56,765 nucleotides of DNA from Pseudomonadota bacterium (GTDB lineage Bacteria; Pseudomonadota; Gammaproteobacteria; Burkholderiales; Chitinibacteraceae), in contig JAPLQI010000117.1 of assembly GCA_026399755.1 (NCBI GenBank), positions 1 to 56,765 of the forward strand. Direction: 5' to 3'. Position numbers and translations under genes: made by a program. The notes beneath the pieces were generated by a model. It saw nothing but the letters and a program-made list of their open reading frames with translations, did no database searches and was not told the DNA's origin. Below, piece after piece: positions 1 to 56,765 of the stretch; the stretch's first letter is position 1; each line of letters begins with the position of its first letter.

Positions 1-2
1 AA

Positions 3-116
3 CTGGCACTGAATGAGCTATGCAAAGCAGTGATTTACTTCGACCCTCATGCAAAAAAAGATCGCCCCAAACACCCTAAGCCGCATGATTTTACAGCCTA
101 TAAATCAGGGGTTTGA
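3..116 (+). CDS. C-terminal fragment of an unidentified protein (5' cut by window edge)
   Basis: An open frame enters from the left edge and ends at TGA 114-116. It encodes about 37 residues ending in HDFTAYKSGV. The visible tail is hydrophilic and rich in Lys, His and Pro (YFDPHAKKDRPKHPK). I do not recognise the family. No start is visible, and the frame could be a chance open stretch, although it is open up to the edge. A REP-like element begins 12 bases after the stop. Confidence 0.4.
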   Translation: MALNELCKAVIYFDPHAKKDRPKHPKPHDFTAYKSGV

Positions 117-128
117 GCTTAAGTTGAT

Positions 129-201
129 AGGATTGGGGTGCAACCTGCCGAGAGCTTTGCTATGAAATACGAAAACGGCGGGTTGCACCCGCCCTACGGT
201 A
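129..201. repeat. REP/MITE-like inverted-repeat element, copy 1
   Basis: The right arm at 177-197 (GGCGGGTTGCACCCGCCCTAC) is itself nearly palindromic and is an imperfect inverted repeat of the left arm at 129-149. The central spacer contains TATGAAAT. The same right arm recurs exactly at 6280-6300, and a variant lies at 11434-11454. The size, arm structure and intergenic position resemble REP/BIME elements or small non-autonomous mobile elements. Confidence 0.75.
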
Positions 202-321
202 ATTCAATATTTATTATTGTGCAAGAACGCAATGGCATCTATAAGTCAATAAGATTGGGATTAATTGCCCACCCCTATTCCCGTATGCAAGCAAAGAGGG
301 CGTAAATAGCTGGTCGCATTA

Positions 322-888
322 CTAAGCAATTTTCGCAGCGTAATAGCATTTAGCGCACATGGCTAAATACCTAGAATTGCCGCCAATTAAAATTTGTGTC
401 CCAGATGTTTCTCTAAAGCCTTGCTCATTAATACGCGCATTCATGGTGGCTTTTTTGCCGCAGAGGCAAATTGTTTTCATTTCTTCTAAATCATCGGCTA
501 ATGCCAATAAATAGGCAGAACCTGGAAAAGGCATACCTAAAAAGTCTGCACGTAGGCCGTAGCAAATAACGGGAAGATTTTTTTGGTGCGCCAGAATATG
601 CAATTGCTGCACTTGTTCGGGACTGAGGAATTGCGCTTCATCAATTAAAATACATGCGACTTTTCTATGGCTAAATAATTGACTGAAATCGGTGGCGGCG
701 CTAAATATTTCAGCTTGTCGAGTCACCCCAAGGCGGGACGCCACCGTGCCGACACTATGTCTATCGTCGATAGCTGCGGTAAAAAGCGCGATTTGCATAT
801 CGCGTTCTTCGTAGTTATGAGCAACCTGCAGCATGGCCGTGGATTTACCTGCATTCATTGCAGAGTAGCGAAAATAGAGTTTGGCCAT
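322..888 (-). CDS. tdk: Thymidine kinase
   Basis: Salvage enzyme that phosphorylates thymidine to dTMP with ATP in the cytoplasm. The 188-residue protein has the type II thymidine kinase P-loop SAMNAGKS (Lys15), which matches the enterobacterial variant. Walker B and the catalytic Glu are in IDEAQF (Glu84). A zinc-ribbon pair is formed by CLCG near 142 and CAKC near 177. The thymidine-binding lasso GGNSRYLAMC is near the C-terminus. Length is slightly short of the E. coli enzyme (about 205). It lies downstream of recQ on the same strand with a 78-base gap, and the ribosome binding site is weak. Identification is firm. Confidence 0.96.
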   Translation of the reverse strand: MAKLYFRYSAMNAGKSTAMLQVAHNYEERDMQIALFTAAIDDRHSVGTVASRLGVTRQAEIFSAATDFSQLFSHRKVACILIDEAQFLSPEQVQQLHILAHQKNLPVICYGLRADFLGMPFPGSAYLLALADDLEEMKTICLCGKKATMNARINEQGFRETSGTQILIGGNSRYLAMCAKCYYAAKIA

Positions 889-966
889 GGCATCGTCTCG
901 TCAAAAAACGACGCATTCTACGCCGTAAAGCGAGGGCTTGCGAGCGGGTTTATGTGCACAATCTCT

Positions 967-2901
967 TTAAACCGTCGCTGCCATAAATGCCGCTCTGACG
1001 TCAGGAAAAGGATAATCCGCTAGTTTGCCAAAATAGGCCATTTTGCTAGCGCGGTATTTGGTGAGTAGCGGCAGGGTGATGCCGCATAGAAAACAGCTCA
1101 GTAAATGGGGGCTAAGGGGCTTGCCTGCTTTGATAAGTAGATCGGCACACATCGCCTCTAGGTCTAAGTCATCAACAGGCACAAGCGCGGGCGGGGCGGG
1201 AAGCGTGGCCGGTTTGCCGTGGCAAACATTGCAATGGCCGCAGGCTATGGGCGCTTCTTCGTCGCCAAAATAAGTGGCGAGCGTGTGGCTTAGGCATTGC
1301 TTGCTTTCAAAAAGTGCCAGCATTTGTGCAAGGCGGCCAATTTCTTTTTGTTCCTTGTCACTAAATTGACGATAGAGCTGTGCGGATAATGCCTCGATAT
1401 CAATCGGCGCTAATACTTGATAAACATCGGTCATTTGCTTGGTTTCTAGGCGCAAATGGCCGCTTTCATCAAGATATTCTAAGGCGGCAACGGCACGTTG
1501 GCGTTGATCGGGGAATTCGCCGAGGAAAGAATCAAAATCAAAGCTATACCATGTGCGGGCAAGTTTGGAATGCTTAAGCAAGGATGTAATAAATTCGCGG
1601 CGCTCTTCTTTGAAATGACCTAATAAATCGGCTTCGCTCATTTGCAATACAAAGCGGTATTCACTGTAATAGCTATACAGGGGCTGAATGATGCCCTGCA
1701 TATTTAAATAAACCAATAGCGTTTTTAATGGCAATTGGCGAATATTACTTTGCGAAGATAAATCATACAGCGTCATTTCCCATTGGCCGTTTTCTGTATG
1801 GGCAGCAATGTTTTGTAATACTTTGGCAATGGACGCTTGCTCTGGCGTATCGCCATACACAAAATTTTGCAGCAGATTCAGGCCATCTTGGCTGCCCAAT
1901 AAAGTACAGAGTGATTTTTCGCCATCACGGCCAGCTCGGCCAATTTCTTGGCTATAGTTTTCGACTGATTTAGGCAAGTCATAGTGAATCACTTGGCGGA
2001 TATCGCTTTTATCGATGCCCATGCCAAACGCAATTGTCGCCACAATCACTTGCGATTTGCCGAGCATAAAATCGTCTTGAATTTGCTGGCGCACCACATT
2101 ATCCAGCCCCGCATGGTAGGCGGTGGCATGTATACCCTTGCCCTGCAACATGGTAGCAACCACTTCGGCGGTGTTTTGCTGGGTGACATACACCACACAG
2201 GGCGCATTCGGCGTTTTGCCGAGCAGGTGGATGAGGGTGGCGTCTTTATGGTCGCTTTCTGTAGGGCGAATATGCAGATGCAAATTGGAGCGATAAAAGC
2301 CAGTGACGGTAATGTGATCGTCCTGAATCGCAAATTTTGCTGCCATATCTTTAATAACAGCGGGGGTGGCCGTTGCCGTCAGCAATAGCGCCTGCGGAAT
2401 TTTTAATTCACGCTTGTAATCGGGTAGTTTTAGGTAATCGGGGCGAAAGTTGTGGCCCCATTCGGAAATACAGTGCGCCTCGTCAACCACCAAGAGTGAT
2501 ACGGGAATTTGCGCAATAAAGCGCCGGAATCGCTCGTTTTTTAAGCGCTCTACCGACACCATTAAAATCTTGAGCTTGCCTTCCTGCGCATCTTTCATGA
2601 CCTGCTGTGTTTCTTCGCGGCTTTGGCTGGAATCAATGGCGGCTGAAGCAATGCCCTTGCTCTTTAAAAAAGCCAGCTGATCGCGGATCAAAGCCAAAAG
2701 CGGGGAAATTACCAGCGTAAGATGCGGCATTTGTAAGGCTGCAAGCTGATAACAGAGCGATTTGCCCGAGCCAGTCGGAAAAATAGCCATCGCCGAATGC
2801 CCGTCCACTAGTGCTTCAACGACCTCACGCTGACCATTACGAAATTGGCTAAAGCCGAAATAATGTTGAAGTTGTTCAGAAAGCGGTACGGCGTTAAGCA
2901 T
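967..2901 (-). CDS. recQ: RecQ-family ATP-dependent DNA helicase
   Basis: 3'-5' DNA helicase of recombination and replication repair. The 644-residue protein has all SF2 RecQ landmarks: Walker A TGSGKS (Lys47), DEAH at 140-143, the aromatic-rich loop SEWGHNFRPDY, motif V IAFGMGIDKSD, and motif VI QEIGRAGRDG. A four-cysteine zinc site follows around 540-563 (CLSHTL... CGHCNVC). The C-terminus after the zinc site carries no HRDC domain that I can recognise, so the architecture is simpler than E. coli RecQ even though the protein is longer. It is upstream of tdk on the same strand. Some such genes are labelled only RecQ family, so orthology to the housekeeping recQ is likely but not proven. Confidence 0.92.
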   Translation of the reverse strand: MLNAVPLSEQLQHYFGFSQFRNGQREVVEALVDGHSAMAIFPTGSGKSLCYQLAALQMPHLTLVISPLLALIRDQLAFLKSKGIASAAIDSSQSREETQQVMKDAQEGKLKILMVSVERLKNERFRRFIAQIPVSLLVVDEAHCISEWGHNFRPDYLKLPDYKRELKIPQALLLTATATPAVIKDMAAKFAIQDDHITVTGFYRSNLHLHIRPTESDHKDATLIHLLGKTPNAPCVVYVTQQNTAEVVATMLQGKGIHATAYHAGLDNVVRQQIQDDFMLGKSQVIVATIAFGMGIDKSDIRQVIHYDLPKSVENYSQEIGRAGRDGEKSLCTLLGSQDGLNLLQNFVYGDTPEQASIAKVLQNIAAHTENGQWEMTLYDLSSQSNIRQLPLKTLLVYLNMQGIIQPLYSYYSEYRFVLQMSEADLLGHFKEERREFITSLLKHSKLARTWYSFDFDSFLGEFPDQRQRAVAALEYLDESGHLRLETKQMTDVYQVLAPIDIEALSAQLYRQFSDKEQKEIGRLAQMLALFESKQCLSHTLATYFGDEEAPIACGHCNVCHGKPATLPAPPALVPVDDLDLEAMCADLLIKAGKPLSPHLLSCFLCGITLPLLTKYRASKMAYFGKLADYPFPDVRAAFMAATV

Positions 2902-3006
2902 AAGACTTTGATTCCAGAGTGCAAAGATAACGAGCTAAAACAATAAGCGTAATGGGGGCGAATATTAACAGAGTTGTAAGATTTTTGCCGAGTTATCGAT
3001 GGGCAT

Positions 3007-3318
3007 TTAAACGCCAAGGCCAAATAGAAAACCTGTAATGATGAAGACTAGTGCGGTGTAATTTATTCCAAGCCTCAATTTGGGTGAGCCCAGCGCGGTA
3101 TTCTCAGTTTGATTGGCGGCTACACTTAAGGGGCCAAAAAATAGGCTTTTTTTGAATAAAATAGGTTGCATAAAATAAAAGAGCGCAAAGAGCAAAAAGC
3201 CTATCCCAAGAAGGACGTGCTCCATGCTGTGACCGTTGATGCCTTGGCTGAGTCGATAAACGCCAAGAGTGCCGGGGAGGGACAAGCAGATAAGTCTTGC
3301 TGGTAGATGAGAATACAT
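3007..3318 (-). CDS. Small hypothetical membrane protein
   Basis: Encodes 103 residues with two or three hydrophobic stretches: a middle segment around 33-53 (LLGIGFLLFALFYFMQPILF) and a C-terminal one around 85-103 (YTALVFIITGFLFGLGV). It lies between recQ and the YidC-like gene, on the same strand. I do not recognise a family. The frame is consistent with an inner-membrane protein, and its neighbour is a membrane insertase paralog. The ribosome binding site is weak, so the start is uncertain. Confidence 0.6.
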   Translation of the reverse strand: MYSHLPARLICLSLPGTLGVYRLSQGINGHSMEHVLLGIGFLLFALFYFMQPILFKKSLFFGPLSVAANQTENTALGSPKLRLGINYTALVFIITGFLFGLGV

Positions 3319-3402
3319 TGCTAGTCGCTTTTTATTTAATTCTTAACCAAGTAAGAAATGGGTGAGGAGGGCTGATTTATTTAATTGTTAATGGCGGTTT
3401 AT

Positions 3403-4059
3403 TTAAATAGGCAACACGCGCTGCTCTGCACGCTTGATCATGCCTCTAAGCAAAAGCGCCTGAACAATCGTCGCTGCATTTGAGCTGGCCCAATAAACGC
3501 CGATCGCGGCGGGCAGGGTGCTGAGGGCGATGATAGAGATGATCACGGGGATCATCAGTATCAGCATGCTGCTGGTGTCGCTCGTTGCGCCGGGCATGAG
3601 GATCAAGCCCAAAAACATCAGTACGCCCACCAAGATATTTAAAACAAAATTAGGCTTGGCCAAGCTGGTGAGCCATAGAAATTTTGATGTAAAGCTCATG
3701 CCGCTTAAAGCATGGAAAAATCCCATGCCAAACACTGAGCGTGAAACTAGGTTGACTAGCATGGATTTTGTCAAAAATGAAATGCCATGCTCACGATATA
3801 GCGCCATGGTTTGTTTAATAAGTTCGGCAGGGTTGCTCTTGTGCTGCTCGCTAAGTTTGGCCTGCATGGATTTGAGTTCAGCCATGGCTAGCTTGTTTTT
3901 ATGCATTTGATACGCTGCGGCAAGCGATATTGGCATCATGGCGGCGCGTACGCAGAGCGTCAGCAGCATAATGGAGAGCGCTTCAGAAATACCCAGATGG
4001 GATGTCAGCATGCTGATGCTTACTGTAAATACATTCGTCCATAGGGCCCAAAGGTCCAT
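3403..4059 (-). CDS. Short YidC/Oxa1-family membrane insertase paralog
   Basis: A 218-residue polytopic protein with the core YidC/Oxa1 layout. A hydrophobic helix with an embedded Arg38 (LLTLCVRAAMMPIS) is followed by a basic, Lys-rich cytoplasmic hairpin (about 52-75, ending KLSEQHK). Further membrane segments lie near 112-130, 138-152 and 163-188. Arg in the first core helix is the hallmark of the hydrophilic groove used to insert proteins. It lacks the large periplasmic P1 domain of the usual Gram-negative YidC (about 550 residues), so it is a second, minimal paralog rather than the housekeeping gene. An SD-like GGAG lies 6 bases before the ATG. Clients are unknown. Confidence 0.8.
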   Translation of the reverse strand: MDLWALWTNVFTVSISMLTSHLGISEALSIMLLTLCVRAAMMPISLAAAYQMHKNKLAMAELKSMQAKLSEQHKSNPAELIKQTMALYREHGISFLTKSMLVNLVSRSVFGMGFFHALSGMSFTSKFLWLTSLAKPNFVLNILVGVLMFLGLILMPGATSDTSSMLILMIPVIISIIALSTLPAAIGVYWASSNAATIVQALLLRGMIKRAEQRVLPI

Positions 4060-4088
4060 TTGTTTCTCCGTGGTTTATATTGCGCAGT

Positions 4089-4727
4089 TTATGTGCTGCT
4101 GCGGCTATATAGGGCGAGCTTGATTCCAAAGGAAATAAAAACCGCCCCAATGGCTTTATCCAGCCAGCCTGCAAAAGTACGGCTGATTTGGATGCGATGG
4201 CTAATCTTTGCCGATGAGATGGCTAAAAAATGGCACCAAAGCATGCCGTTAGCATTGAATATGCAGCCAAGTAAGATAAATGCAAGAGCCTTGGAAGGAG
4301 AATCATTGGAAATAAATTGCGGCACAAAGGCAAGGAAAAAGACGGCGACTTTGGGGTTGAGTAAATTGCAGAAAAAACCTTGCAAAAAAATCGCTTTGTA
4401 AGCGAGTTCTTTTACTGGTTTGTTGAAGACGGGAGTCGCTGCTTGGCTAAATACCAACTTGCAGCCCATATAGAGTAAATAGGCCGCACCGATATATTTA
4501 ACAACCGTAAACGCCATCGCTGAGGTGGCTAGAATGGTTGATAAGCCTAAAGCCGCAGCAAAAATATGTACCAAAGTGCCCGTGCCAATACCCAGCGCGG
4601 CTGCCGAGCCTGAGCGCCAGCCTTGCGCTGCGCTACGGGAAACAATTAATAAAGAATCTGGGCCAGGTGCCATATTGAGTAAGAGGCCAGAAATAATAAA
4701 CAAGCTAAGGTCATGAATTCCCAACAT
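4089..4727 (-). CDS. LysE/RhtB-family amino acid exporter
   Basis: A 212-residue inner-membrane exporter of the LysE/RhtB superfamily, which exports amino acids or related metabolites. The N-terminus has the family signature MAPGPDSLLIVSRSAAQGW, with about six hydrophobic segments along the chain, including PVKELAYKAIFLQGFFCNLLNPK before the second half. I chose ATG 4727 rather than the upstream in-frame starts because AGGATGGA lies just ahead of it and the length then matches the family (205-215). Another ATG is three codons upstream. The substrate cannot be read from the sequence. It is divergent from tcdA. Confidence 0.9.
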   Translation of the reverse strand: MLGIHDLSLFIISGLLLNMAPGPDSLLIVSRSAAQGWRSGSAAALGIGTGTLVHIFAAALGLSTILATSAMAFTVVKYIGAAYLLYMGCKLVFSQAATPVFNKPVKELAYKAIFLQGFFCNLLNPKVAVFFLAFVPQFISNDSPSKALAFILLGCIFNANGMLWCHFLAISSAKISHRIQISRTFAGWLDKAIGAVFISFGIKLALYSRSST

Positions 4728-4804
4728 AACTTCCATCCTAATTCTTAATGCATTGTAAGGGGCGCATTTTAGCAGTCTTCGTTTGTTGCCGCGACTAAGT
4801 ATAA

Positions 4805-4822
4805 AAGCCCCTGAGGGGCTCT
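4805..4822. terminator. Terminator-like hairpin between divergent genes
   Basis: AGCCCC-TGA-GGGGCT forms a 6-bp GC-rich stem with a 3-base loop. A short A run precedes it, so the leftward strand reads stem then TTTTAT. It lies between the divergent starts of the LysE-type gene and tcdA, where no convergent transcript is expected. It could be an attenuator in the leader of the LysE-type gene. Confidence 0.5.
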
Positions 4823-4920
4823 TACGCATGAGCGCATCAAAAGAAGTTTTATATAAGAAGCACAATATTTAGTGGTGCGTGCTGGGGTAAAATGCTGGCT
4901 GTTTTGTAAAAGGCTGAATT

Positions 4921-5718
4921 TTGGATACTTCTTTTGAACGTCGTTTTGGTGGGATTGCCCGTTTGTATGGATTACCCGCATTGGAGCGTTTTCGGCAAGC
5001 TCATGTCTGCGTGGTTGGCGTAGGTGGGGTGGGGTCTTGGGCTGCCGAGGCCTTGGCACGCTCGGGCATTGGCCGCATCACGCTGATTGATTTAGATGAT
5101 ATCTGCGTATCAAACACCAATCGCCAATTGCCTGCGCTGGAAGGCAATTATGGACGAATGAAAGTGGCTGCATTGGCGGAGCGAATTGCCCAAATCAACC
5201 CAGAATGTATTGTCGAGATGGTCGAAGATTTTGTCAGTGTTGATAATTTCGAAGAAACACTAGGCCGAGGCTATGACGCGATTATTGACGCGATTGATTC
5301 GGTTAAAACCAAGGCGGCGATGATTGCTTGGTGCAAACGCCGCAAAATTCGCTTGGTGACCACGGGTGGTGCGGGCGGGCAAACTGATCCTACGCAAATT
5401 GCCGTGGTTGATTTATCTAAAACGATTAATGACCCGCTGGCGTCCAAAGTGCGCTCTATCTTGCGCCGAGAATATGGATTTGCTCAGCAAGGCAAAAAGA
5501 TGGGCGTGGAATGCGTGTATTCCACCGAGCAGCTAGTCTACCCACAGCCCGATGGCAGCGTATGCGGGCAAAAGCCCGATAGTAGCGAAGCGTCGCTGGG
5601 CTTGGGTTGCGAAGGGGGCTTTGGTGCATCTGTGGCGGTGACCGGTTGCTTTGGCTTTGTGGCGGCGGCGCAGGTGTTAAAGCATTTGGCCAAACAGGTT
5701 GCTGTGGCGGCAGAGTAA
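4921..5718 (+). CDS. tcdA: tRNA threonylcarbamoyladenosine dehydratase
   Basis: E1-like ATP-dependent enzyme that cyclises t6A37 of tRNA to ct6A. The 265-residue protein opens with FERRFGGIARLYG, typical of TcdA. It has the nucleotide-binding loop GVGGVGSWAAE (33-43), then LIDLDDICVSNTNRQ with the ATP-contacting Asp, Asn and Arg residues. DAIDSVKTKAAMI follows near 103. The C-terminal part contains the conserved GSxxxVxG-like region (EGGFGASVAVTGCFGF). The start is TTG with AGG about 8 bases upstream; no ATG fits the conserved N-terminus. It stands alone on the plus strand between leftward genes. Confidence 0.95.
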   Translation: MDTSFERRFGGIARLYGLPALERFRQAHVCVVGVGGVGSWAAEALARSGIGRITLIDLDDICVSNTNRQLPALEGNYGRMKVAALAERIAQINPECIVEMVEDFVSVDNFEETLGRGYDAIIDAIDSVKTKAAMIAWCKRRKIRLVTTGGAGGQTDPTQIAVVDLSKTINDPLASKVRSILRREYGFAQQGKKMGVECVYSTEQLVYPQPDGSVCGQKPDSSEASLGLGCEGGFGASVAVTGCFGFVAAAQVLKHLAKQVAVAAE

Positions 5719-5753
5719 AGGACGGGGGGCGTGCTGCCGATGCTGCATGCTCT

Positions 5754-6200
5754 TTATAGTGAAATTTGCATCGCATTAAATCCCAGGGGTAGTTGCTGAC
5801 TACTGCTGCGGCTGATGCACCCCATCGCTCGATAAAACGAAATCGCATTCGGGGCTGCATTGAGCCAGATCGCCTGCTTTTCACTTTTTCCTTTACATTG
5901 ATCAATCGCTGCAAGCAGCAAAGCACGGCCTAAGCCTTGGCCTTGGTTTTCGGGGGCGATAAATAGGCTGCAAAGATTCCAGAATTTTTTAACCAAAATC
6001 ACGCCAACAATTTTCCCGTCTAGGGTGCACTTTAAATGGCAGCCTTGGTCTGGATTGGCATTCCACCAGTGCAAATTGTCAGTAACATTTTGGTTTAATT
6101 CCAGCTGCTCTTCGTACGAAAAATCTAATGTAGCAATCGTTTCGCTCATCAAAGATAAAAGTGCCTTGCTATCATCTGCGTGGATGGTTTCGATTTTCAT
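5754..6200 (-). CDS. GNAT-family N-acetyltransferase
   Basis: A 148-residue protein with the GNAT fold. Motif A, the acetyl-CoA pyrophosphate loop, is ENQGQGLGRALLLAAID (83-99), preceded by the strand LCSLFIAP. The motif B region NAAPNAISFYRAMGC has the usual Tyr of the catalytic half. The substrate is unknown: it could be a small molecule, an antibiotic or a protein N-terminus. It converges with tcdA (36-base gap) and has a REP-like element just upstream of its start, so it may be an accessory gene. Confidence 0.85.
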   Translation of the reverse strand: MKIETIHADDSKALLSLMSETIATLDFSYEEQLELNQNVTDNLHWWNANPDQGCHLKCTLDGKIVGVILVKKFWNLCSLFIAPENQGQGLGRALLLAAIDQCKGKSEKQAIWLNAAPNAISFYRAMGCISRSSSQQLPLGFNAMQISL

Positions 6201-6229
6201 GCTGCGCTCTTAAAAGAGTTGCATCTTTT

Positions 6230-6302
6230 GTGGGGAGGGTGAAATCTGCCAGATTTTGGCATGAAATGCTATGGAAAACGGCGGGTTGCACCCGCCCTAC
6301 GG
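6230..6302. repeat. REP/MITE-like inverted-repeat element, copy 2
   Basis: The left arm at 6230-6250 (GTGGGGAGGGTGAAATCTGCC) is an imperfect inverted repeat of the right arm at 6280-6300. The right arm is identical over 21 bases to copy 1 at 177-197. The spacer has the shared GGCATGAAAT core. It sits in the gap between the GNAT gene start and the arfB stop. Confidence 0.8.
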
Positions 6303-6344
6303 TGACCTTTTCCTTCTATAGGAATTGTGAAGATACTTATGCAT

Positions 6345-6752
6345 TCAATCACTCACCTTGCCTCGCAATGCCTTAATGCTCCCCCGCTTATTTTTGCTAT
6401 CTAGCCGCCTTGTTTGCGAGCCTTTTGTGGGGCGGGTGGCTTTGCGTGGGGCGGCGACGGTGGCGACGCTTTCGACTAATTCAAATAAGCGCAAAATGCC
6501 ATCGGCGCGATTTTGCTCTTGGCTGCGGTATTGTTGCGCCTTAATCACCACTACACCTTCTTTATTAATTCGCTGATCGCCAAGTGCCAATAGCCGCTCT
6601 TTTAGCGGCAGGGGCAGGGACGACGCGGTGATGTCAAAGCGCAAATGCACTGCGCTCGATACCTTGTTCACATTCTGCCCGCCCGATCCTTGAGCGCGGA
6701 TGGCGGTGAACTCCATCTCAGTTTCGGGGATGTTGAAGCGTATGGTTAGCAT
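6345..6752 (-). CDS. arfB: Alternative ribosome-rescue factor / peptidyl-tRNA hydrolase ArfB
   Basis: Hydrolyses peptidyl-tRNA on ribosomes stalled at mRNA ends. The 135-residue length matches E. coli ArfB/YaeJ (140). The catalytic GGQ is at 24-26 within RAQGSGGQNVNKVSSAVHL, the release-factor-like domain. The C-terminus is a basic tail (TRRLDSKNKRGSIKALRGK) of the kind that enters the empty mRNA channel. The ATG overlaps the ftsK stop by one base (TAATG), so translation is probably coupled to ftsK. Confidence 0.95.
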   Translation of the reverse strand: MLTIRFNIPETEMEFTAIRAQGSGGQNVNKVSSAVHLRFDITASSLPLPLKERLLALGDQRINKEGVVVIKAQQYRSQEQNRADGILRLFELVESVATVAAPRKATRPTKGSQTRRLDSKNKRGSIKALRGKVSD

Positions 6753-9700
6753 TATGATTCCATCGCCGGTGGGGCTAATACCGTGCGGTTGCCATTGCTT
6801 TCCATCTGGCTGACGATGCCAGCGTTTTCCATTTGATCGATCAGCCTTGCTGCGCGGTTATAGCCGATTCTAAGCTGGCGTTGCACTGCCGAGATGGATG
6901 CGCGGCGGCTTTTTAGCACTAAGGCCACGGCTTCGTCGTAAAGCGGGTCGCTCTCGCTGCCTTCATTATTGTTATTGATATTAGAGGCGCTGGCTTCCGC
7001 GTCAAAGCCGCCATTTAATACACCATCAATATAATTAGGCTCGCCAAATTGCTTAAGATGCTCCACCACCCGATGCACTTCATCGTCATCCACAAAAGCG
7101 CCGTGAATGCGCTGCGGATAGCCAGAGCCGGGCGGCAGGAACAGCATATCGCCTTGCCCAAGCAGCGCTTCTGCGCCCATCTGGTCGAGAATAGTGCGGC
7201 TATCGATCTTGCTGGAGACTTGAAATGCCAAGCGCGTTGGGATATTGGCTTTAATCAGGCCAGTAATCACATCCACCGACGGGCGTTGCGTCGCCAAGAT
7301 CAGATGTATCCCAGCTGCCCGCGCTTTCTGTGCCAAGCGCGCAATTAGCTCTTCAATTTTCTTGCCTGCCACCATCATTAGATCGGCAAATTCGTCGACC
7401 ACCACCACAATAAATGGCAGGTGTTCCAGCGCTTCTGGCTCGTCGGGCGTTAAAGAAAATGGATTAGTCAGCCGCTCACCACGTTGTTCGGCTTCACGAA
7501 TTTTTTGGTTAAAGCCTGCTAGATTCCTGACGCCAAAAGTGCTGAGTAAGCGATAGCGTTTTTCCATTTCAGCTACGCACCAGTTCAAGGCATTGGCGGC
7601 CAGCTTCATATCGGTGACCACCGGCGCAAGCAGGTGAGGAATGCCGTCATAAACTGATAATTCCAACATCTTTGGGTCGACCATAATAAAGCGGACTTCT
7701 TCGGGCGTGGCTTTATACAGCAAGGACAAAATCATCGCGTTCACACCGACTGATTTACCTGAGCCAGTCGTCCCTGCCACCAGCATATGCGGTGCTTTAG
7801 CCAGATCCGTGACCACGGGTGCGCCGGTAATATCTTTGCCTAGCGCAATGGTCAGCTTGCTTTGATTTTGCAAATAAACATCGGAGGATAAAATTTCAGA
7901 TAGGCGAATCATCTGCCTTGTGGGATTCGGTAATTCCAGTCCCATGCAGGTTTTGCCCGGAATCGTTTCGACCACACGGATAGAAACAAGGCCCAAGGCA
8001 CGGGCCAAGTCTTTCATTAGATTGACGATTTGCGCGCCACGCACCCCAACTGCAGGCTCGATCTCGTAGCGGGTGATCACCGGCCCAGCGTAAGCATCAA
8101 GCACGGATGCTTTTACGCGAAACTCAGCCAGCTTTTCTTCAATCAAAATGCCACGGTCTAAAAGATCATCTTGGCTGATGGTTTCTATTGCAGGGTCTGG
8201 CGGGTGCAGCAAGCTCAGTGCCGGCATAAAGTCGTCGCTGTAATGAAACGGCTCGGCAGGCGGCAGCGGCGCTGGGGTGGGTGGTTTCGACCAAGTGAGC
8301 GCTGGGGCTTCGATTGGCGTTGCTGGCGCGATGAGAGGCGCGGTCGGAGCGGGCGCGGGCTCGATAGCGATCTCGGCGCTGTTCGTGCTTATTGCTTGAG
8401 GGTAAATATTAATAAAGCTGGCAGCGAGATCAGGTGGAAGTAAGTCTATTTCTGGTAGTAAAACTGAATCAGCGGCAAAAGCTTCGCTGATGGGCGAAGG
8501 TTCAGTTACGGCTTGTAAAGTAATGGTCTCGCTAGGCTCCCAATCAGCAGGCATTGCTTCGATGCTTGCTGATGCGGCAGGCCACGTTGGCGCAACGGCC
8601 TCACTGCGTTCGGTAAGGTCGCGAAGAGATGGTTCAGCTGTGATGGTTGGCTCAATTGCATTGAGAGGGGCCATGTTGATGGTCGGCACATCATCCACTT
8701 TAATGAAGTGCGCCGTGGCGGCAGGCTCAATATTGTCGTTTCTAATGGATTGCGCGGAGCTTGCTGGCTCAATCCTATTTTCTTGAATAAGAGACTCGGA
8801 GAGGGGCGGCTCAGTATGGTCTTCTTGAATAAGCATCGTGTTGAGCGTCGGCTCAATGCGTGCCGCTACGGGGCTAGTTTTTGGCTCAAGCTGAAATAGC
8901 CGTGGGCTGGCGTTAATCGGTGAGTTCGGGATGGCTTTTTTAGCCGGACTGCGGCTAGGCAATGGGGTTGGGTCGGGCGTTTTATGATGAATAGCAGATA
9001 AACGCTGGCGAATTTCTTCGCTGGCAATTAAGGGCAAGCTCGCAGGTTCGCTAGGGCGAGGCCGTTCATTATGCGTTTTAACCCGGTGATCATTTTGCAA
9101 ATGCTGACGAATTTGGGATAAATCAATTAAAGGCAAGCTGGGCGCTGCGGGGGCGGAAGGCGCTGCGGGTGTTTTGAAATGTTGAAATAATTCGGTACGG
9201 TGTATCGGTGGCTGGCTATTAAGCGTCATCGATTCAGGAAGCACCACGGGCACTGGGCGTGCTGGTGCTTGCGCCTCGGCGCTGGGCGTTTTAGCTGCGG
9301 TGCTTGGTGCGGCTTGGCGCTGTACATACGATGCTGGCGCTTGAGTCGTTTGGTCGAGTTCAGAGCGGGGCGTCGTTTGGGTTGCAGACTGCGGCTCAGG
9401 GGATGGCGCGGCATCGTCTTCCCATTCCTCTTGCTCGTCTTCATCCTCGTCCTGATGGTCGGGGTGATTCTGGTCGAACTGCGCCTTGATGCTGGTTTTT
9501 AGCGCATGCCAAGCATTTTCAACGGCGAGACCCGTGTGCTCCAGGATGTCGCTCCACGGCTTTTGTCGCCATAGCGGAAGGCCAAAGCCTAAGCCAATCG
9601 AAAAAAGCAGTGCAGATAAAATGCCTGAATATCCCAGTAAAGATTGCCCGCCGGCTAAGGTTAGTAGCGTGATAGCAAAGCCGAGGTATTCAATGCCGGA

Positions 9701-9874
9701 TAATTTTTGCTGCTCCCAAACCCGCTCTAAGGCAAAAAAAGCACATAGCCAAGCAGCCAAGCCAATATATTGATTGAACCCTAGCAAGACGATAAGGATA
9801 AAAGCAGGGCAAAGCCACGCGAGGCGGGCCGTTTGCAAGCGGCGGTTGATTCGGGAAATGAATCGAATTGACAT
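6752..9874 (-). CDS. ftsK: DNA translocase FtsK
   Basis: Septal DNA pump that moves chromosomes through the closing septum and activates XerCD at dif. From ATG 9874 it is 1040 residues. The N-terminal membrane part (about 15-100) has three or four hydrophobic segments. A long linker rich in Pro, Ala and Ser (about 130-560) begins with an acidic patch ([13 protein letters not shown]). The motor has Walker A GTTGSGKS (Lys707) and Walker [14 protein letters not shown]. The C-terminal gamma winged helix starts [11 protein letters not shown] and contains [22 protein letters not shown], the KOPS-reading region. The upstream in-frame TTG (9898) has no ribosome site. The linker holds short tandem repeats. 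Confidence 0.95.
8666..8833 (-). repeat. Tandem 14-residue repeats in the FtsK linker
   Basis: Inside ftsK, four successive 14-residue units begin [42 protein letters not shown] and [14 protein letters not shown]. The consensus of the first three is (L/S)I+(E/D)xxxEPxxxxx. The DNA shows matching 42-bp periodicity (TCTTGAATAAG at two places). A separate pair, [13 protein letters not shown] and [13 protein letters not shown], lies further upstream in the linker. Confidence 0.6.
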
Positions 9875-10021
9875 GTTTTTACAAATCCAGGACAGCAAAA
9901 ATGGGCAGACTGGGCATTATCCGCTACCTCAGGGATAACGCCAATCAGCAAAATAGAAAAGCTTACTGTTCTTGTATTTGTGACTATGGATTTGGCCGTA
10001 TGGCTCTGTGGTCGACGGGGT

Positions 10022-11317
10022 TTATGGCTTACAAACTACGGTATTTAAACCAAATAATTCTGGATGCTGTTTGCCATACCAGCCTTTTACTTCAAAGTGG
10101 TCTAGCGCCAAAAAGTGCTGGATGCCGGGTACGAGCGGAAAAAACATTGCGATAAGTAGTAAGCTCGCCCCAAAGCCAGCATAGACTGTACTGATATCCA
10201 GTACACCCAAGGCAATGCCTGCGATGGCAGGCCCTAGCATGCCAGAAAGTTGCATCACCATAATGTTGACCGAAGAAAAGCGGCCACGAAAATGATCGGG
10301 CACGGCCAGTTGGCGGTGGGTTTGCCCTACCAGCTGGCTAATTGAGATTGAAAACCCCGCCAAGCCAAAGCCGATAACCAAGAGCCAGCCTTGCATGCTG
10401 AGCGCCACGCCAATAATGATCAGTGCCGACGCCATTACGGCGCCCATGCAGGCTCGAAAACGGCCGAGCGCCAGAATAACTTTTTGCGCGCCCCAAAAAG
10501 CGCCAATTAACATACCTAGCCCTAATGATGCTTCTGTAGCGCCCAGCCAGCTGGCATTGAGTTTGAGAGCGTGAATCTTTAAAGGCAGCAACATGCCCAC
10601 CGCAGGTGAGAAAAACATCATGCTAAAAAAAGCGTAAATCGTCCAACTGCGATCAATCGGGATCTTCCACTTTGCGCGTAAGCCTGCGCGCACTTCCGCA
10701 TGCCATTGCCCACGAGCTTTGGCGGCAGGCTTGATGGGTGGAATCGCAAAAGCAGACAGCGCGGCAATAAATAGGATGGTGGTGTAAGCCCATAGCGCAA
10801 AGGGAATGCTACTTAGCGCAACAACAGCGCCGCCAATAACGGGGCCAGCTAAGCGGCCAAGAGACTGGGCGCTTTTTTGTAAGCTTAATGCGTCGGCCAA
10901 ACGATCTGGCGGCACCAAATCGGCCGCAATACTCGACACCGCTGGCAGCACGACGGAAAAAGCGATCATCTGTATCAAGTAAATCAGCACAATCGGCAGG
11001 ATATGGTAAACGCCAAGGCTGGCCATAGAGGCTAAACCAATGGCGGTCATCACGGCGGCCAGCAAACCCCAAGCAATGATGCGCGACTTGGGATGACGGT
11101 CCCCTAGCGCAGAAAGGAGCGGCAGGGCGATCAGCATAGTGAGTGCGGATGAAATACCAAAAATGGATAAATCAGCCGCGCCACCATGCGTCACGATCCA
11201 CCAACTAATCGCCACACTTCCAAAGCTAAGCGACAACACCGCGAGCACATCGTTTAAAAGCAAAAAGGTAAAGGCAGGGCCTAGGCCTTGCCATTTGTTG
11301 CTAATGGAAGTGGGCAT
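10022..11317 (-). CDS. MFS transporter, paralog 1
   Basis: A 431-residue major facilitator with about 12 hydrophobic segments. The intracellular loop 2-3 motif appears as GDRHPKSRIIAWG, and DLVPPDRLADALSLQKSAQSLGRLAGPVIGG is typical of the MFS_3 (EntS-like) exporter group. QTHRQLAVPDHFRGRFSSVN in the second half is another trait of that group. The cargo is not readable. It lies 133 bases downstream of a closely related MFS gene on the same strand, which indicates tandem duplication. Compared with paralog 2 it has an extra C-terminal tail (GLNTVVCKP). Confidence 0.9.
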   Translation of the reverse strand: MPTSISNKWQGLGPAFTFLLLNDVLAVLSLSFGSVAISWWIVTHGGAADLSIFGISSALTMLIALPLLSALGDRHPKSRIIAWGLLAAVMTAIGLASMASLGVYHILPIVLIYLIQMIAFSVVLPAVSSIAADLVPPDRLADALSLQKSAQSLGRLAGPVIGGAVVALSSIPFALWAYTTILFIAALSAFAIPPIKPAAKARGQWHAEVRAGLRAKWKIPIDRSWTIYAFFSMMFFSPAVGMLLPLKIHALKLNASWLGATEASLGLGMLIGAFWGAQKVILALGRFRACMGAVMASALIIIGVALSMQGWLLVIGFGLAGFSISISQLVGQTHRQLAVPDHFRGRFSSVNIMVMQLSGMLGPAIAGIALGVLDISTVYAGFGASLLLIAMFFPLVPGIQHFLALDHFEVKGWYGKQHPELFGLNTVVCKP

Positions 11318-11389
11318 AGTAGTCTCGTTTAGATGGAGTAGTTGGGGCTTGGGCTATTCGTGACCATTGCCTACAAGCATCGCTTTGTC

Positions 11390-11454
11390 GTAGGGAGTGT
11401 GAAACCCGCCAGACTTGGGCATGAAATGAAAGCGGCGGGTTTTACCCGCCCTAG
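11390..11454. repeat. REP/MITE-like inverted-repeat element, copy 3
   Basis: The left arm at 11390-11410 (GTAGGGAGTGTGAAACCCGCC) and right arm at 11434-11454 (GGCGGGTTTTACCCGCCCTAG) are inverted repeats, with the spacer AGACTTGGGCATGAAATGAAAGC. The right arm runs into the 3' end of the upstream MFS gene, and its terminal CTA (11451-11453) is that gene's TAG stop on the minus strand. Confidence 0.8.
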
Positions 11455-12725
11455 GAAAATAGCTCGGGGTGTTTCTTGGCGTACCAGTTTTTGACCTCAT
11501 GGTGATCGAGGGCTAAAAAGGCTTGGATATTGGGTAACAATGGAAAAGTGATTGCCACTAAAAAGAGGCTTAGACCAAAAGCCGTGTAAACCACATCAAT
11601 CTCAACCATGCCTAGCGCCACACCTGCTATCGCTGGCCCCAACATGCTCGCTAGGTTCATGACCATAAAATTAACCGAAGAAAATCGAGCGCGAAAATGA
11701 TCGGGCACGGCCAATTGGCGGTGGGTTTGGCCGACGAGTTGGCTGATCGATAAAGCAAAACCCGTGATGCCAAAGCTTAAAACCAGCATCCAACCTTGAT
11801 GGCTAAAAGCCGTGGCACAGATGCCGACGGCCAAGGTGAGAGACGCGGCAAGCGCCGCGCGAAACCTCCCTTGCCATTCAATCACTTTGGCGGCTCCCCA
11901 CAAGGCCCCAATCAACATCCCCATGCCCAATGCCGCTTCCGTTGCCCCTAGCCAGTTGGCCCCTAAATGCAAAGAATAGACTTTCAATGGCAACAACATG
12001 CCGATGGCAGGAGAAAAAAAGATCATGATAAAAAAGCCAAAAACCGTCCAATTGCGATCAATAGGGATCTTCCATTTGGCGTACAAACCTGCACGAACTT
12101 CGCTACGCCAATGGCTTTTTGTGGTTTGGTTTGATGGCTTGATCGCAGGGATGGCAAAGGCAGAGCAAACTGCGATCAAAAGCGTGGCGGTATAAACCCA
12201 GAGTGCAAAAGAAATACTACTTAAGGCAATAACGCCTCCCCCTAACACCGGCCCCGCTAAGCGCCCAAGAGATTGAGCACTTTTTTGTAGACTGAGTGCA
12301 TCAGCTAGGCGATTCGCGGGTACTAAATCAGCGGCAATGCTGGATACGGCGGGCAGCACCATCGAGAATGCGATGACATCAAAAGAATAAATAAAGATAA
12401 TCAGCCCAATATGATAGAAACCAAAACTAGCCATCAAGGCTAGGCCCAGCGCAGTAATCACGGCAGCAAGTAGGCCCCAAGCCATAATGCGGGATTTAGG
12501 TAGCCGGTCGCCATGCGCAGACAGCAGTGGCAGGGCGATCAGCATAGTAAGCGCCGCGATAATGCCAAAAATCGATAAATCTGCCGCGCCGCCTTCAGTC
12601 ACAATCCACCAACTAATCGCCACACTGCCCGTGGATAGCGAGAGTACGGCTAATACATCACATAAAAGTAGGTAGGGGAAGGCGGGGCCTAAGCCTTGCC
12701 ATTTTCGGCTGAAAGAAGGGGGCAT
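11451..12725 (-). CDS. MFS transporter, paralog 2
   Basis: A 424-residue 12-segment major facilitator, clearly a tandem paralog of the gene at 10022-11317. Long identical stretches include VLPAVSSIAADLVP, DALSLQKSAQSLGRLAGPV and SQLVGQTHRQLAVPDHF. It belongs to the same EntS-like exporter group, with unknown cargo. Its protein ends KHPELFS, and the stop codon is inside REP copy 3, so its C-terminus seems to have been trimmed relative to paralog 1 (QHPELFGLNTVVCKP). The two genes have diverged enough to suggest that both are under selection. Confidence 0.9.
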   Translation of the reverse strand: MPPSFSRKWQGLGPAFPYLLLCDVLAVLSLSTGSVAISWWIVTEGGAADLSIFGIIAALTMLIALPLLSAHGDRLPKSRIMAWGLLAAVITALGLALMASFGFYHIGLIIFIYSFDVIAFSMVLPAVSSIAADLVPANRLADALSLQKSAQSLGRLAGPVLGGGVIALSSISFALWVYTATLLIAVCSAFAIPAIKPSNQTTKSHWRSEVRAGLYAKWKIPIDRNWTVFGFFIMIFFSPAIGMLLPLKVYSLHLGANWLGATEAALGMGMLIGALWGAAKVIEWQGRFRAALAASLTLAVGICATAFSHQGWMLVLSFGITGFALSISQLVGQTHRQLAVPDHFRARFSSVNFMVMNLASMLGPAIAGVALGMVEIDVVYTAFGLSLFLVAITFPLLPNIQAFLALDHHEVKNWYAKKHPELFS

Positions 12726-12866
12726 CGTTAGACCGGTGTAGGGACGGGGGTCGATTCTATCAGCTTACGGAATAATGACGAATTGTTTGCGAGGAAGTGC
12801 TGAATTATTTATTAAAAGTGACAGCGTGCTGCGATTTTTCAGTCTTCCATGCTTGTGTTTTGATGT

Positions 12867-12895
12867 AAAAAAACCACGCTAGGCGTGGTTTTTTT
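12867..12895 (-). terminator. Rho-independent terminator of the arn operon
   Basis: ACCACGC-TAG-GCGTGGT forms a 7-bp stem flanked by A and T runs on both sides, so it could work in both directions. It lies 25-53 bases beyond the last arn gene (stop at 12920) on the minus strand and before it reads into the MFS genes. Confidence 0.85.
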
Positions 12896-12919
12896 ATAGT
12901 ACGCAATTAGCTTGATCGA

Positions 12920-13963
12920 TTAATCAACCAATTCACGCGCTGCAGCAACTTGATCTTTATAAGCATCAAAAATGCCGCGCAAGGAGTCTTCCATCGTGGT
13001 GCTTGGCGCCCAGTTTAGATCGGCCTTGGTGTTGTCGATTTTTGGCACGCGGTTTTGTACGTCTTGGTAACCCTTACCGTAGTACTCGCCAGAGGTCGTT
13101 TCCAGAACAGTCACTTTGGCGGCCATTTCTGCGTATTCAGGATAGGTTTTAGCCAGATCCAGCATCATGGTGGAAAGCTCACGTACCGAGTAGTTGTTCA
13201 CTGGATTGCCGATGTTATAAATCTGGCGAGTGGCTTTGCCGTCTTTATTGTCGATAATCTTAACCAATGCTTCGATACCGTCAGTAATGTAAGTGAAGGC
13301 ACGTTTTTGCGCGCCGCCATCCACCAGTTTAATTGGCTCGCCACGAACGATATGGCCCAAGAATTGGGTAATCACACGGCTAGAGCCTTCTTTTGGTGTG
13401 TGGATGCTATCCAGACCCGCACCAATCCAGTTAAATGGACGGAATAGGGTGTAATCCAAGCCTTCTTGCTGGCCGTAAGCGGCAATCACACGATCCATTA
13501 GCTGCTTAGAGCATGCGTAGATCCAACGTGGCTTGTTGATTGGGCCGTAAACCATATTGGATTCTTCTGGATCAAACGCTTCATCTTCACACATGCCATA
13601 AACTTCGGATGTAGAAGGGAAAACAACGCGTTTTTTGTATTTAACGCACCATTTGATAATCGGCAGATTGGCTTCAAAATCCAGCTCAAATACACGCAAT
13701 GGCGCTTGTACATAAGTCGCTGGTGTGGCGATTGCAACTAATGGCAATACCACATCACATTTCTTAACGTGATATTCAATCCACTCTTGGTTAATGGTGA
13801 TGTCGCCTTCAAAGAAGTGAAAGCGTTTGTTATTCATAAATTCAGAAACTTTATCGCTATACATATCCATGCCGAAAATTTCCCAATCGGTATTTTCGAG
13901 GATGTGTTTGGATAAATGATGGCCAATAAAGCCATTGACGCCAAGGATGAGGACTTTTTTCAT
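12920..13963 (-). CDS. arnA: UDP-glucuronic acid decarboxylase (stand-alone ArnA C-terminal half)
   Basis: Oxidises and decarboxylates UDP-glucuronate to UDP-4-keto-pentose, the first committed step to aminoarabinose. In E. coli this is residues 314-660 of fused ArnA; here it is a separate 347-residue protein. It has the Rossmann loop GVNGFIGHHL (8-17). ArnA-specific Ser119 and Glu120 are in PSTSEVYGM, the catalytic Tyr149 and Lys153 are in YACSK, and Arg305 in GYQDVQNRVPKI corresponds to E. coli Arg619. It is the last gene of the operon, 22 bases after the formyltransferase gene. Confidence 0.93.
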   Translation of the reverse strand: MKKVLILGVNGFIGHHLSKHILENTDWEIFGMDMYSDKVSEFMNNKRFHFFEGDITINQEWIEYHVKKCDVVLPLVAIATPATYVQAPLRVFELDFEANLPIIKWCVKYKKRVVFPSTSEVYGMCEDEAFDPEESNMVYGPINKPRWIYACSKQLMDRVIAAYGQQEGLDYTLFRPFNWIGAGLDSIHTPKEGSSRVITQFLGHIVRGEPIKLVDGGAQKRAFTYITDGIEALVKIIDNKDGKATRQIYNIGNPVNNYSVRELSTMMLDLAKTYPEYAEMAAKVTVLETTSGEYYGKGYQDVQNRVPKIDNTKADLNWAPSTTMEDSLRGIFDAYKDQVAAARELVD

Positions 13964-13985
13964 TGTGTTTTCCCGAAGGTACTAA

Positions 13986-14918
13986 TTAATGTAAATCTAT
14001 TGAGGATGCACCAAAAAGGCGGATAAAATCGTTGCCATTTAGTGTTTCCCCATCGAATTCTGCGTGCAGTACTAAAAGTGCTGCGCCATCACTGCAAAGC
14101 AAGATGATTCTGTTGCCGTCAGCATACATCAGCGGTGTAATGGGTTCGATGGCTGTTGTAACTGCTGTGAATATTTGCCGTGTGCGCCAGATAATTAAGC
14201 GCTTGCCATTGATGTCACTAAATGCACCCGGATAAGGCACGGTTACAGCGCGTACCAAATTATGGATGTCTTTAGCGTTTTGTTGCCAATTTATCTGGCC
14301 ATCTTTGGCTGTACGGCCACCATAATAAGCGCCTTGGCTTAAGTCTTGCTGCGTAAAGTCAGTTTTTCCTGCAATTAATCGCGGTAATGCGGCGCTTAAA
14401 CATAATTCTGCTGCCACGGTCACTTTTTCAAATACTTCTTGCGCGGTGTCATCAGGAAAAATAGGCACGGCTTGCTGCGCCACAATCGGGCCATTATCTG
14501 GCTTAATATTCATCACATGCAAGGTGGCACCGGTTTCGGTTTCACCTTTAATAATCGCCCAATTAATCGGTACGCGGCCACGGTATTGCGGCAACAAAGA
14601 GCCGTGCATATTAAATGCACCTTGCTTTGGCGCACTTAATAGCGGCTCTTTTAGCATGTTGCGATAATAAAACGAGAATAGAAAATCCACATTAAGCGCT
14701 GCAATTTGCGTTTCTACTTCTGGTGTATTTGGGTTTTCTGGCGTAATAAACGGGATTTCATAGTCGCTCGCCAATTGAGCGACCGAGCCAAACCAGATGT
14801 TTTCATTTGGGTTGTCTTCGTGCGTCACAATGAGTTTGATCTCAATACCCGCAGCCAGCAGCGCTTTAATGCAGCGCACACCGACATTATGGTAAGCAAA
14901 AACAACGGCTGATTTCAC
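13986..14918 (-). CDS. arnA: UDP-Ara4N formyltransferase (stand-alone ArnA N-terminal half)
   Basis: Transfers a formyl group from 10-formyl-THF to UDP-L-Ara4N. The 310-residue protein corresponds to the N-terminal half of E. coli ArnA. The catalytic triad is visible at Asn103 and His105 (AFNMHGSLLPQYRGR) and Asp141 (IKPDNGP), one residue off the E. coli numbers 102, 104 and 140. The C-terminal part has YYGGRTAKDGQINW, typical of formyltransferase C domains. Its start overlaps the arnC stop (ATGA), so the two are probably coupled. The split from the decarboxylase is unlike the enterobacterial fusion. Confidence 0.93.
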   Translation of the reverse strand: MKSAVVFAYHNVGVRCIKALLAAGIEIKLIVTHEDNPNENIWFGSVAQLASDYEIPFITPENPNTPEVETQIAALNVDFLFSFYYRNMLKEPLLSAPKQGAFNMHGSLLPQYRGRVPINWAIIKGETETGATLHVMNIKPDNGPIVAQQAVPIFPDDTAQEVFEKVTVAAELCLSAALPRLIAGKTDFTQQDLSQGAYYGGRTAKDGQINWQQNAKDIHNLVRAVTVPYPGAFSDINGKRLIIWRTRQIFTAVTTAIEPITPLMYADGNRIILLCSDGAALLVLHAEFDGETLNGNDFIRLFGASSIDLH

Positions 14919-15874
14919 GCGCCATCCTTTTTATGTTGATCTGGGTCGGCCTGTAAAATATTGGCAATTAGATAGCGTGGGCGCTGGCGTACTTCATGAT
15001 AAATACGTCCGATATATTCGCCTAAGAGGCCAATACCAAATAGCGCAATGCCAATTAAGAAGAAGACGATGGCAAATAAGGTAAACAGCCCGCCGACTTC
15101 TGGCCCCATAAAGATACGGCGCAAGACCAGCAATAAGAATAAAGCGCCTGAGCCTAAGGACACAAAAATCCCTAACATGGAAAATAATTGCAGGGGCAGA
15201 ATAGAAAAACCGGTCATTAAATCAAAATTAAGGCGAATCAGGCTGTAGAGCGAATACTTGGATTCGCCAGCAAAACGCTCTTCATGGCCAACTACAACTT
15301 CGGTCGGATTTTGCGAGAAAGAGTAAGCCAGTGCCGGGATAAAGGTGTGCATTTCCTGACACTGATTAATGGTGTCGATAATGCGGCGACTATAAGCGCG
15401 CAGCATGCAGCCCTGATCGGTCATTTTGATCTTGGTGAGCTTTTCGCGCAGATTATTCATGCTGCGGCTGGCTACATGCCGCCACCAGCTGTCATTGCGC
15501 TGACGACGAATCGAGCCTACATAATCGTGGCCCTTATCCATTTCTGCCAGCAGCGTGCCGATATCTTCGGGTGGGTTTTGTAAATCTGCATCAAGGGTTA
15601 CGATACGTGAGCCTTTCGAGTGCTCAAATCCCGCCAAAATAGCGCGGTGCTGACCAAAGTTGCCGTTGAATAAAATCACCCGCGTCACATCCGGGCGTTT
15701 TTCGTACTGGGCGCTTAATATGCCTGCCGAGCGATCACGGCTGCCATCATTAATAAACAAAATTTCATAAGGCGTATTTAAGGCGTCAAGCGCAGGATAA
15801 AGGCGGTCAAACAAGGCTTGCAGGCCGTCTTCTTCGTTATAAACCGGTACAACAACAGAAACGATGGGCTTCAT
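14915..15874 (-). CDS. arnC: Undecaprenyl-phosphate Ara4FN transferase ArnC
   Basis: GT2 glycosyltransferase that moves 4-formamido-arabinose from UDP to undecaprenyl phosphate on the cytoplasmic face. The 319-residue protein has VVVPVYNEEDGLQALFDRL at 7-25, the donor-binding region VTLDADLQNPPED, and two C-terminal membrane helices (about 225-250 and 258-285). GEYIGRIYHEVRQRPRYL follows, as in polyisoprenyl-phosphate transferases. Gene context (arnB upstream, formyltransferase downstream) supports ArnC over other family members. Confidence 0.92.
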   Translation of the reverse strand: MKPIVSVVVPVYNEEDGLQALFDRLYPALDALNTPYEILFINDGSRDRSAGILSAQYEKRPDVTRVILFNGNFGQHRAILAGFEHSKGSRIVTLDADLQNPPEDIGTLLAEMDKGHDYVGSIRRQRNDSWWRHVASRSMNNLREKLTKIKMTDQGCMLRAYSRRIIDTINQCQEMHTFIPALAYSFSQNPTEVVVGHEERFAGESKYSLYSLIRLNFDLMTGFSILPLQLFSMLGIFVSLGSGALFLLLVLRRIFMGPEVGGLFTLFAIVFFLIGIALFGIGLLGEYIGRIYHEVRQRPRYLIANILQADPDQHKKDGA

Positions 15875-15913
15875 TGATATCTCTTTTTAAAACCTGATGC
15901 ATAAGTGCTGCAA

Positions 15914-15932
15914 GAAGGGGACCAGCCCCTTC
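15914..15932 (-). promoter_or_regulatory. GC-rich hairpin between arnB and arnC
   Basis: GAAGGGG and CCCCTTC pair over 7 bases with a 5-base loop in the 61-base arnB-arnC gap. There is no long T run on the leftward strand, so it may be a processing or stability hairpin or a weak attenuator rather than a terminator. Confidence 0.45.
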
Positions 15933-15935
15933 CCA

Positions 15936-17063
15936 TTATTTAATGCTGGCGGAAATCACTTCACGTAAAGCAATGCAAACGCGTTCTACATCCGCTACTT
16001 CCATTGCTGGGAATAGCGGCAGAGTAATGGTGCTTGCGCCAATATGCTCCGCGTGCGGGTACATGCCTTCGCTGTAGCCTAGATTGCGATAATAAGTAAA
16101 CAGGTGCAGCACAGGGTAGTGAACGCCTATGCCTATGCCTTTTTCTTTCATTTTCGCGATAAATTCACCACGACTGATATTCATCTTAGAAAGCGGCAAT
16201 AGCGGTTGGAACATATGCCAATTGCTGTTTGTAAAATCAGCGGGCGGCAATTCTAAGCCTAAATCGGCGTCTAGCAAACGGAAATAAGCTTGCGCAAGCT
16301 CTTTTCGCTTGGCGTTAAAGCCATCAAGCTGCTTAAGTTGCCCCAAGCCAATGGCTGCGGCTACATCGGTCATATTGAATTTACCGCCGGGCAAATCCAC
16401 ATCCATGCTGCCATCAGGGAAGCGGGTTACGCCTTGTAAGCGCCATTTCTCAAATAGCGCGGCCTCGGCTTCGTTATTCATCACCAAGGCGCCACCTTCG
16501 GTGGTGGTCATGTTTTTATTGGCATGAAAAGAAATCGAGCATAGATCGCCAAAGCTGCCGACTTTTTGGCCGTTCCAAGTTGCGCCCTGTGCCTGCGCTG
16601 CATCTTCAATTACGCGTAAGCCGTGTTTTTTAGCGATGGCATAGAGGCGATCTCTATCAACCGGCAAACCTGCCAGATCAATCGGGATAATCGCCTTGGT
16701 GCGTGGCGTAATGGCGGCTTCGACTAAATCTAAATCAATATTACGTGTCGCCGGATCGACATCCACCATCACTAGCTTGCCACCCGTATTTAAAATTACA
16801 TTGGTGGTGGATACCCAAGTCATGGGGGTGGTGATGACTTCATCGCCGGGCTGTATATCAATTAATCGCAACGCGATCTCTTGCCCGCCGGTTGCGGAAT
16901 TCACCACGCGCACAGGACGGCCGCCAAAATAGGCGGAAAGCGCCGCTTCAAAGGCTTTTACTTTTGGGCCGCTGGTAATCCAGCCAGAGCGAAGCACATC
17001 GGCCACATCATTAATCGTTTCTTCGTCAATGCTTGGGCGGGTAAAGGGGAGGAAATCGCTCAT
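15936..17063 (-). CDS. arnB: UDP-4-amino-4-deoxy-L-arabinose aminotransferase ArnB
   Basis: PLP enzyme that converts UDP-4-keto-pentose to UDP-L-Ara4N with glutamate. The 375-residue protein begins FLPFTRPSIDEETINDV, as in ArnB. It has the PLP-contacting VIEDAAQAQGA (151-161) and the Schiff-base Lys183 in SFHANKNMTTTEGG. The C-terminal half has HYPVLHLFTYY, where the substrate phosphates bind. The start overlaps the stop of the VanZ-like gene (ATGA), a sign of one transcript. A related DegT-family sugar aminotransferase is the alternative, but context favours ArnB. Confidence 0.95.
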   Translation of the reverse strand: MSDFLPFTRPSIDEETINDVADVLRSGWITSGPKVKAFEAALSAYFGGRPVRVVNSATGGQEIALRLIDIQPGDEVITTPMTWVSTTNVILNTGGKLVMVDVDPATRNIDLDLVEAAITPRTKAIIPIDLAGLPVDRDRLYAIAKKHGLRVIEDAAQAQGATWNGQKVGSFGDLCSISFHANKNMTTTEGGALVMNNEAEAALFEKWRLQGVTRFPDGSMDVDLPGGKFNMTDVAAAIGLGQLKQLDGFNAKRKELAQAYFRLLDADLGLELPPADFTNSNWHMFQPLLPLSKMNISRGEFIAKMKEKGIGIGVHYPVLHLFTYYRNLGYSEGMYPHAEHIGASTITLPLFPAMEVADVERVCIALREVISASIK

Positions 17064-17422
17064 GAATGATCCGTTTGTATTTTTAAAGGATGTGGCAAGA
17101 ATTGAAGCACGATTGCGGCGATGCCAGTGCCAATCAACGCGCCACAGGCGTTGGCCAGCATGTCGTGGGTGTCAAAACTTCGATAGGGTGTGAGTGCCTG
17201 TGCAAACTCAATGGCAACGCCCATTAAGCTAGCCAGTAACCAGATAAGGGGCAGCTTTTTTTGGCGAACAAGGCCAAACCAAAGTGCAAGCAAGCCATAA
17301 GCCAGAAAATGACCAATTTTATCGCTATTTGGCATGGCTGGCATGGTGAGCGGAATCAAAGACAGCACCCAAATAAATGCCACATAAGCCCAAGCGAGTC
17401 GTGCAAAGACCATCCTTGCCAT
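17060..17422 (-). CDS. VanZ-like membrane protein in the arn operon
   Basis: A 120-residue membrane protein of the VanZ-like family. It begins MARMVFARLAWAYVAFIWVLS, and PNSDKIGHFLAYGLLALWFG and GVAIEFAQALTPYRSFDTHDMLANACGALIG are family-typical. About four helices are present. The start overlaps the previous stop (TAATG) and its stop overlaps the arnB start, so it is embedded in the arn operon. The ATG at 17413 is an alternative. VanZ of Enterococcus gives low-level teicoplanin resistance, but the biochemical role of the family is unknown, and a role in Ara4N export or tailoring is only inferred from position. Confidence 0.85.
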   Translation of the reverse strand: MARMVFARLAWAYVAFIWVLSLIPLTMPAMPNSDKIGHFLAYGLLALWFGLVRQKKLPLIWLLASLMGVAIEFAQALTPYRSFDTHDMLANACGALIGTGIAAIVLQFLPHPLKIQTDHS

Positions 17423-17793
17423 TAGCTTTTTGCTACCAGCAATACGCCCAGCATAATAATGGCGATGCCCACTAGGCGCATTGGCGTTACTGCTTCGCCA
17501 AATAACCACCAAGCTAAGCCTGCATTCACTACATAGCCAATGGATAACATAGGGTAGGCGATGCTGACCTCTACGCGGGACAGCGCCAAAATCCAGACCA
17601 CCACGCTAATTACATAGCAAGATAGCCCACCAATAATATGCGGATTACTAGCGACTTTTAGTCCGATTGGCCATGCATTTGCCATGGAGAAATCGAATTG
17701 CCCAATGGTGCGTGTGCCCGCTTTTAATAAAAGCTGAGCACCCGCATTGAGCAATACACCAAATAAAATCAATCCAAACTCAAGGGCTTTCAT
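17422..17793 (-). CDS. ArnE/ArnF-like small EamA-family flippase subunit
   Basis: A 123-residue, four-helix EamA/SMR-type protein (ALEFGLILFGVLLNAGAQLLLKAGTR at the start; GLAWWLFGEAVTPMRLVGIAIIMLGVLLVAKS at the end). In enterobacteria ArnE and ArnF together flip undecaprenyl-phosphate-Ara4N to the periplasm. Only one such gene is present here, so it may form a homodimer or have another partner. The ATG overlaps the arnT stop by ATGA, and the stop overlaps the VanZ-like start. A generic multidrug SMR transporter is less likely given the context. Confidence 0.82.
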   Translation of the reverse strand: MKALEFGLILFGVLLNAGAQLLLKAGTRTIGQFDFSMANAWPIGLKVASNPHIIGGLSCYVISVVVWILALSRVEVSIAYPMLSIGYVVNAGLAWWLFGEAVTPMRLVGIAIIMLGVLLVAKS

Positions 17794-19427
17794 GGTTTTG
17801 CAATCACGAGTCGGCGGGCATCGGTAGCAATTGTTTTCATTTTTAATCCGCGTGTTTGTAATTCGTTAAATGTTTCTTTTTGTAAAAAGGCGATAGGTTG
17901 AGTGTCGCTATTCCAACGTGCAATAAAATCATCTAGCGTAATGCGTTTGTCGGGTTCTGATTTTTGGCCCATTTCAAATTCGTCAATATATTCAACAAAT
18001 TGCAAAGTGCGTTTTAAATAAAAGGGCAGCGATTGATCGTAATAACGTACGGCGTAGAGTGTGCTTTGCGGCGTGAGCTGAGGCTTGATGGCTTCAACCA
18101 GATGGTAGCTGGAGTTGGTGTAGGCGTAAGACTCGTGCCCCACCATCGGTAGCTGCCCGCCTACTAATCCAGCCAAGGCCATCGTGGCAATTGCCGCTTC
18201 TTTTTTGCCTTTGCCTGCCAAAATAAAGCTGGCGATTGCTCCGCCTGCTAAAACCAAGCCTGCCGCCACTAGCCAGCCCGCATAGGCCGCGTTATAGATT
18301 TGTGGGGTGTGCTCGCTTGCCATGCTGCTGACATAAGGATAGGCGCCAATCAGCACAAGACCAGGGATGGCAATCCAGAGAAAGTGCCAACGCAGCGCTT
18401 TGCCGCTGATATCCATCAGCGTTTGCGCCATTAGCATGGCGAGCGCAGGGAAAATAGGCAGGATATAAGAAGGCAGTTTGGAACCTGATTTGGAGAAGAA
18501 AGCAAAAATAAATACCGACCAAATCAAAAGAAAGCGATTGGTTTTAAATTGCTCACTGCTTTGCCAGCTTTTCTTTAAAGCTTGCGGCAACAGGCTGGTC
18601 CAAGGCAATAGGCCTACGGCAAGAATCGGGAAGAAATACCAAAGTGGGCCTTCGCGGCGATGCTCGGTACTTAAAAAGCGCTCGAAGTGCTCGTGAATAA
18701 AGAAAAACTGAGCGAATTCAGGATTGGCTTTAGATACGGTTAAGAACCAAGGTGCGGTAATGAGTAAGGCTAGTGCTAGACCTTTAATGAGATGGAGCTT
18801 GGTCCAGAGCTTAAGGTCTCGGCAAATAATGGAGTACATCACAATCGCGATGCCAGGGAGTACCAAGCCAATCAAGCCTTTAGATAAAACGGCTAGACCA
18901 ATCGCGCCCCAAGCCACGAGCATGCCATTGCGGTTTTCTTTGGCGCTGGCGCCGTCTCTTTGCGCTAGCAAAAAGCCGCACAGACTGAATGTCAGAAATG
19001 CGCTGACACCCATATCGAGCGTTAAAAAGTGCCCATTGCCTATCCACCAAGCACTACTGGCTAAAATGCCGCTAGCAAGCCATGCCGTGGCTTCGCCCAA
19101 GAGTTTGCGGCTGGTAAAAAAAACGGCGAGCAAAGATAAAAATCCGGTAATACTAGGCCAAATACGTGCGGCGAACTCTGATTCGCCAAGTATTTCAAAG
19201 CTGGCCGCTGTGGCCCAATACTGTAAAGCGGGTTTTTCAAAGTATTTAACGCCATTCAGGCGCGGGGTATTCCAATCGCCACTTGCGACCATTTCGCGCG
19301 CAATTTCTGCATAGCGGCCTTCGTCTGGCGTAATAAGCTTGCGATAACCAAGTGTGCCGAACCAAAGGACGGCCAAGAGAACAAGCACCAGCCACTTGGC
19401 GGCGGGGCGATTAATCAGACTATTCAT
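17790..19427 (-). CDS. arnT: Undecaprenyl phosphate-Ara4N transferase ArnT (lipid A)
   Basis: Inner-membrane GT83 enzyme that transfers aminoarabinose from undecaprenyl phosphate to lipid A in the periplasm and so lowers the negative charge that polymyxins bind. The 545-residue protein has the first-loop motif ITPDEGRYAEIAREM with the likely catalytic Asp and Glu, then GVKYFEKPALQYW. About 12 hydrophobic segments span the first 420 residues, and a soluble C-terminal periplasmic domain follows. It is the first gene of the leftward cluster, with a 102-base gap to the smr gene and no obvious PmrA-type box that I can see. Confidence 0.93.
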   Translation of the reverse strand: MNSLINRPAAKWLVLVLLAVLWFGTLGYRKLITPDEGRYAEIAREMVASGDWNTPRLNGVKYFEKPALQYWATAASFEILGESEFAARIWPSITGFLSLLAVFFTSRKLLGEATAWLASGILASSAWWIGNGHFLTLDMGVSAFLTFSLCGFLLAQRDGASAKENRNGMLVAWGAIGLAVLSKGLIGLVLPGIAIVMYSIICRDLKLWTKLHLIKGLALALLITAPWFLTVSKANPEFAQFFFIHEHFERFLSTEHRREGPLWYFFPILAVGLLPWTSLLPQALKKSWQSSEQFKTNRFLLIWSVFIFAFFSKSGSKLPSYILPIFPALAMLMAQTLMDISGKALRWHFLWIAIPGLVLIGAYPYVSSMASEHTPQIYNAAYAGWLVAAGLVLAGGAIASFILAGKGKKEAAIATMALAGLVGGQLPMVGHESYAYTNSSYHLVEAIKPQLTPQSTLYAVRYYDQSLPFYLKRTLQFVEYIDEFEMGQKSEPDKRITLDDFIARWNSDTQPIAFLQKETFNELQTRGLKMKTIATDARRLVIAKP

Positions 19428-19529
19428 GTGTTTTCATTGGGGTTGAGCGGTGCGGCATTGTACCTGAAGCCGCATGGATGGGTGAATCGCTGCTGTGTAT
19501 AGAATTTGTAGGCTAAAAACGAGTTTGTT

Positions 19530-20141
19530 TTATTCTCTGCGTGTTCGAATTAAAACCAAGACCGCGCCACCGCCACCTGTCTGTTGTGGGGCTTGGCAAA
19601 AAGCCAGCACTTCATCTCTTTGCGCCAGCCAGTTTTTAAGCTTTTGTTTCAAAATGGGCTCGCCATTTTTAGAACCCATACCTTTGCCGTGCACAATGCA
19701 CACACAGCGTAGGCCTGCGGCATTGGCGCTTTGTAGAAAACGCGTCACGCTCATTCTGGCCTCGTCGCTACTTAATCCGTGTAAATCCAAATGAGCCGTA
19801 GTAGGCCATTGCCCTTTGCGTAAGCGTTTAAGCGTGTCGAGCTTTTGCCCTGGCTTGCTATACAGCAGCTCTTCGCCGGGCGCTAATTCATCCCAAGGCC
19901 AAAAATCGGTCATATCATCAAGGGGGCTAAGGTGCTCGGTGCGTTGCTTGCGCGGCCAAGGGCTAACTTCTGGTTTGGGGTGGCTGTATTGCTTGTTTTG
20001 AAGCGGCTTAACGCCTTGCACCGAGCGCATAAAAAGGGCGTGATCATCCAGTGCCTCAATTGGCTTATGCGGAGTCTTGCTCGCAACCTGCGGCTTGATG
20101 CGTAATGCTTTTCTGAGTTGGCGTAGCTTTGGGCTGTCCAT
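19530..20141 (-). CDS. Smr-domain protein (MutS2 C-terminal-like)
   Basis: A 203-residue protein with a basic N-terminal half and a C-terminal Smr domain: LDLHGLSSDEARMSV and VCIVHGKGMGSKNGE hold the two signature motifs (LDLHG and HGKG). Smr domains nick or bind branched nucleic acid, or take part in ribosome rescue (SmrB). The family of small stand-alone Smr proteins fits best. I chose ATG 20141 because the upstream in-frame TTG at 20156 lies inside the trxB terminator hairpin. Confidence 0.88.
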   Translation of the reverse strand: MDSPKLRQLRKALRIKPQVASKTPHKPIEALDDHALFMRSVQGVKPLQNKQYSHPKPEVSPWPRKQRTEHLSPLDDMTDFWPWDELAPGEELLYSKPGQKLDTLKRLRKGQWPTTAHLDLHGLSSDEARMSVTRFLQSANAAGLRCVCIVHGKGMGSKNGEPILKQKLKNWLAQRDEVLAFCQAPQQTGGGGAVLVLIRTRRE

Positions 20142-20154
20142 TTGAGTCCAATGC

Positions 20155-20177
20155 AAAAGGGGCGCTGAGCGCCCCTT
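20155..20177 (-). terminator. Rho-independent terminator after trxB
   Basis: On the minus strand AAGGGGCGCTCAGCGCCCCTT forms a strong stem and is followed by TT, about 20 bases past the trxB stop. It separates trxB from the smr gene. Confidence 0.85.
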
Positions 20178-20196
20178 GGGTCATTCTGTTAGGGTT

Positions 20197-21438
<1,242 letters not shown>

Positions 21439-21468
21439 TTGAATTATTTAAGCTGAAGCGGCTATAAT
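21439..21468 (+). promoter_or_regulatory. Sigma-70-type promoter of rpsB
   Basis: The -35 box TTGAAT (21439-21444) and the perfect -10 box TATAAT (21463-21468) are separated by 18 bases. A predicted start near 21475 gives a leader of about 118 bases before the rpsB ATG. Confidence 0.85.
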
Positions 21469-21474
21469 CCTGTG

Positions 21475-21592
21475 CTCTGTGGGCATGGTGCCTGCAGATA
21501 ATTTTGGTGCTCACCCCGTTAAGGGTGCTCAAAATCAGTGATTTTGGGTGTCGTGTGAGTGCTAGATGTAACCCTTAGCTTGGAGTTTTACT
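21475..21592 (+). promoter_or_regulatory. Structured rpsB 5' leader
   Basis: The leader can form a small hairpin GGCA-TGG-TGCC (21482-21492) and a longer one: ATTTTG (21501-21506) with CAAAAT (21530-21535), extended by CACCC (21512-21516) with GGGTG (21523-21527). In gammaproteobacteria the rpsB leader binds S2 for autogenous control; a similar role here is inferred from position and structure only. Confidence 0.5.
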
Positions 21593-22315
21593 ATGTCCGT
21601 TAGCATGCGCGATATGCTTGAAGCCGGTGTCCACTTCGGTCACCAAACTCGTTACTGGCACCCAAAGATGGGTCAATACATTTTTGGCGCACGTAACAAG
21701 ATTCATATTATCAACCTCGAAAAAACACTGCCATTGTTTGAAGAAGCTGTTAAATACGCTCGTCGTATTGCTGCAAACAAAGGTACTGTTCTGTTCGTAG
21801 GTACTAAGCGCCAGGCTCGTGAAATCGTTGCTGAAGAAGCAGCGCGTTGCGGCATGCCTTTCGTTGATCACCGCTGGTTAGGCGGTATGCTGACTAACTA
21901 CAAAACAGTTAAGCAGTCGATCAAACGTCTGGAAGAGTTACAAGTTATCGTTGCTAATGAAAACAGCGGCTACGGTAAGAAAGAATTGCTAGACATGAAT
22001 CGTGAAGTTGAAAAACTCAATCGTAGCCTGGGCGGTATCAAGGATATGAAGGGTCTGCCAGACGCGATTTTCGTGATCGACACTGGTTACCAAAAGGGTA
22101 CTTTGGTTGAAGCTAAGAAACTGGGTATCCCAGTTATCGGCGTAGTTGATACCAATAACAACCCAGAAGGCATTGATTTCGTTATCCCTGGTAACGATGA
22201 TTCAAGCCGCGCAATTCGTTTGTACGCTCAAGGTATGGCTGACGCCGTGCTTGAAGGTAAAAACCAATCAGCACAAGAACTTGTCGAAGCAGCTGCTGCA
22301 GCAACTGCACAGTAA
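21593..22315 (+). CDS. rpsB: 30S ribosomal protein S2
   Basis: Small-subunit protein needed for S1 docking on the ribosome. The 240-residue sequence has the S2 landmarks [22 protein letters not shown] at the start, [16 protein letters not shown] near 97, and [25 protein letters not shown] near 175. TTGGAG lies 8 bases before the ATG. It leads the conserved rpsB-tsf-pyrH-frr cluster and has its own promoter. Codon use is typical of a highly expressed gene. Confidence 0.98.
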
Positions 22316-22333
22316 TATCGTAAAGTTAATATG

Positions 22334-22361
22334 CGAAAAAGGGGCGTTTCGCCCCTTTTTT
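22334..22361 (+). terminator. Rho-independent terminator/attenuator between rpsB and tsf
   Basis: AAAAAGGGGCG-TTT-CGCCCCTTTTTT forms an 11-base stem followed by T residues, 17 bases after the rpsB stop. It may reduce readthrough from rpsB into tsf, which are translated at different levels. Confidence 0.85.
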
Positions 22362-22457
22362 GTAAATAACAGATAAGTAGCTCTGCATCTTGTCTGGTGT
22401 GCGTAGCACCCTGACAATCGATGCTCTACTCCTTACCCAGTTTCAGGAGAAATAATC

Positions 22458-23333
22458 ATGGCGGAAATTACCGCGAAAATGGTTGCCCAGCTGCGCGAGC
22501 TGACTGGCCTTGGCATGATGGAATGTAAAAAAGCTTTGGTTGAAGCCGATGGCGACATCAAAAAAGCTGAAGAAGTAATGCGAATCAAATCTGGCAACAA
22601 GGCGTCCAAGCTGGCTGGCCGTACTGCTGCTGAGGGGATTATCGCTTCATTTATCTCTGATGATAAAAAAATTGGCGCTGTACTTGAAGTAAACTGTGAA
22701 ACAGACTTCTTAGCTAAAGATGAAGGCTTCATTGCTTTTGCTAAGCTGGCAGCACAAGCTGTTGCGGATGCAAATCCTGCTGATGTTGAAGCACTGGCAC
22801 AAGTTGTAGTGAACGGCAAAACAGTTGAAGAAATCCGTAAAGATGCTGTAGCTAAGCTGGGTGAAAACGTGACATTGCGTCGTTTTGCACGCTTTGAAAC
22901 AGCGGGTCAAATTGCAGCTTACCTGCACGGCAACAAAATCGGCGTGCTGCTGGATATCGTTGGCGGTGACGAGCAATTAGCTAAGCAAATTGCGATGCAT
23001 ATTGCGGCGACTAAGCCTAAGTCCCTCGATGCAAGCGGCGTACCTGCTGAGTTGATCGAAACTGAACGCCGTGTTGCTACTGAGCGCGCTAAAGAAGCGG
23101 GCAAGCCAGAAGCAATGCTGGAAAAAATCGTTGAAGGTACTGTACAGAAATACCTGAAAGATGTTGTTTTGCTGAGCCAATCATTTGTAATGGACGACAA
23201 AGTAACTATTGAACAGTTGTTGAAAAACAACTCAGCAACAGTGAATGCATTTAATTTGTTTGTTGTTGGTGAAGGCATTGAAAAAGTAGTGGTTGATTAC
23301 GCTGCTGAAGTAGCTGCTGCTGCAAAGATCTAA
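22458..23333 (+). CDS. tsf: Elongation factor Ts
   Basis: Nucleotide exchange factor that recycles EF-Tu-GDP. The 291-residue protein begins [26 protein letters not shown], the UBA-like EF-Tu-contacting domain. The conserved VEVNCETDF-type motif is present as [14 protein letters not shown] near 77. The subdomain with [11 protein letters not shown] follows, then the C-terminal module. TTCAGGAGAAATAATC gives a strong SD. It lies between rpsB and pyrH, as in most proteobacteria. Confidence 0.98.
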
Positions 23334-23404
23334 GTGTTGTTTGGTCGGGCTTGAGCGCTCGTCGTATTTAAAGTCTGATCAATAGCAAATTAAGTCGTTT
23401 TATG

Positions 23405-23429
23405 CGCCGCACGGTAACGTGCGGCGTTT
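23405..23429 (+). terminator. Hairpin terminator after tsf
   Basis: CGCCGCACG-GTAA-CGTGCGGCG forms a perfect 9-bp stem with a 4-base loop, followed by TTT. It lies between tsf and pyrH and excludes the longer upstream reading of pyrH. Confidence 0.75.
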
Positions 23430-23464
23430 CCACAATTCGCCCTCCATGGATAAGGAATCTTCAA

Positions 23465-24184
23465 ATGAGCCAAGCACCCAAATATAAACGCATTTTGCTG
23501 AAACTCTCCGGTGAAGCCCTCATGGGTGAGGATAGTTACGGTATTAATCGCGTTACGATTGATCGTATTGTTGGTGAAATCAAGGCTGTATTGGATTTAG
23601 GCGTTCAGGTTGGTGTTGTGATTGGCGGGGGTAATATTTTTCGCGGTGTAGCACCCGCAGCTGCAGGTATGGATAGGGCTACTGCTGATTATATGGGTAT
23701 GCTGGCAACCGTAATGAATGCCTTGGCTTTGCAGGACGCGATGAAGCGCGCTGGCATTGTGAGCCGCGTTCAATCTGCGCTGACCATCCAGCAAGTGGCT
23801 GAGCCTTATGTGCGCGGTAAAGCAATTCGCTACCTCGAAGAAAATAAAGTCGTTATTTTTGGTGCAGGAACGGGCAATCCTTTCTTTACTACCGATACTG
23901 CTGCAGCATTGCGCGGTATGGAAATGGGTGCAGATATTGTTCTTAAGGCCACCAAGGTTGATGGTGTTTATACTGATGATCCTAAGAAAAATCCAGATGC
24001 CGTACGCTATCAAACCCTAACTTTTGATGAGGCCATTGGCCGCAATCTAAAAGTGATGGATGCCACCGCATTCGCGCTTTGCCGCGATCAAAATATGAAT
24101 TTAAGCGTCTTTAGTATCTTCAAGGCCGGCGCATTAAAGCGCGTAGTTCTTGGGGAAGATGAAGGTACGCTGGTACACTGCTAA
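23465..24184 (+). CDS. pyrH: Uridylate kinase
   Basis: Hexameric UMP kinase that makes UDP in pyrimidine synthesis. From ATG 23465 the protein has 239 residues. It begins with [16 protein letters not shown] (phosphate binding), followed by [13 protein letters not shown] and [18 protein letters not shown], then [39 protein letters not shown] is the usual ATP and UMP region. The start was chosen because the upstream in-frame segment lies within a terminator hairpin and has no homology-like pattern. AAGGAATC precedes the ATG. Confidence 0.97.
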
Positions 24185-24289
24185 GCCCTCGTAGTAAGGC
24201 TAGGTTTAAGCGACGCTTTATGTGCTTGATATGGCATAGTGCAAATGAATAATTACTTATTAGTCGATGAGTAAATAAGGGAATACATT

Positions 24290-24847
24290 ATGATTGCAGA
24301 TATTAAAAGCAATACCGATACAAAAATGCAGAAATCAGTTGACGCTTTGCGCGTTAATTTGGCAAAAGTTCGTACGGGCCGTGCGCACGTTGGTTTGTTA
24401 GATCATATCAATGTAGATTACTACGGTGCACCTACTGCAATTAATCAAGTAGCTAATGTTACTTTGATTGATTCACGCACAATTGGTGTGCAAGCTTGGG
24501 AAAAGACCATGATTTCCAAGATTGAAAAAGCCATTCGTGATGGTGATTTGGGCTTAAACCCATCCACTAATGGTGATGTGATTCGTGTACCAATGCCTGC
24601 ATTAACCGAAGAACGCCGTAAAGATTTAACAAAGATTGTTCGTAATGAAGCGGATGATGCTAAGGTTGCGGTGCGTAATATTCGCCGTGATGCAAACGAG
24701 CAGTTAAAGCGTTTAGTCAAAGACAAAGATATTTCTGAAGACGATGAGCGCCGTGGTACGGATGAAGTTCAAAAGTTAACAGATAGATATGTCATTGAAA
24801 TAGAAAAATTGTTAGCAGAAAAAGAAAAAGAATTAATGACAATGTAA
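24290..24847 (+). CDS. frr: Ribosome recycling factor
   Basis: Splits post-termination ribosomes with EF-G. The 185-residue length is standard. Family motifs are [21 protein letters not shown] near 26-46, [33 protein letters not shown] near 82-114, and a long C-terminal coiled coil rich in Lys, Arg, Asp and Glu. AAGGGA lies about 8 bases before the ATG. It is followed by a long inverted repeat before uppS. Confidence 0.98.
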
Positions 24848-24848
24848 T

Positions 24849-24888
24849 CGTTTATTGGCCAATGGATGATTTCATTGGCCAATAAACG
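24849..24888. repeat. Perfect 16-bp inverted repeat between frr and uppS
   Basis: CGTTTATTGGCCAATG (24849-24864) and its exact reverse complement (24873-24888) flank an 8-base loop. No T run follows. The loop contains an in-frame ATG of the uppS frame, which would be hidden in the RNA hairpin. Confidence 0.85.
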
Positions 24889-24901
24889 TAAGGGGTTTGG
24901 T

Positions 24902-25660
24902 GTGGCCATATTCAGTAGCTCAACTAAAGAGATTCCGCAGGATATTGCGGCTGTTCCTCGTCATATTGCCGTGATTATGGATGGCAATGGGCGTTGGGCA
25001 AAAAAACGCATGATGCCACGTATTTTTGGCCATAAGCGTGGAGTAGAAGCTCTGCGTGAGACAGTACGTGCATGCGACGCCTTGGGTGTCGGCTATTTAA
25101 CCGTATTTGCATTTAGTAATGAGAATTGGCGTCGCCCTCAGGATGAGGTCTCTTTTTTAATGGGGCTTTTCCTTAAAGTATTAAGCGGTGAAATCACCCG
25201 CATGCATGATAAAAACATTCGATTAAAAATTGTCGGCAATCGTGATCATTTCGGCCCTGAATTAGTCACCTTAATTGAAGCCGCAGAAGAAAAAACAGCG
25301 ACTAATACCGGTTTAACACTTTCAATTGCGGCCGATTATGGCGGCCGTTGGGATGTTATAAATGCCACGCGCATGCTGTTGAGCGACCATCCTGAATTAA
25401 ATACTACCTTTACTGAAGACGATTTATCACCTTATCTGGCGATGGCGTATGCCCCTGAGCCGGATTTGTTTATTCGTACCGGCGGTGAACAGCGAATTAG
25501 TAATTTCCTCTTATGGCAATTAGCGTATACCGAGCTTTATTTCAGCGATATGCTTTGGCCTGATTTTGATCGAGTAGCACTTGAAGCTGCTATTGATTGG
25601 TATCACGGGCGAGAGCGTCGTTTTGGCCGTATTAGCGAGCAACTCCAATCCTCATGCTAA
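24902..25660 (+). CDS. uppS: Undecaprenyl diphosphate synthase (cis-prenyltransferase)
   Basis: Builds C55 undecaprenyl diphosphate, the lipid carrier for peptidoglycan and LPS. The 252-residue protein has the signature VIMDGNGRWAKKR with the catalytic Asp and the diphosphate-binding residues, then HKRGVEALR, FAFSNENWRRP and DLFIRTGGEQRISNFLLWQ. I chose GTG 24902 because AAGGGG precedes it at good spacing. The earlier ATG 24866 is in the hairpin loop and would give 264 residues. It overlaps cdsA by seven bases. Confidence 0.95.
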   Translation: MAIFSSSTKEIPQDIAAVPRHIAVIMDGNGRWAKKRMMPRIFGHKRGVEALRETVRACDALGVGYLTVFAFSNENWRRPQDEVSFLMGLFLKVLSGEITRMHDKNIRLKIVGNRDHFGPELVTLIEAAEEKTATNTGLTLSIAADYGGRWDVINATRMLLSDHPELNTTFTEDDLSPYLAMAYAPEPDLFIRTGGEQRISNFLLWQLAYTELYFSDMLWPDFDRVALEAAIDWYHGRERRFGRISEQLQSSC

Positions 25661-26481
25661 AACAAAGAATTATTACTGCACTATTGCTGCTGCCTATTGT
25701 GCTTGCCGCTATTTTTATTTTGCCTAACGCGGGAGTGGTAGGCAATTTGGCGTGGATTGCATTTTGTGGGCTGATTATGGTGGCTGCAGCTTGGGAATGG
25801 CAGCGTTTATCCGGGATGCAAGGTTTGCTGGCTAAAGTCTATCCACTACTGACTGCCGCCTTATTTGCCCTGCTAAGCCAGCTTATTTATCAGCCCTTTT
25901 TATTGTTGGGTTTAATGTTAGGCGCAAGCTTGTTTTGGCTGTTGATTAATCCTTTATGGTTACTTAAAAAATGGCCGTTAGCTGCTGCGAGTAATTTGAA
26001 TGTGCTCTTGGGTTGGGCCTTAATATTGCCTGCTGGCTTGGCGCTGATTGTATTGCGCACGGCGGGGCCTTGGGCTTTGTTGTCAGTATTGGCGATTGCT
26101 TGGGTTGCAGATTCAGCGGCTTATTTCTCTGGCAAAGCCTTTGGTAAGCACAAGCTTGCACCGCAAATTAGCCCAGGGAAAAGCTGGGAAGGGGTAGTGG
26201 GCGGCTCATTGGGGGTGTTAATTTATGTTTATTTATTGCCTAAGTCGCTTTTTACCCAGGGTGAATTACTACCTTTGCCGTATTGGCTAGTGATTGCTAT
26301 CGTATTGACTGCTGTTAGCGTGATGGGGGATTTATTAGAATCCCTCTTCAAGCGCCAAGCAGGCATCAAAGATAGCAGCCAATTATTGCCTGGTCATGGC
26401 GGTGTACTGGATAGAGTGGATAGTTTATTGGCCATCTTGCCCGTAGCGGCAGCGATCTATCTTGCTTTCTTATTATTCTAA
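25654..26481 (+). CDS. cdsA: Phosphatidate cytidylyltransferase
   Basis: Makes CDP-diacylglycerol from phosphatidate and CTP for phospholipid synthesis at the inner membrane. The 275-residue protein has about eight hydrophobic segments. The family signature region contains VADSAAYFSGKAFGKHKLAPQISPGKSWEGVVGG in the middle and SVMGDLLESLFKRQAGIKDSSQLLPGHGGVLDRVDS near the C-terminus. The gene starts inside the end of uppS, so the two are probably coupled. Confidence 0.97.
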   Translation: MLKQRIITALLLLPIVLAAIFILPNAGVVGNLAWIAFCGLIMVAAAWEWQRLSGMQGLLAKVYPLLTAALFALLSQLIYQPFLLLGLMLGASLFWLLINPLWLLKKWPLAAASNLNVLLGWALILPAGLALIVLRTAGPWALLSVLAIAWVADSAAYFSGKAFGKHKLAPQISPGKSWEGVVGGSLGVLIYVYLLPKSLFTQGELLPLPYWLVIAIVLTAVSVMGDLLESLFKRQAGIKDSSQLLPGHGGVLDRVDSLLAILPVAAAIYLAFLLF

Positions 26482-26581
26482 ATTCAAAACGTATTTATTT
26501 ATTGCGCATTGAATGGTAGTGATAGAACGAATTACTCTGCACCTTGCATAATTTACTAGCATAGTGTGTTTTTATGATTAG

Positions 26582-26626
26582 GTGCTGAATTAATTAATGT
26601 ATTCATTCTATTAATTAATTCAGCAC
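26582..26626. repeat. Perfect 17-bp inverted repeat between cdsA and dxr
   Basis: GTGCTGAATTAATTAAT (26582-26598) and its exact reverse complement (26610-26626) flank an 11-base loop. The stem is AT-rich inside with GC ends. No T run follows, so it is not a typical terminator. Confidence 0.85.
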
Positions 26627-26704
26627 TTCGATCTATAAAGCTTGTTCGAGTAACTATTCTATAGTGCTTTCAGCGCATGGATTAAAGCGTAAGGCCATAT
26701 CATC

Positions 26705-27925
26705 ATGTCCTCAGTTTCCCTTCAAAAAATCACTATTCTTGGCTCAACGGGCAGCATTGGTGTCAGTACGCTCGATGTCATTGCTCGCCACCCTGATCGT
26801 TATTCGGTATTTGCCCTTACAGGTGCAAGTCAGCTTGAAAAATTGGCGCAGCAATGCGTGCAATTTAGGCCTCGCTTTGCGGTAGTTTTGGATGGTGTTT
26901 CTGCGCAAAAATTGGCAGTGCTATTAAAAGAGCAGGGCTCAAATACCGAAGTATTATGGGGCGCGGCTGCGCTCAGTGATGTTTCAACGGCAACGGAAGT
27001 CGATGCTGTGATGGCCGCTATCGTGGGCGCAGCAGGGATGCGTCCTACCTTGGATGCGGCACGGGCAGGTAAGCGTGTTTTGTTGGCAAATAAAGAAACC
27101 CTCGTTTTGGCTGGGGCTTTATTTATGGATGCGGTGCGTGAGTCGGGGGCAGAATTATTGCCGATTGATAGTGAGCATAATGCTATTTTTCAAGCCTTAC
27201 CCCCTCTTTATCGCGAAAATCCTTACGCAGGGAATTTGCAAGGCGCAGGAATAAAGCGCATTTTGCTGACTGCCTCTGGCGGGCCATTTCGCTTAATGCC
27301 TCATGAAGAATTACAGTTTGTGTCGCCAGAGCAAGCCTGCAAGCATCCCAATTGGTCGATGGGCCGCAAAATCTCGGTAGATTCTGCTTCCTTGATGAAT
27401 AAGGGACTGGAGGTTATTGAAGCGCGCTGGTTGTTTAATGCGCCTAAAAAAGAAGATATTTCAGTGATTGTGCATCCGCAAAGCGTGGTGCACTCGATGG
27501 TCGAGTATATGGATGGATCCGTCTTGGCGCAGCTAGGCAATCCAGATATGCGTACGCCAATTGCCTATGGCATGGCCTACCCTGAGCGAGTGGACGCGGG
27601 TGTGAAATCATTGGATTTTTTTAGTGTGGGTCGCTTAGATTTTGAAGCGCCAGATTTAAAGCGTTTTCCTTGTTTGCAATTAGCATTCGATGCCTTGGCG
27701 GCCGGAAGTGCTGCACCTGCTATTTTAAATGCGGCCAATGAAGTGGCAGTAGAAGGCTTTTTAAATAAAGCCTTACGCTTTACAGATATCCCCGTATTAA
27801 TTGAATCTGTATTAAATCAATGCGCTCATCGTGCTACAGCAGAATCACTCTCCGCCTTGCTAGATGCGGATCAATCTGCGCGTATTGCTGCACGTGCTTG
27901 GCTACAGAGCCATCCTGCATGCTGA
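26705..27925 (+). CDS. dxr: 1-deoxy-D-xylulose-5-phosphate reductoisomerase
   Basis: Second step of the MEP isoprenoid pathway (DXP to MEP, NADPH dependent), upstream of undecaprenol synthesis. The 406-residue protein has the NADPH loop [29 protein letters not shown], the metal site [14 protein letters not shown], and the loop [27 protein letters not shown] and [13 protein letters not shown] follow. It lies between cdsA and rseP as in many proteobacteria and overlaps rseP by seven bases. Confidence 0.98.
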
Positions 27926-29268
27926 TTACCATTCTGGCGTTTATCGTTGCGATTGGTCTATTGGTTTCCATTCATGAATATGGGCATTACCGCGTAGCAA
28001 AGAGCTGCGGAGTCAAGGTGTTGGTTTTCTCTATTGGTTTTGGCCGAACGCTATGGCAATGGCAGCGCGGTGAGACTCTTTGGAAAATTGGTGTCATTCC
28101 TTTGGGTGGCTACGTTCGAATGTTGGATGAACGTGAGGGCGACCCTATCGCCGCAGTCGACTTGCCTCGAGCATTTAATCGTCAAGCGCCTTTAGCCAAA
28201 ATGGCGATTGTTGCCGCAGGGCCAGTGGCTAATTTTTTGCTCGCGATTGCTCTTTACTGGGGCTTATCTCTGTCTGGCGTAGAGATCCTTAAACCGGTTG
28301 TTTCTTTTGTAAGCCCTAACTCTGCAGCAGAAAAATCAGGGATTAGGCCCGGTGATGAAGTCATTTCGCTGGCTGGAAAAGCTGTTTCTAGTTGGGAAGA
28401 GCTGCAGTTTTCTTTGCTTGAGCAAGGGGGAAGTGCGGTAACAGTACCCTTGCAGCTTCGATCTATTACTGGTTCAGAGCGCGCTATTGCTTTGGATTTG
28501 AGCCAATTAAAGCGTGATGATATAGACCAACAATTATTGTCTCGTCTCGGAATCTCCCCTATTCCGCTGAGCCTGCGTGTCTCTCAGGTAGCACCCAAAA
28601 GTGCTGCAGCGAGCGCAGGCATCATGGCGGGTGATTTGCTCTATATGATTGATGGCCAGCCTTTGCATGGTTGGGCCGATGTTCAAGAGAAAGTCGCAAA
28701 ATCAGCGGGACAGCCTTTGCTTTTAAGCTGGAAGCGCGATGGGCAAGTCCTTGAACGTACAGTTATTCCTGATGCTTTAGAAGAAAACGGCAAGAAAGTA
28801 GGCAAGCTGGGCCTCTCGCCGGTTGTCGATGCGTCCGCCTGGAAGCAACAGCAATTTGAGCGTCAATTTGGTGTGTTGAGCGGCCTGCAATATGCCGTTA
28901 ATAAAACATACCAAGGCAGCCGTCTTACTTTAATTATGTTCTGGAAAATGCTCACGGGATTGGTTTCGATTAAGCAAGTTAGCGGCCCAATTACGATTGC
29001 AAATTATGCTGGTGAAAGCGCGCGTTTAGGCGTGAGTGCATTTCTTGAATATCTTTGTGTTATTAGTATTAGTTTGGGGGTTTTAAACCTACTGCCCTTG
29101 CCAGTGCTTGATGGTGGGCATTTGATGTATCATACGATAGAATTTTTGACGGGGTGGCGTTTGCCGCTGCGAGCAGAGGAATTTGGTCAGCGTGTGGGTA
29201 TCGTCTTATTGTTGGGCTTGATGTCCTTAGCACTCTACAACGATATCTATCGAGTTTTTCTTGGCTAA
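27919..29268 (+). CDS. rseP: Site-2 metalloprotease RseP
   Basis: Intramembrane zinc protease that cleaves anti-sigma-E factor RseA and remnant signal peptides. From ATG 27919 it has 449 residues. The zinc motif HEYGH is at 19-23 in the first membrane helix. Two PDZ domains lie in the periplasmic middle (for example [20 protein letters not shown] and [19 protein letters not shown]). [13 protein letters not shown] in the later helix gives the third zinc ligand. The ORF extends upstream to 27820, but that part has no resemblance to the family. It overlaps the dxr end. Confidence 0.97.
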
Positions 29269-29415
29269 TCGTAGAATTAAAAACGTAATGAGCGATTTAA
29301 ATACAAGGTAGAAACAAGGCTTGTCATTCTAAGCAAGGGCTTTTGGCCGTTTTTTAACGTAGTGTGGGCAGTGCTTTGCATTGGCCTGCTAACTCATTAG
29401 TGACTCTTCAGAATA

Positions 29416-31704
29416 ATGAAATTAAAATCGATAAACTTGTTGTTAGCAGCAGCCCTTGCCGGCATTGCCTTTCCTAGTTGGGCGGTTGAGCCATTCGTGA
29501 TTCGCGATATTCGCGTTGAAGGACTGCAGCGCACCGATGCGGGTACTATTTTCAATTACCTGCCGGTTAAAGTCGGCGATCGTTTTGACGATAGCCGTGC
29601 GCAAGAAGCCATTAAAGCGTTGTTTGCTACAGGCTTTTTTAATGATGTGCGTGTTGAATCAAATGGTAATGTACTCATTGTGACCGTTGATGAGCGCCCA
29701 ACCATCGCGCAGATTAATGTCAATGGCTCCAAAATGCTGGAAAAAGATCAAATCAAAAGCGCACTAAAAAGCCAAAGCTTTGCGGAAGGGCGTATTTTTG
29801 ATCAAAGCGTTTTAGATGCAGCCGTGCAAGAAATTAAGCAACAATATTATTCGCGTGGTCGTTATTCTGTCGTGGTTAAAACAGAAGTTACCAAATTAGA
29901 GCGTAATCGTGTGGGTGTTCAGCTCGATATTTCTGAAGGGGAAGTCGCACGTATTCAGCAAATCAATATTGTTGGCAATAAAGCTTTTTCAGAAGATGAT
30001 TTGCTCGATATGCTGTCGCAAACGACGGGTGGTTGGCTGACGTGGTATACCAAAGCGGATCAGTATTCTAAGCAAAAGCTTTCCGCCGATATGGAAAAAT
30101 TGCGCTCCTGGTATATGGATCGTGGTTATATCGAATTCAATGTGGATTCCACGCAGGTGGCTATTTCGGAAGATCGCGAAGGGATTTTCCTCACTTTAAA
30201 TATAGCTGAAGGTAAGCAATTTGAAGTGAGCGATGTCAAGCTATTGGGCGACACCGTTATTGATCCCGCTATCCTAAAAAAACTCATCACGCTTAATACC
30301 GGCGATGTGTTTTCGCGTGAAAATTTGAATCGATCCACTGCCGCCATTACCGAGGCATTGGGTGATGTAGGCTATGCATTTGCAAATGTGAATGCGGTGC
30401 CTGAGATTGATCAAAAAAATAATAAAGTCGCTTTCACGTTTTATGTGGACCCGGGTAAAAAAACCTATGTAAGACGGATTAATGTAAATGGCAATTCGCA
30501 AACGCGCGATGTGGTTATTCGCCGTGAATTACGTCAATTAGAATCTGCGGCTTATGATGGCTCTAAGATTAAACGCTCTAAACAGCGTTTAGAGCAGCTT
30601 GATTACTTCGGTGAAATTGTTGTTGATACCCCCTTGGTGCCGGATACGGCTGACCAAGTCGATATGAATGTAACGGTTACCGAAAAGAAATCAGGCAATT
30701 TCAATATTGGCGCAGGTTATGGTCAAAGTGAAGGGGTGGTCTTGGTCTTGTCCCTTTCACAAAACAACTTCTTAGGCAGTGGCAAGCAATTCGCAGTTGA
30801 AGTGAATTCAAGTTCGTCTAATAAAGTGTATTCCCTAGGGGTCACTAATCCCTATGCCACACCTGACGGCGTATCTGTAGGCTGGAATCTGTATCGCCGC
30901 GATACCGATCCATCTAAAGTTGATTTGGGCAATTACACCACATCGTCATATGGTTTTAGCTCGAATTTTAGTTTGCCTTTAACTGAAAGTAATCGAATTG
31001 GCTTTGGTTTAGGTTTTGAAAGCTTAGCCATTCAAGCCGATGCAAGCGCACCACAACACGTGCTTAATTTTGTAAACAATCAAGGCGCTAGAAATAAAAC
31101 CTTCCCAGTGTCTGTGAATTGGGGACGGGACACGCGTAATAGCGGCTCTTACCCAACATCAGGCTGGTTACTAAGCGTGAACGGTGAAGTGACTGCACCG
31201 TTCTCAGATGTCGACTATTACAAGCTGTCCACACGCAGCCAATACTTTATTCCCTTTGGCAAAGAAATGAGCCTGATGTGGAATGTGGAGGGCGGCTATG
31301 GTCACTCTTATGGTGATAGCTTATATCCGTTTTATAAGAATTTTTACGCTGGTGGCGTAGGCTCTATTCGCGGCTTCCGCTCTGGCTCAGTTGGCCCTGT
31401 CGATAGCAAGGGTGATGGGATGGGGGGTGATAAGCGCATTATTAATAACTTTGAATTCTTCTTCCCTATCCCTGGCTTGAAAAATGATCGTTCAACGCGC
31501 CTCAGTGTGTTTGCTGATTCTGGTGCGGTATGGGGCGCTGGCTCTAGGCCTGATGCTAGCGAGCTTCGCTACTCTGCAGGTGTTGCCTTTACATGGGTTT
31601 CACCCGTTGGCCCAATTAAATTAAGCTGGGCAGCACCCTTTAATGCTCAGCCTACTGACCGCGTAGAGCGCGGGCTTCAATTCCAGCTAGGCCAAGTATT
31701 CTGA
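29416..31704 (+). CDS. bamA: Outer-membrane assembly factor BamA
   Basis: Core of the BAM complex that inserts beta-barrels into the outer membrane. The 762-residue protein has a signal peptide (MKLKSINLLLAAALAGIAFPSWA). Five POTRA domains (about 25-420) include LRSWYMDRGYIEF. The 16-strand barrel has the conserved VRGF-type motif as GSIRGFRSG near 652. It ends in Phe, the outer-membrane targeting residue. Length is slightly below E. coli (810). It is followed 20 bases later by skp. Confidence 0.98.
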   Translation: MKLKSINLLLAAALAGIAFPSWAVEPFVIRDIRVEGLQRTDAGTIFNYLPVKVGDRFDDSRAQEAIKALFATGFFNDVRVESNGNVLIVTVDERPTIAQINVNGSKMLEKDQIKSALKSQSFAEGRIFDQSVLDAAVQEIKQQYYSRGRYSVVVKTEVTKLERNRVGVQLDISEGEVARIQQINIVGNKAFSEDDLLDMLSQTTGGWLTWYTKADQYSKQKLSADMEKLRSWYMDRGYIEFNVDSTQVAISEDREGIFLTLNIAEGKQFEVSDVKLLGDTVIDPAILKKLITLNTGDVFSRENLNRSTAAITEALGDVGYAFANVNAVPEIDQKNNKVAFTFYVDPGKKTYVRRINVNGNSQTRDVVIRRELRQLESAAYDGSKIKRSKQRLEQLDYFGEIVVDTPLVPDTADQVDMNVTVTEKKSGNFNIGAGYGQSEGVVLVLSLSQNNFLGSGKQFAVEVNSSSSNKVYSLGVTNPYATPDGVSVGWNLYRRDTDPSKVDLGNYTTSSYGFSSNFSLPLTESNRIGFGLGFESLAIQADASAPQHVLNFVNNQGARNKTFPVSVNWGRDTRNSGSYPTSGWLLSVNGEVTAPFSDVDYYKLSTRSQYFIPFGKEMSLMWNVEGGYGHSYGDSLYPFYKNFYAGGVGSIRGFRSGSVGPVDSKGDGMGGDKRIINNFEFFFPIPGLKNDRSTRLSVFADSGAVWGAGSRPDASELRYSAGVAFTWVSPVGPIKLSWAAPFNAQPTDRVERGLQFQLGQVF

Positions 31705-31723
31705 TTTTTAAGGAGCTATATTC

Positions 31724-32218
31724 ATGTTGAAATGGTCGCGCACTTTATGGGCAACTCTATGTTTTGCTCTTGCCTCTAGCGCCTTTGCTGCTGATGTGCG
31801 AATTGGCTTTATTGATGTGGGCCGAATCTTAAGAGAGTCGTCTCCTGGCTTAAGAGTTGGTAAAAAACTAGAGCGTGAATTTGAGGCTCGTCGACTTGAG
31901 TTGCAAAAAACAGAGACTCAAGGCAAAGCGTTGCAGCAGTTGTTTGATAAGGGCACATTTACCGAAGCGGATCGTCGCCTGAAAGGGCGCGAGCTGCTTA
32001 AAATGAATCAAGATTATCAGCGCATGCAGCGTGAGCTAAGCGAAGACATGAATACGCGCAGAAATGAAGAGCTAGCAGGCTTGCAAGAGCGTTTAAATAG
32101 TGCGATTGCACAGGTAGCCACCAGTGAAAAGTACGATCTAATTTTGCAAGAAGCATCATGGTTCAATCCACGTATTGATATTACAGACAAAGTATTAAAG
32201 CTTTTAGCGGACAAATAA
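31724..32218 (+). CDS. skp: Periplasmic chaperone Skp/OmpH
   Basis: Trimeric chaperone that holds unfolded outer-membrane proteins for BamA. The 164-residue protein has a signal peptide (ends SSAFAA, then DVRIGFIDVGRIL). A long charged helical section of about 45-130 would form the tentacle. The C-terminus (EKYDLILQEASWFNPRIDITDKV) is typical of OmpH. AAGGAG lies before the ATG. It lies between bamA and lpxD as in most relatives. Confidence 0.96.
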   Translation: MLKWSRTLWATLCFALASSAFAADVRIGFIDVGRILRESSPGLRVGKKLEREFEARRLELQKTETQGKALQQLFDKGTFTEADRRLKGRELLKMNQDYQRMQRELSEDMNTRRNEELAGLQERLNSAIAQVATSEKYDLILQEASWFNPRIDITDKVLKLLADK

Positions 32219-32222
32219 ACGC

Positions 32223-33275
32223 ATGGTTTTTACCTTATCAAAACTCGTTGAACGCCTTGGCGGTGAACGCCAAGGAGAAGACATCACGATTACGGGTGTG
32301 GCCGCTCTGGAGCGGGCGGGCGCTAACGATATTGGATTTTTATCTAACCCACGTTTGCGTGCGCAATTGCAAAGCAGTGCTGCCGGGGCATTTATTGTTC
32401 GAGCGGCTGAAAGTAGTTATTTAGATCGTCCACATATTATTACTCGCGACCCGCAGCTTTACTTTGCACAGGTTGCTCAATTGTTTCACCCTCAGCCGCT
32501 AGCCCTTGCAGGAATTCATGCGCGTGCCATCGTCGATCCATTGTCCACGGTGGCAAGTAGCGCCCAAATTGGCCCCGGAGTAGTGATTGAAGCGGGCGCA
32601 ATTATTGGCGCGCGTACCATCGTCATGGCCAACACCTATATTGGTGTGGGCGTGGAGATTGGTGAGGATTGCTTGATCCACCCTAGTACCAGTGTGCATC
32701 GCGGCGCTTTTATTGGTGATCGCGTTATTTTGCATAGCAATGCGGTGATTGCTGGCGATGGCTTTGGCAACGCTTGGGCAGTGGACCATTGGGAAAAAAT
32801 TCCTCAGATTGGCCGTGTCTTGATCGGTAATGATGTGGAAATCGGCTCGTGTACCACCGTGGACCGAGGTGCGCTGAACGATACCGTAATCGGCAATGGC
32901 GCTCGAATTGATAATTTAATTCAAGTTGCCCATAACGTTCAAATTGGCGAACACACGGCCATGGCGGCGTGCGTTGGGATTGCGGGCTCCACAAAAATTG
33001 GCGCACGGTGCCAAATTGGTGGCGCGGTGATGATTTCAGGGCATTTGGAAATTTGCGATGGGGTAACCGTGCTGGGCGGTACTTTAGTTGGCAAAACCAT
33101 TCGTGAGGCGGGAGTTTATTCCGGCTCCTACCCGATGCAAACGCATGACGATTGGCGGCACAATGCGGCACATTTGCGGCATTTGGATGAATTGGCCAAG
33201 CGGATTAAACAACTCGAAAGAGAAGTAAAGGCACTTGCCTCGCCGATTGAAACACCCGATGAAGCATCGAATTGA
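32223..33275 (+). CDS. lpxD: UDP-3-O-(R-3-hydroxyacyl)glucosamine N-acyltransferase
   Basis: Third step of lipid A synthesis. The 350-residue protein has an N-terminal uridine-binding domain (TGVAALERAGANDIGFLSNP) and a left-handed beta-helix of hexapeptide repeats from about 100 to 290. The catalytic His is in NLIQVAHNVQIG, and IAGDGFG is a family marker. A helical C-terminus (HLDELAKRIKQLEREVKAL) ends it. It starts four bases after the skp stop. Confidence 0.97.
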   Translation: MVFTLSKLVERLGGERQGEDITITGVAALERAGANDIGFLSNPRLRAQLQSSAAGAFIVRAAESSYLDRPHIITRDPQLYFAQVAQLFHPQPLALAGIHARAIVDPLSTVASSAQIGPGVVIEAGAIIGARTIVMANTYIGVGVEIGEDCLIHPSTSVHRGAFIGDRVILHSNAVIAGDGFGNAWAVDHWEKIPQIGRVLIGNDVEIGSCTTVDRGALNDTVIGNGARIDNLIQVAHNVQIGEHTAMAACVGIAGSTKIGARCQIGGAVMISGHLEICDGVTVLGGTLVGKTIREAGVYSGSYPMQTHDDWRHNAAHLRHLDELAKRIKQLEREVKALASPIETPDEASN

Positions 33276-33347
33276 TTTGAATAATGTGTTTATCGTATTA
33301 ATTGCAGAGAACTACGGCGCACAAACGCCGGTTGGAGAGTAAGAGTA

Positions 33348-33800
33348 ATGAGTCAAATTATGGATGTTTTAGAAATCGCTAAATGCTTGCCGCACCGCTA
33401 TCCGTTTTTATTAATTGATCGCGTATTAGATTTGCAGCCAGGTGTTTCGATTAAAGCCATTAAAAATGTCACCATTAATGAGCCCTTTTTTCAAGGCCAT
33501 TTTCCGACTTATCCGGTGATGCCAGGTGTGCTCATTATGGAAGCGTTGGCGCAAGCCGCGGGTGTTTTGTCGTATAAAAGTTTAGAAGTTGCACCATCAG
33601 AAGACTCGCTGTATTTCTTCGCAGGGATTGATAACGCGCGGTTTAAACGTCAAGTTGTGCCGGGCGATCAATTAACTTTATGCGTACAAATTACGGCCAA
33701 TAAACGGGGTATTTGGAAATATAAAGCACAAGCCTTTGTGGGGGATGAATTGGCTGCCGAAGCCGATTTGATGTGTGCACAGCGTGAAGTTAAGCGTTAA
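33348..33800 (+). CDS. fabZ: (3R)-hydroxyacyl-ACP dehydratase FabZ
   Basis: Dehydrates 3-hydroxyacyl-ACP and sits at the branch of fatty acid and lipid A synthesis. The 150-residue hot-dog-fold protein has [11 protein letters not shown] at 16-26. The catalytic His51 is in [16 protein letters not shown] and Glu65 in [10 protein letters not shown]. It lies between lpxD and lpxA, the usual order. GGAGAG lies near the ATG. Confidence 0.98.
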
Positions 33801-33818
33801 TCAATTTTAAAAGTCAAT

Positions 33819-34595
33819 ATGCCTAAAATTCACCCTTCCGCCATTATTCATGACGGCGCCGAGCTTGCAGCTGATGTAGAGATCGGTCCTTTTTGCGTTA
33901 TTGGTGAGCATGTATCAATTGGTGCAGGCTCTAAATTAGAAGCCCATGTCGTGGTTGATGGGCATACGCAAATAGGTTGTCATAATCGCATTTATTCTTT
34001 TTCAAGCATAGGCTGCGCACCGCAAGATAAAAAATATGCGGGTGAGCCTACTCGTCTTGTGATTGGCGATGGCAATACTATTTTCCAAAATGTCACCATT
34101 TCAACAGGAACGGCTCAAGACGAAGGCGTGACTACAATTGGAAATGACAATTGGATTATGGCGTATGTACATATTGCGCATGATTGCAAAATTGGTAGCC
34201 ACACTATTTTTGCCAATAACACCACGCTAGCGGGTCATGTACATATTGGGGATTGGGTGATTTTAGGTGGTTTCACCACCGTACATCAATTCTGCAAAAT
34301 TGCGGAGCACGCTATGACGGCCTTTACGGCCGCAGTGGCGCAAGATGTACCGCCATTTGTTATGGCGGCGGGTAATCGTGCCGTGCCGAATGGTATTAAT
34401 AGCGAAGGCTTAAAACGCCGTGGTTTTAATGGCGAACAGATTCTTAATATCAAGCGCGCATATAAAACGCTCTATCGCCAAGGCTTGCCATTTACAGAGG
34501 CTAGAGCGCTGATTGAGGCGCAATGCGAGACTCAGCCTGAGCTTCAATCCTTTGCAGACTTTTTTGCGCAATCTACGCGCGGAATTATTCGTTAA
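33819..34595 (+). CDS. lpxA: UDP-GlcNAc acyltransferase LpxA
   Basis: First step of lipid A synthesis. The 258-residue protein has the left-handed beta-helix built from hexapeptide repeats (IHPSAIIHDGAELAADVEIGPF from the start). The catalytic His is in MAYVHIAHDCKIG (near 122), and IFANNTTLAGHV is a family marker. A helical C-terminal domain (RGFNGEQILNIKRAYKTLYRQ) follows. It lies between fabZ and lpxB. Confidence 0.98.
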   Translation: MPKIHPSAIIHDGAELAADVEIGPFCVIGEHVSIGAGSKLEAHVVVDGHTQIGCHNRIYSFSSIGCAPQDKKYAGEPTRLVIGDGNTIFQNVTISTGTAQDEGVTTIGNDNWIMAYVHIAHDCKIGSHTIFANNTTLAGHVHIGDWVILGGFTTVHQFCKIAEHAMTAFTAAVAQDVPPFVMAAGNRAVPNGINSEGLKRRGFNGEQILNIKRAYKTLYRQGLPFTEARALIEAQCETQPELQSFADFFAQSTRGIIR

Positions 34596-34596
34596 G

Positions 34597-35793
34597 ATGC
34601 AGCGCATACTTGATACTCATGGTGATATTCATCGCAATAATCGTGCTCGCTTGCGTATTGCCGTAGTGGCGGGCGAATCTTCGGGCGATTTATTAGGTAG
34701 CCAACTTATTCTGGCCCTAAAGCAACGCCTGCCTCATGCCGAATTCTTTGGTATTGCTGGGCCTAAAATGCAGGCTGCGGGCTGTTCCTCGATTGTGCCG
34801 ATGGAAAAGCTGGCCGTGCGTGGCTATTTGGAAGTCATTCGCCATTTGCCCGAATTGCTGCGTATTCGCCGGCAATTAAAACAGCAATTACTTAGCGACA
34901 AACCCGATTTATTTATCGGTATTGATGCCCCTGATTTTAATTTTGGTTTAGAGAAATCGCTAAAGCAGGCCGGCATTCCAACGATTCATTATGTTGGGCC
35001 ATCCGTTTGGGCTTGGCGCTCGGAACGACTGAAAAAAATCGGGCAGTGCGTATCGCATATGCTGCTGCTTTTTCCCTTCGAAGAAAAAATCTACCAAGAC
35101 GCGCGTATTCCTGCCACCTATGTAGGGCACCCGCTTGCCGAGATTTTCCCTGAGGAGCCTAACCAAGCTGCGGTGCGAGAGACTTTAGAAATCTCGCCGC
35201 AAAGCGCCGTGTTCACCCTCTTGCCAGGTAGTCGGCAGAGTGAGGTGGAAATGCTGGCGACTTTGTTTGTTGAAACGGCTAAAAAGCTAAGTGAGCGCTA
35301 TCCCAATGCTTTGTTTTTAGTGCCTTTTATAACGCGTGAAACACGCTTGTTATTTGAGCAAGAAATTTGGAAGCAGGGCGCGCAAGAGCTACCGTTTCGT
35401 TTGATGTTTGGCCATGCCCACGAAGCGATGCAGGCGGCGGATGTGATTCTGCTCGCGTCTGGAACAGCCACCCTAGAAGCCATGATGTCACGTCAGCCTA
35501 TGGTGGTGACTTATCGCTTGTCGCCCCTGACTTATCGCATGGTCAAGCGAAAGCTGCGCTTGCCTTATGTCAGCCTGCCTAATGTACTGGCAGGGCAATT
35601 TATTGTGCCCGAGCTACTGCAAGACGATGCAACAGCCGACAACTTGGTGCAGGCCATCAGTAATTTGTATGATGACAAACGGCTTGCTGCGCGGTTAAGC
35701 CAACGCTTTGCTGATTTGCATCTTAGCCTGCGCTGCGGTGCTGCTGAACGAGCGGCAGATGCGGTGTGCTCAGTATTGGGAGCGAGGACGTGA
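34597..35793 (+). CDS. lpxB: Lipid-A-disaccharide synthase
   Basis: GT19 enzyme that joins UDP-2,3-diacylglucosamine and lipid X. The 398-residue protein (from ATG 34597) has [19 protein letters not shown] at the start, [16 protein letters not shown] in the middle, and [17 protein letters not shown] and [11 protein letters not shown] in the donor domain. The frame is open upstream into lpxA, but the chosen start lies one base after the lpxA stop. An internal start nearer the Arg-Ile-Ala-Val strand is possible. The stop overlaps the rnhB start (GTGA). Confidence 0.96.
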
Positions 35794-36371
35794 GTTTGAT
35801 TTGTGGTGTTGATGAGGCAGGTAGGGGGCCTTTGGCGGGGGCTGTGTATGCGGCGGCAGTGATTCTGCCCGATCATTATGATTTGCCCGGTTTAAATGAT
35901 TCAAAAAAACTCACGGCACGCCGCCGTGATGTGCTGTTTGATTTAATTCAGTCTTGCGCCGTGTCGTGGTCTGTTGCGACGGCCTCGATCGAAGAAATTG
36001 ACGAGCTTAATATTCTACACGCCACCATGTTGGCGATGCAGCGTGCCGTTGCTGGCTTATCTCTTGTGCCTGAAGAAGCCTTGATTGATGGTAATCGTGT
36101 TCCTAAGGGTTTGACTGTGCCAGGACGCGCGATTATTGGGGGGGACGCCTTAGAAGCGTGCATCTCTGCTGCATCGATTTTGGCCAAAGTTAGCCGAGAT
36201 AGGGACGTAGAAATTTTTGAGGTTTTATATCCTGGTTATGGCTTTGCCCAACATAAAGGCTATCCCACTGCCCAGCACTTAGAGGCGTTAAAGCGCCTTG
36301 GCCCTTGCCCTGTGCATAGAAAAAGTTTTGGTCCGGTGATCAGGGCTTATGCACAAGCGTCACTTTGGTAA
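35790..36371 (+). CDS. rnhB: Ribonuclease HII
   Basis: Cleaves RNA in RNA-DNA hybrids and single ribonucleotides in DNA. The 193-residue protein has the active-site motif [13 protein letters not shown] near the N-terminus, [35 protein letters not shown], and [17 protein letters not shown] 35790 overlaps the lpxB TGA, with GGAGCGAGGA just upstream. The GTG at 35766 would add eight residues inside lpxB. The lpxD-to-rnhB order is widely conserved. Confidence 0.96.
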
Positions 36372-36481
36372 ATCAGCTATTTCTGTTTAATTCACTTTGA
36401 TTAGTTGTGGCGTTCTATTCAATATTCTAATATGCAGTCAGAGTAAGTTATTTTATATAGTTATCACAGGGAAGCTGACGC

Positions 36482-37342
36482 ATGTTCGTCATTATTGGCT
36501 ATATTTTTATGTGTGTTTGTATTCTGGGTGCTTACGCCGCTCACGGCGGGCATTTGGCCGTATTTTGGCAGCCATCAGAAATTGTTATTATTTTCGGTGG
36601 TGCTATCGGTGCGATGATTGCTGCTCAGGGTGGAAAGGGGATGAAGCAAACCGTTGCCGCCCTGCCTTTACTGTTTAAAAACACGCCGTATAACAAGCCT
36701 TTCTTCATGGATTTATTTGCCATGATGTTTGAGATTCTCTCAAAAGTACGAAAAGAAGGTTTGATGTCGATTGAAACCGATATTGAAGACCCACATTCCA
36801 GTCCGATTATTTCTAAATACCCCTCAATTGAAAAAGACCACCATCTCACTGAGTTTCTCTGCGATTACCTGCGATTAATGGTGGGGGGGAATCTTAATTC
36901 CATGGAAATTGAAAATCTGATGGATGTGGAGCTAGACGCTCATCATGCCGATGCACACGTTGCGGTTGATGCGATTACCAAATTAGCAGATGGTCTACCC
37001 GCTTTCGGTATTGTGGCGGCGGTTATGGGCGTGGTGCACGTGATGGGTTCTTTACACTTACCTCCACCTGCCTTGGGGGAGCTAATTGGTGCCGCGCTGG
37101 TGGGAACATTTATGGGGATTTGGTTGGCGTATGGCTTTTTTGGACCATTGGCGACCGTATTGGAAAAACAAAACGCCGCGACGAGCATTGCTTTTCAGTC
37201 GGTGAAAGTCACCTTGTTGGCCAGCTTGAATGGCTATGCTCCGCAAGTAGCGGTTGAATTTGGCCGCAAAGCCCTCAGTGGTAGTGATCGACCTAGCTTT
37301 AAAGAGCTAGAAGAGCACGTTAAGAGCGCGAAGGGTAAGTAA
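36482..37342 (+). CDS. motA: Flagellar motor stator protein MotA
   Basis: Proton-channel subunit of the flagellar stator. The 286-residue protein has four membrane helices (1-22, about 31-50, 170-190, 200-222). The cytoplasmic loop KVRKEGLMSIETDIEDP carries charged residues that contact FliG. The proline-containing helix DGLPAFGIVAAVMGVVHVMGSL and the segment FMGIWLAYGFFGPLA are typical. Length is normal for MotA (E. coli 295). It starts a four-gene cluster with motB, separated by 40 bases. No other flagellar gene lies in the window. Confidence 0.97.
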   Translation: MFVIIGYIFMCVCILGAYAAHGGHLAVFWQPSEIVIIFGGAIGAMIAAQGGKGMKQTVAALPLLFKNTPYNKPFFMDLFAMMFEILSKVRKEGLMSIETDIEDPHSSPIISKYPSIEKDHHLTEFLCDYLRLMVGGNLNSMEIENLMDVELDAHHADAHVAVDAITKLADGLPAFGIVAAVMGVVHVMGSLHLPPPALGELIGAALVGTFMGIWLAYGFFGPLATVLEKQNAATSIAFQSVKVTLLASLNGYAPQVAVEFGRKALSGSDRPSFKELEEHVKSAKGK

Positions 37343-37382
37343 AGCCGTAAGTAAAACCGCTTTGATTTTAAGGTAAGCCAAA

Positions 37383-38279
37383 ATGAGCGATGATTCACAA
37401 CGCCCCATTATTGTAAAACGCATCAAAAAGGGGGGGCATGGCCATCACGGTGGCGCTTGGAAAATTGCCTATGCCGACTTTGTAACGGCGATGATGGCGT
37501 TTTTCTTGTTAATGTGGCTACTTGGCTCGGTATCCAAAGGTACGATGAAGGGGATTACCAGTTATTTTGCTAATCCGCTTAAAGTGTCCATGTCAGGAGG
37601 GGATGGTGCAGGCGATGCAACATCCGTGATTAAAGGTGGCGGTAATGACTTGACCAAGCAAACAGGGCAAGTCAAGAAAGGCGATCCGCCCTCCGAGGTT
37701 GCTAAGGATAAAAAGCGGCTATCCGAGTTAAAGCAAAAGTTTGAAGCTTTAATGGATAATAAAATTAAAGAAAACTCTAAATTGGCCCAGTTTAAAAACC
37801 AATTGAAGTTGGATATGGTTGCCGAGGGCTTAAGAATTCAGATTGTAGATGAGCAAAATCGACCGATGTTTAAATCGGGCAGCTCTGATTTGGAATCGTT
37901 TAGCCGTGCGATGTTGCAAGAAATTGCCGAATTTTTAAATGAAGTGCCCAATGCAGTGTCACTTTCTGGACACACAGATTCCTCACGCTTTGCGGGTGGG
38001 GAGAATGGTTATAGTAATTGGGAATTATCTGCCGATCGTGCTAATGCATCTCGCCGTGAATTAATATACGGAGGTTTGTCGGATAAAAAAATCTTGCGGG
38101 TTAATGGTTTTGGCGATGTTGTGCCGCTAGATACCGGCAATATTTATAACCCAGTTAATCGCCGAATTAGTATTGTGGTACTGAATCACGAGGCAGAAGA
38201 CAATATTCGCCAACAAGCGGGCAAAGGTCAAGATGAAGCACCGCCTACAGCAACTCCTTTAAAAAAGACGGATAAATGA
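37383..38279 (+). CDS. motB: Flagellar motor stator protein MotB
   Basis: Peptidoglycan-anchored stator partner of MotA. The 298-residue protein has a short basic N-terminus, then one membrane helix with the proton-carrying Asp32 (KIAYADFVTAMMAF), the same number as in E. coli. A plug segment (KGTMKGITSYFANPLKV) follows. The C-terminal OmpA-like domain has SLSGHTDSSRFAGG and NWELSADRANASRREL. The stop overlaps the next gene by ATGA. Confidence 0.97.
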   Translation: MSDDSQRPIIVKRIKKGGHGHHGGAWKIAYADFVTAMMAFFLLMWLLGSVSKGTMKGITSYFANPLKVSMSGGDGAGDATSVIKGGGNDLTKQTGQVKKGDPPSEVAKDKKRLSELKQKFEALMDNKIKENSKLAQFKNQLKLDMVAEGLRIQIVDEQNRPMFKSGSSDLESFSRAMLQEIAEFLNEVPNAVSLSGHTDSSRFAGGENGYSNWELSADRANASRRELIYGGLSDKKILRVNGFGDVVPLDTGNIYNPVNRRISIVVLNHEAEDNIRQQAGKGQDEAPPTATPLKKTDK

Positions 38280-38995
38280 CACAGGCTTTGCGCTTTGTTT
38301 TAATTCAATTGAGCGCAATGCTGCTGGCCGCACTAATAGTTAGTGTTTTTAAATGGCCCGCATTGTTTTGGGCTGTATCGGTAGCGGTGCTCTCATTGTT
38401 GGGGGCATTGCGCTGGCATGATGGTAAATGGTGGGGGCTGATTCATACGATATTCCCTTTTTTATTGTTATTGGCTTTGAATTTACCGATTGATTCGCGC
38501 TGGTATTTAGCCGCCTTACTATTAAGCTGGATGATTTTTGGTGGCGTATTACGTAATCGAGTACCACTATATTTAAGCAATTCACAAGCGCTCAAAATAT
38601 TAGCGGATCAAGTGCCCGAAGGGGCGCGCTTAATTGATTTAGGGGCGGGCACAGGCACTGTGCTGGCTTGGTTTACGCGTTATCGCCCTGATGTGTATGT
38701 GAGTGGCGTTGAATTGGCATGGATTCCTTGGTTAATTGGCCATTTTAGATTGGCCAAAAGTACGGCCCAGTGGCAGCATGGCAATGTATTCGCTGCTGAC
38801 CTGGCTAATTACGATGTGGTGTATGCCTATTTATCCCCTGAGCCGATGATTCAGCTTTGGGAAAAAGCTAAGAATGAAATGCGCCCAGGCAGCCTATTAA
38901 TTAGCAATAGCTTTGATATCCCTAATGCGCCACCTGCCCGCGTATTAGATATTGGAGATTGGAAAGGCAGCCGACTTTTAGTATGGACAATATAA
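38276..38995 (+). CDS. Membrane-anchored class I SAM-dependent methyltransferase
   Basis: A 239-residue protein with four hydrophobic segments in the N-terminal 95 residues (including FVLIQLSAMLLAALIVSV and PFLLLLALNLPI). A cytosolic Rossmann methyltransferase domain follows: LIDLGAGTGTVLAWF is the SAM motif I, followed by VSGVELAWIPW, and DVVYAYLSPEPM is motif IV. The target is unknown. The ATG overlaps the motB stop (ATGA), so it is coupled to the stator genes. A link to motor proteins or membrane substrates is inferred only from position. Confidence 0.85.
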   Translation: MTQALRFVLIQLSAMLLAALIVSVFKWPALFWAVSVAVLSLLGALRWHDGKWWGLIHTIFPFLLLLALNLPIDSRWYLAALLLSWMIFGGVLRNRVPLYLSNSQALKILADQVPEGARLIDLGAGTGTVLAWFTRYRPDVYVSGVELAWIPWLIGHFRLAKSTAQWQHGNVFAADLANYDVVYAYLSPEPMIQLWEKAKNEMRPGSLLISNSFDIPNAPPARVLDIGDWKGSRLLVWTI

Positions 38996-40389
38996 CTCAT
39001 TCCGAAGCACCTAGTAATCTTGCATGGTTAGCCTATTGGGCTCGCCGTGGCTTGCCTATTTTGCAATCAAGCCGCGAGCAATTGTTGGCGGCCTTGCGGC
39101 GAGCAGATCGCCTTAATCCTTCTGACCTAGCCGATATTGTTTTAAAAGATCCGCTCCTTACCGCTCAAGCGCTGCGTTATATTAATCAGCGGCAAAAAAG
39201 TAGTATGGCTGCAGATGTCACGACTATTAATGGCATTGTGATGCTGATGGGTGTGGCACCATTTATTGAACATTTTGCCAGATTACCTGTATTAGAAGAG
39301 GTCTTACAAAGCCACCCTCGCACGATTGCCCGTATCCATAAATATATTGCCGATAGCCGTTTCTGCGCAAAAATGGCGCGAGAATTTGGCGGCGAACGCT
39401 ACGATGCCCATCTCGATGAAATTTTCGTTTCGGCTTTATTTAGTCGTCTACCTGAGATATTGGAGCTACTAGCGAAAGATAGTGATCCTTCAGCTCCCCA
39501 TGGCCGTGATCAAGCACATACGCTACTTGCAGCTTGGTCTTTGCCGCAAAGTTTGGGAGCTTTGCTGGCAAAAACAGGGGATGTTTTGCCTCGGCAAGCT
39601 TTGCAACATGCCACATTAAAATTGGCCAATCTGCTTGATCGAGGCTGGTGGCAGCCTGATGTGGCGGATTGCTTACATAGTATGGCCGATATACTCAATA
39701 CTTCGGTTGATGATGTTTGGCAGCGCACCAACCGATTAATGTTGCAATACGCAAGGAATGAGCAACAAAAGCAAGGCTGGCCCGCAGCACGATGGTTGCC
39801 GATGATTCCAGGGGAATGGCCTGTGCCTGTCGTTGCCGCGCCGCTTGTCGCCCCCGTGCCTGCTCCAACACCAGAAGTCACGAAAGATATCCTCGCTGAG
39901 CGCATGCAAGCCTTGCATTTGGCGGGCACCCAAGGTGCCCCCGCCAATCAGATTATGACCTTGGCGGTTAAGGCGCTGGCCGAAGGCCTTGGTATGCGGC
40001 GCATCTTATTTGCATTACTGGTGGCAGGAGAAAATGCCATCAAGGCACGATTTGCTCATGGCATTGAGGCAGGGGATCCAGCGCGCCAGCTGCATATCAA
40101 GCTTGATGAGCCACATTTACTGACGCGGCTGATGCTCAAGCAGCAAAGTATTTGGTTTAATCCGAGTAATGCGGCCAATCTTGAGCCCATGTTGCCAGTG
40201 GGGTTTCGATCCCAAGTGGGCAATGAAGATTTTTGTGCAATGTCTATTTTTGTTGGCGACAAGGCAGTTGGCATTATCTATGCGGATCGACAGGGCGGCG
40301 ACAGCTTGGCTGATGGGCATTATCAGCACTTCAAACAAATCGGCTTACTCACTAGCCGTGCTTTATCTCACCACCCCGCTCAGAAGTAG
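38983..40389 (+). CDS. HDOD-domain protein with C-terminal GAF-like region
   Basis: A 468-residue protein (from ATG 38983). The N-terminal half matches an HDOD domain (LADIVLKDPLLTAQALRYINQ with the KDPLLT pattern; TTINGIVMLMGVAPF). A Pro/Ala/Val linker (PVPVVAAPLVAPVPAPTPEV) follows. The C-terminal part (about 320-465) looks like a GAF domain (EGLGMRRILFALLVAGE; KAVGIIYADRQGG). HDOD proteins act as signalling scaffolds. It overlaps the methyltransferase end by 13 bases, placing it in the motAB cluster. An upstream TTG is a weaker start. Confidence 0.85.
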   Translation: MDNITHSEAPSNLAWLAYWARRGLPILQSSREQLLAALRRADRLNPSDLADIVLKDPLLTAQALRYINQRQKSSMAADVTTINGIVMLMGVAPFIEHFARLPVLEEVLQSHPRTIARIHKYIADSRFCAKMAREFGGERYDAHLDEIFVSALFSRLPEILELLAKDSDPSAPHGRDQAHTLLAAWSLPQSLGALLAKTGDVLPRQALQHATLKLANLLDRGWWQPDVADCLHSMADILNTSVDDVWQRTNRLMLQYARNEQQKQGWPAARWLPMIPGEWPVPVVAAPLVAPVPAPTPEVTKDILAERMQALHLAGTQGAPANQIMTLAVKALAEGLGMRRILFALLVAGENAIKARFAHGIEAGDPARQLHIKLDEPHLLTRLMLKQQSIWFNPSNAANLEPMLPVGFRSQVGNEDFCAMSIFVGDKAVGIIYADRQGGDSLADGHYQHFKQIGLLTSRALSHHPAQK

Positions 40390-40610
40390 TGTGCCGTGAG
40401 CTCAATACACATCTGTGAACATTATCCGGCGTGCAAAACTTAAGCCCTTAGGCACAGAGGCTTGGGAGAAAACCTAGGTTTATTATGTTTTTCTCTGTAG
40501 TTCTCGGTGGTCTCCTTTTTTATCCGTAGTTTAAGATTTGGGTTGTATGCTGGGGTGGTATTTCACTACTGCTTACTAGTACATCCAGTAGCTCATCATT
40601 CAGGTTATTT

Positions 40611-41390
40611 ATGCTTGTTATTTCTTCTCGTCAAAATCCTTTTTTTAAATCTTTACTCAAGTTGTCTTCCAGTCGACGTGAGCGGCGCAAATTAGGGCAA
40701 ACGCTGCTTGATGGCACGCACCTATTATTGGCCCTCGCGGATGTAGGCGGAACCGTTGAGAAAATCATTCTCACGCCTGCTGCTCTTGATAACGCAGAGG
40801 TGCAAGCATTATTGCAGCGCTTTGCTGCGCCACAGATGGTCTTGGGAGACGCACTATTTGCAGAGCTCAGTGATTTACCCAGCACCACCGGTATTATGGC
40901 GCTCTATGCAATTCCTCCAGCAGAGGCAGCGCGGCAAGATGGTTTTTGCTTGCTGCTGGATGGTGTGCAAGACCCCGGTAATGTGGGCACCATTTTGCGT
41001 ACGGCTGCGGCATTTGGGGTGGATCAAGTTTTGCTTGCCGATGAATGCGCCGATATTTGGTCGCCCAAGGTATTACGGGCTGGGATGGGGGCGCATTTTG
41101 TTTTAGATATGCTGGAGCATGCTGATTTGCCGGTTTTTGCTGGGCAATTTAAAGGGGAGGTCGCAGTAACTGTGCTCGAGCAAGCGATTCCTCCCTGTAA
41201 GGCGAATCTATCAGCAAATTTGGCCTTGGTATTGGGTTCAGAAGGCGCGGGCGTCTCGCAAGCGATGCAGGCATTAGCCAGCTTACGGCTGACTATTCCG
41301 ATGGGGGGGCAAATTGAATCTTTAAATGTCGCCGCAGCGGCAGCCATTCTTTGCTACGAGCGGCAAAGGCAAGTGGGTGAGATGCTCTGA
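40611..41390 (+). CDS. SpoU/TrmH-family RNA 2'-O-methyltransferase
   Basis: A 259-residue protein with a substrate-binding N-terminal domain (SSRQNPFFKSLLKLSSSRRER) and a SPOUT knot domain. The three knot motifs are LLDGVQDPGNVGTILRTAAAFG, LVLGSEGAGVS, and IPMGGQIESLNVAAAAAI. It probably methylates a ribose in rRNA or tRNA with SAM; which base cannot be told. It resembles the RlmB/TsnR group more than TrmL. It stands alone, 221 bases after the HDOD gene. Confidence 0.92.
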   Translation: MLVISSRQNPFFKSLLKLSSSRRERRKLGQTLLDGTHLLLALADVGGTVEKIILTPAALDNAEVQALLQRFAAPQMVLGDALFAELSDLPSTTGIMALYAIPPAEAARQDGFCLLLDGVQDPGNVGTILRTAAAFGVDQVLLADECADIWSPKVLRAGMGAHFVLDMLEHADLPVFAGQFKGEVAVTVLEQAIPPCKANLSANLALVLGSEGAGVSQAMQALASLRLTIPMGGQIESLNVAAAAAILCYERQRQVGEML

Positions 41391-41393
41391 TCG

Positions 41394-42404
41394 TCACATC
41401 CCCTCCATCACATTTCGCGCATTAAGCGATTGAATGGGGCGCGCATTCATGGGAAATATCTTTTGGAAACGGGCAATTTGTCTTGCCGAAATACTCAATG
41501 GGTTTTTCATTACCAGCCAACGCACCCCTTCAGAGCAAGGCGGCGTAGTGAGAGACCCCATAAAGGTATAAAAAGATTGGTCGAGTGGCAGTAAGGCTGC
41601 AGGGCTATAGGTGAGCTTGTCAAAGGTTCGCGTTTCATTGTGCTCGCTGGGCATTTTGTCCCATAATTCTTCGATCAGTGGATTGTTTTGTGCCCCTTGC
41701 TGAATCAATGCAGCAACCACGGCTAATTTTCCCTCTTCACTTTTATGCACTAAATGCGCCACCATAGGGTAGCGAATGCCACCAATGGCTTCTTCGCTTG
41801 GTGTGTGAAAATGGAACTGTAAAAGCTGATATTTAGCGCCAAATACTTCAATAAAACTGCCTGGGTCAATATTGAGCTGAATGGTATGTCCATTATTAAC
41901 TACTGTAATTCTAGTCATGCCATAGCTAAACTTAATCTTATCCATTTCTTGCGCATAGCTGGTGGTGATATTGATGGGGGATTGCTCTTTACCTTCTGAA
42001 CACAGAGAAAAAGAAGGGCTCATACTTCCCCAGCTATTAGGGCCGGTTTTCGCCCCTTCATAGCCCCAATGCCCGCCTGCATGAGGTGTGGCATGGCTTG
42101 CAGCGGTTGCGCCATGCCCAGAGGCTGCGGCTTTATGTTTTTTAGCAGCTGGCGGATGGGCGCTGGCACGGGGAGGAATGCCGTATTTGCCTTGAGGTGC
42201 AGAGTGAGAGGCGGGTTCTTCGCGCGCAACAGGCTCACTAGGGGGTGTTTCATGGCTGCTTGCTTTTTTGGAGGGGGCTTCAACTTTTGGTTTTTCAGTT
42301 GCTGCGCGGGGTTTTTCTGCTTCGTGGCTTGCCGCTTTATCACTTGGCTCGATAGCATGGGCAAAAGCAAGGGTGAGGCACAGAAAAAGTGCAGAGTAGC
42401 GCAT
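41394..42404 (-). CDS. Secreted alpha-carbonic anhydrase with low-complexity N-terminal region
   Basis: A 336-residue protein with a signal peptide (MRYSALFLCLTLAFAHA). A region of about 100 residues rich in Pro, Ala, Lys and His follows, then an alpha-type carbonic anhydrase domain from about 111 (HWGYEGAKTGPNSWG). The zinc histidines are in LLQFHFHTPSEE and in PMVAHLVH, and TPPCSEGVRWLV is a family marker. It converts CO2 and bicarbonate in the periplasm. The His-containing linker could buffer protons or bind metal. It converges with the SpoU gene (3-base gap). Confidence 0.93.
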   Translation of the reverse strand: MRYSALFLCLTLAFAHAIEPSDKAASHEAEKPRAATEKPKVEAPSKKASSHETPPSEPVAREEPASHSAPQGKYGIPPRASAHPPAAKKHKAAASGHGATAASHATPHAGGHWGYEGAKTGPNSWGSMSPSFSLCSEGKEQSPINITTSYAQEMDKIKFSYGMTRITVVNNGHTIQLNIDPGSFIEVFGAKYQLLQFHFHTPSEEAIGGIRYPMVAHLVHKSEEGKLAVVAALIQQGAQNNPLIEELWDKMPSEHNETRTFDKLTYSPAALLPLDQSFYTFMGSLTTPPCSEGVRWLVMKNPLSISARQIARFQKIFPMNARPIQSLNARNVMEGM

Positions 42405-42518
42405 GGCGTAAGTTCCAGTTAAATATTGTCGCGTGTCTTTTTGAAAGCTTAGCTGTCATCCGCAAAAAGACAATGTTGACGCGTTATAATTTGTAAAATC
42501 AATGCAGGTTCAAACTCT

Positions 42519-43025
42519 ATGAATCAATTACCTATTCCTGATGGCGTGCATTTTTCCGCCCACCTCCCTCTCGCGTGGCACGGGGTATTGCAGCAAAGTG
42601 CTTTTGAGGCAACGCGTTACCTTGCCGTATTGGCAGAGTTTGAATCGACAAGTGATGAGCGTAATCATGCACAAGATGCTTTGCATGCCAAGCTGGATTT
42701 AATGCTGCTCTGGACGGCTAAAAATGCCAGTCATAATTTGCCTACGCCCAAAGATGTCATGATTGGATTGGAAACGATTGCTTGGCATGATGTGGCCGCC
42801 TTGCCCCTTGGCGCGCATGGCGCATTGGCAATAAGTCTTTCACATATACTCCCTTTTTCCCTGCAGCTCCCTGCCGAAATTATTTCATGCACGCTGATGG
42901 ATCAAACGTACACGGTAACTGCTCGCTTGCTATTAAAAGAAGAAACCTTACGAGATTGGTTTGAGCGCACGGTATTTAGAACTCACCGCCGTATTGTGCA
43001 TGCAGAGCGTGGAGCACAAGCGTGA
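42519..43025 (+). CDS. Probable atypical PilZ (tPilZ-like) c-di-GMP receptor
   Basis: A 168-residue soluble protein. A helical N-terminal half ends in LDLMLLWTAKNASHNLP. A beta-rich middle follows (VMIGLETIAWHDVAALPLGAHGALAISL) and then an Arg-rich C-terminal helix (LRDWFERTVFRTHRRIVH). This order (helical bundle, small-beta PilZ-type fold, basic helix) matches my memory of the atypical PilZ family of proteobacteria, but the classic RxxxR and DxSxxG motifs are not evident. The stop overlaps the alternative GTG of ung. Function is only a proposal. Confidence 0.6.
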   Translation: MNQLPIPDGVHFSAHLPLAWHGVLQQSAFEATRYLAVLAEFESTSDERNHAQDALHAKLDLMLLWTAKNASHNLPTPKDVMIGLETIAWHDVAALPLGAHGALAISLSHILPFSLQLPAEIISCTLMDQTYTVTARLLLKEETLRDWFERTVFRTHRRIVHAERGAQA

Positions 43026-43696
43026 TGGCGCTACCTGCCGCGTGGCAGCCTTTAGCTAGTGATGTTTTGCAAAGCAGCAAGTGGCAGCAACTCACTGTCT
43101 TCTTAGGTGCCGAGATTGCTGCAGGAAAGCCTGTTTATCCTCCAGCACCACAATGGTTTGCTGCGCTTGAGTATATGAAACCCGAGCAAGTCAAAGTGGT
43201 TGTCCTTGGGCAAGATCCCTATCATGGCGCGGGCCAGGCGCATGGCTTGAGTTTTTCTGTGCCCATAGGCGTGAAGCCGCCGCCTTCCTTAGTCAATATC
43301 TTTAAAGAAGTTGCGCGCGATCTAGGCCACAACCCACCTCAGCATGGCAATCTGGAATCTTGGGCTGCGCAAGGTGTTTTGCTGCTTAATAGCGTCTTAA
43401 CTGTTGAGGCCGATAAGGCCGCATCGCACGCCAAGCAGGGCTGGGAAATGCTGACGGATGCTTTAATTAAATCATTGGCTGAACAGCACAGCCATATTGT
43501 ATTTATGCTTTGGGGCGCATACGCACAAAAGAAGCAAGCCTTGATTGATGCCAATCGGCATTGCATTCTGTGTTCAGCTCACCCATCGCCGCTGTCGGTC
43601 TATCGCGGCTTTATTGGAAACGGACATTTCTCCGCCGCAAACCGCTATCTGCTTGCTCAGGGCAAGTCAGCGATTAACTGGGAAATTAGCGAGTGA
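43025..43696 (+). CDS. ung: Uracil-DNA glycosylase
   Basis: Removes uracil from DNA in base excision repair. The 223-residue family-1 enzyme has the catalytic Asp64 in LGQDPYHGAGQAHGLSF, the same number as in E. coli when counted from ATG 43025. It also has HGNLESWAAQGVLLLNSVLTVE and the DNA-intercalating loop HPSPLSVYRGFIG. The GTG at 43022 is an alternative start and overlaps the stop of the upstream gene. The two genes are therefore nearly fused. Confidence 0.97.
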   Translation: MALPAAWQPLASDVLQSSKWQQLTVFLGAEIAAGKPVYPPAPQWFAALEYMKPEQVKVVVLGQDPYHGAGQAHGLSFSVPIGVKPPPSLVNIFKEVARDLGHNPPQHGNLESWAAQGVLLLNSVLTVEADKAASHAKQGWEMLTDALIKSLAEQHSHIVFMLWGAYAQKKQALIDANRHCILCSAHPSPLSVYRGFIGNGHFSAANRYLLAQGKSAINWEISE

Positions 43697-43772
43697 GCCA
43701 TCTATTAGCCTTTAAGGCAATGAAGTCAGCGTATGGGCGCTCTTTGGGTGTTTGTAGCAATGGAGTACGCGT

Positions 43773-44657
43773 GTGAGTGCGCTCTTAGCTTTTGATATTG
43801 GCGGCACACAAATTAAATACGGCATCGTCAGCGATATAGGCGAAGTGCTTCATGCCGAAGTTCAAAACACCTGCGCGGCAGATGGTGGGCCTGCTTTAGT
43901 GGACAGATTGCTGGCTTTAGCCCCGCCTTTGATTGCCCAGTATCAGCCTATTGGCATTGCGATTAGCAGCCTTGGCCTCATCGAACCCATTCGTGGCACA
44001 GTGCTAGGCGCTGCCGAGGCTGTGCCGGATTACCCCGGCATCGCGCTCATCCCTGCGTTTGAAAATGCATTTGGCTTGCCAGTTACCGCAGAAAATGATG
44101 TGAACTGCGTGGCTCTAGCCGAAGGCTGGACGGGCGCAGCACAAGGCGTTCAAGATTATCTGGCCATTGCCATTGGCACAGGGATTGGCGGCGGTATTGT
44201 TTTGGGCGGGCGCTTACACCGAGGACATCGCGCCGCAGCAGGTGAATGGGGGTATATGAATATCGGCGGGCAGATATGGGAATCGCAAGCGTCGATGTCA
44301 GGCCTTGTACGCAGAGCAGAAGCCGCAACGGGGGAGGCCGGATTAAATGGCAAGCTTATCTTTGCCCGTGTGGACGCAGGTGATGCCCTGGTGCAGAAGG
44401 TAGTGGCGGAGTGGCTAGATCTACTCGCCACGGGGATTACCAATTTAATCTACGCCTTTAATCCAGAAAAAATCGTACTCGGCGGCGGCATTGCAGGGCG
44501 CGGCGAGGTGTTTTTGCGCGCTATTCGCCATGCCGTCGTGCAACAACTTTTACCCGATTTTAAAACAATGACCGAGTTGGTGCTCGCATCCGCAGGCAAT
44601 CATGCAGGGATGCTGGGTGCTGTACGTAACTGGCTGAATACACACAGGGGCGCATAA
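43773..44657 (+). CDS. Zinc-less ROK-family sugar kinase
   Basis: A 294-residue kinase with the N-terminal phosphate loop AFDIGGTQIKYGIV, the catalytic Asp109 in TAENDVNCVALAEG, and IGTGIGGGIVLGGRLHRGH. The usual ROK zinc motif (CxCGxxGCxE) is absent, and the zinc His position reads GEWGYMNI. Zinc-less ROK kinases such as Listeria BglK phosphorylate beta-glucosides. GTG start with TGGAG 8 bases ahead. It ends directly before a GH9 gene, so the two probably act on one oligosaccharide. The sugar cannot be read from sequence. Confidence 0.88.
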   Translation: MSALLAFDIGGTQIKYGIVSDIGEVLHAEVQNTCAADGGPALVDRLLALAPPLIAQYQPIGIAISSLGLIEPIRGTVLGAAEAVPDYPGIALIPAFENAFGLPVTAENDVNCVALAEGWTGAAQGVQDYLAIAIGTGIGGGIVLGGRLHRGHRAAAGEWGYMNIGGQIWESQASMSGLVRRAEAATGEAGLNGKLIFARVDAGDALVQKVVAEWLDLLATGITNLIYAFNPEKIVLGGGIAGRGEVFLRAIRHAVVQQLLPDFKTMTELVLASAGNHAGMLGAVRNWLNTHRGA

Positions 44658-46352
44658 ATGAAAATACTATTGAATCATCTTGGTTTTGAACTGGCAGGGC
44701 AAAAAATCGCCATTATCGATGCGCCTGCTGATTTTGCAGCGCGCCGTTTCAGTGTCTATCACGCGGAGAGCCGCGAGCTGGCTTTTGCGGGTGAGATCAA
44801 GCAAAGCGGCGGCGTAGATCAGTGGGGTGCAGGTCAGTGGCATTACTGGACGGCTGATTTCTCTGTCCTAGATGTCGAGGGTGAGTACTTTCTAGTGGTT
44901 GATGGCATCAATCCACCTTTCGCCTCGCACACCTTCACTGTTGCGAAAAAGTTATTTTCTGAGCAAATTCTGTCGGACATCGTGCATTACATCAAAGGCC
45001 AGCGTTGCACTGGTTTGTATGATGAAGCCGATCGTAGTCGACCTAAGTGGGGGGGTGAAGAGCGCCGCGATGTGCACGGCGGTTGGTACGATGCTTCAGG
45101 AGATTGCTCTAAATACCTAAGCCACTTGTCGTTTGCCAACTTTATGAATCCGCAGCAAACACCCCAAGTAGTGTGGAATTTGCTCGACGGCTTGGCACAA
45201 TTGCCTCCGCAATCCAAATGGTTTAATGAAAGAATCGTCGACGAAGCCTTGCACGGCGCGGATTACCTGCTGCGTATGCAAGATCCGGCAGGCTACTTTT
45301 ATATCACTGTATTTGATCAATGGTCTAAAGACGAAAATCGTCGCGACATTTGCGCTTATGAAACGCAAAAAGGCGAGAAATTTGCCAGCTATCAAGCAGG
45401 CTTTAGGCAGGGCGGCGGCGTGGCGATTGCCGCCTTGGCGCGTGCATCGACTTTGCAGCGCGATGGCGAGTTTAGTCGCGATCAATATCTGCAAGCGGCG
45501 CAGCGTGGCTTTGCGCATCTTGAACAACACAATCTTGAATACTTAGATGATGGTGTTGAAAACATTATCGACGATTACTGTGCCTTGCTGGCGGCTTGCG
45601 AATTGCTGGCAGTCAGTGGCGATGGAATTTATGCAGACGCCGCTGCACGGCGCGTTTTAAATCTTTTGGAGCGACAAACGGTTGAGGGTTGGTTTACGGC
45701 CGATGCTGCTGGGGACCGCAGTTATTTCCACGCCGCCGAGGCAGGTTTGCCTTATATCGCGCTGATGCGTTTTGTTGAAATTGTACCTAGCTCGCCCTTA
45801 GTTGGGCGGGTTCGTGAAGTGCTGCGCTGTGCTTTTGAATACGAATTTAAAATCACTTTTGCCAGTGTGAACAATCCATTTGGCTATCCACGGCAGTTTG
45901 TAAAACAGGATGGCGAAGCAGGGCGCGAGCAATTTTTTATTCCGCATGATAATGGCACTGGCTATTGGTGGCAGGGCGAGAACGCTCGCCTAGGCTCGAT
46001 TGCCGCCGCAAGCTCACGCGCACAAACGCTGTTTGCTAACGAATCGCCCCTAGTCACGAAATTAGAAAAGTACGAGCAGGCAGCGCTAGATTGGCTGCTG
46101 GGCGCAAACCCATTTGATGCCTGCATGTTGCAAGGCTGGGGCCGCAATAATCCACGCTATGAAGTTGGCTTTTATAATGCGCCAGGCGGGGTGTGCAATG
46201 GTATTACTAGCGGCTTGAATGATGAGAACGATATCGACTTTAAAAAGTCTGAAATAGCCACCATGGCCAATAGCTGGCGCTGGACAGAGCAATGGATGCC
46301 ACACGGTGCTTGGCTATTTTTGGCGCTTAGTACGCGAATTGGAAAAAACTAA
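44658..46352 (+). CDS. Cytoplasmic GH9-family glycoside hydrolase with N-terminal Ig-like domain
   Basis: A 564-residue protein with no signal peptide. Residues 1-97 form the Ig-like CelD_N domain (starts MKILLNHLGFELAGQKIAII). The GH9 alpha/alpha barrel follows. The nucleophile-site motif is GGWYDASGDCSKYLSHL with Asp145 and Asp149. Candidate acid residues are Glu523 (GLNDENDIDF) and Glu544 (TEQWMPHG). Some Vibrionaceae GH9 enzymes of this type cleave glucosamine or cellobiose-type disaccharides inside the cell. Its coupling to a ROK kinase suggests catabolism of an imported disaccharide. Classical secreted endoglucanase is unlikely. Confidence 0.88.
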   Translation: MKILLNHLGFELAGQKIAIIDAPADFAARRFSVYHAESRELAFAGEIKQSGGVDQWGAGQWHYWTADFSVLDVEGEYFLVVDGINPPFASHTFTVAKKLFSEQILSDIVHYIKGQRCTGLYDEADRSRPKWGGEERRDVHGGWYDASGDCSKYLSHLSFANFMNPQQTPQVVWNLLDGLAQLPPQSKWFNERIVDEALHGADYLLRMQDPAGYFYITVFDQWSKDENRRDICAYETQKGEKFASYQAGFRQGGGVAIAALARASTLQRDGEFSRDQYLQAAQRGFAHLEQHNLEYLDDGVENIIDDYCALLAACELLAVSGDGIYADAAARRVLNLLERQTVEGWFTADAAGDRSYFHAAEAGLPYIALMRFVEIVPSSPLVGRVREVLRCAFEYEFKITFASVNNPFGYPRQFVKQDGEAGREQFFIPHDNGTGYWWQGENARLGSIAAASSRAQTLFANESPLVTKLEKYEQAALDWLLGANPFDACMLQGWGRNNPRYEVGFYNAPGGVCNGITSGLNDENDIDFKKSEIATMANSWRWTEQWMPHGAWLFLALSTRIGKN

Positions 46353-46416
46353 CCAGGATGGGGCAGCGTTTTATCTTGCCCATGCGTTAATAGCAATGAT
46401 TTAAAAGGAAAATAAA

Positions 46417-47412
46417 ATGGCAATAGTAGTCACTGGAGCAGCCGGATTTATCGGTTCAAATATTATCAAAGGTCTGAACGCGCGCGGCGAAACCGATATT
46501 ATTGCGGTGGACGATTTGGCCCTGCCAGATCAATTTAAAAATCTGGTCGATTGCCAAATCAGTCATTATGCCGATAAAGAAGATTTTATTGCTGATTTAA
46601 GCGAAGGGCGTTATGACGGCGAAATTACCGCCATTTTCCATGAAGGCGCTTGTTCGGATACGATGGAGCATAACGGCAAGTATATGATGGATAACAACTA
46701 TCAATATACTTTAGCCCTGTTTGATTGGTGCCAAGCCGAAGAAGTGCAGTTTTTATATGCATCTAGCGCGGCGACTTATGGCAATGGCGACAATGGTTTT
46801 ATTGAAAGCCCAGATTGCGAAGCGCCGTTGAATGTTTATGGTTATTCCAAGCTTTTATTTGATCAAGTGCTGCGCCAGCGCATGAATGAAATTACGGCTC
46901 AGGTAGTGGGCTTTCGATATTTCAATGTTTATGGTCCACGCGAACAGCATAAAGGCCGTATGGCTTCGGTGGCGTTCCATCATTTCAATCAATACCGTGA
47001 ACATGGCAAAGTAAAATTATTTGGCGAGTACGGTGGTTATGCCAATGGCGGCCATACACGTGATTTTATTTCGGTTGAAGACGTCGTAAAAGCCAATCTA
47101 TGGTTCTTAGATAATCCCGATGTCTGCGGGATTTATAATCTAGGCACAGGTAAATCTCAGCCATTTAACGATGTGGCACTGGCCGTGGTGAATACCTGCC
47201 GTGAGCACGAGGGGAAATCAGCACTTACCTTGGAAGAAATGATTGCTCAGGGCGTGTTGGAATATATTGATTTCCCTGACTCGCTTAAAGGTAAGTATCA
47301 AAGCTTCACTGAGGCAGATACCACTTTGTTACGTGAATCGGGTTACGACGAAGACTTCTTGACTGTGGAAGAGGGTGTTCGCCGATATGTTGAAGTATTG
47401 TTAAGTAAATAA
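46417..47412 (+). CDS. hldD: ADP-L-glycero-D-manno-heptose 6-epimerase
   Basis: Last step in the supply of ADP-heptose for the LPS inner core. The 331-residue protein has the NADP loop [16 protein letters not shown], then [25 protein letters not shown], which is specific to this epimerase. The YGYSK catalytic Tyr-Lys pair and [22 protein letters not shown] follow. AAAAGGAAAATAAA gives a strong SD. It follows the GH9 gene by 64 bases and is closed by a terminator. Confidence 0.97.
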
Positions 47413-47417
47413 AACCC

Positions 47418-47446
47418 AAAAGCCGAGTGAGCGCTCGGCTTTTTTG
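47418..47446 (+). terminator. Rho-independent terminator after hldD
   Basis: AGCCGAG and CTCGGCT form a 7-bp stem with loop TGAGCG, followed by six T residues, immediately after the hldD stop. Confidence 0.9.
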
Positions 47447-47589
47447 GCACATCCCTTTCTTTATAGCACTTCAGTATGCGATTTTTTCATTTCAATCCCT
47501 TCTTTTAGCAGCTTATCGCTTACACCTATCTACTCGTCATGCCAGCCATTACAGTGAGCTTATCGAAAGCACTGAATGGAGTCACCATC

Positions 47590-47745
47590 ATGAAAACCAC
47601 TTCACACTTACTGGTTCTTTTCTTTGTTGCCTTTGTGCACATCGCGCTATACCTCATTATTGTTAACGCTCACGAAGAAAGTATTAAGGACGCACAGGTT
47701 TCTACGCTTGCCGCGCCTGTGCAGCAAGCAGCGGATTTAACTTGA
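47590..47745 (+). CDS. Small single-pass membrane protein (51 residues)
   Basis: From ATG 47590, the protein has 51 residues: a short N-terminus (MKTTSH), one strong hydrophobic helix (LLVLFFVAFVHIALYLIIV), and a polar C-terminus (NAHEESIKDAQVSTLAAPVQQ). GGAG lies 8 bases ahead of the ATG. The frame continues upstream to 47539, but only this start has an SD. I recognise no family. It lies between hldD and uvrC and could be one of the unannotated small membrane proteins common in bacteria. Confidence 0.6.
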   Translation: MKTTSHLLVLFFVAFVHIALYLIIVNAHEESIKDAQVSTLAAPVQQAADLT

Positions 47746-48002
47746 TACTCAAGCCTTTCTTATGGGGTGATATCTAGAAGGCGAGTTTAGAAAGAAAAAC
47801 CTAGCCCTGCCATCAGAGCTCACTCATTTCTTGTACTTTGTTTTTTCTTCCTAAATCGTCATTAAATTAACGCATTACTTACTAGAGTGTTTGCTTTGCA
47901 AGGTAAGCAAAGTGCTGTTCAGTATAAAAACCACTTTATTTGGCGCGGGCCACTGCGGCTTAGGGGTAGAATTACATTCTCTTTGCTGACTATTTTTGAG
48001 CC

Positions 48003-49865
48003 ATGCCTGAACAATCCTTACCAGAGACTCCCTCTAGTCCTGTCACTTTAAGTCCGCAAGAAATCCTGTTGGAGCACGTAAAAAGCCTGCCGAGTCAGCC
48101 GGGGGTTTATCGCTTTATTGGTGCGGATGGGACGGTGCTGTATGTAGGCAAGGCGATCAGCCTTAAAAAACGCGTCGGCTCTTATTTTCAGAAAAATGAT
48201 CACAGCCCGCGTATTCGTTTAATGTTGGCGCAAGTGCTTGGCTTAGAAACGACCGTGGTTCGCTCTGAAGGCGAGGCGCTGGTTTTAGAGAACAATCTGA
48301 TTAAGGCACTAAGCCCGCGCTATAACATTTTATTTCGCGACGATAAAAGCTATCCCTATGTGGTGATTACTGGGCATGCCTCGCCCAGATTGGCTTATTA
48401 CCGTGGTGCACTAGATAAGCGCCATCAATACTTCGGCCCTTTCCCGAATGGCTATGTGGTCAAAGAAAGTATTCAGCTTTTGCAAAAGGTATTCAAACTA
48501 CGCACCTGCGAAGATACCGTATTTGCCAATCGCTCTCGCCCCTGCCTATTGCACCAAATCAAGCGCTGCTCGGCCCCCTGCGTGGATTTAATTACGGCTG
48601 ACGACTATCGCAGCGACGTAAATAACGCAGTGCGCTTTTTAAATGGCAAAGCCAGCGAAGTATTGGGCGAATTAGAAGCGCGCATGCAAACCGCATCTGA
48701 GGCTTGGCTATTTGAAGAGGCCGCCGCCATTCGTGATCAAATCAGTGCGCTATCGCGGATTCAAGATAAGCAATTTGTATCGAGCAATAGCAGTGAAGTC
48801 GATGCCGATATTGTGGTTTGTGTGATTAGCAGCGGCATGATTTGTGTGAATCTAGCCATGGTGCGCGGTGGCCGACATGTGGGGGATAAAAATCTATTTC
48901 CATCGCATGCCGATGGTTACGATGCACCTGCCGCACTAGAGGCCTTTTTGGCACAGCATTATTTAGACCGTAATGTGCCATCGGTGATTTTTTGCCAGCC
49001 AGAGCCTGAAAATGCAGCGGTCTTGGCCGATTTGCTGAGCCAGCAAGCCGAACATAAGGTGGTCCTGAATAGCAACCCCAATGGTGAGCGGCGGGTTTGG
49101 CTGGATATGGCGATTAAAAATGCCGAATTGGCGATTTTGCAACGCAGTAGCCAAACCGCCACGCAACATGCGCGTTTGGGGTCTTTGATTGAGGCGATGA
49201 ATTGGCCGGATACGGTGGCGCGAATCGAGTGCTTTGATATCTCGCACACAATGGGCGAGGCCACCGTAGCATCTTGCGTGGTGTACGACCGCTTTGATAT
49301 GCAGCCTAAAGAATACCGTCGTTACAATATTGAAGGCATTACGCCAGGGGACGATTATGCTGCGATGCGCCAAGCTTTGATTCGGCGCTACGGCAAAATT
49401 GCTGCAGGCGAGGGCATCGTTCCCGATGTGGTGTTGATTGATGGTGGTAAGGGCCAGCTCTCGATGGCGACCGAAGCTATGGCCGAAGTTGGGATGAGTA
49501 GCCCTATTTTGCTGGGCGTAGCCAAGGGCGAAACACGCAAAGCAGGCTTAGAGCAATTAATTCTAAACGATAGACCCGCCCCCATTTTGCTTAAACGCGA
49601 TCATCCTGCCTTGCATCTGATCCAACAAATTCGCGATGAGGCGCACCGCTTTGCCATTACGGGCCACCGCGCACGGCGAGCAAAGGCGAGGGTGACTTCT
49701 TCATTAGAAGATGTAGAAGGAATTGGGCCTAAGCGCCGCCAAAAATTATTGGCGAGTTTTGGTGGTTTGCAGGGCGTAAAAGCGGCGACCTTGGATGAGT
49801 TAAAACAAGTCGAAGGGATTAATTCTGCTTTGGCAGAAAAAATCTATGCGGTTTTACATGCCTGA
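48003..49865 (+). CDS. uvrC: Excinuclease ABC subunit C
   Basis: Makes the two incisions of nucleotide excision repair. The 620-residue protein has the GIY-YIG 3' nuclease (PGVYRFIGADGTVLYVGKA near 34), a UVR segment (AWLFEEAAAIRDQISAL) binding UvrB, the RNase H-like 5' nuclease (IECFDISHTMGEATVASCVV; VLIDGGKGQL), and a C-terminal helix-hairpin-helix pair (VEGIGPKRRQKLLASFGGL). It is followed by pgsA, the common proteobacterial order. Confidence 0.98.
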   Translation: MPEQSLPETPSSPVTLSPQEILLEHVKSLPSQPGVYRFIGADGTVLYVGKAISLKKRVGSYFQKNDHSPRIRLMLAQVLGLETTVVRSEGEALVLENNLIKALSPRYNILFRDDKSYPYVVITGHASPRLAYYRGALDKRHQYFGPFPNGYVVKESIQLLQKVFKLRTCEDTVFANRSRPCLLHQIKRCSAPCVDLITADDYRSDVNNAVRFLNGKASEVLGELEARMQTASEAWLFEEAAAIRDQISALSRIQDKQFVSSNSSEVDADIVVCVISSGMICVNLAMVRGGRHVGDKNLFPSHADGYDAPAALEAFLAQHYLDRNVPSVIFCQPEPENAAVLADLLSQQAEHKVVLNSNPNGERRVWLDMAIKNAELAILQRSSQTATQHARLGSLIEAMNWPDTVARIECFDISHTMGEATVASCVVYDRFDMQPKEYRRYNIEGITPGDDYAAMRQALIRRYGKIAAGEGIVPDVVLIDGGKGQLSMATEAMAEVGMSSPILLGVAKGETRKAGLEQLILNDRPAPILLKRDHPALHLIQQIRDEAHRFAITGHRARRAKARVTSSLEDVEGIGPKRRQKLLASFGGLQGVKAATLDELKQVEGINSALAEKIYAVLHA

Positions 49866-50018
49866 GCTTAACGCGGCCTATTTTTTTGCGGCTTTTTAAT
49901 CCCTGTTGCAGATTCTTTACGAATGCGCGCAATAAAATACCATTGACAGCTAATATGCCAGCGCATGCTGGTAGAATGCGATTTTCTTGCAATATTTGCC
50001 ATTGGGTTCCGTATTCGC

Positions 50019-50588
50019 ATGCCTTTTAATTTGCCGATTTTTCTGACTTGGTTGCGCGTGGCGCTGATCCCTATTTTTGTGGGTGTTTATTACCTGCCTG
50101 TAAGCGTTATGCCAGATGCGACGCAGAATATGGTAGGGGGCTCTTTATTCTTTTTGGCGGCCATTACCGATTGGTTTGATGGCTATTTAGCACGTCGCTG
50201 GAATCAAACTTCCAGCTTTGGTGCGTTTTTAGACCCTGTTGCTGATAAATTGATGGTAGCCGCAGCGCTCATTTTATTGGTTGAGCTAGCCCGAGCACCT
50301 GCATGGCTGGCGGTGATTATTATTGGCCGGGAAATTACCATTTCTGCACTGCGCGAATGGATGGCTCAGCTGGGTAAGTCCAAAAACACGGCGGTTGCTT
50401 ATATCGGTAAATTAAAAACCGGCGCGCAAATGGTCGCAATTTTATTGCTACTTTGGTCTGGTCCCTTGTTGCCGGGTATTTCCACTCAATTTGTGGGCGA
50501 GTTAGCGTTGTATGTTGCTGGCATATTGACGATCATTTCAATGTTTTATTATTTGGAACTGGCCGCGAAGCAATTTAAAGAAGAATAA
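50019..50588 (+). CDS. pgsA: CDP-diacylglycerol-glycerol-3-phosphate 3-phosphatidyltransferase
   Basis: Makes phosphatidylglycerol phosphate in the inner membrane. The 189-residue protein has the CDP-alcohol phosphotransferase motif DWFDGYLARRW...FGAFLDPVADK, with the Asp residues that bind metal. It has five or six membrane segments. ATG 50019 (MPFNLPIFLTWLRV) fits the family; the longer upstream reading does not. It follows uvrC by 153 bases. Confidence 0.96.
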   Translation: MPFNLPIFLTWLRVALIPIFVGVYYLPVSVMPDATQNMVGGSLFFLAAITDWFDGYLARRWNQTSSFGAFLDPVADKLMVAAALILLVELARAPAWLAVIIIGREITISALREWMAQLGKSKNTAVAYIGKLKTGAQMVAILLLLWSGPLLPGISTQFVGELALYVAGILTIISMFYYLELAAKQFKEE

Positions 50589-50611
50589 GCGGCGACAATA
50601 TTTTAATAAAA

Positions 50612-50642
50612 GCCTGCAGTAATAAGCTCCTGCAGGTTCTTT
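50612..50642 (+). terminator. Hairpin terminator after pgsA
   Basis: CCTGCAG and CTGCAGG pair with a loop of about ten bases, followed by TTCTTTA. It lies 24 bases past the pgsA stop and before the DAHP-synthase-like gene. The T run is weak. Confidence 0.6.
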
Positions 50643-50668
50643 ATAGGCCCGTATTAAAAGGCGATCGT

Positions 50669-51679
50669 ATGATTATTGTGATGAAGTACGGCGCAAGTGA
50701 AGCGCAGATCGATGCAGTCGTAAATAAAATTCATCAGTCTGGGCTAAAAGAGCATCTTTCGCGTGGCGCAGAGCTGACAATCATCGGCGTAATTGGGGAC
50801 GAAGAAAGGCTGGAGCCTTCCCGTTTTGCGATTTTACCTGGGGTGGATCGAGTTAATCGCGTTGCCAAGCAATACAAGATTGTTTCTCGCAGCACCCACC
50901 CACATGGCACAATGATTAAAGTGCGCGGCATTGAAATGGGTGGCGCGCAAATTCAAATCATTGCTGGGCCTTATGCCGCTGAATCGGCACAGCAAATGGA
51001 TTTAACGGCAGACGCGCTAGCCGCAGCTTCTTGCCGCCTAATGCGTTGTGGCGCTTTCCATGCTGAGCCTTACGCCGCGCCGCGAAAAGAGCGCGAAGCC
51101 TTGGCTTGGCTCAAAGACGCTGCTACGCGTCACCAGTTTCCCGTGGTGGCCGAGTTGCCCGATGTGCGTATGCTCGATGCTTTTATGGAATACGATATTG
51201 AAATGATTCAGATTGGCGAGCGCAATATGCAAAATCTGGATTTACTCAGGGAAGTTGGGCGAATTAACAAACCAATTATTCTAAAGCGCGGCGTATCCGC
51301 AACGATCGCTGAATGGCTAATGGCGGCGGAATCGATTGCGGCTGGCGGCAATCATAATATTATTTTTTGCGAACATGGTATTCGTACTTTTGAAAACGCC
51401 TATCGCAATGTATTAGATATCAGCGCAATTGCTGTATTAAAACAAGAAACGCATTTGCCAGTCATGGTCGACCCAAGCGACGCATGCGGCAAATCATGGA
51501 TGGTGCCCGCTTTGACGCAAGCCGCGATTGCTGCCGGTGCCGATGGGGTGTTGCTGGATGTGCACCCAAATCCTGCTGAAGCACGCTATGCCGCAGATCA
51601 AGCCTTAAGCCCAGCCGCTTTAATGCAATTAATGGCGGGGCTAAAGCCCTTGGCTGCGGCGTTAGGGCGCTCTTTGTGA
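50669..51679 (+). CDS. Degenerate type I-beta DAHP-synthase-like protein, probably non-catalytic
   Basis: A 336-residue protein that aligns end to end with Thermotoga-type DAHP synthase: an N-terminal ferredoxin-like domain (1-75), then the barrel (IQIIAGPYAAES; IQIGERNMQNLDLL; KRGVSATIAEWLMAAE; FCEHGIRTFE; MVDPSDACGK). Metal-ligand positions differ: the Cys of GPCSVES is Tyr102, the His of DPSH is Asp271, the Glu of the EVH motif is Asp297, and the next Asp is Ala308. The KPRTS loop reads HAEPY (131-135), and the Arg of CERGIRTFE is His. Known DAHP synthases need these residues. It is near tyrA. Function is not known. Confidence 0.85.
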   Translation: MIIVMKYGASEAQIDAVVNKIHQSGLKEHLSRGAELTIIGVIGDEERLEPSRFAILPGVDRVNRVAKQYKIVSRSTHPHGTMIKVRGIEMGGAQIQIIAGPYAAESAQQMDLTADALAAASCRLMRCGAFHAEPYAAPRKEREALAWLKDAATRHQFPVVAELPDVRMLDAFMEYDIEMIQIGERNMQNLDLLREVGRINKPIILKRGVSATIAEWLMAAESIAAGGNHNIIFCEHGIRTFENAYRNVLDISAIAVLKQETHLPVMVDPSDACGKSWMVPALTQAAIAAGADGVLLDVHPNPAEARYAADQALSPAALMQLMAGLKPLAAALGRSL

Positions 51680-51703
51680 TGTATGGCTATATAGATAGGT
51701 GGC

Positions 51704-52357
51704 ATGAATATGCTTAAAAAAACGATGCTATTAGCAGTCTTGCTGTCTTTGTCTGTTGTTGTCGAGGCGCGTTCTTTGCTCGATGGTGATTATATTTTAA
51801 GCGAGTGGAGGCATGCAGGTGCCTCGTCTCGTCCGCATGAAAAAGCGCCCACCTTAACGATTCAAGGCGATCGCATGAGTGGCTTCGCTGGATGCAATCG
51901 TTATTCGGGCACAATCAGCACCTTGCCTAAACTGAAAGTGGGCCCGCTTGCTACCACACGCATGGCGTGCTTGGGTGATAAAGCACAGGGCAATGAGTCC
52001 GCCGTGCTGGCTGTGTTTGAAGGCGCAAAGCGCTTTAAATTAAAACAGCCTAATCGTCTGGAATTTAGTGGGGCCAAGGGCGAGCGTTTAACGTTTGTGC
52101 GCCAAGCCGATGCGATCGAGCAAGAGCTCTATATTGCGCCAGAAACAAAGTCATGCACCGGCGTAGCGCCCATGGAATGTATGCAAGTACGTGAAACACC
52201 GTCTGCACAGTGGACTCTTTTTTATAATCAGATCGAAGGCTTCGATTATGTGGCGGGTAAAAACTACAAAATCAAAGTACGGCGCGAGAAAGTAGCCAGC
52301 CCGCCTGCGGATGCGTCCGCATTTAAATATGTATTACTGGAAGTTTTGGGTGACTGA
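51704..52357 (+). CDS. META-domain plus DUF4377 secreted protein
   Basis: A 217-residue protein with a hydrophobic signal peptide (LLAVLLSLSVVVEA). A META/HslJ domain (about 24-130) has the markers MSGFAGCNRYSG and TTRMAC. A DUF4377 domain (about 140-215) has YIAPETKSCTGVAPMECMQV and YNQIEGFDYVAGKNYKIKV. Proteins with META domains are linked to envelope stress and novobiocin resistance in E. coli. No clear lipobox is seen. The stop overlaps the tyrA start by one base (TGATG), so they may be coupled. A second in-frame ATG lies two codons in. Confidence 0.88.
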   Translation: MNMLKKTMLLAVLLSLSVVVEARSLLDGDYILSEWRHAGASSRPHEKAPTLTIQGDRMSGFAGCNRYSGTISTLPKLKVGPLATTRMACLGDKAQGNESAVLAVFEGAKRFKLKQPNRLEFSGAKGERLTFVRQADAIEQELYIAPETKSCTGVAPMECMQVRETPSAQWTLFYNQIEGFDYVAGKNYKIKVRREKVASPPADASAFKYVLLEVLGD

Positions 52358-53232
52358 TGCGCAAGCTTAAAAAGCTAGTTTTGCTTGGAACGGGCCTGAT
52401 TGGAGGCTCGTTTTCTTTGGCGTTAAAGCGGGCAAAGTGTGTCGAGCACGTGGTGGGTGTGGGGCGTAATCCAGACAATTTGGCGCGCGCGCTTGAGCTA
52501 AAAGTGATTGATGAAGCCAGTAATGATGCGGCTTTAGCGGTTCAAGGTGCCGATTTGGTTTTGCTCAGCGCCCCAGTTGGCCAGATGGCAGTGCTTTTGC
52601 AGCAAATTGCGCCGCACCTTCCGCCGCATTGCGTTGTGAGTGATGCGGGCTCTACCAAGCAAGATGTGTGTGCGCTTTATCAGCAATACTTGCCGCAGCA
52701 TTTAAGCTATTGCGTGCCGGGTCACCCCATTGCGGGTTCTGAATTATCAGGCGCTGCCGCTGCACAATATGGCTTGTATGAAGGACGACGGGTAGTGTTG
52801 ACCCCGTTGGCTGAAAGTGCGCCAGAATCGATTGAGCTATTAAAATCTTTGTGGCAAGCCTGCGGTGCGCAGGTGTTTGAAATGAGTGCGGCGGAGCACG
52901 ATGGTGTTTTTTCGGCGGTCAGCCATGTGCCGCACTTATTGGCATTTAGTTATATGAATGCGGTACTCGATCGGCACAATGCAGCGCTTTGTTTTGATTT
53001 TGCGGCGACAGGGTTTCGGGATTTTACGCGTATCGCGGCATCTCACCCTGAAATGTGGCGAGATATCACTTTGGCCAATAAAGATGCCATTTTGCTAGAT
53101 TTAAAAGCCAATGCGGCACAATTATTGGCACTAATAGACTGCATTGAAAACCACGATGCTTTAGGCTTGAACGAGCAGATTGTTCGCGCCAGCACTGCGC
53201 GCAATCAATGGGGGCGCCAGTCTAGGTCGTAA
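52357..53232 (+). CDS. tyrA: Prephenate dehydrogenase
   Basis: Converts prephenate to 4-hydroxyphenylpyruvate on the way to tyrosine. The 291-residue protein has the NAD loop LLGTGLIGGSFSLALKRA, DAGSTKQDV, and PGHPIAGSELSGAAAA, with the substrate His pair. HDGVFSAVSHVPHLLAFSYMNA and the C-terminal helical domain follow. It lacks a fused chorismate mutase. The start overlaps the META gene stop. The DAHP-synthase-like gene lies two genes upstream. Confidence 0.96.
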   Translation: MRKLKKLVLLGTGLIGGSFSLALKRAKCVEHVVGVGRNPDNLARALELKVIDEASNDAALAVQGADLVLLSAPVGQMAVLLQQIAPHLPPHCVVSDAGSTKQDVCALYQQYLPQHLSYCVPGHPIAGSELSGAAAAQYGLYEGRRVVLTPLAESAPESIELLKSLWQACGAQVFEMSAAEHDGVFSAVSHVPHLLAFSYMNAVLDRHNAALCFDFAATGFRDFTRIAASHPEMWRDITLANKDAILLDLKANAAQLLALIDCIENHDALGLNEQIVRASTARNQWGRQSRS

Positions 53233-53300
53233 TTGAGTTGGCTTTTTATTAGATTGTGTTTCGCTCCGCGTATTCTTGCCTCAGCAATAAAGGGATAAAA

Positions 53301-54287
53301 ATGAATTACTCAGCCAATGAAACGCGTTATCAGAATATGCCTTATCGCCGTGTGGGCCGTAGTGGCTTGAAGTTGCCGGCCATTTCTTTGGGCCTGTGGC
53401 ATAACTTTGGTGAAAATCGCGCTTATGAAACCAGCCGAGATATGGTTCTCTCTGCCTTTGATGCGGGCATCACTCATTTTGATTTGGCTAATAATTATGG
53501 GCCACCACCGGGTGCGGCTGAATCTACTTTTGGCCGCATTCTGGCTAAAGATCTCAAGTCTTATCGCGATGAAATCATTGTTTCCAGTAAGGCTGGCTGG
53601 GAAATGTGGCCTGGCCCTTATGGTGAATGGGGTAGTCGTAAATATTTAATGGCAAGCCTTGATCAAAGCTTGCAGCGTATGGGTTTGGATTATGTAGATA
53701 TTTTCTACTCGCACCGCCCTGATCCAGATACCCCGCTTGAAGAAACCATGTCGGCGCTAGATGCGATGGTGCGTCAGGGTAAGGCGCTGTATGTGGGGAT
53801 TTCGTCTTATTCTGCCGAGCAAACAAAGGAAGCAAGCCGCATCTTAAAAGAGCTAGGCACCCCTTGCTTGATTCATCAGCCATCCTTTTCGATGTTTGAT
53901 CGCTGGATTGAAGATGGATTGTGTGATGTATTGGCCGAAGAAGGAATAGGCTCGATTGCTTTTTGCCCTTTGGCACAAGGCCTGCTGACCTCACGTTATT
54001 TAAATGGTGTTCCAGCCGATTCGCGTGCTGCGGCATCTGACAACCCGTTTTTGACCGCTGATAAAGTGGCTGTACGTATTGCTCAGGTCAAAGCTTTAAA
54101 TCATATTGCGCAATCACGTGGGCAAACCTTGGCTCAAATGGCCTTGGCTTGGGCGCTGCTCAAAGTGACATCGGTGATTATCGGGGCCAGTCAGGTCGCG
54201 CAAATTCAGGAAAATATTTTAGCGGTACAAAACTTGGTCTTCGATGCGGCCGAGTTACAAGCAATTGAGTTAATTTTAAAAGGGTAG
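53301..54287 (+). CDS. Aldo/keto reductase (YghZ/GpR-like)
   Basis: A 328-residue NADPH-dependent reductase. The start MNYSANETRYQNMPYRRVGRS resembles the L-glyceraldehyde 3-phosphate reductase group. The catalytic tetrad is Asp and Tyr in HFDLANNYGPPPG, Lys in SSKAGW, and His in YSHRPD. LAQMALAWALLKVTSVIIGAS is the nucleotide-binding end. AAAGGGA precedes the chosen ATG, and the longer reading from 53256 has no homologous pattern. Substrate is not certain. Confidence 0.93.
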   Translation: MNYSANETRYQNMPYRRVGRSGLKLPAISLGLWHNFGENRAYETSRDMVLSAFDAGITHFDLANNYGPPPGAAESTFGRILAKDLKSYRDEIIVSSKAGWEMWPGPYGEWGSRKYLMASLDQSLQRMGLDYVDIFYSHRPDPDTPLEETMSALDAMVRQGKALYVGISSYSAEQTKEASRILKELGTPCLIHQPSFSMFDRWIEDGLCDVLAEEGIGSIAFCPLAQGLLTSRYLNGVPADSRAAASDNPFLTADKVAVRIAQVKALNHIAQSRGQTLAQMALAWALLKVTSVIIGASQVAQIQENILAVQNLVFDAAELQAIELILKG

Positions 54288-54317
54288 CGGTGCGTGTTAA
54301 CCGCCTAAAAGGAAAAT

Positions 54318-54986
54318 ATGTCGGGTATTGCAATTTTAGCTATTGATGGGCCATCTGCTTCGGGTAAGGGCTCGGTCGCGCAGCGTGTGGCCGAGGCGCT
54401 GGGGTTTGCCTATTTGGATTCAGGCGCTTTATACCGTCTGACTGCTTTGGCGGCTCAGCAGGCGGGTGTGAATTGGGGTGATGAGCAAGGGGTTGCGCAA
54501 GTTGCCCAATCTTTAGATGTGGGCTTTGAAAATGGTCTGGTTTTATTGCTGGGGCAAGATGTAAGCGCCTTGATTCGCAGTGAATCCATAGGCGTTGGCG
54601 CTTCACAGATTGCTGCTTTTGCCGCAGTTCGGCTGGCTTTGTTGGCTCGGCAGCGTGCATTTGCCGTTGCGCCTGGCTTAGTAGCGGATGGTAGGGATAT
54701 GGGATCGGTGGTTTTTCCTGGGGCACGGCTCAAGATTTTTCTCACCGCTACGGCAGAAGTTCGGGCAGAGCGCCGTTATCAGCAATTGATTGCTCGAGGT
54801 GAGTCGGCAGATTTGGCGGCGATTACGCGAGATTTGCAATCCCGAGATGAGCGTGATGCAGCAAGAACAGAGGCACCGTTACGCCAATGGCATGATGCTT
54901 TGTTGCTGGAAACTTCAGAATTAAACTTGGATCAAGTGATTGAATGCGTTTTATCCTGGTGGAAAACACGTACACAATCGCTTTAA
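54318..54986 (+). CDS. cmk: Cytidylate kinase
   Basis: Phosphorylates CMP and dCMP with ATP. The 222-residue protein has the P-loop AIDGPSASGKGSVAQRVAEALG, YLDSGALYRLTALAA, and ADGRDMGSVVFPGARLKIFLTATAEVRAERR, plus a LID-like region (RDLQSRDERDAAR). AAAAGGAAAAT precedes the ATG. It lies upstream of rpsA, which is a common order in proteobacteria. Confidence 0.97.
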   Translation: MSGIAILAIDGPSASGKGSVAQRVAEALGFAYLDSGALYRLTALAAQQAGVNWGDEQGVAQVAQSLDVGFENGLVLLLGQDVSALIRSESIGVGASQIAAFAAVRLALLARQRAFAVAPGLVADGRDMGSVVFPGARLKIFLTATAEVRAERRYQQLIARGESADLAAITRDLQSRDERDAARTEAPLRQWHDALLLETSELNLDQVIECVLSWWKTRTQSL

Positions 54987-55031
54987 ATGTGGTTTTTCTT
55001 GTTATAAATCACACCTTTTGTCTCCAAGTAC

Positions 55032-55060
55032 TTGAACTATAACAGAGAATTCTTTAGAAT
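55032..55060 (+). promoter_or_regulatory. Sigma-70-type promoter of rpsA
   Basis: The -35 box TTGAAC (55032-55037) and -10 box TAGAAT (55055-55060) have 17-base spacing, in the gap between cmk and rpsA. The predicted start lies near 55067 and gives a leader of about 137 bases. Confidence 0.8.
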
Positions 55061-55066
55061 CGCCCC

Positions 55067-55203
55067 ACTAAGCCATGGCCCTAGGTCGTGGCTTTTGCCC
55101 TTCTGGGTATTTGTCGTGTTAGTAGGGCGCAAAGCCCTGCAACATTTGTTTAACTAACTTATTTTTGGCATTCCGCCAAAAATGCTTGGAAATTTCCATT
55201 TAT
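55067..55203 (+). promoter_or_regulatory. rpsA 5' leader with three hairpins
   Basis: Three stems are visible. AAGCCATGGCC (55070-55080) pairs with GGTCGTGGCTT (55084-55094) with two GU pairs. GTAGGGC (55122-55128) pairs with GCCCTGC (55134-55140). ATTTTTGGC (55161-55169) pairs perfectly with GCCAAAAAT (55175-55183). No strong SD lies before the ATG. This recalls E. coli, where a hairpin-rich leader with weak SD lets S1 repress its own translation. The same mechanism here is inferred. Confidence 0.55.
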
Positions 55204-56765
55204 ATGACTACTGCTACTCTGTCCGGCTCCATGGAAAGCTTTGCCGCTCTATTCGAAGAAAGCCTAACGCGTCAGGAAATGCGCGCCGGTGAAGTGATCA
55301 CTGCTGAAGTGGTTGCTATCGACCATAACTTCGTGACCGTGAATGCTGGCCTGAAGTCCGAGTCGCTCATCCCGCTCGAAGAATTTAAAAACGATAACGG
55401 CGAACTTGACGTTAAAGTTGGCGATTTCGTTCCTGTTGCAATTGATAGTCTCGAAAACGGCTACGGCGAAACTAAACTCTCCCGCGAAAAAGCTAAACGC
55501 TTGGCTGCGTGGATTGAGCTTGAAGACTGCCTCGAAAAAGCCATGGTAATGACCGGTGTTATTTCCGGTAAGGTTAAGGGTGGTCTGACTGTTATGGTTA
55601 ACGGTCTGCGCGCATTCTTGCCAGGTTCTTTGGTTGATATTCGTCCAGTTAAAGACACCACTCCATTCGAAGGCAAGCAAATCGAATTCAAGGTGATCAA
55701 GCTTGACCGTAAGCGTAACAACGTTGTTGTTTCGCGTCGTGCTGTGCTTGAAGAGTCCTTGGGCGAAGAGCGTCAAAAACTCCTTGAAACACTCAAGGAA
55801 GGCGCAATCATCAAGGGTATCGTTAAAAACATCACAGACTACGGCGCGTTCGTTGATCTGGGTGGTATTGACGGTCTGTTGCACATCACTGACTTGGCTT
55901 GGCGTCGTGTGAAGCACCCATCCGAAGTTCTGGCTGTTGGCGATGAAGTTGAAGCTAAGGTTCTGAAGTTCGATCAAGAGAAGAACCGTGTGTCTCTGGG
56001 TCTGAAGCAATTGGGCGAAGATCCTTGGGTTGGTTTGTCACGTCGTTACCCATCGGGTACACGTATGTTCGGTAAGGTTACTAACCTTACAGACTACGGC
56101 GCATTCGTTGAAATCGAACAAGGCATTGAAGGTCTGGTTCACGTTTCAGAAATGGACTGGACTAACAAGAATGTACATCCTTCCAAGGTTGTTCAGCTTG
56201 GCGACGAAGTAGAAGTGATGATCCTGGATATCGACGAAGAAAAACGTCGTATCTCCCTGGGTATGAAGCAATGCATGGCTAATCCGTGGGATGACTTTGC
56301 AGAAAACTTCAAGAAGGGTGACAAGATCAAGGGCGCTATCAAGTCTATTACTGACTTCGGTGTGTTCGTTGGTCTGGCCGGCGGTATCGACGGTCTGGTT
56401 CACTTGTCTGATCTTTCTTGGAACGTGGCTGGCGAAGAAGCTGTTCGCAACTACAAGAAGGGCGATGAAGTTGAAGCGATGGTTCTGTCTATCGACACTG
56501 AAAAAGAACGCATCAGCCTCGGTATCAAGCAAATGGAAGGTGATCCTTTCAACAACTACGTTTCTACTTTCGACAAGGGTTCACTTGTTAAGGGTACTGT
56601 AAAATCTTTGGATGCTAAGGGCGCGATCATTGCTCTGTCCGAAGAAATTGAAGGTTACCTGCGCTCTACAGAAGTTTCACGCGACCGCGTTGAAGACATC
56701 CGTACCGTGCTGAAAGAAGGCGACGAAGTTGAAGCCATGATCATCAACGTTGATCGTAAGAATCG
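55204..56765 (+). CDS. rpsA: 30S ribosomal protein S1 (3' end beyond window)
   Basis: Binds mRNA upstream of the start codon and helps unfold it on the ribosome. About 520 residues are visible from ATG 55204, and the frame is still open at the edge; the family is about 560. OB-fold S1 repeats succeed each other, for example [62 protein letters not shown] and [32 protein letters not shown]. The N-terminus [21 protein letters not shown] binds S2. The complete gene would continue to the right. Confidence 0.98.

Follow-up and report, generated by a model that had tools for sequence, protein, structure and literature searches.

The window, a stretch of 56,765 nucleotides from a 4.95 Mb genome of the family Chitinibacteraceae, encodes a homolog of the type I-beta DAHP synthases that has lost its catalytic residues. 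We give a probability of roughly 0.55 to the reading that this protein is catalytically dead and is kept as a regulatory subunit that binds an aromatic amino acid; we infer both ligand and partner. A regulatory role is the best supported explanation; a new activity and slow decay rank behind it. What was computed is the loss of the catalytic residues, the conservation of this loss in Iodobacter, purifying selection, a reversal of domain rates, the recurrence of similar losses elsewhere and the presence of another DAHP synthase. If we read the sequences correctly, the window protein would have no DAHP synthase activity, would bind tyrosine and would exert a regulatory effect on a partner. "Dead" is used below for proteins predicted in this way to be inactive.

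The window protein has the same full-length fold and FXD-barrel architecture as the type I-beta DAHP synthase of Thermotoga maritima (1rzm, 1vr6, 3pg9; 40–42% identity in structural alignments). Pfam identified a DAHP_snth_FXD domain and a DAHP_synth_1 barrel (163.6 bits), and the protein matched the NCBIfam family PRK08673 with 356 bits (cut-off 335). The full-length barrel and the FXD domain together place it among the type I-beta DAHP synthases by homology. A preliminary description, made from the letters of the DNA, had claimed the full I-beta architecture with an N-terminal ferredoxin-like domain and a clean full-length frame; both Pfam domains indeed match across the full length, and the frame is open from its ATG start. 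KDO8P synthase and other NeuB-like enzymes were rejected as identities, as the NCBIfam equivalogs scored 58.7, 57, and 33.9 bits against cut-offs of 242, 314, and 457.

The AlphaFold model of the protein has a mean pLDDT of 89.6, and values below 50 over at least three residues are found only at residues 132–138, within the former substrate loop. The best PDB matches to the model are the Thermotoga DAHP synthase and a chimera. The barrel superposes on the truncated Thermotoga enzyme 3pg8_B with 1.4 Å over 260 residues, and the whole-chain rmsd to solved structures is 5.8–10.4 Å, which presumably reflects the orientation of the FXD domain in the model. The nearest named relatives are mostly Iodobacter, with an ortholog in I. 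violaceini that is 93% identical. The closest record (96% identical at the gene) is titled Janthinobacterium sp., but is syntenic with Iodobacter and is probably a mislabelled metagenome bin.

Table 1. Features of the DAHP synthase homolog and its surroundings, in window positions.
Feature	Position	Strand	Basis
7-bp perfect inverted repeat CCTGCAG/CTGCAGG followed by TTCTTTAT, between pgsA and the DAHP synthase homolog	50613..50636	+	read by eye
Type I-beta DAHP synthase homolog, predicted catalytically dead, 336 aa	50669..51679	+	open frame, ATG start
FXD (ferredoxin-like) regulatory domain, residues 1–67	50669..50869	+	Pfam PF18152, 83.6 bits; evolves more slowly than the barrel within the dead genera
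Codons 29–31, with His29 and Ser31	50753..50761	+	alignment
Barrel (DAHP_synth_1), relaxed, without catalytic residues	50936..51631	+	Pfam; model superposes on 3pg8_B
Tyr102 at metal-ligand Cys position	50972..50974	+	alignment with 1rzm
HAEPY (residues 131–135) replacing the substrate loop KPRTSPY, with two residues fewer	51059..51073	+	alignment; pLDDT <50 at 132–138
His236 at the Arg position (Arg237 in Thermotoga) of CERGIRTFE	51374..51376	+	alignment
Asp271 at metal-ligand His position	51479..51481	+	alignment with 1rzm
Asp297 at metal-ligand Glu position (conservative)	51557..51559	+	alignment with 1rzm
Ala308 at metal-ligand Asp position	51590..51592	+	alignment with 1rzm
META plus DUF4377 protein, next gene	51704..52357	+	overlaps the start of tyrA by one base
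tyrA, prephenate dehydrogenase (PDH_N, PDH_C)	52357..53232	+	Pfam

In the alignment with 1rzm the metal ligands Cys102, His272, Glu298, and Asp309 correspond to Tyr102, Asp271, Asp297, and Ala308, the very residues that the preliminary description had named. It had also asked whether the ligands might be conserved at shifted positions. This is ruled out, since the flanking motifs IIAGP, VDPS, VHPNP, and ADQ align gap-free and no ligand is found displaced. All four ligands thus differ, as had been claimed, but not to the same degree: the change of Glu298 to Asp is conservative and mild, since 7 of 70 surveyed loci have Asp with the other three ligands intact, whereas the other three changes are drastic. 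The KPRTS loop is lost as well, although by a two-residue deletion plus substitutions and not by five substitutions, and the proposed replacement of the Arg in CERGIRTFE by His is confirmed. Neither the Cys/His/Glu/Asp metal site nor the KPRTS loop of a functional enzyme is therefore present. The window protein nevertheless keeps His29 and Ser31 of the Thermotoga enzyme. It also keeps Arg126, Arg186, and Lys207 (Thermotoga numbering; Arg126, Arg185, and Lys206 in the window protein), which we take to be part of the PEP pocket in DAHP synthase structures; part of this pocket thus seems to survive.

The remaining residues leave little room for DAHP synthesis. The protein might still work with an alternative metal site formed by Asp271, Asp297, and Cys273, or without metal like the non-metal KDO8P synthases, and it is true that Asp297 is a tolerated ligand variant and that two Asp residues are left in the pocket. 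However, the protein also lacks the His, the Asp, the loop's Arg-Thr and the CERG Arg, and Cys273 is replaced by Gly in two loci (L011 and L012). In the non-metal KDO8P synthases, which are a precedent for metal independence, only the Cys is known to be changed. We therefore regard continued DAHP synthase activity as very unlikely.

The loss is shared by a clade, which had been proposed as a check. All nine Iodobacter genomes have Tyr, Asp, Asp, and Ala at the four positions, which rules out a sequencing error, and none has an internal stop. Their substrate loops differ from one another in both sequence and length. The four ligands are intact in 23 genomes from eight other genera of Chitinibacteraceae, read among the 27 family genomes outside Iodobacter and genus g8 (four were left out, including the sole g2 genome); genera of the family in the sample include Chitinibacter (g4), Chitiniphilus, Silvimonas, Jeongeupia, Andreprevotia, and Chitinilyticum. 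In g8 (seven genomes, no internal stops) most ligands are lost in a different way, with H/R/S, H/N/S, D, and F/G/N/Y at the four sites. Two of the seven g8 sequences retain His272, which speaks against the regulatory reading.

For the active-site tally, 151 of 165 fetched loci matched the query at E 1e-20 and gave 127 distinct proteins, or 129 rows with Thermotoga and the query. All four ligands were found in 108 rows (Thermotoga counted). The others were 10 Iodobacter rows (the query twice), seven g8 rows, two rows from the Neisseria-like genus g54 (L159 and L160), one with Asp for Glu (L161) and one ended by a contig edge (L162).

Iodobacter and g8 probably lost the catalytic residues separately. 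Trees of tyrA, cmk, and rpsA together (support 98) and of rpoB (support 100) place g8 as the sister of the intact genus Chitinibacter and not of Iodobacter. The I-beta gene tree instead unites Iodobacter and g8 (support 100 in two trees, 82 for the full protein, 95 for the barrel), as would be expected from a single loss in a common ancestor or from gene transfer between the two genera. Both genera also have Asp for Glu298, and four of the seven g8 sequences share the change of Arg237 to His. Yet a topology constrained to g8 plus Chitinibacter was not rejected for the I-beta gene (p-AU 0.363), so long-branch attraction suffices to explain the grouping and is its simplest reason. The lost sites also differ between the genera, and the loop deletion is found in Iodobacter alone. 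A single loss or a transfer thus appears unlikely.

The two domains have evolved very differently after the loss. Mean p-distances for FXD and barrel were 0.300 and 0.102 between intact proteins (253 pairs), so that FXD normally diverges about three times as much as the barrel. The corresponding values were 0.356 and 0.336 between Iodobacter and intact proteins (207 pairs), 0.054 and 0.107 within Iodobacter (36 pairs), and 0.178 and 0.354 within g8 (21 pairs). The relative rates of the domains are reversed in the dead genera, mainly through a speed-up of the barrel. On a fixed rpoB topology of 18 taxa, the barrel gained 0.496 on the g1 stem and 0.795 on the g8 stem vs. 0.710 over the rest of the tree (both dead genera and the outgroup edge excepted), and FXD gained 0.408 and 0.142 vs. 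2.713.

Purifying selection acts on both domains. The NG86 dN/dS ratios are rough, as only usable pairs were counted and most groups have a mean dS above 1. In Iodobacter FXD had a ratio of 0.029 (35 of 36 pairs usable) and the barrel one of 0.054 (all 36); the g8 values were 0.092 (18 of 21) and 0.194 (12 of 21). Among intact genera, the FXD and barrel values were 0.022 (7 of 10 pairs) and 0.013 (9 of 10) in g4, 0.054 and 0.018 (6 of 6) in g11, and 0.070 and 0.030 (3 of 3) in g10. The barrel of the dead genera is thus relaxed, but not free. FXD has itself changed somewhat: its distance from Iodobacter to intact proteins exceeds that among intact ones (0.356 vs. 0.300), and its dN/dS in g8 (0.092) lies above the intact range of 0.022–0.070, which counts against a regulatory subunit. 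In terms of Pfam bits for FXD and barrel, four dead proteins scored 83.6/163.6 (window), 79.9/153.2 (g8), 79.8/177.2 (g70), and 85.9/37.0 (Neisseria-like), compared to 82.6/235.8 and 78.7/250.4 for two intact ones.

The same trend is seen site by site. FXD has 26 of 70 sites invariant in 18 intact rows and 22 of 70 in 31 dead rows (30 distinct genomes, since one occurs twice as L168 and L182), whereas the invariant barrel sites drop from 175 to 29 of 244. His29 and Ser31, presumably the Tyr-selectivity pair of the Thermotoga enzyme, are both invariant in all 31 dead rows. In the wider survey, the two positions are His/Ser in 17 of 71 rows and Asn/Ser in 35, so not every FXD protein requires this pair. 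An FXD domain with 83.6 bits and this pair is what we would expect of a Tyr/Phe sensor, if the two residues have the presumed role. The conservation of FXD could, however, reflect folding or oligomerization instead of ligand binding. The barrel sites that every dead row retains are concentrated at 184–236 (18 of 53 sites vs. 11 of 191; Fisher p 4.9e-7, for a stretch chosen after inspecting the data), and this region is possibly a contact surface.

The former active site gives a mixed picture. In Iodobacter only 2 of 17 pocket sites vary, compared to 67 of 223 sites in the rest of the barrel (p 0.16); 13 of the 17 have a single residue and two are deleted in all nine genomes. A pocket no more variable than its surroundings leaves room for a function there, which is a point against a regulatory subunit. 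Tyr102, Asp271, and Asp297 might together with the retained Arg126, Arg185, and Lys206 form a pocket remodelled for a phosphorylated or PEP-like substrate, and the low barrel dN/dS of Iodobacter would fit such a new enzyme. On the other hand, the g8 pocket has the same proportion of variable sites (11 of 17) as the remainder of the g8 barrel (146 of 223), and no common new pocket is seen across the dead lineages. The loop varies within Iodobacter and is modelled with pLDDT below 50, and FXD is more constrained than the barrel inside this genus. A new enzymatic activity is therefore improbable in our judgement. The combination of lost residues, open frames and purifying selection across a whole clade is instead that of a retained pseudoenzyme.

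The genomes appear to have another DAHP synthase, as far as family matches can tell. The preliminary description had asked whether they carry a normal enzyme, and a match of 318–338 bits, taken as a type I-alpha DAHP synthase, was found in all 43 family genomes. A similar match (317–335 bits) was found in all seven genomes checked from two other families. The own genome has three DAHP_synth_1 matches: the I-alpha gene, the window gene and a shorter one taken for KDO8P synthase by length and score. No second I-beta copy was found in it, and no type II DAHP synthase was found in the nine Iodobacter genomes. Among the 43 family genomes, the type II family was matched in G021 and G023 only, and an additional I-alpha-like DAHP_synth_1 match was observed in g8 (269–275 bits; G026–G032) and g9 (295–318 bits; G033–G035). 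All six I-alpha proteins read, including that of the own genome, contain the stretch FLSVTK as in the N. meningitidis enzyme, and we assume this stretch to be the effector-selectivity site. According to one study, N. meningitidis has a single DAHP synthase that is most sensitive to Phe, and I-alpha and I-beta enzymes have one common dimeric unit (PMC4735112). A mixed I-alpha/I-beta assembly would therefore be conceivable.

We suggest the following scenario. The ancestor would have been a functional type I-beta DAHP synthase whose N-terminal FXD domain sensed amino acids. As the I-alpha enzyme could make DAHP alone, the I-beta barrel would have been free to lose its ligands and loop. The protein would have been kept for a useful function of FXD on an oligomeric barrel scaffold. 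Most likely an aromatic amino acid, with tyrosine as the probable ligand, is bound there, and the protein relays this signal as a regulatory subunit to a further pathway enzyme. This partner might be the Phe-type I-alpha DAHP synthase, TyrA or PheA. The preliminary description had proposed a selected pseudoenzyme, possibly an allosteric partner in aromatic metabolism. This proposal fits the clade-wide loss, the open frames, the low dN/dS, the retained sensor and the I-alpha enzyme; the partner is hypothetical.

A second survey covered 70 loci: the 30 best FXD matches and 20 others (130 of 369 genomes matched), and 20 additional loci picked non-randomly for a wider range. All four ligands were found in 58 loci and only the Asp for Glu change in seven; one locus was cut short and one was the window itself. 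The remaining three all belong to family f27 and have altered sites: P/Q/N/E in L260, Cys to Ala and Glu to Asp in L270, and Cys to Ala in L273. Of five further f27 loci, L278 and L279 have Cys to Ala and L275–L277 are intact. The f27 sample of eight genomes thus comprises one dead form (g70), four Cys to Ala forms (g85), and three intact forms (g37). In the four Cys to Ala loci the rest of the site is mostly intact, although L273 also has Arg126 changed to Cys, and such forms are possible intermediates toward loss.

Truncated relatives that contain FXD occur in g54 (L166–L168, L174–L185). This genus is probably Neisseria, since G169 has an I-alpha DAHP synthase that most resembles the N. meningitidis enzyme (659 bits). 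A form of ∼300 aa was found in 34 of 46 g54 genomes and the gene is missing in the other 12, which counts against a regulatory role. In the g54 proteins read, the FXD domain is excellent and the barrel is truncated, and the protein of L166 scores 141.8 bits against the NCBIfam DAHP synthase cut-off of 335. The I-beta gene tree places g54 among f27 sequences with weak support (51–55), so the losses in g54 and in the Cys to Ala lineage may not be independent. Counted cautiously, there are two independent losses (the window's family; f27 plus f44), while our preferred count is four.

The genus g54 also bears on the question of decay. A relic made redundant by the I-alpha enzyme and heading to loss, seen before stop codons accumulate, would agree with the several-fold relaxation of the barrel and with the absence of the gene from 12 genomes. 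One stop was also found within the matched stretch in 14 of the 34 g54 matches (one other was ended by a contig edge). However, six of the stop-flagged sequences were translated and simply have a slightly earlier C-terminal end, and the dN/dS values in g54 are 0.068 (84 of 91 pairs) and 0.095 (79 of 91) after a far longer branch. There are no stops in Iodobacter or g8, where dN/dS is far below 1 in both domains at a mean dS above 1, and the FXD scores are undiminished in the four dead proteins scored. We consider decay an unlikely explanation. The loss of catalytic residues in Iodobacter and some related lineages, with near-normal constraint on FXD, suggests instead an old enzyme kept as a regulator.

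Some known systems resemble the window protein in part. HisZ, the regulatory subunit of HisG, is a dead enzyme paralog kept as an allosteric subunit. As a regulatory subunit the window protein would work alike, but the folds are unrelated and a physical partner is proven for HisZ alone. The DAHP synthase-chorismate mutase proteins (3nvt, 5j6f) also combine an I-beta barrel with an N-terminal module of the aromatic pathway. Their barrel is catalytically intact, and the regulatory module is a chorismate mutase and not FXD. Shewanella has a type I-beta pseudogene fused to aroQ-pheA, as described in one report (PMC1173090); there too, an I-beta barrel without function is associated with the aromatic pathway. 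That form is a fusion called a pseudogene, whereas the window form is stand-alone, constrained, equipped with FXD and found in several lineages. No PheA-I-beta fusion was found among seven loci fetched from at least 300 PheA-matching genomes of the class sample; in one of these loci (L309) a separate I-beta gene begins downstream. A literature search, mostly of papers outside subscription, gave no description of the Iodobacter or Neisseria-like dead forms.

More speculatively, the I-beta DAHP synthase may near Neisseria and Iodobacter have repeatedly become a free-standing tyrosine sensor. The role of FXD on other pathway enzymes would then predate the loss, catalysis would have been dropped several times once the I-alpha enzyme was present, and residues 184–236 would dock, possibly on the Phe-type I-alpha enzyme. 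If so, docking would provide joint control by Tyr and Phe, which each protein lacks by itself. Related lineages that drop catalysis and keep the sensor also form a natural replicate, in which an allosteric role would be separable from chemistry, and the truncated version is widespread in the Neisseria-like genus. There is a practical risk too. Both the window protein and the protein of L260 from g70 (394 bits) exceed the PRK08673 cut-off and are therefore expected to be labelled 3-deoxy-7-phosphoheptulonate synthase, which would mislead metabolic models.

The gene neighborhood says less about the partner than the preliminary description had implied by pointing to tyrA. This gene is indeed found downstream, and tyrA, cmk, and rpsA follow in that order in all 19 Chitinibacteraceae loci compared. 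Ten other betaproteobacterial loci compared have pheA on the upstream side and tyrA on the downstream side. As the same order surrounds intact betaproteobacterial genes, the proximity to tyrA is old and inherited from before the catalytic loss, and is weak evidence for a partner. In G114 the dead gene follows pheA (named by eye; it matches PDT-family loci), and in one g54 locus read it lies near an aroE-like gene (by eye) with two frames between. With tyrA here, pheA in G114 and neither in this g54 locus, the partner of a regulatory subunit is a guess. No ACT domain was matched by Pfam in TyrA at E 0.001, and a promoter scan gave nothing above shuffles.

The META gene precedes tyrA in 13 of the 19 loci and is not present in three g8 loci. 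An aldo-keto reductase gene (53256–54287) lies between tyrA and cmk in 16 of the 19; in betaproteobacteria this place is usually taken by aroA, and the own genome has two EPSP_synthase-family genes outside the tyrA-cmk interval. The inverted repeat upstream is possibly the pgsA terminator, and was not in the output of an inverted-repeat scan with a loop limit of 8. Finally, two antisense open frames of 248 and 128 aa over rpsA (55264–56532, minus strand) are most likely shadows of the coding strand.
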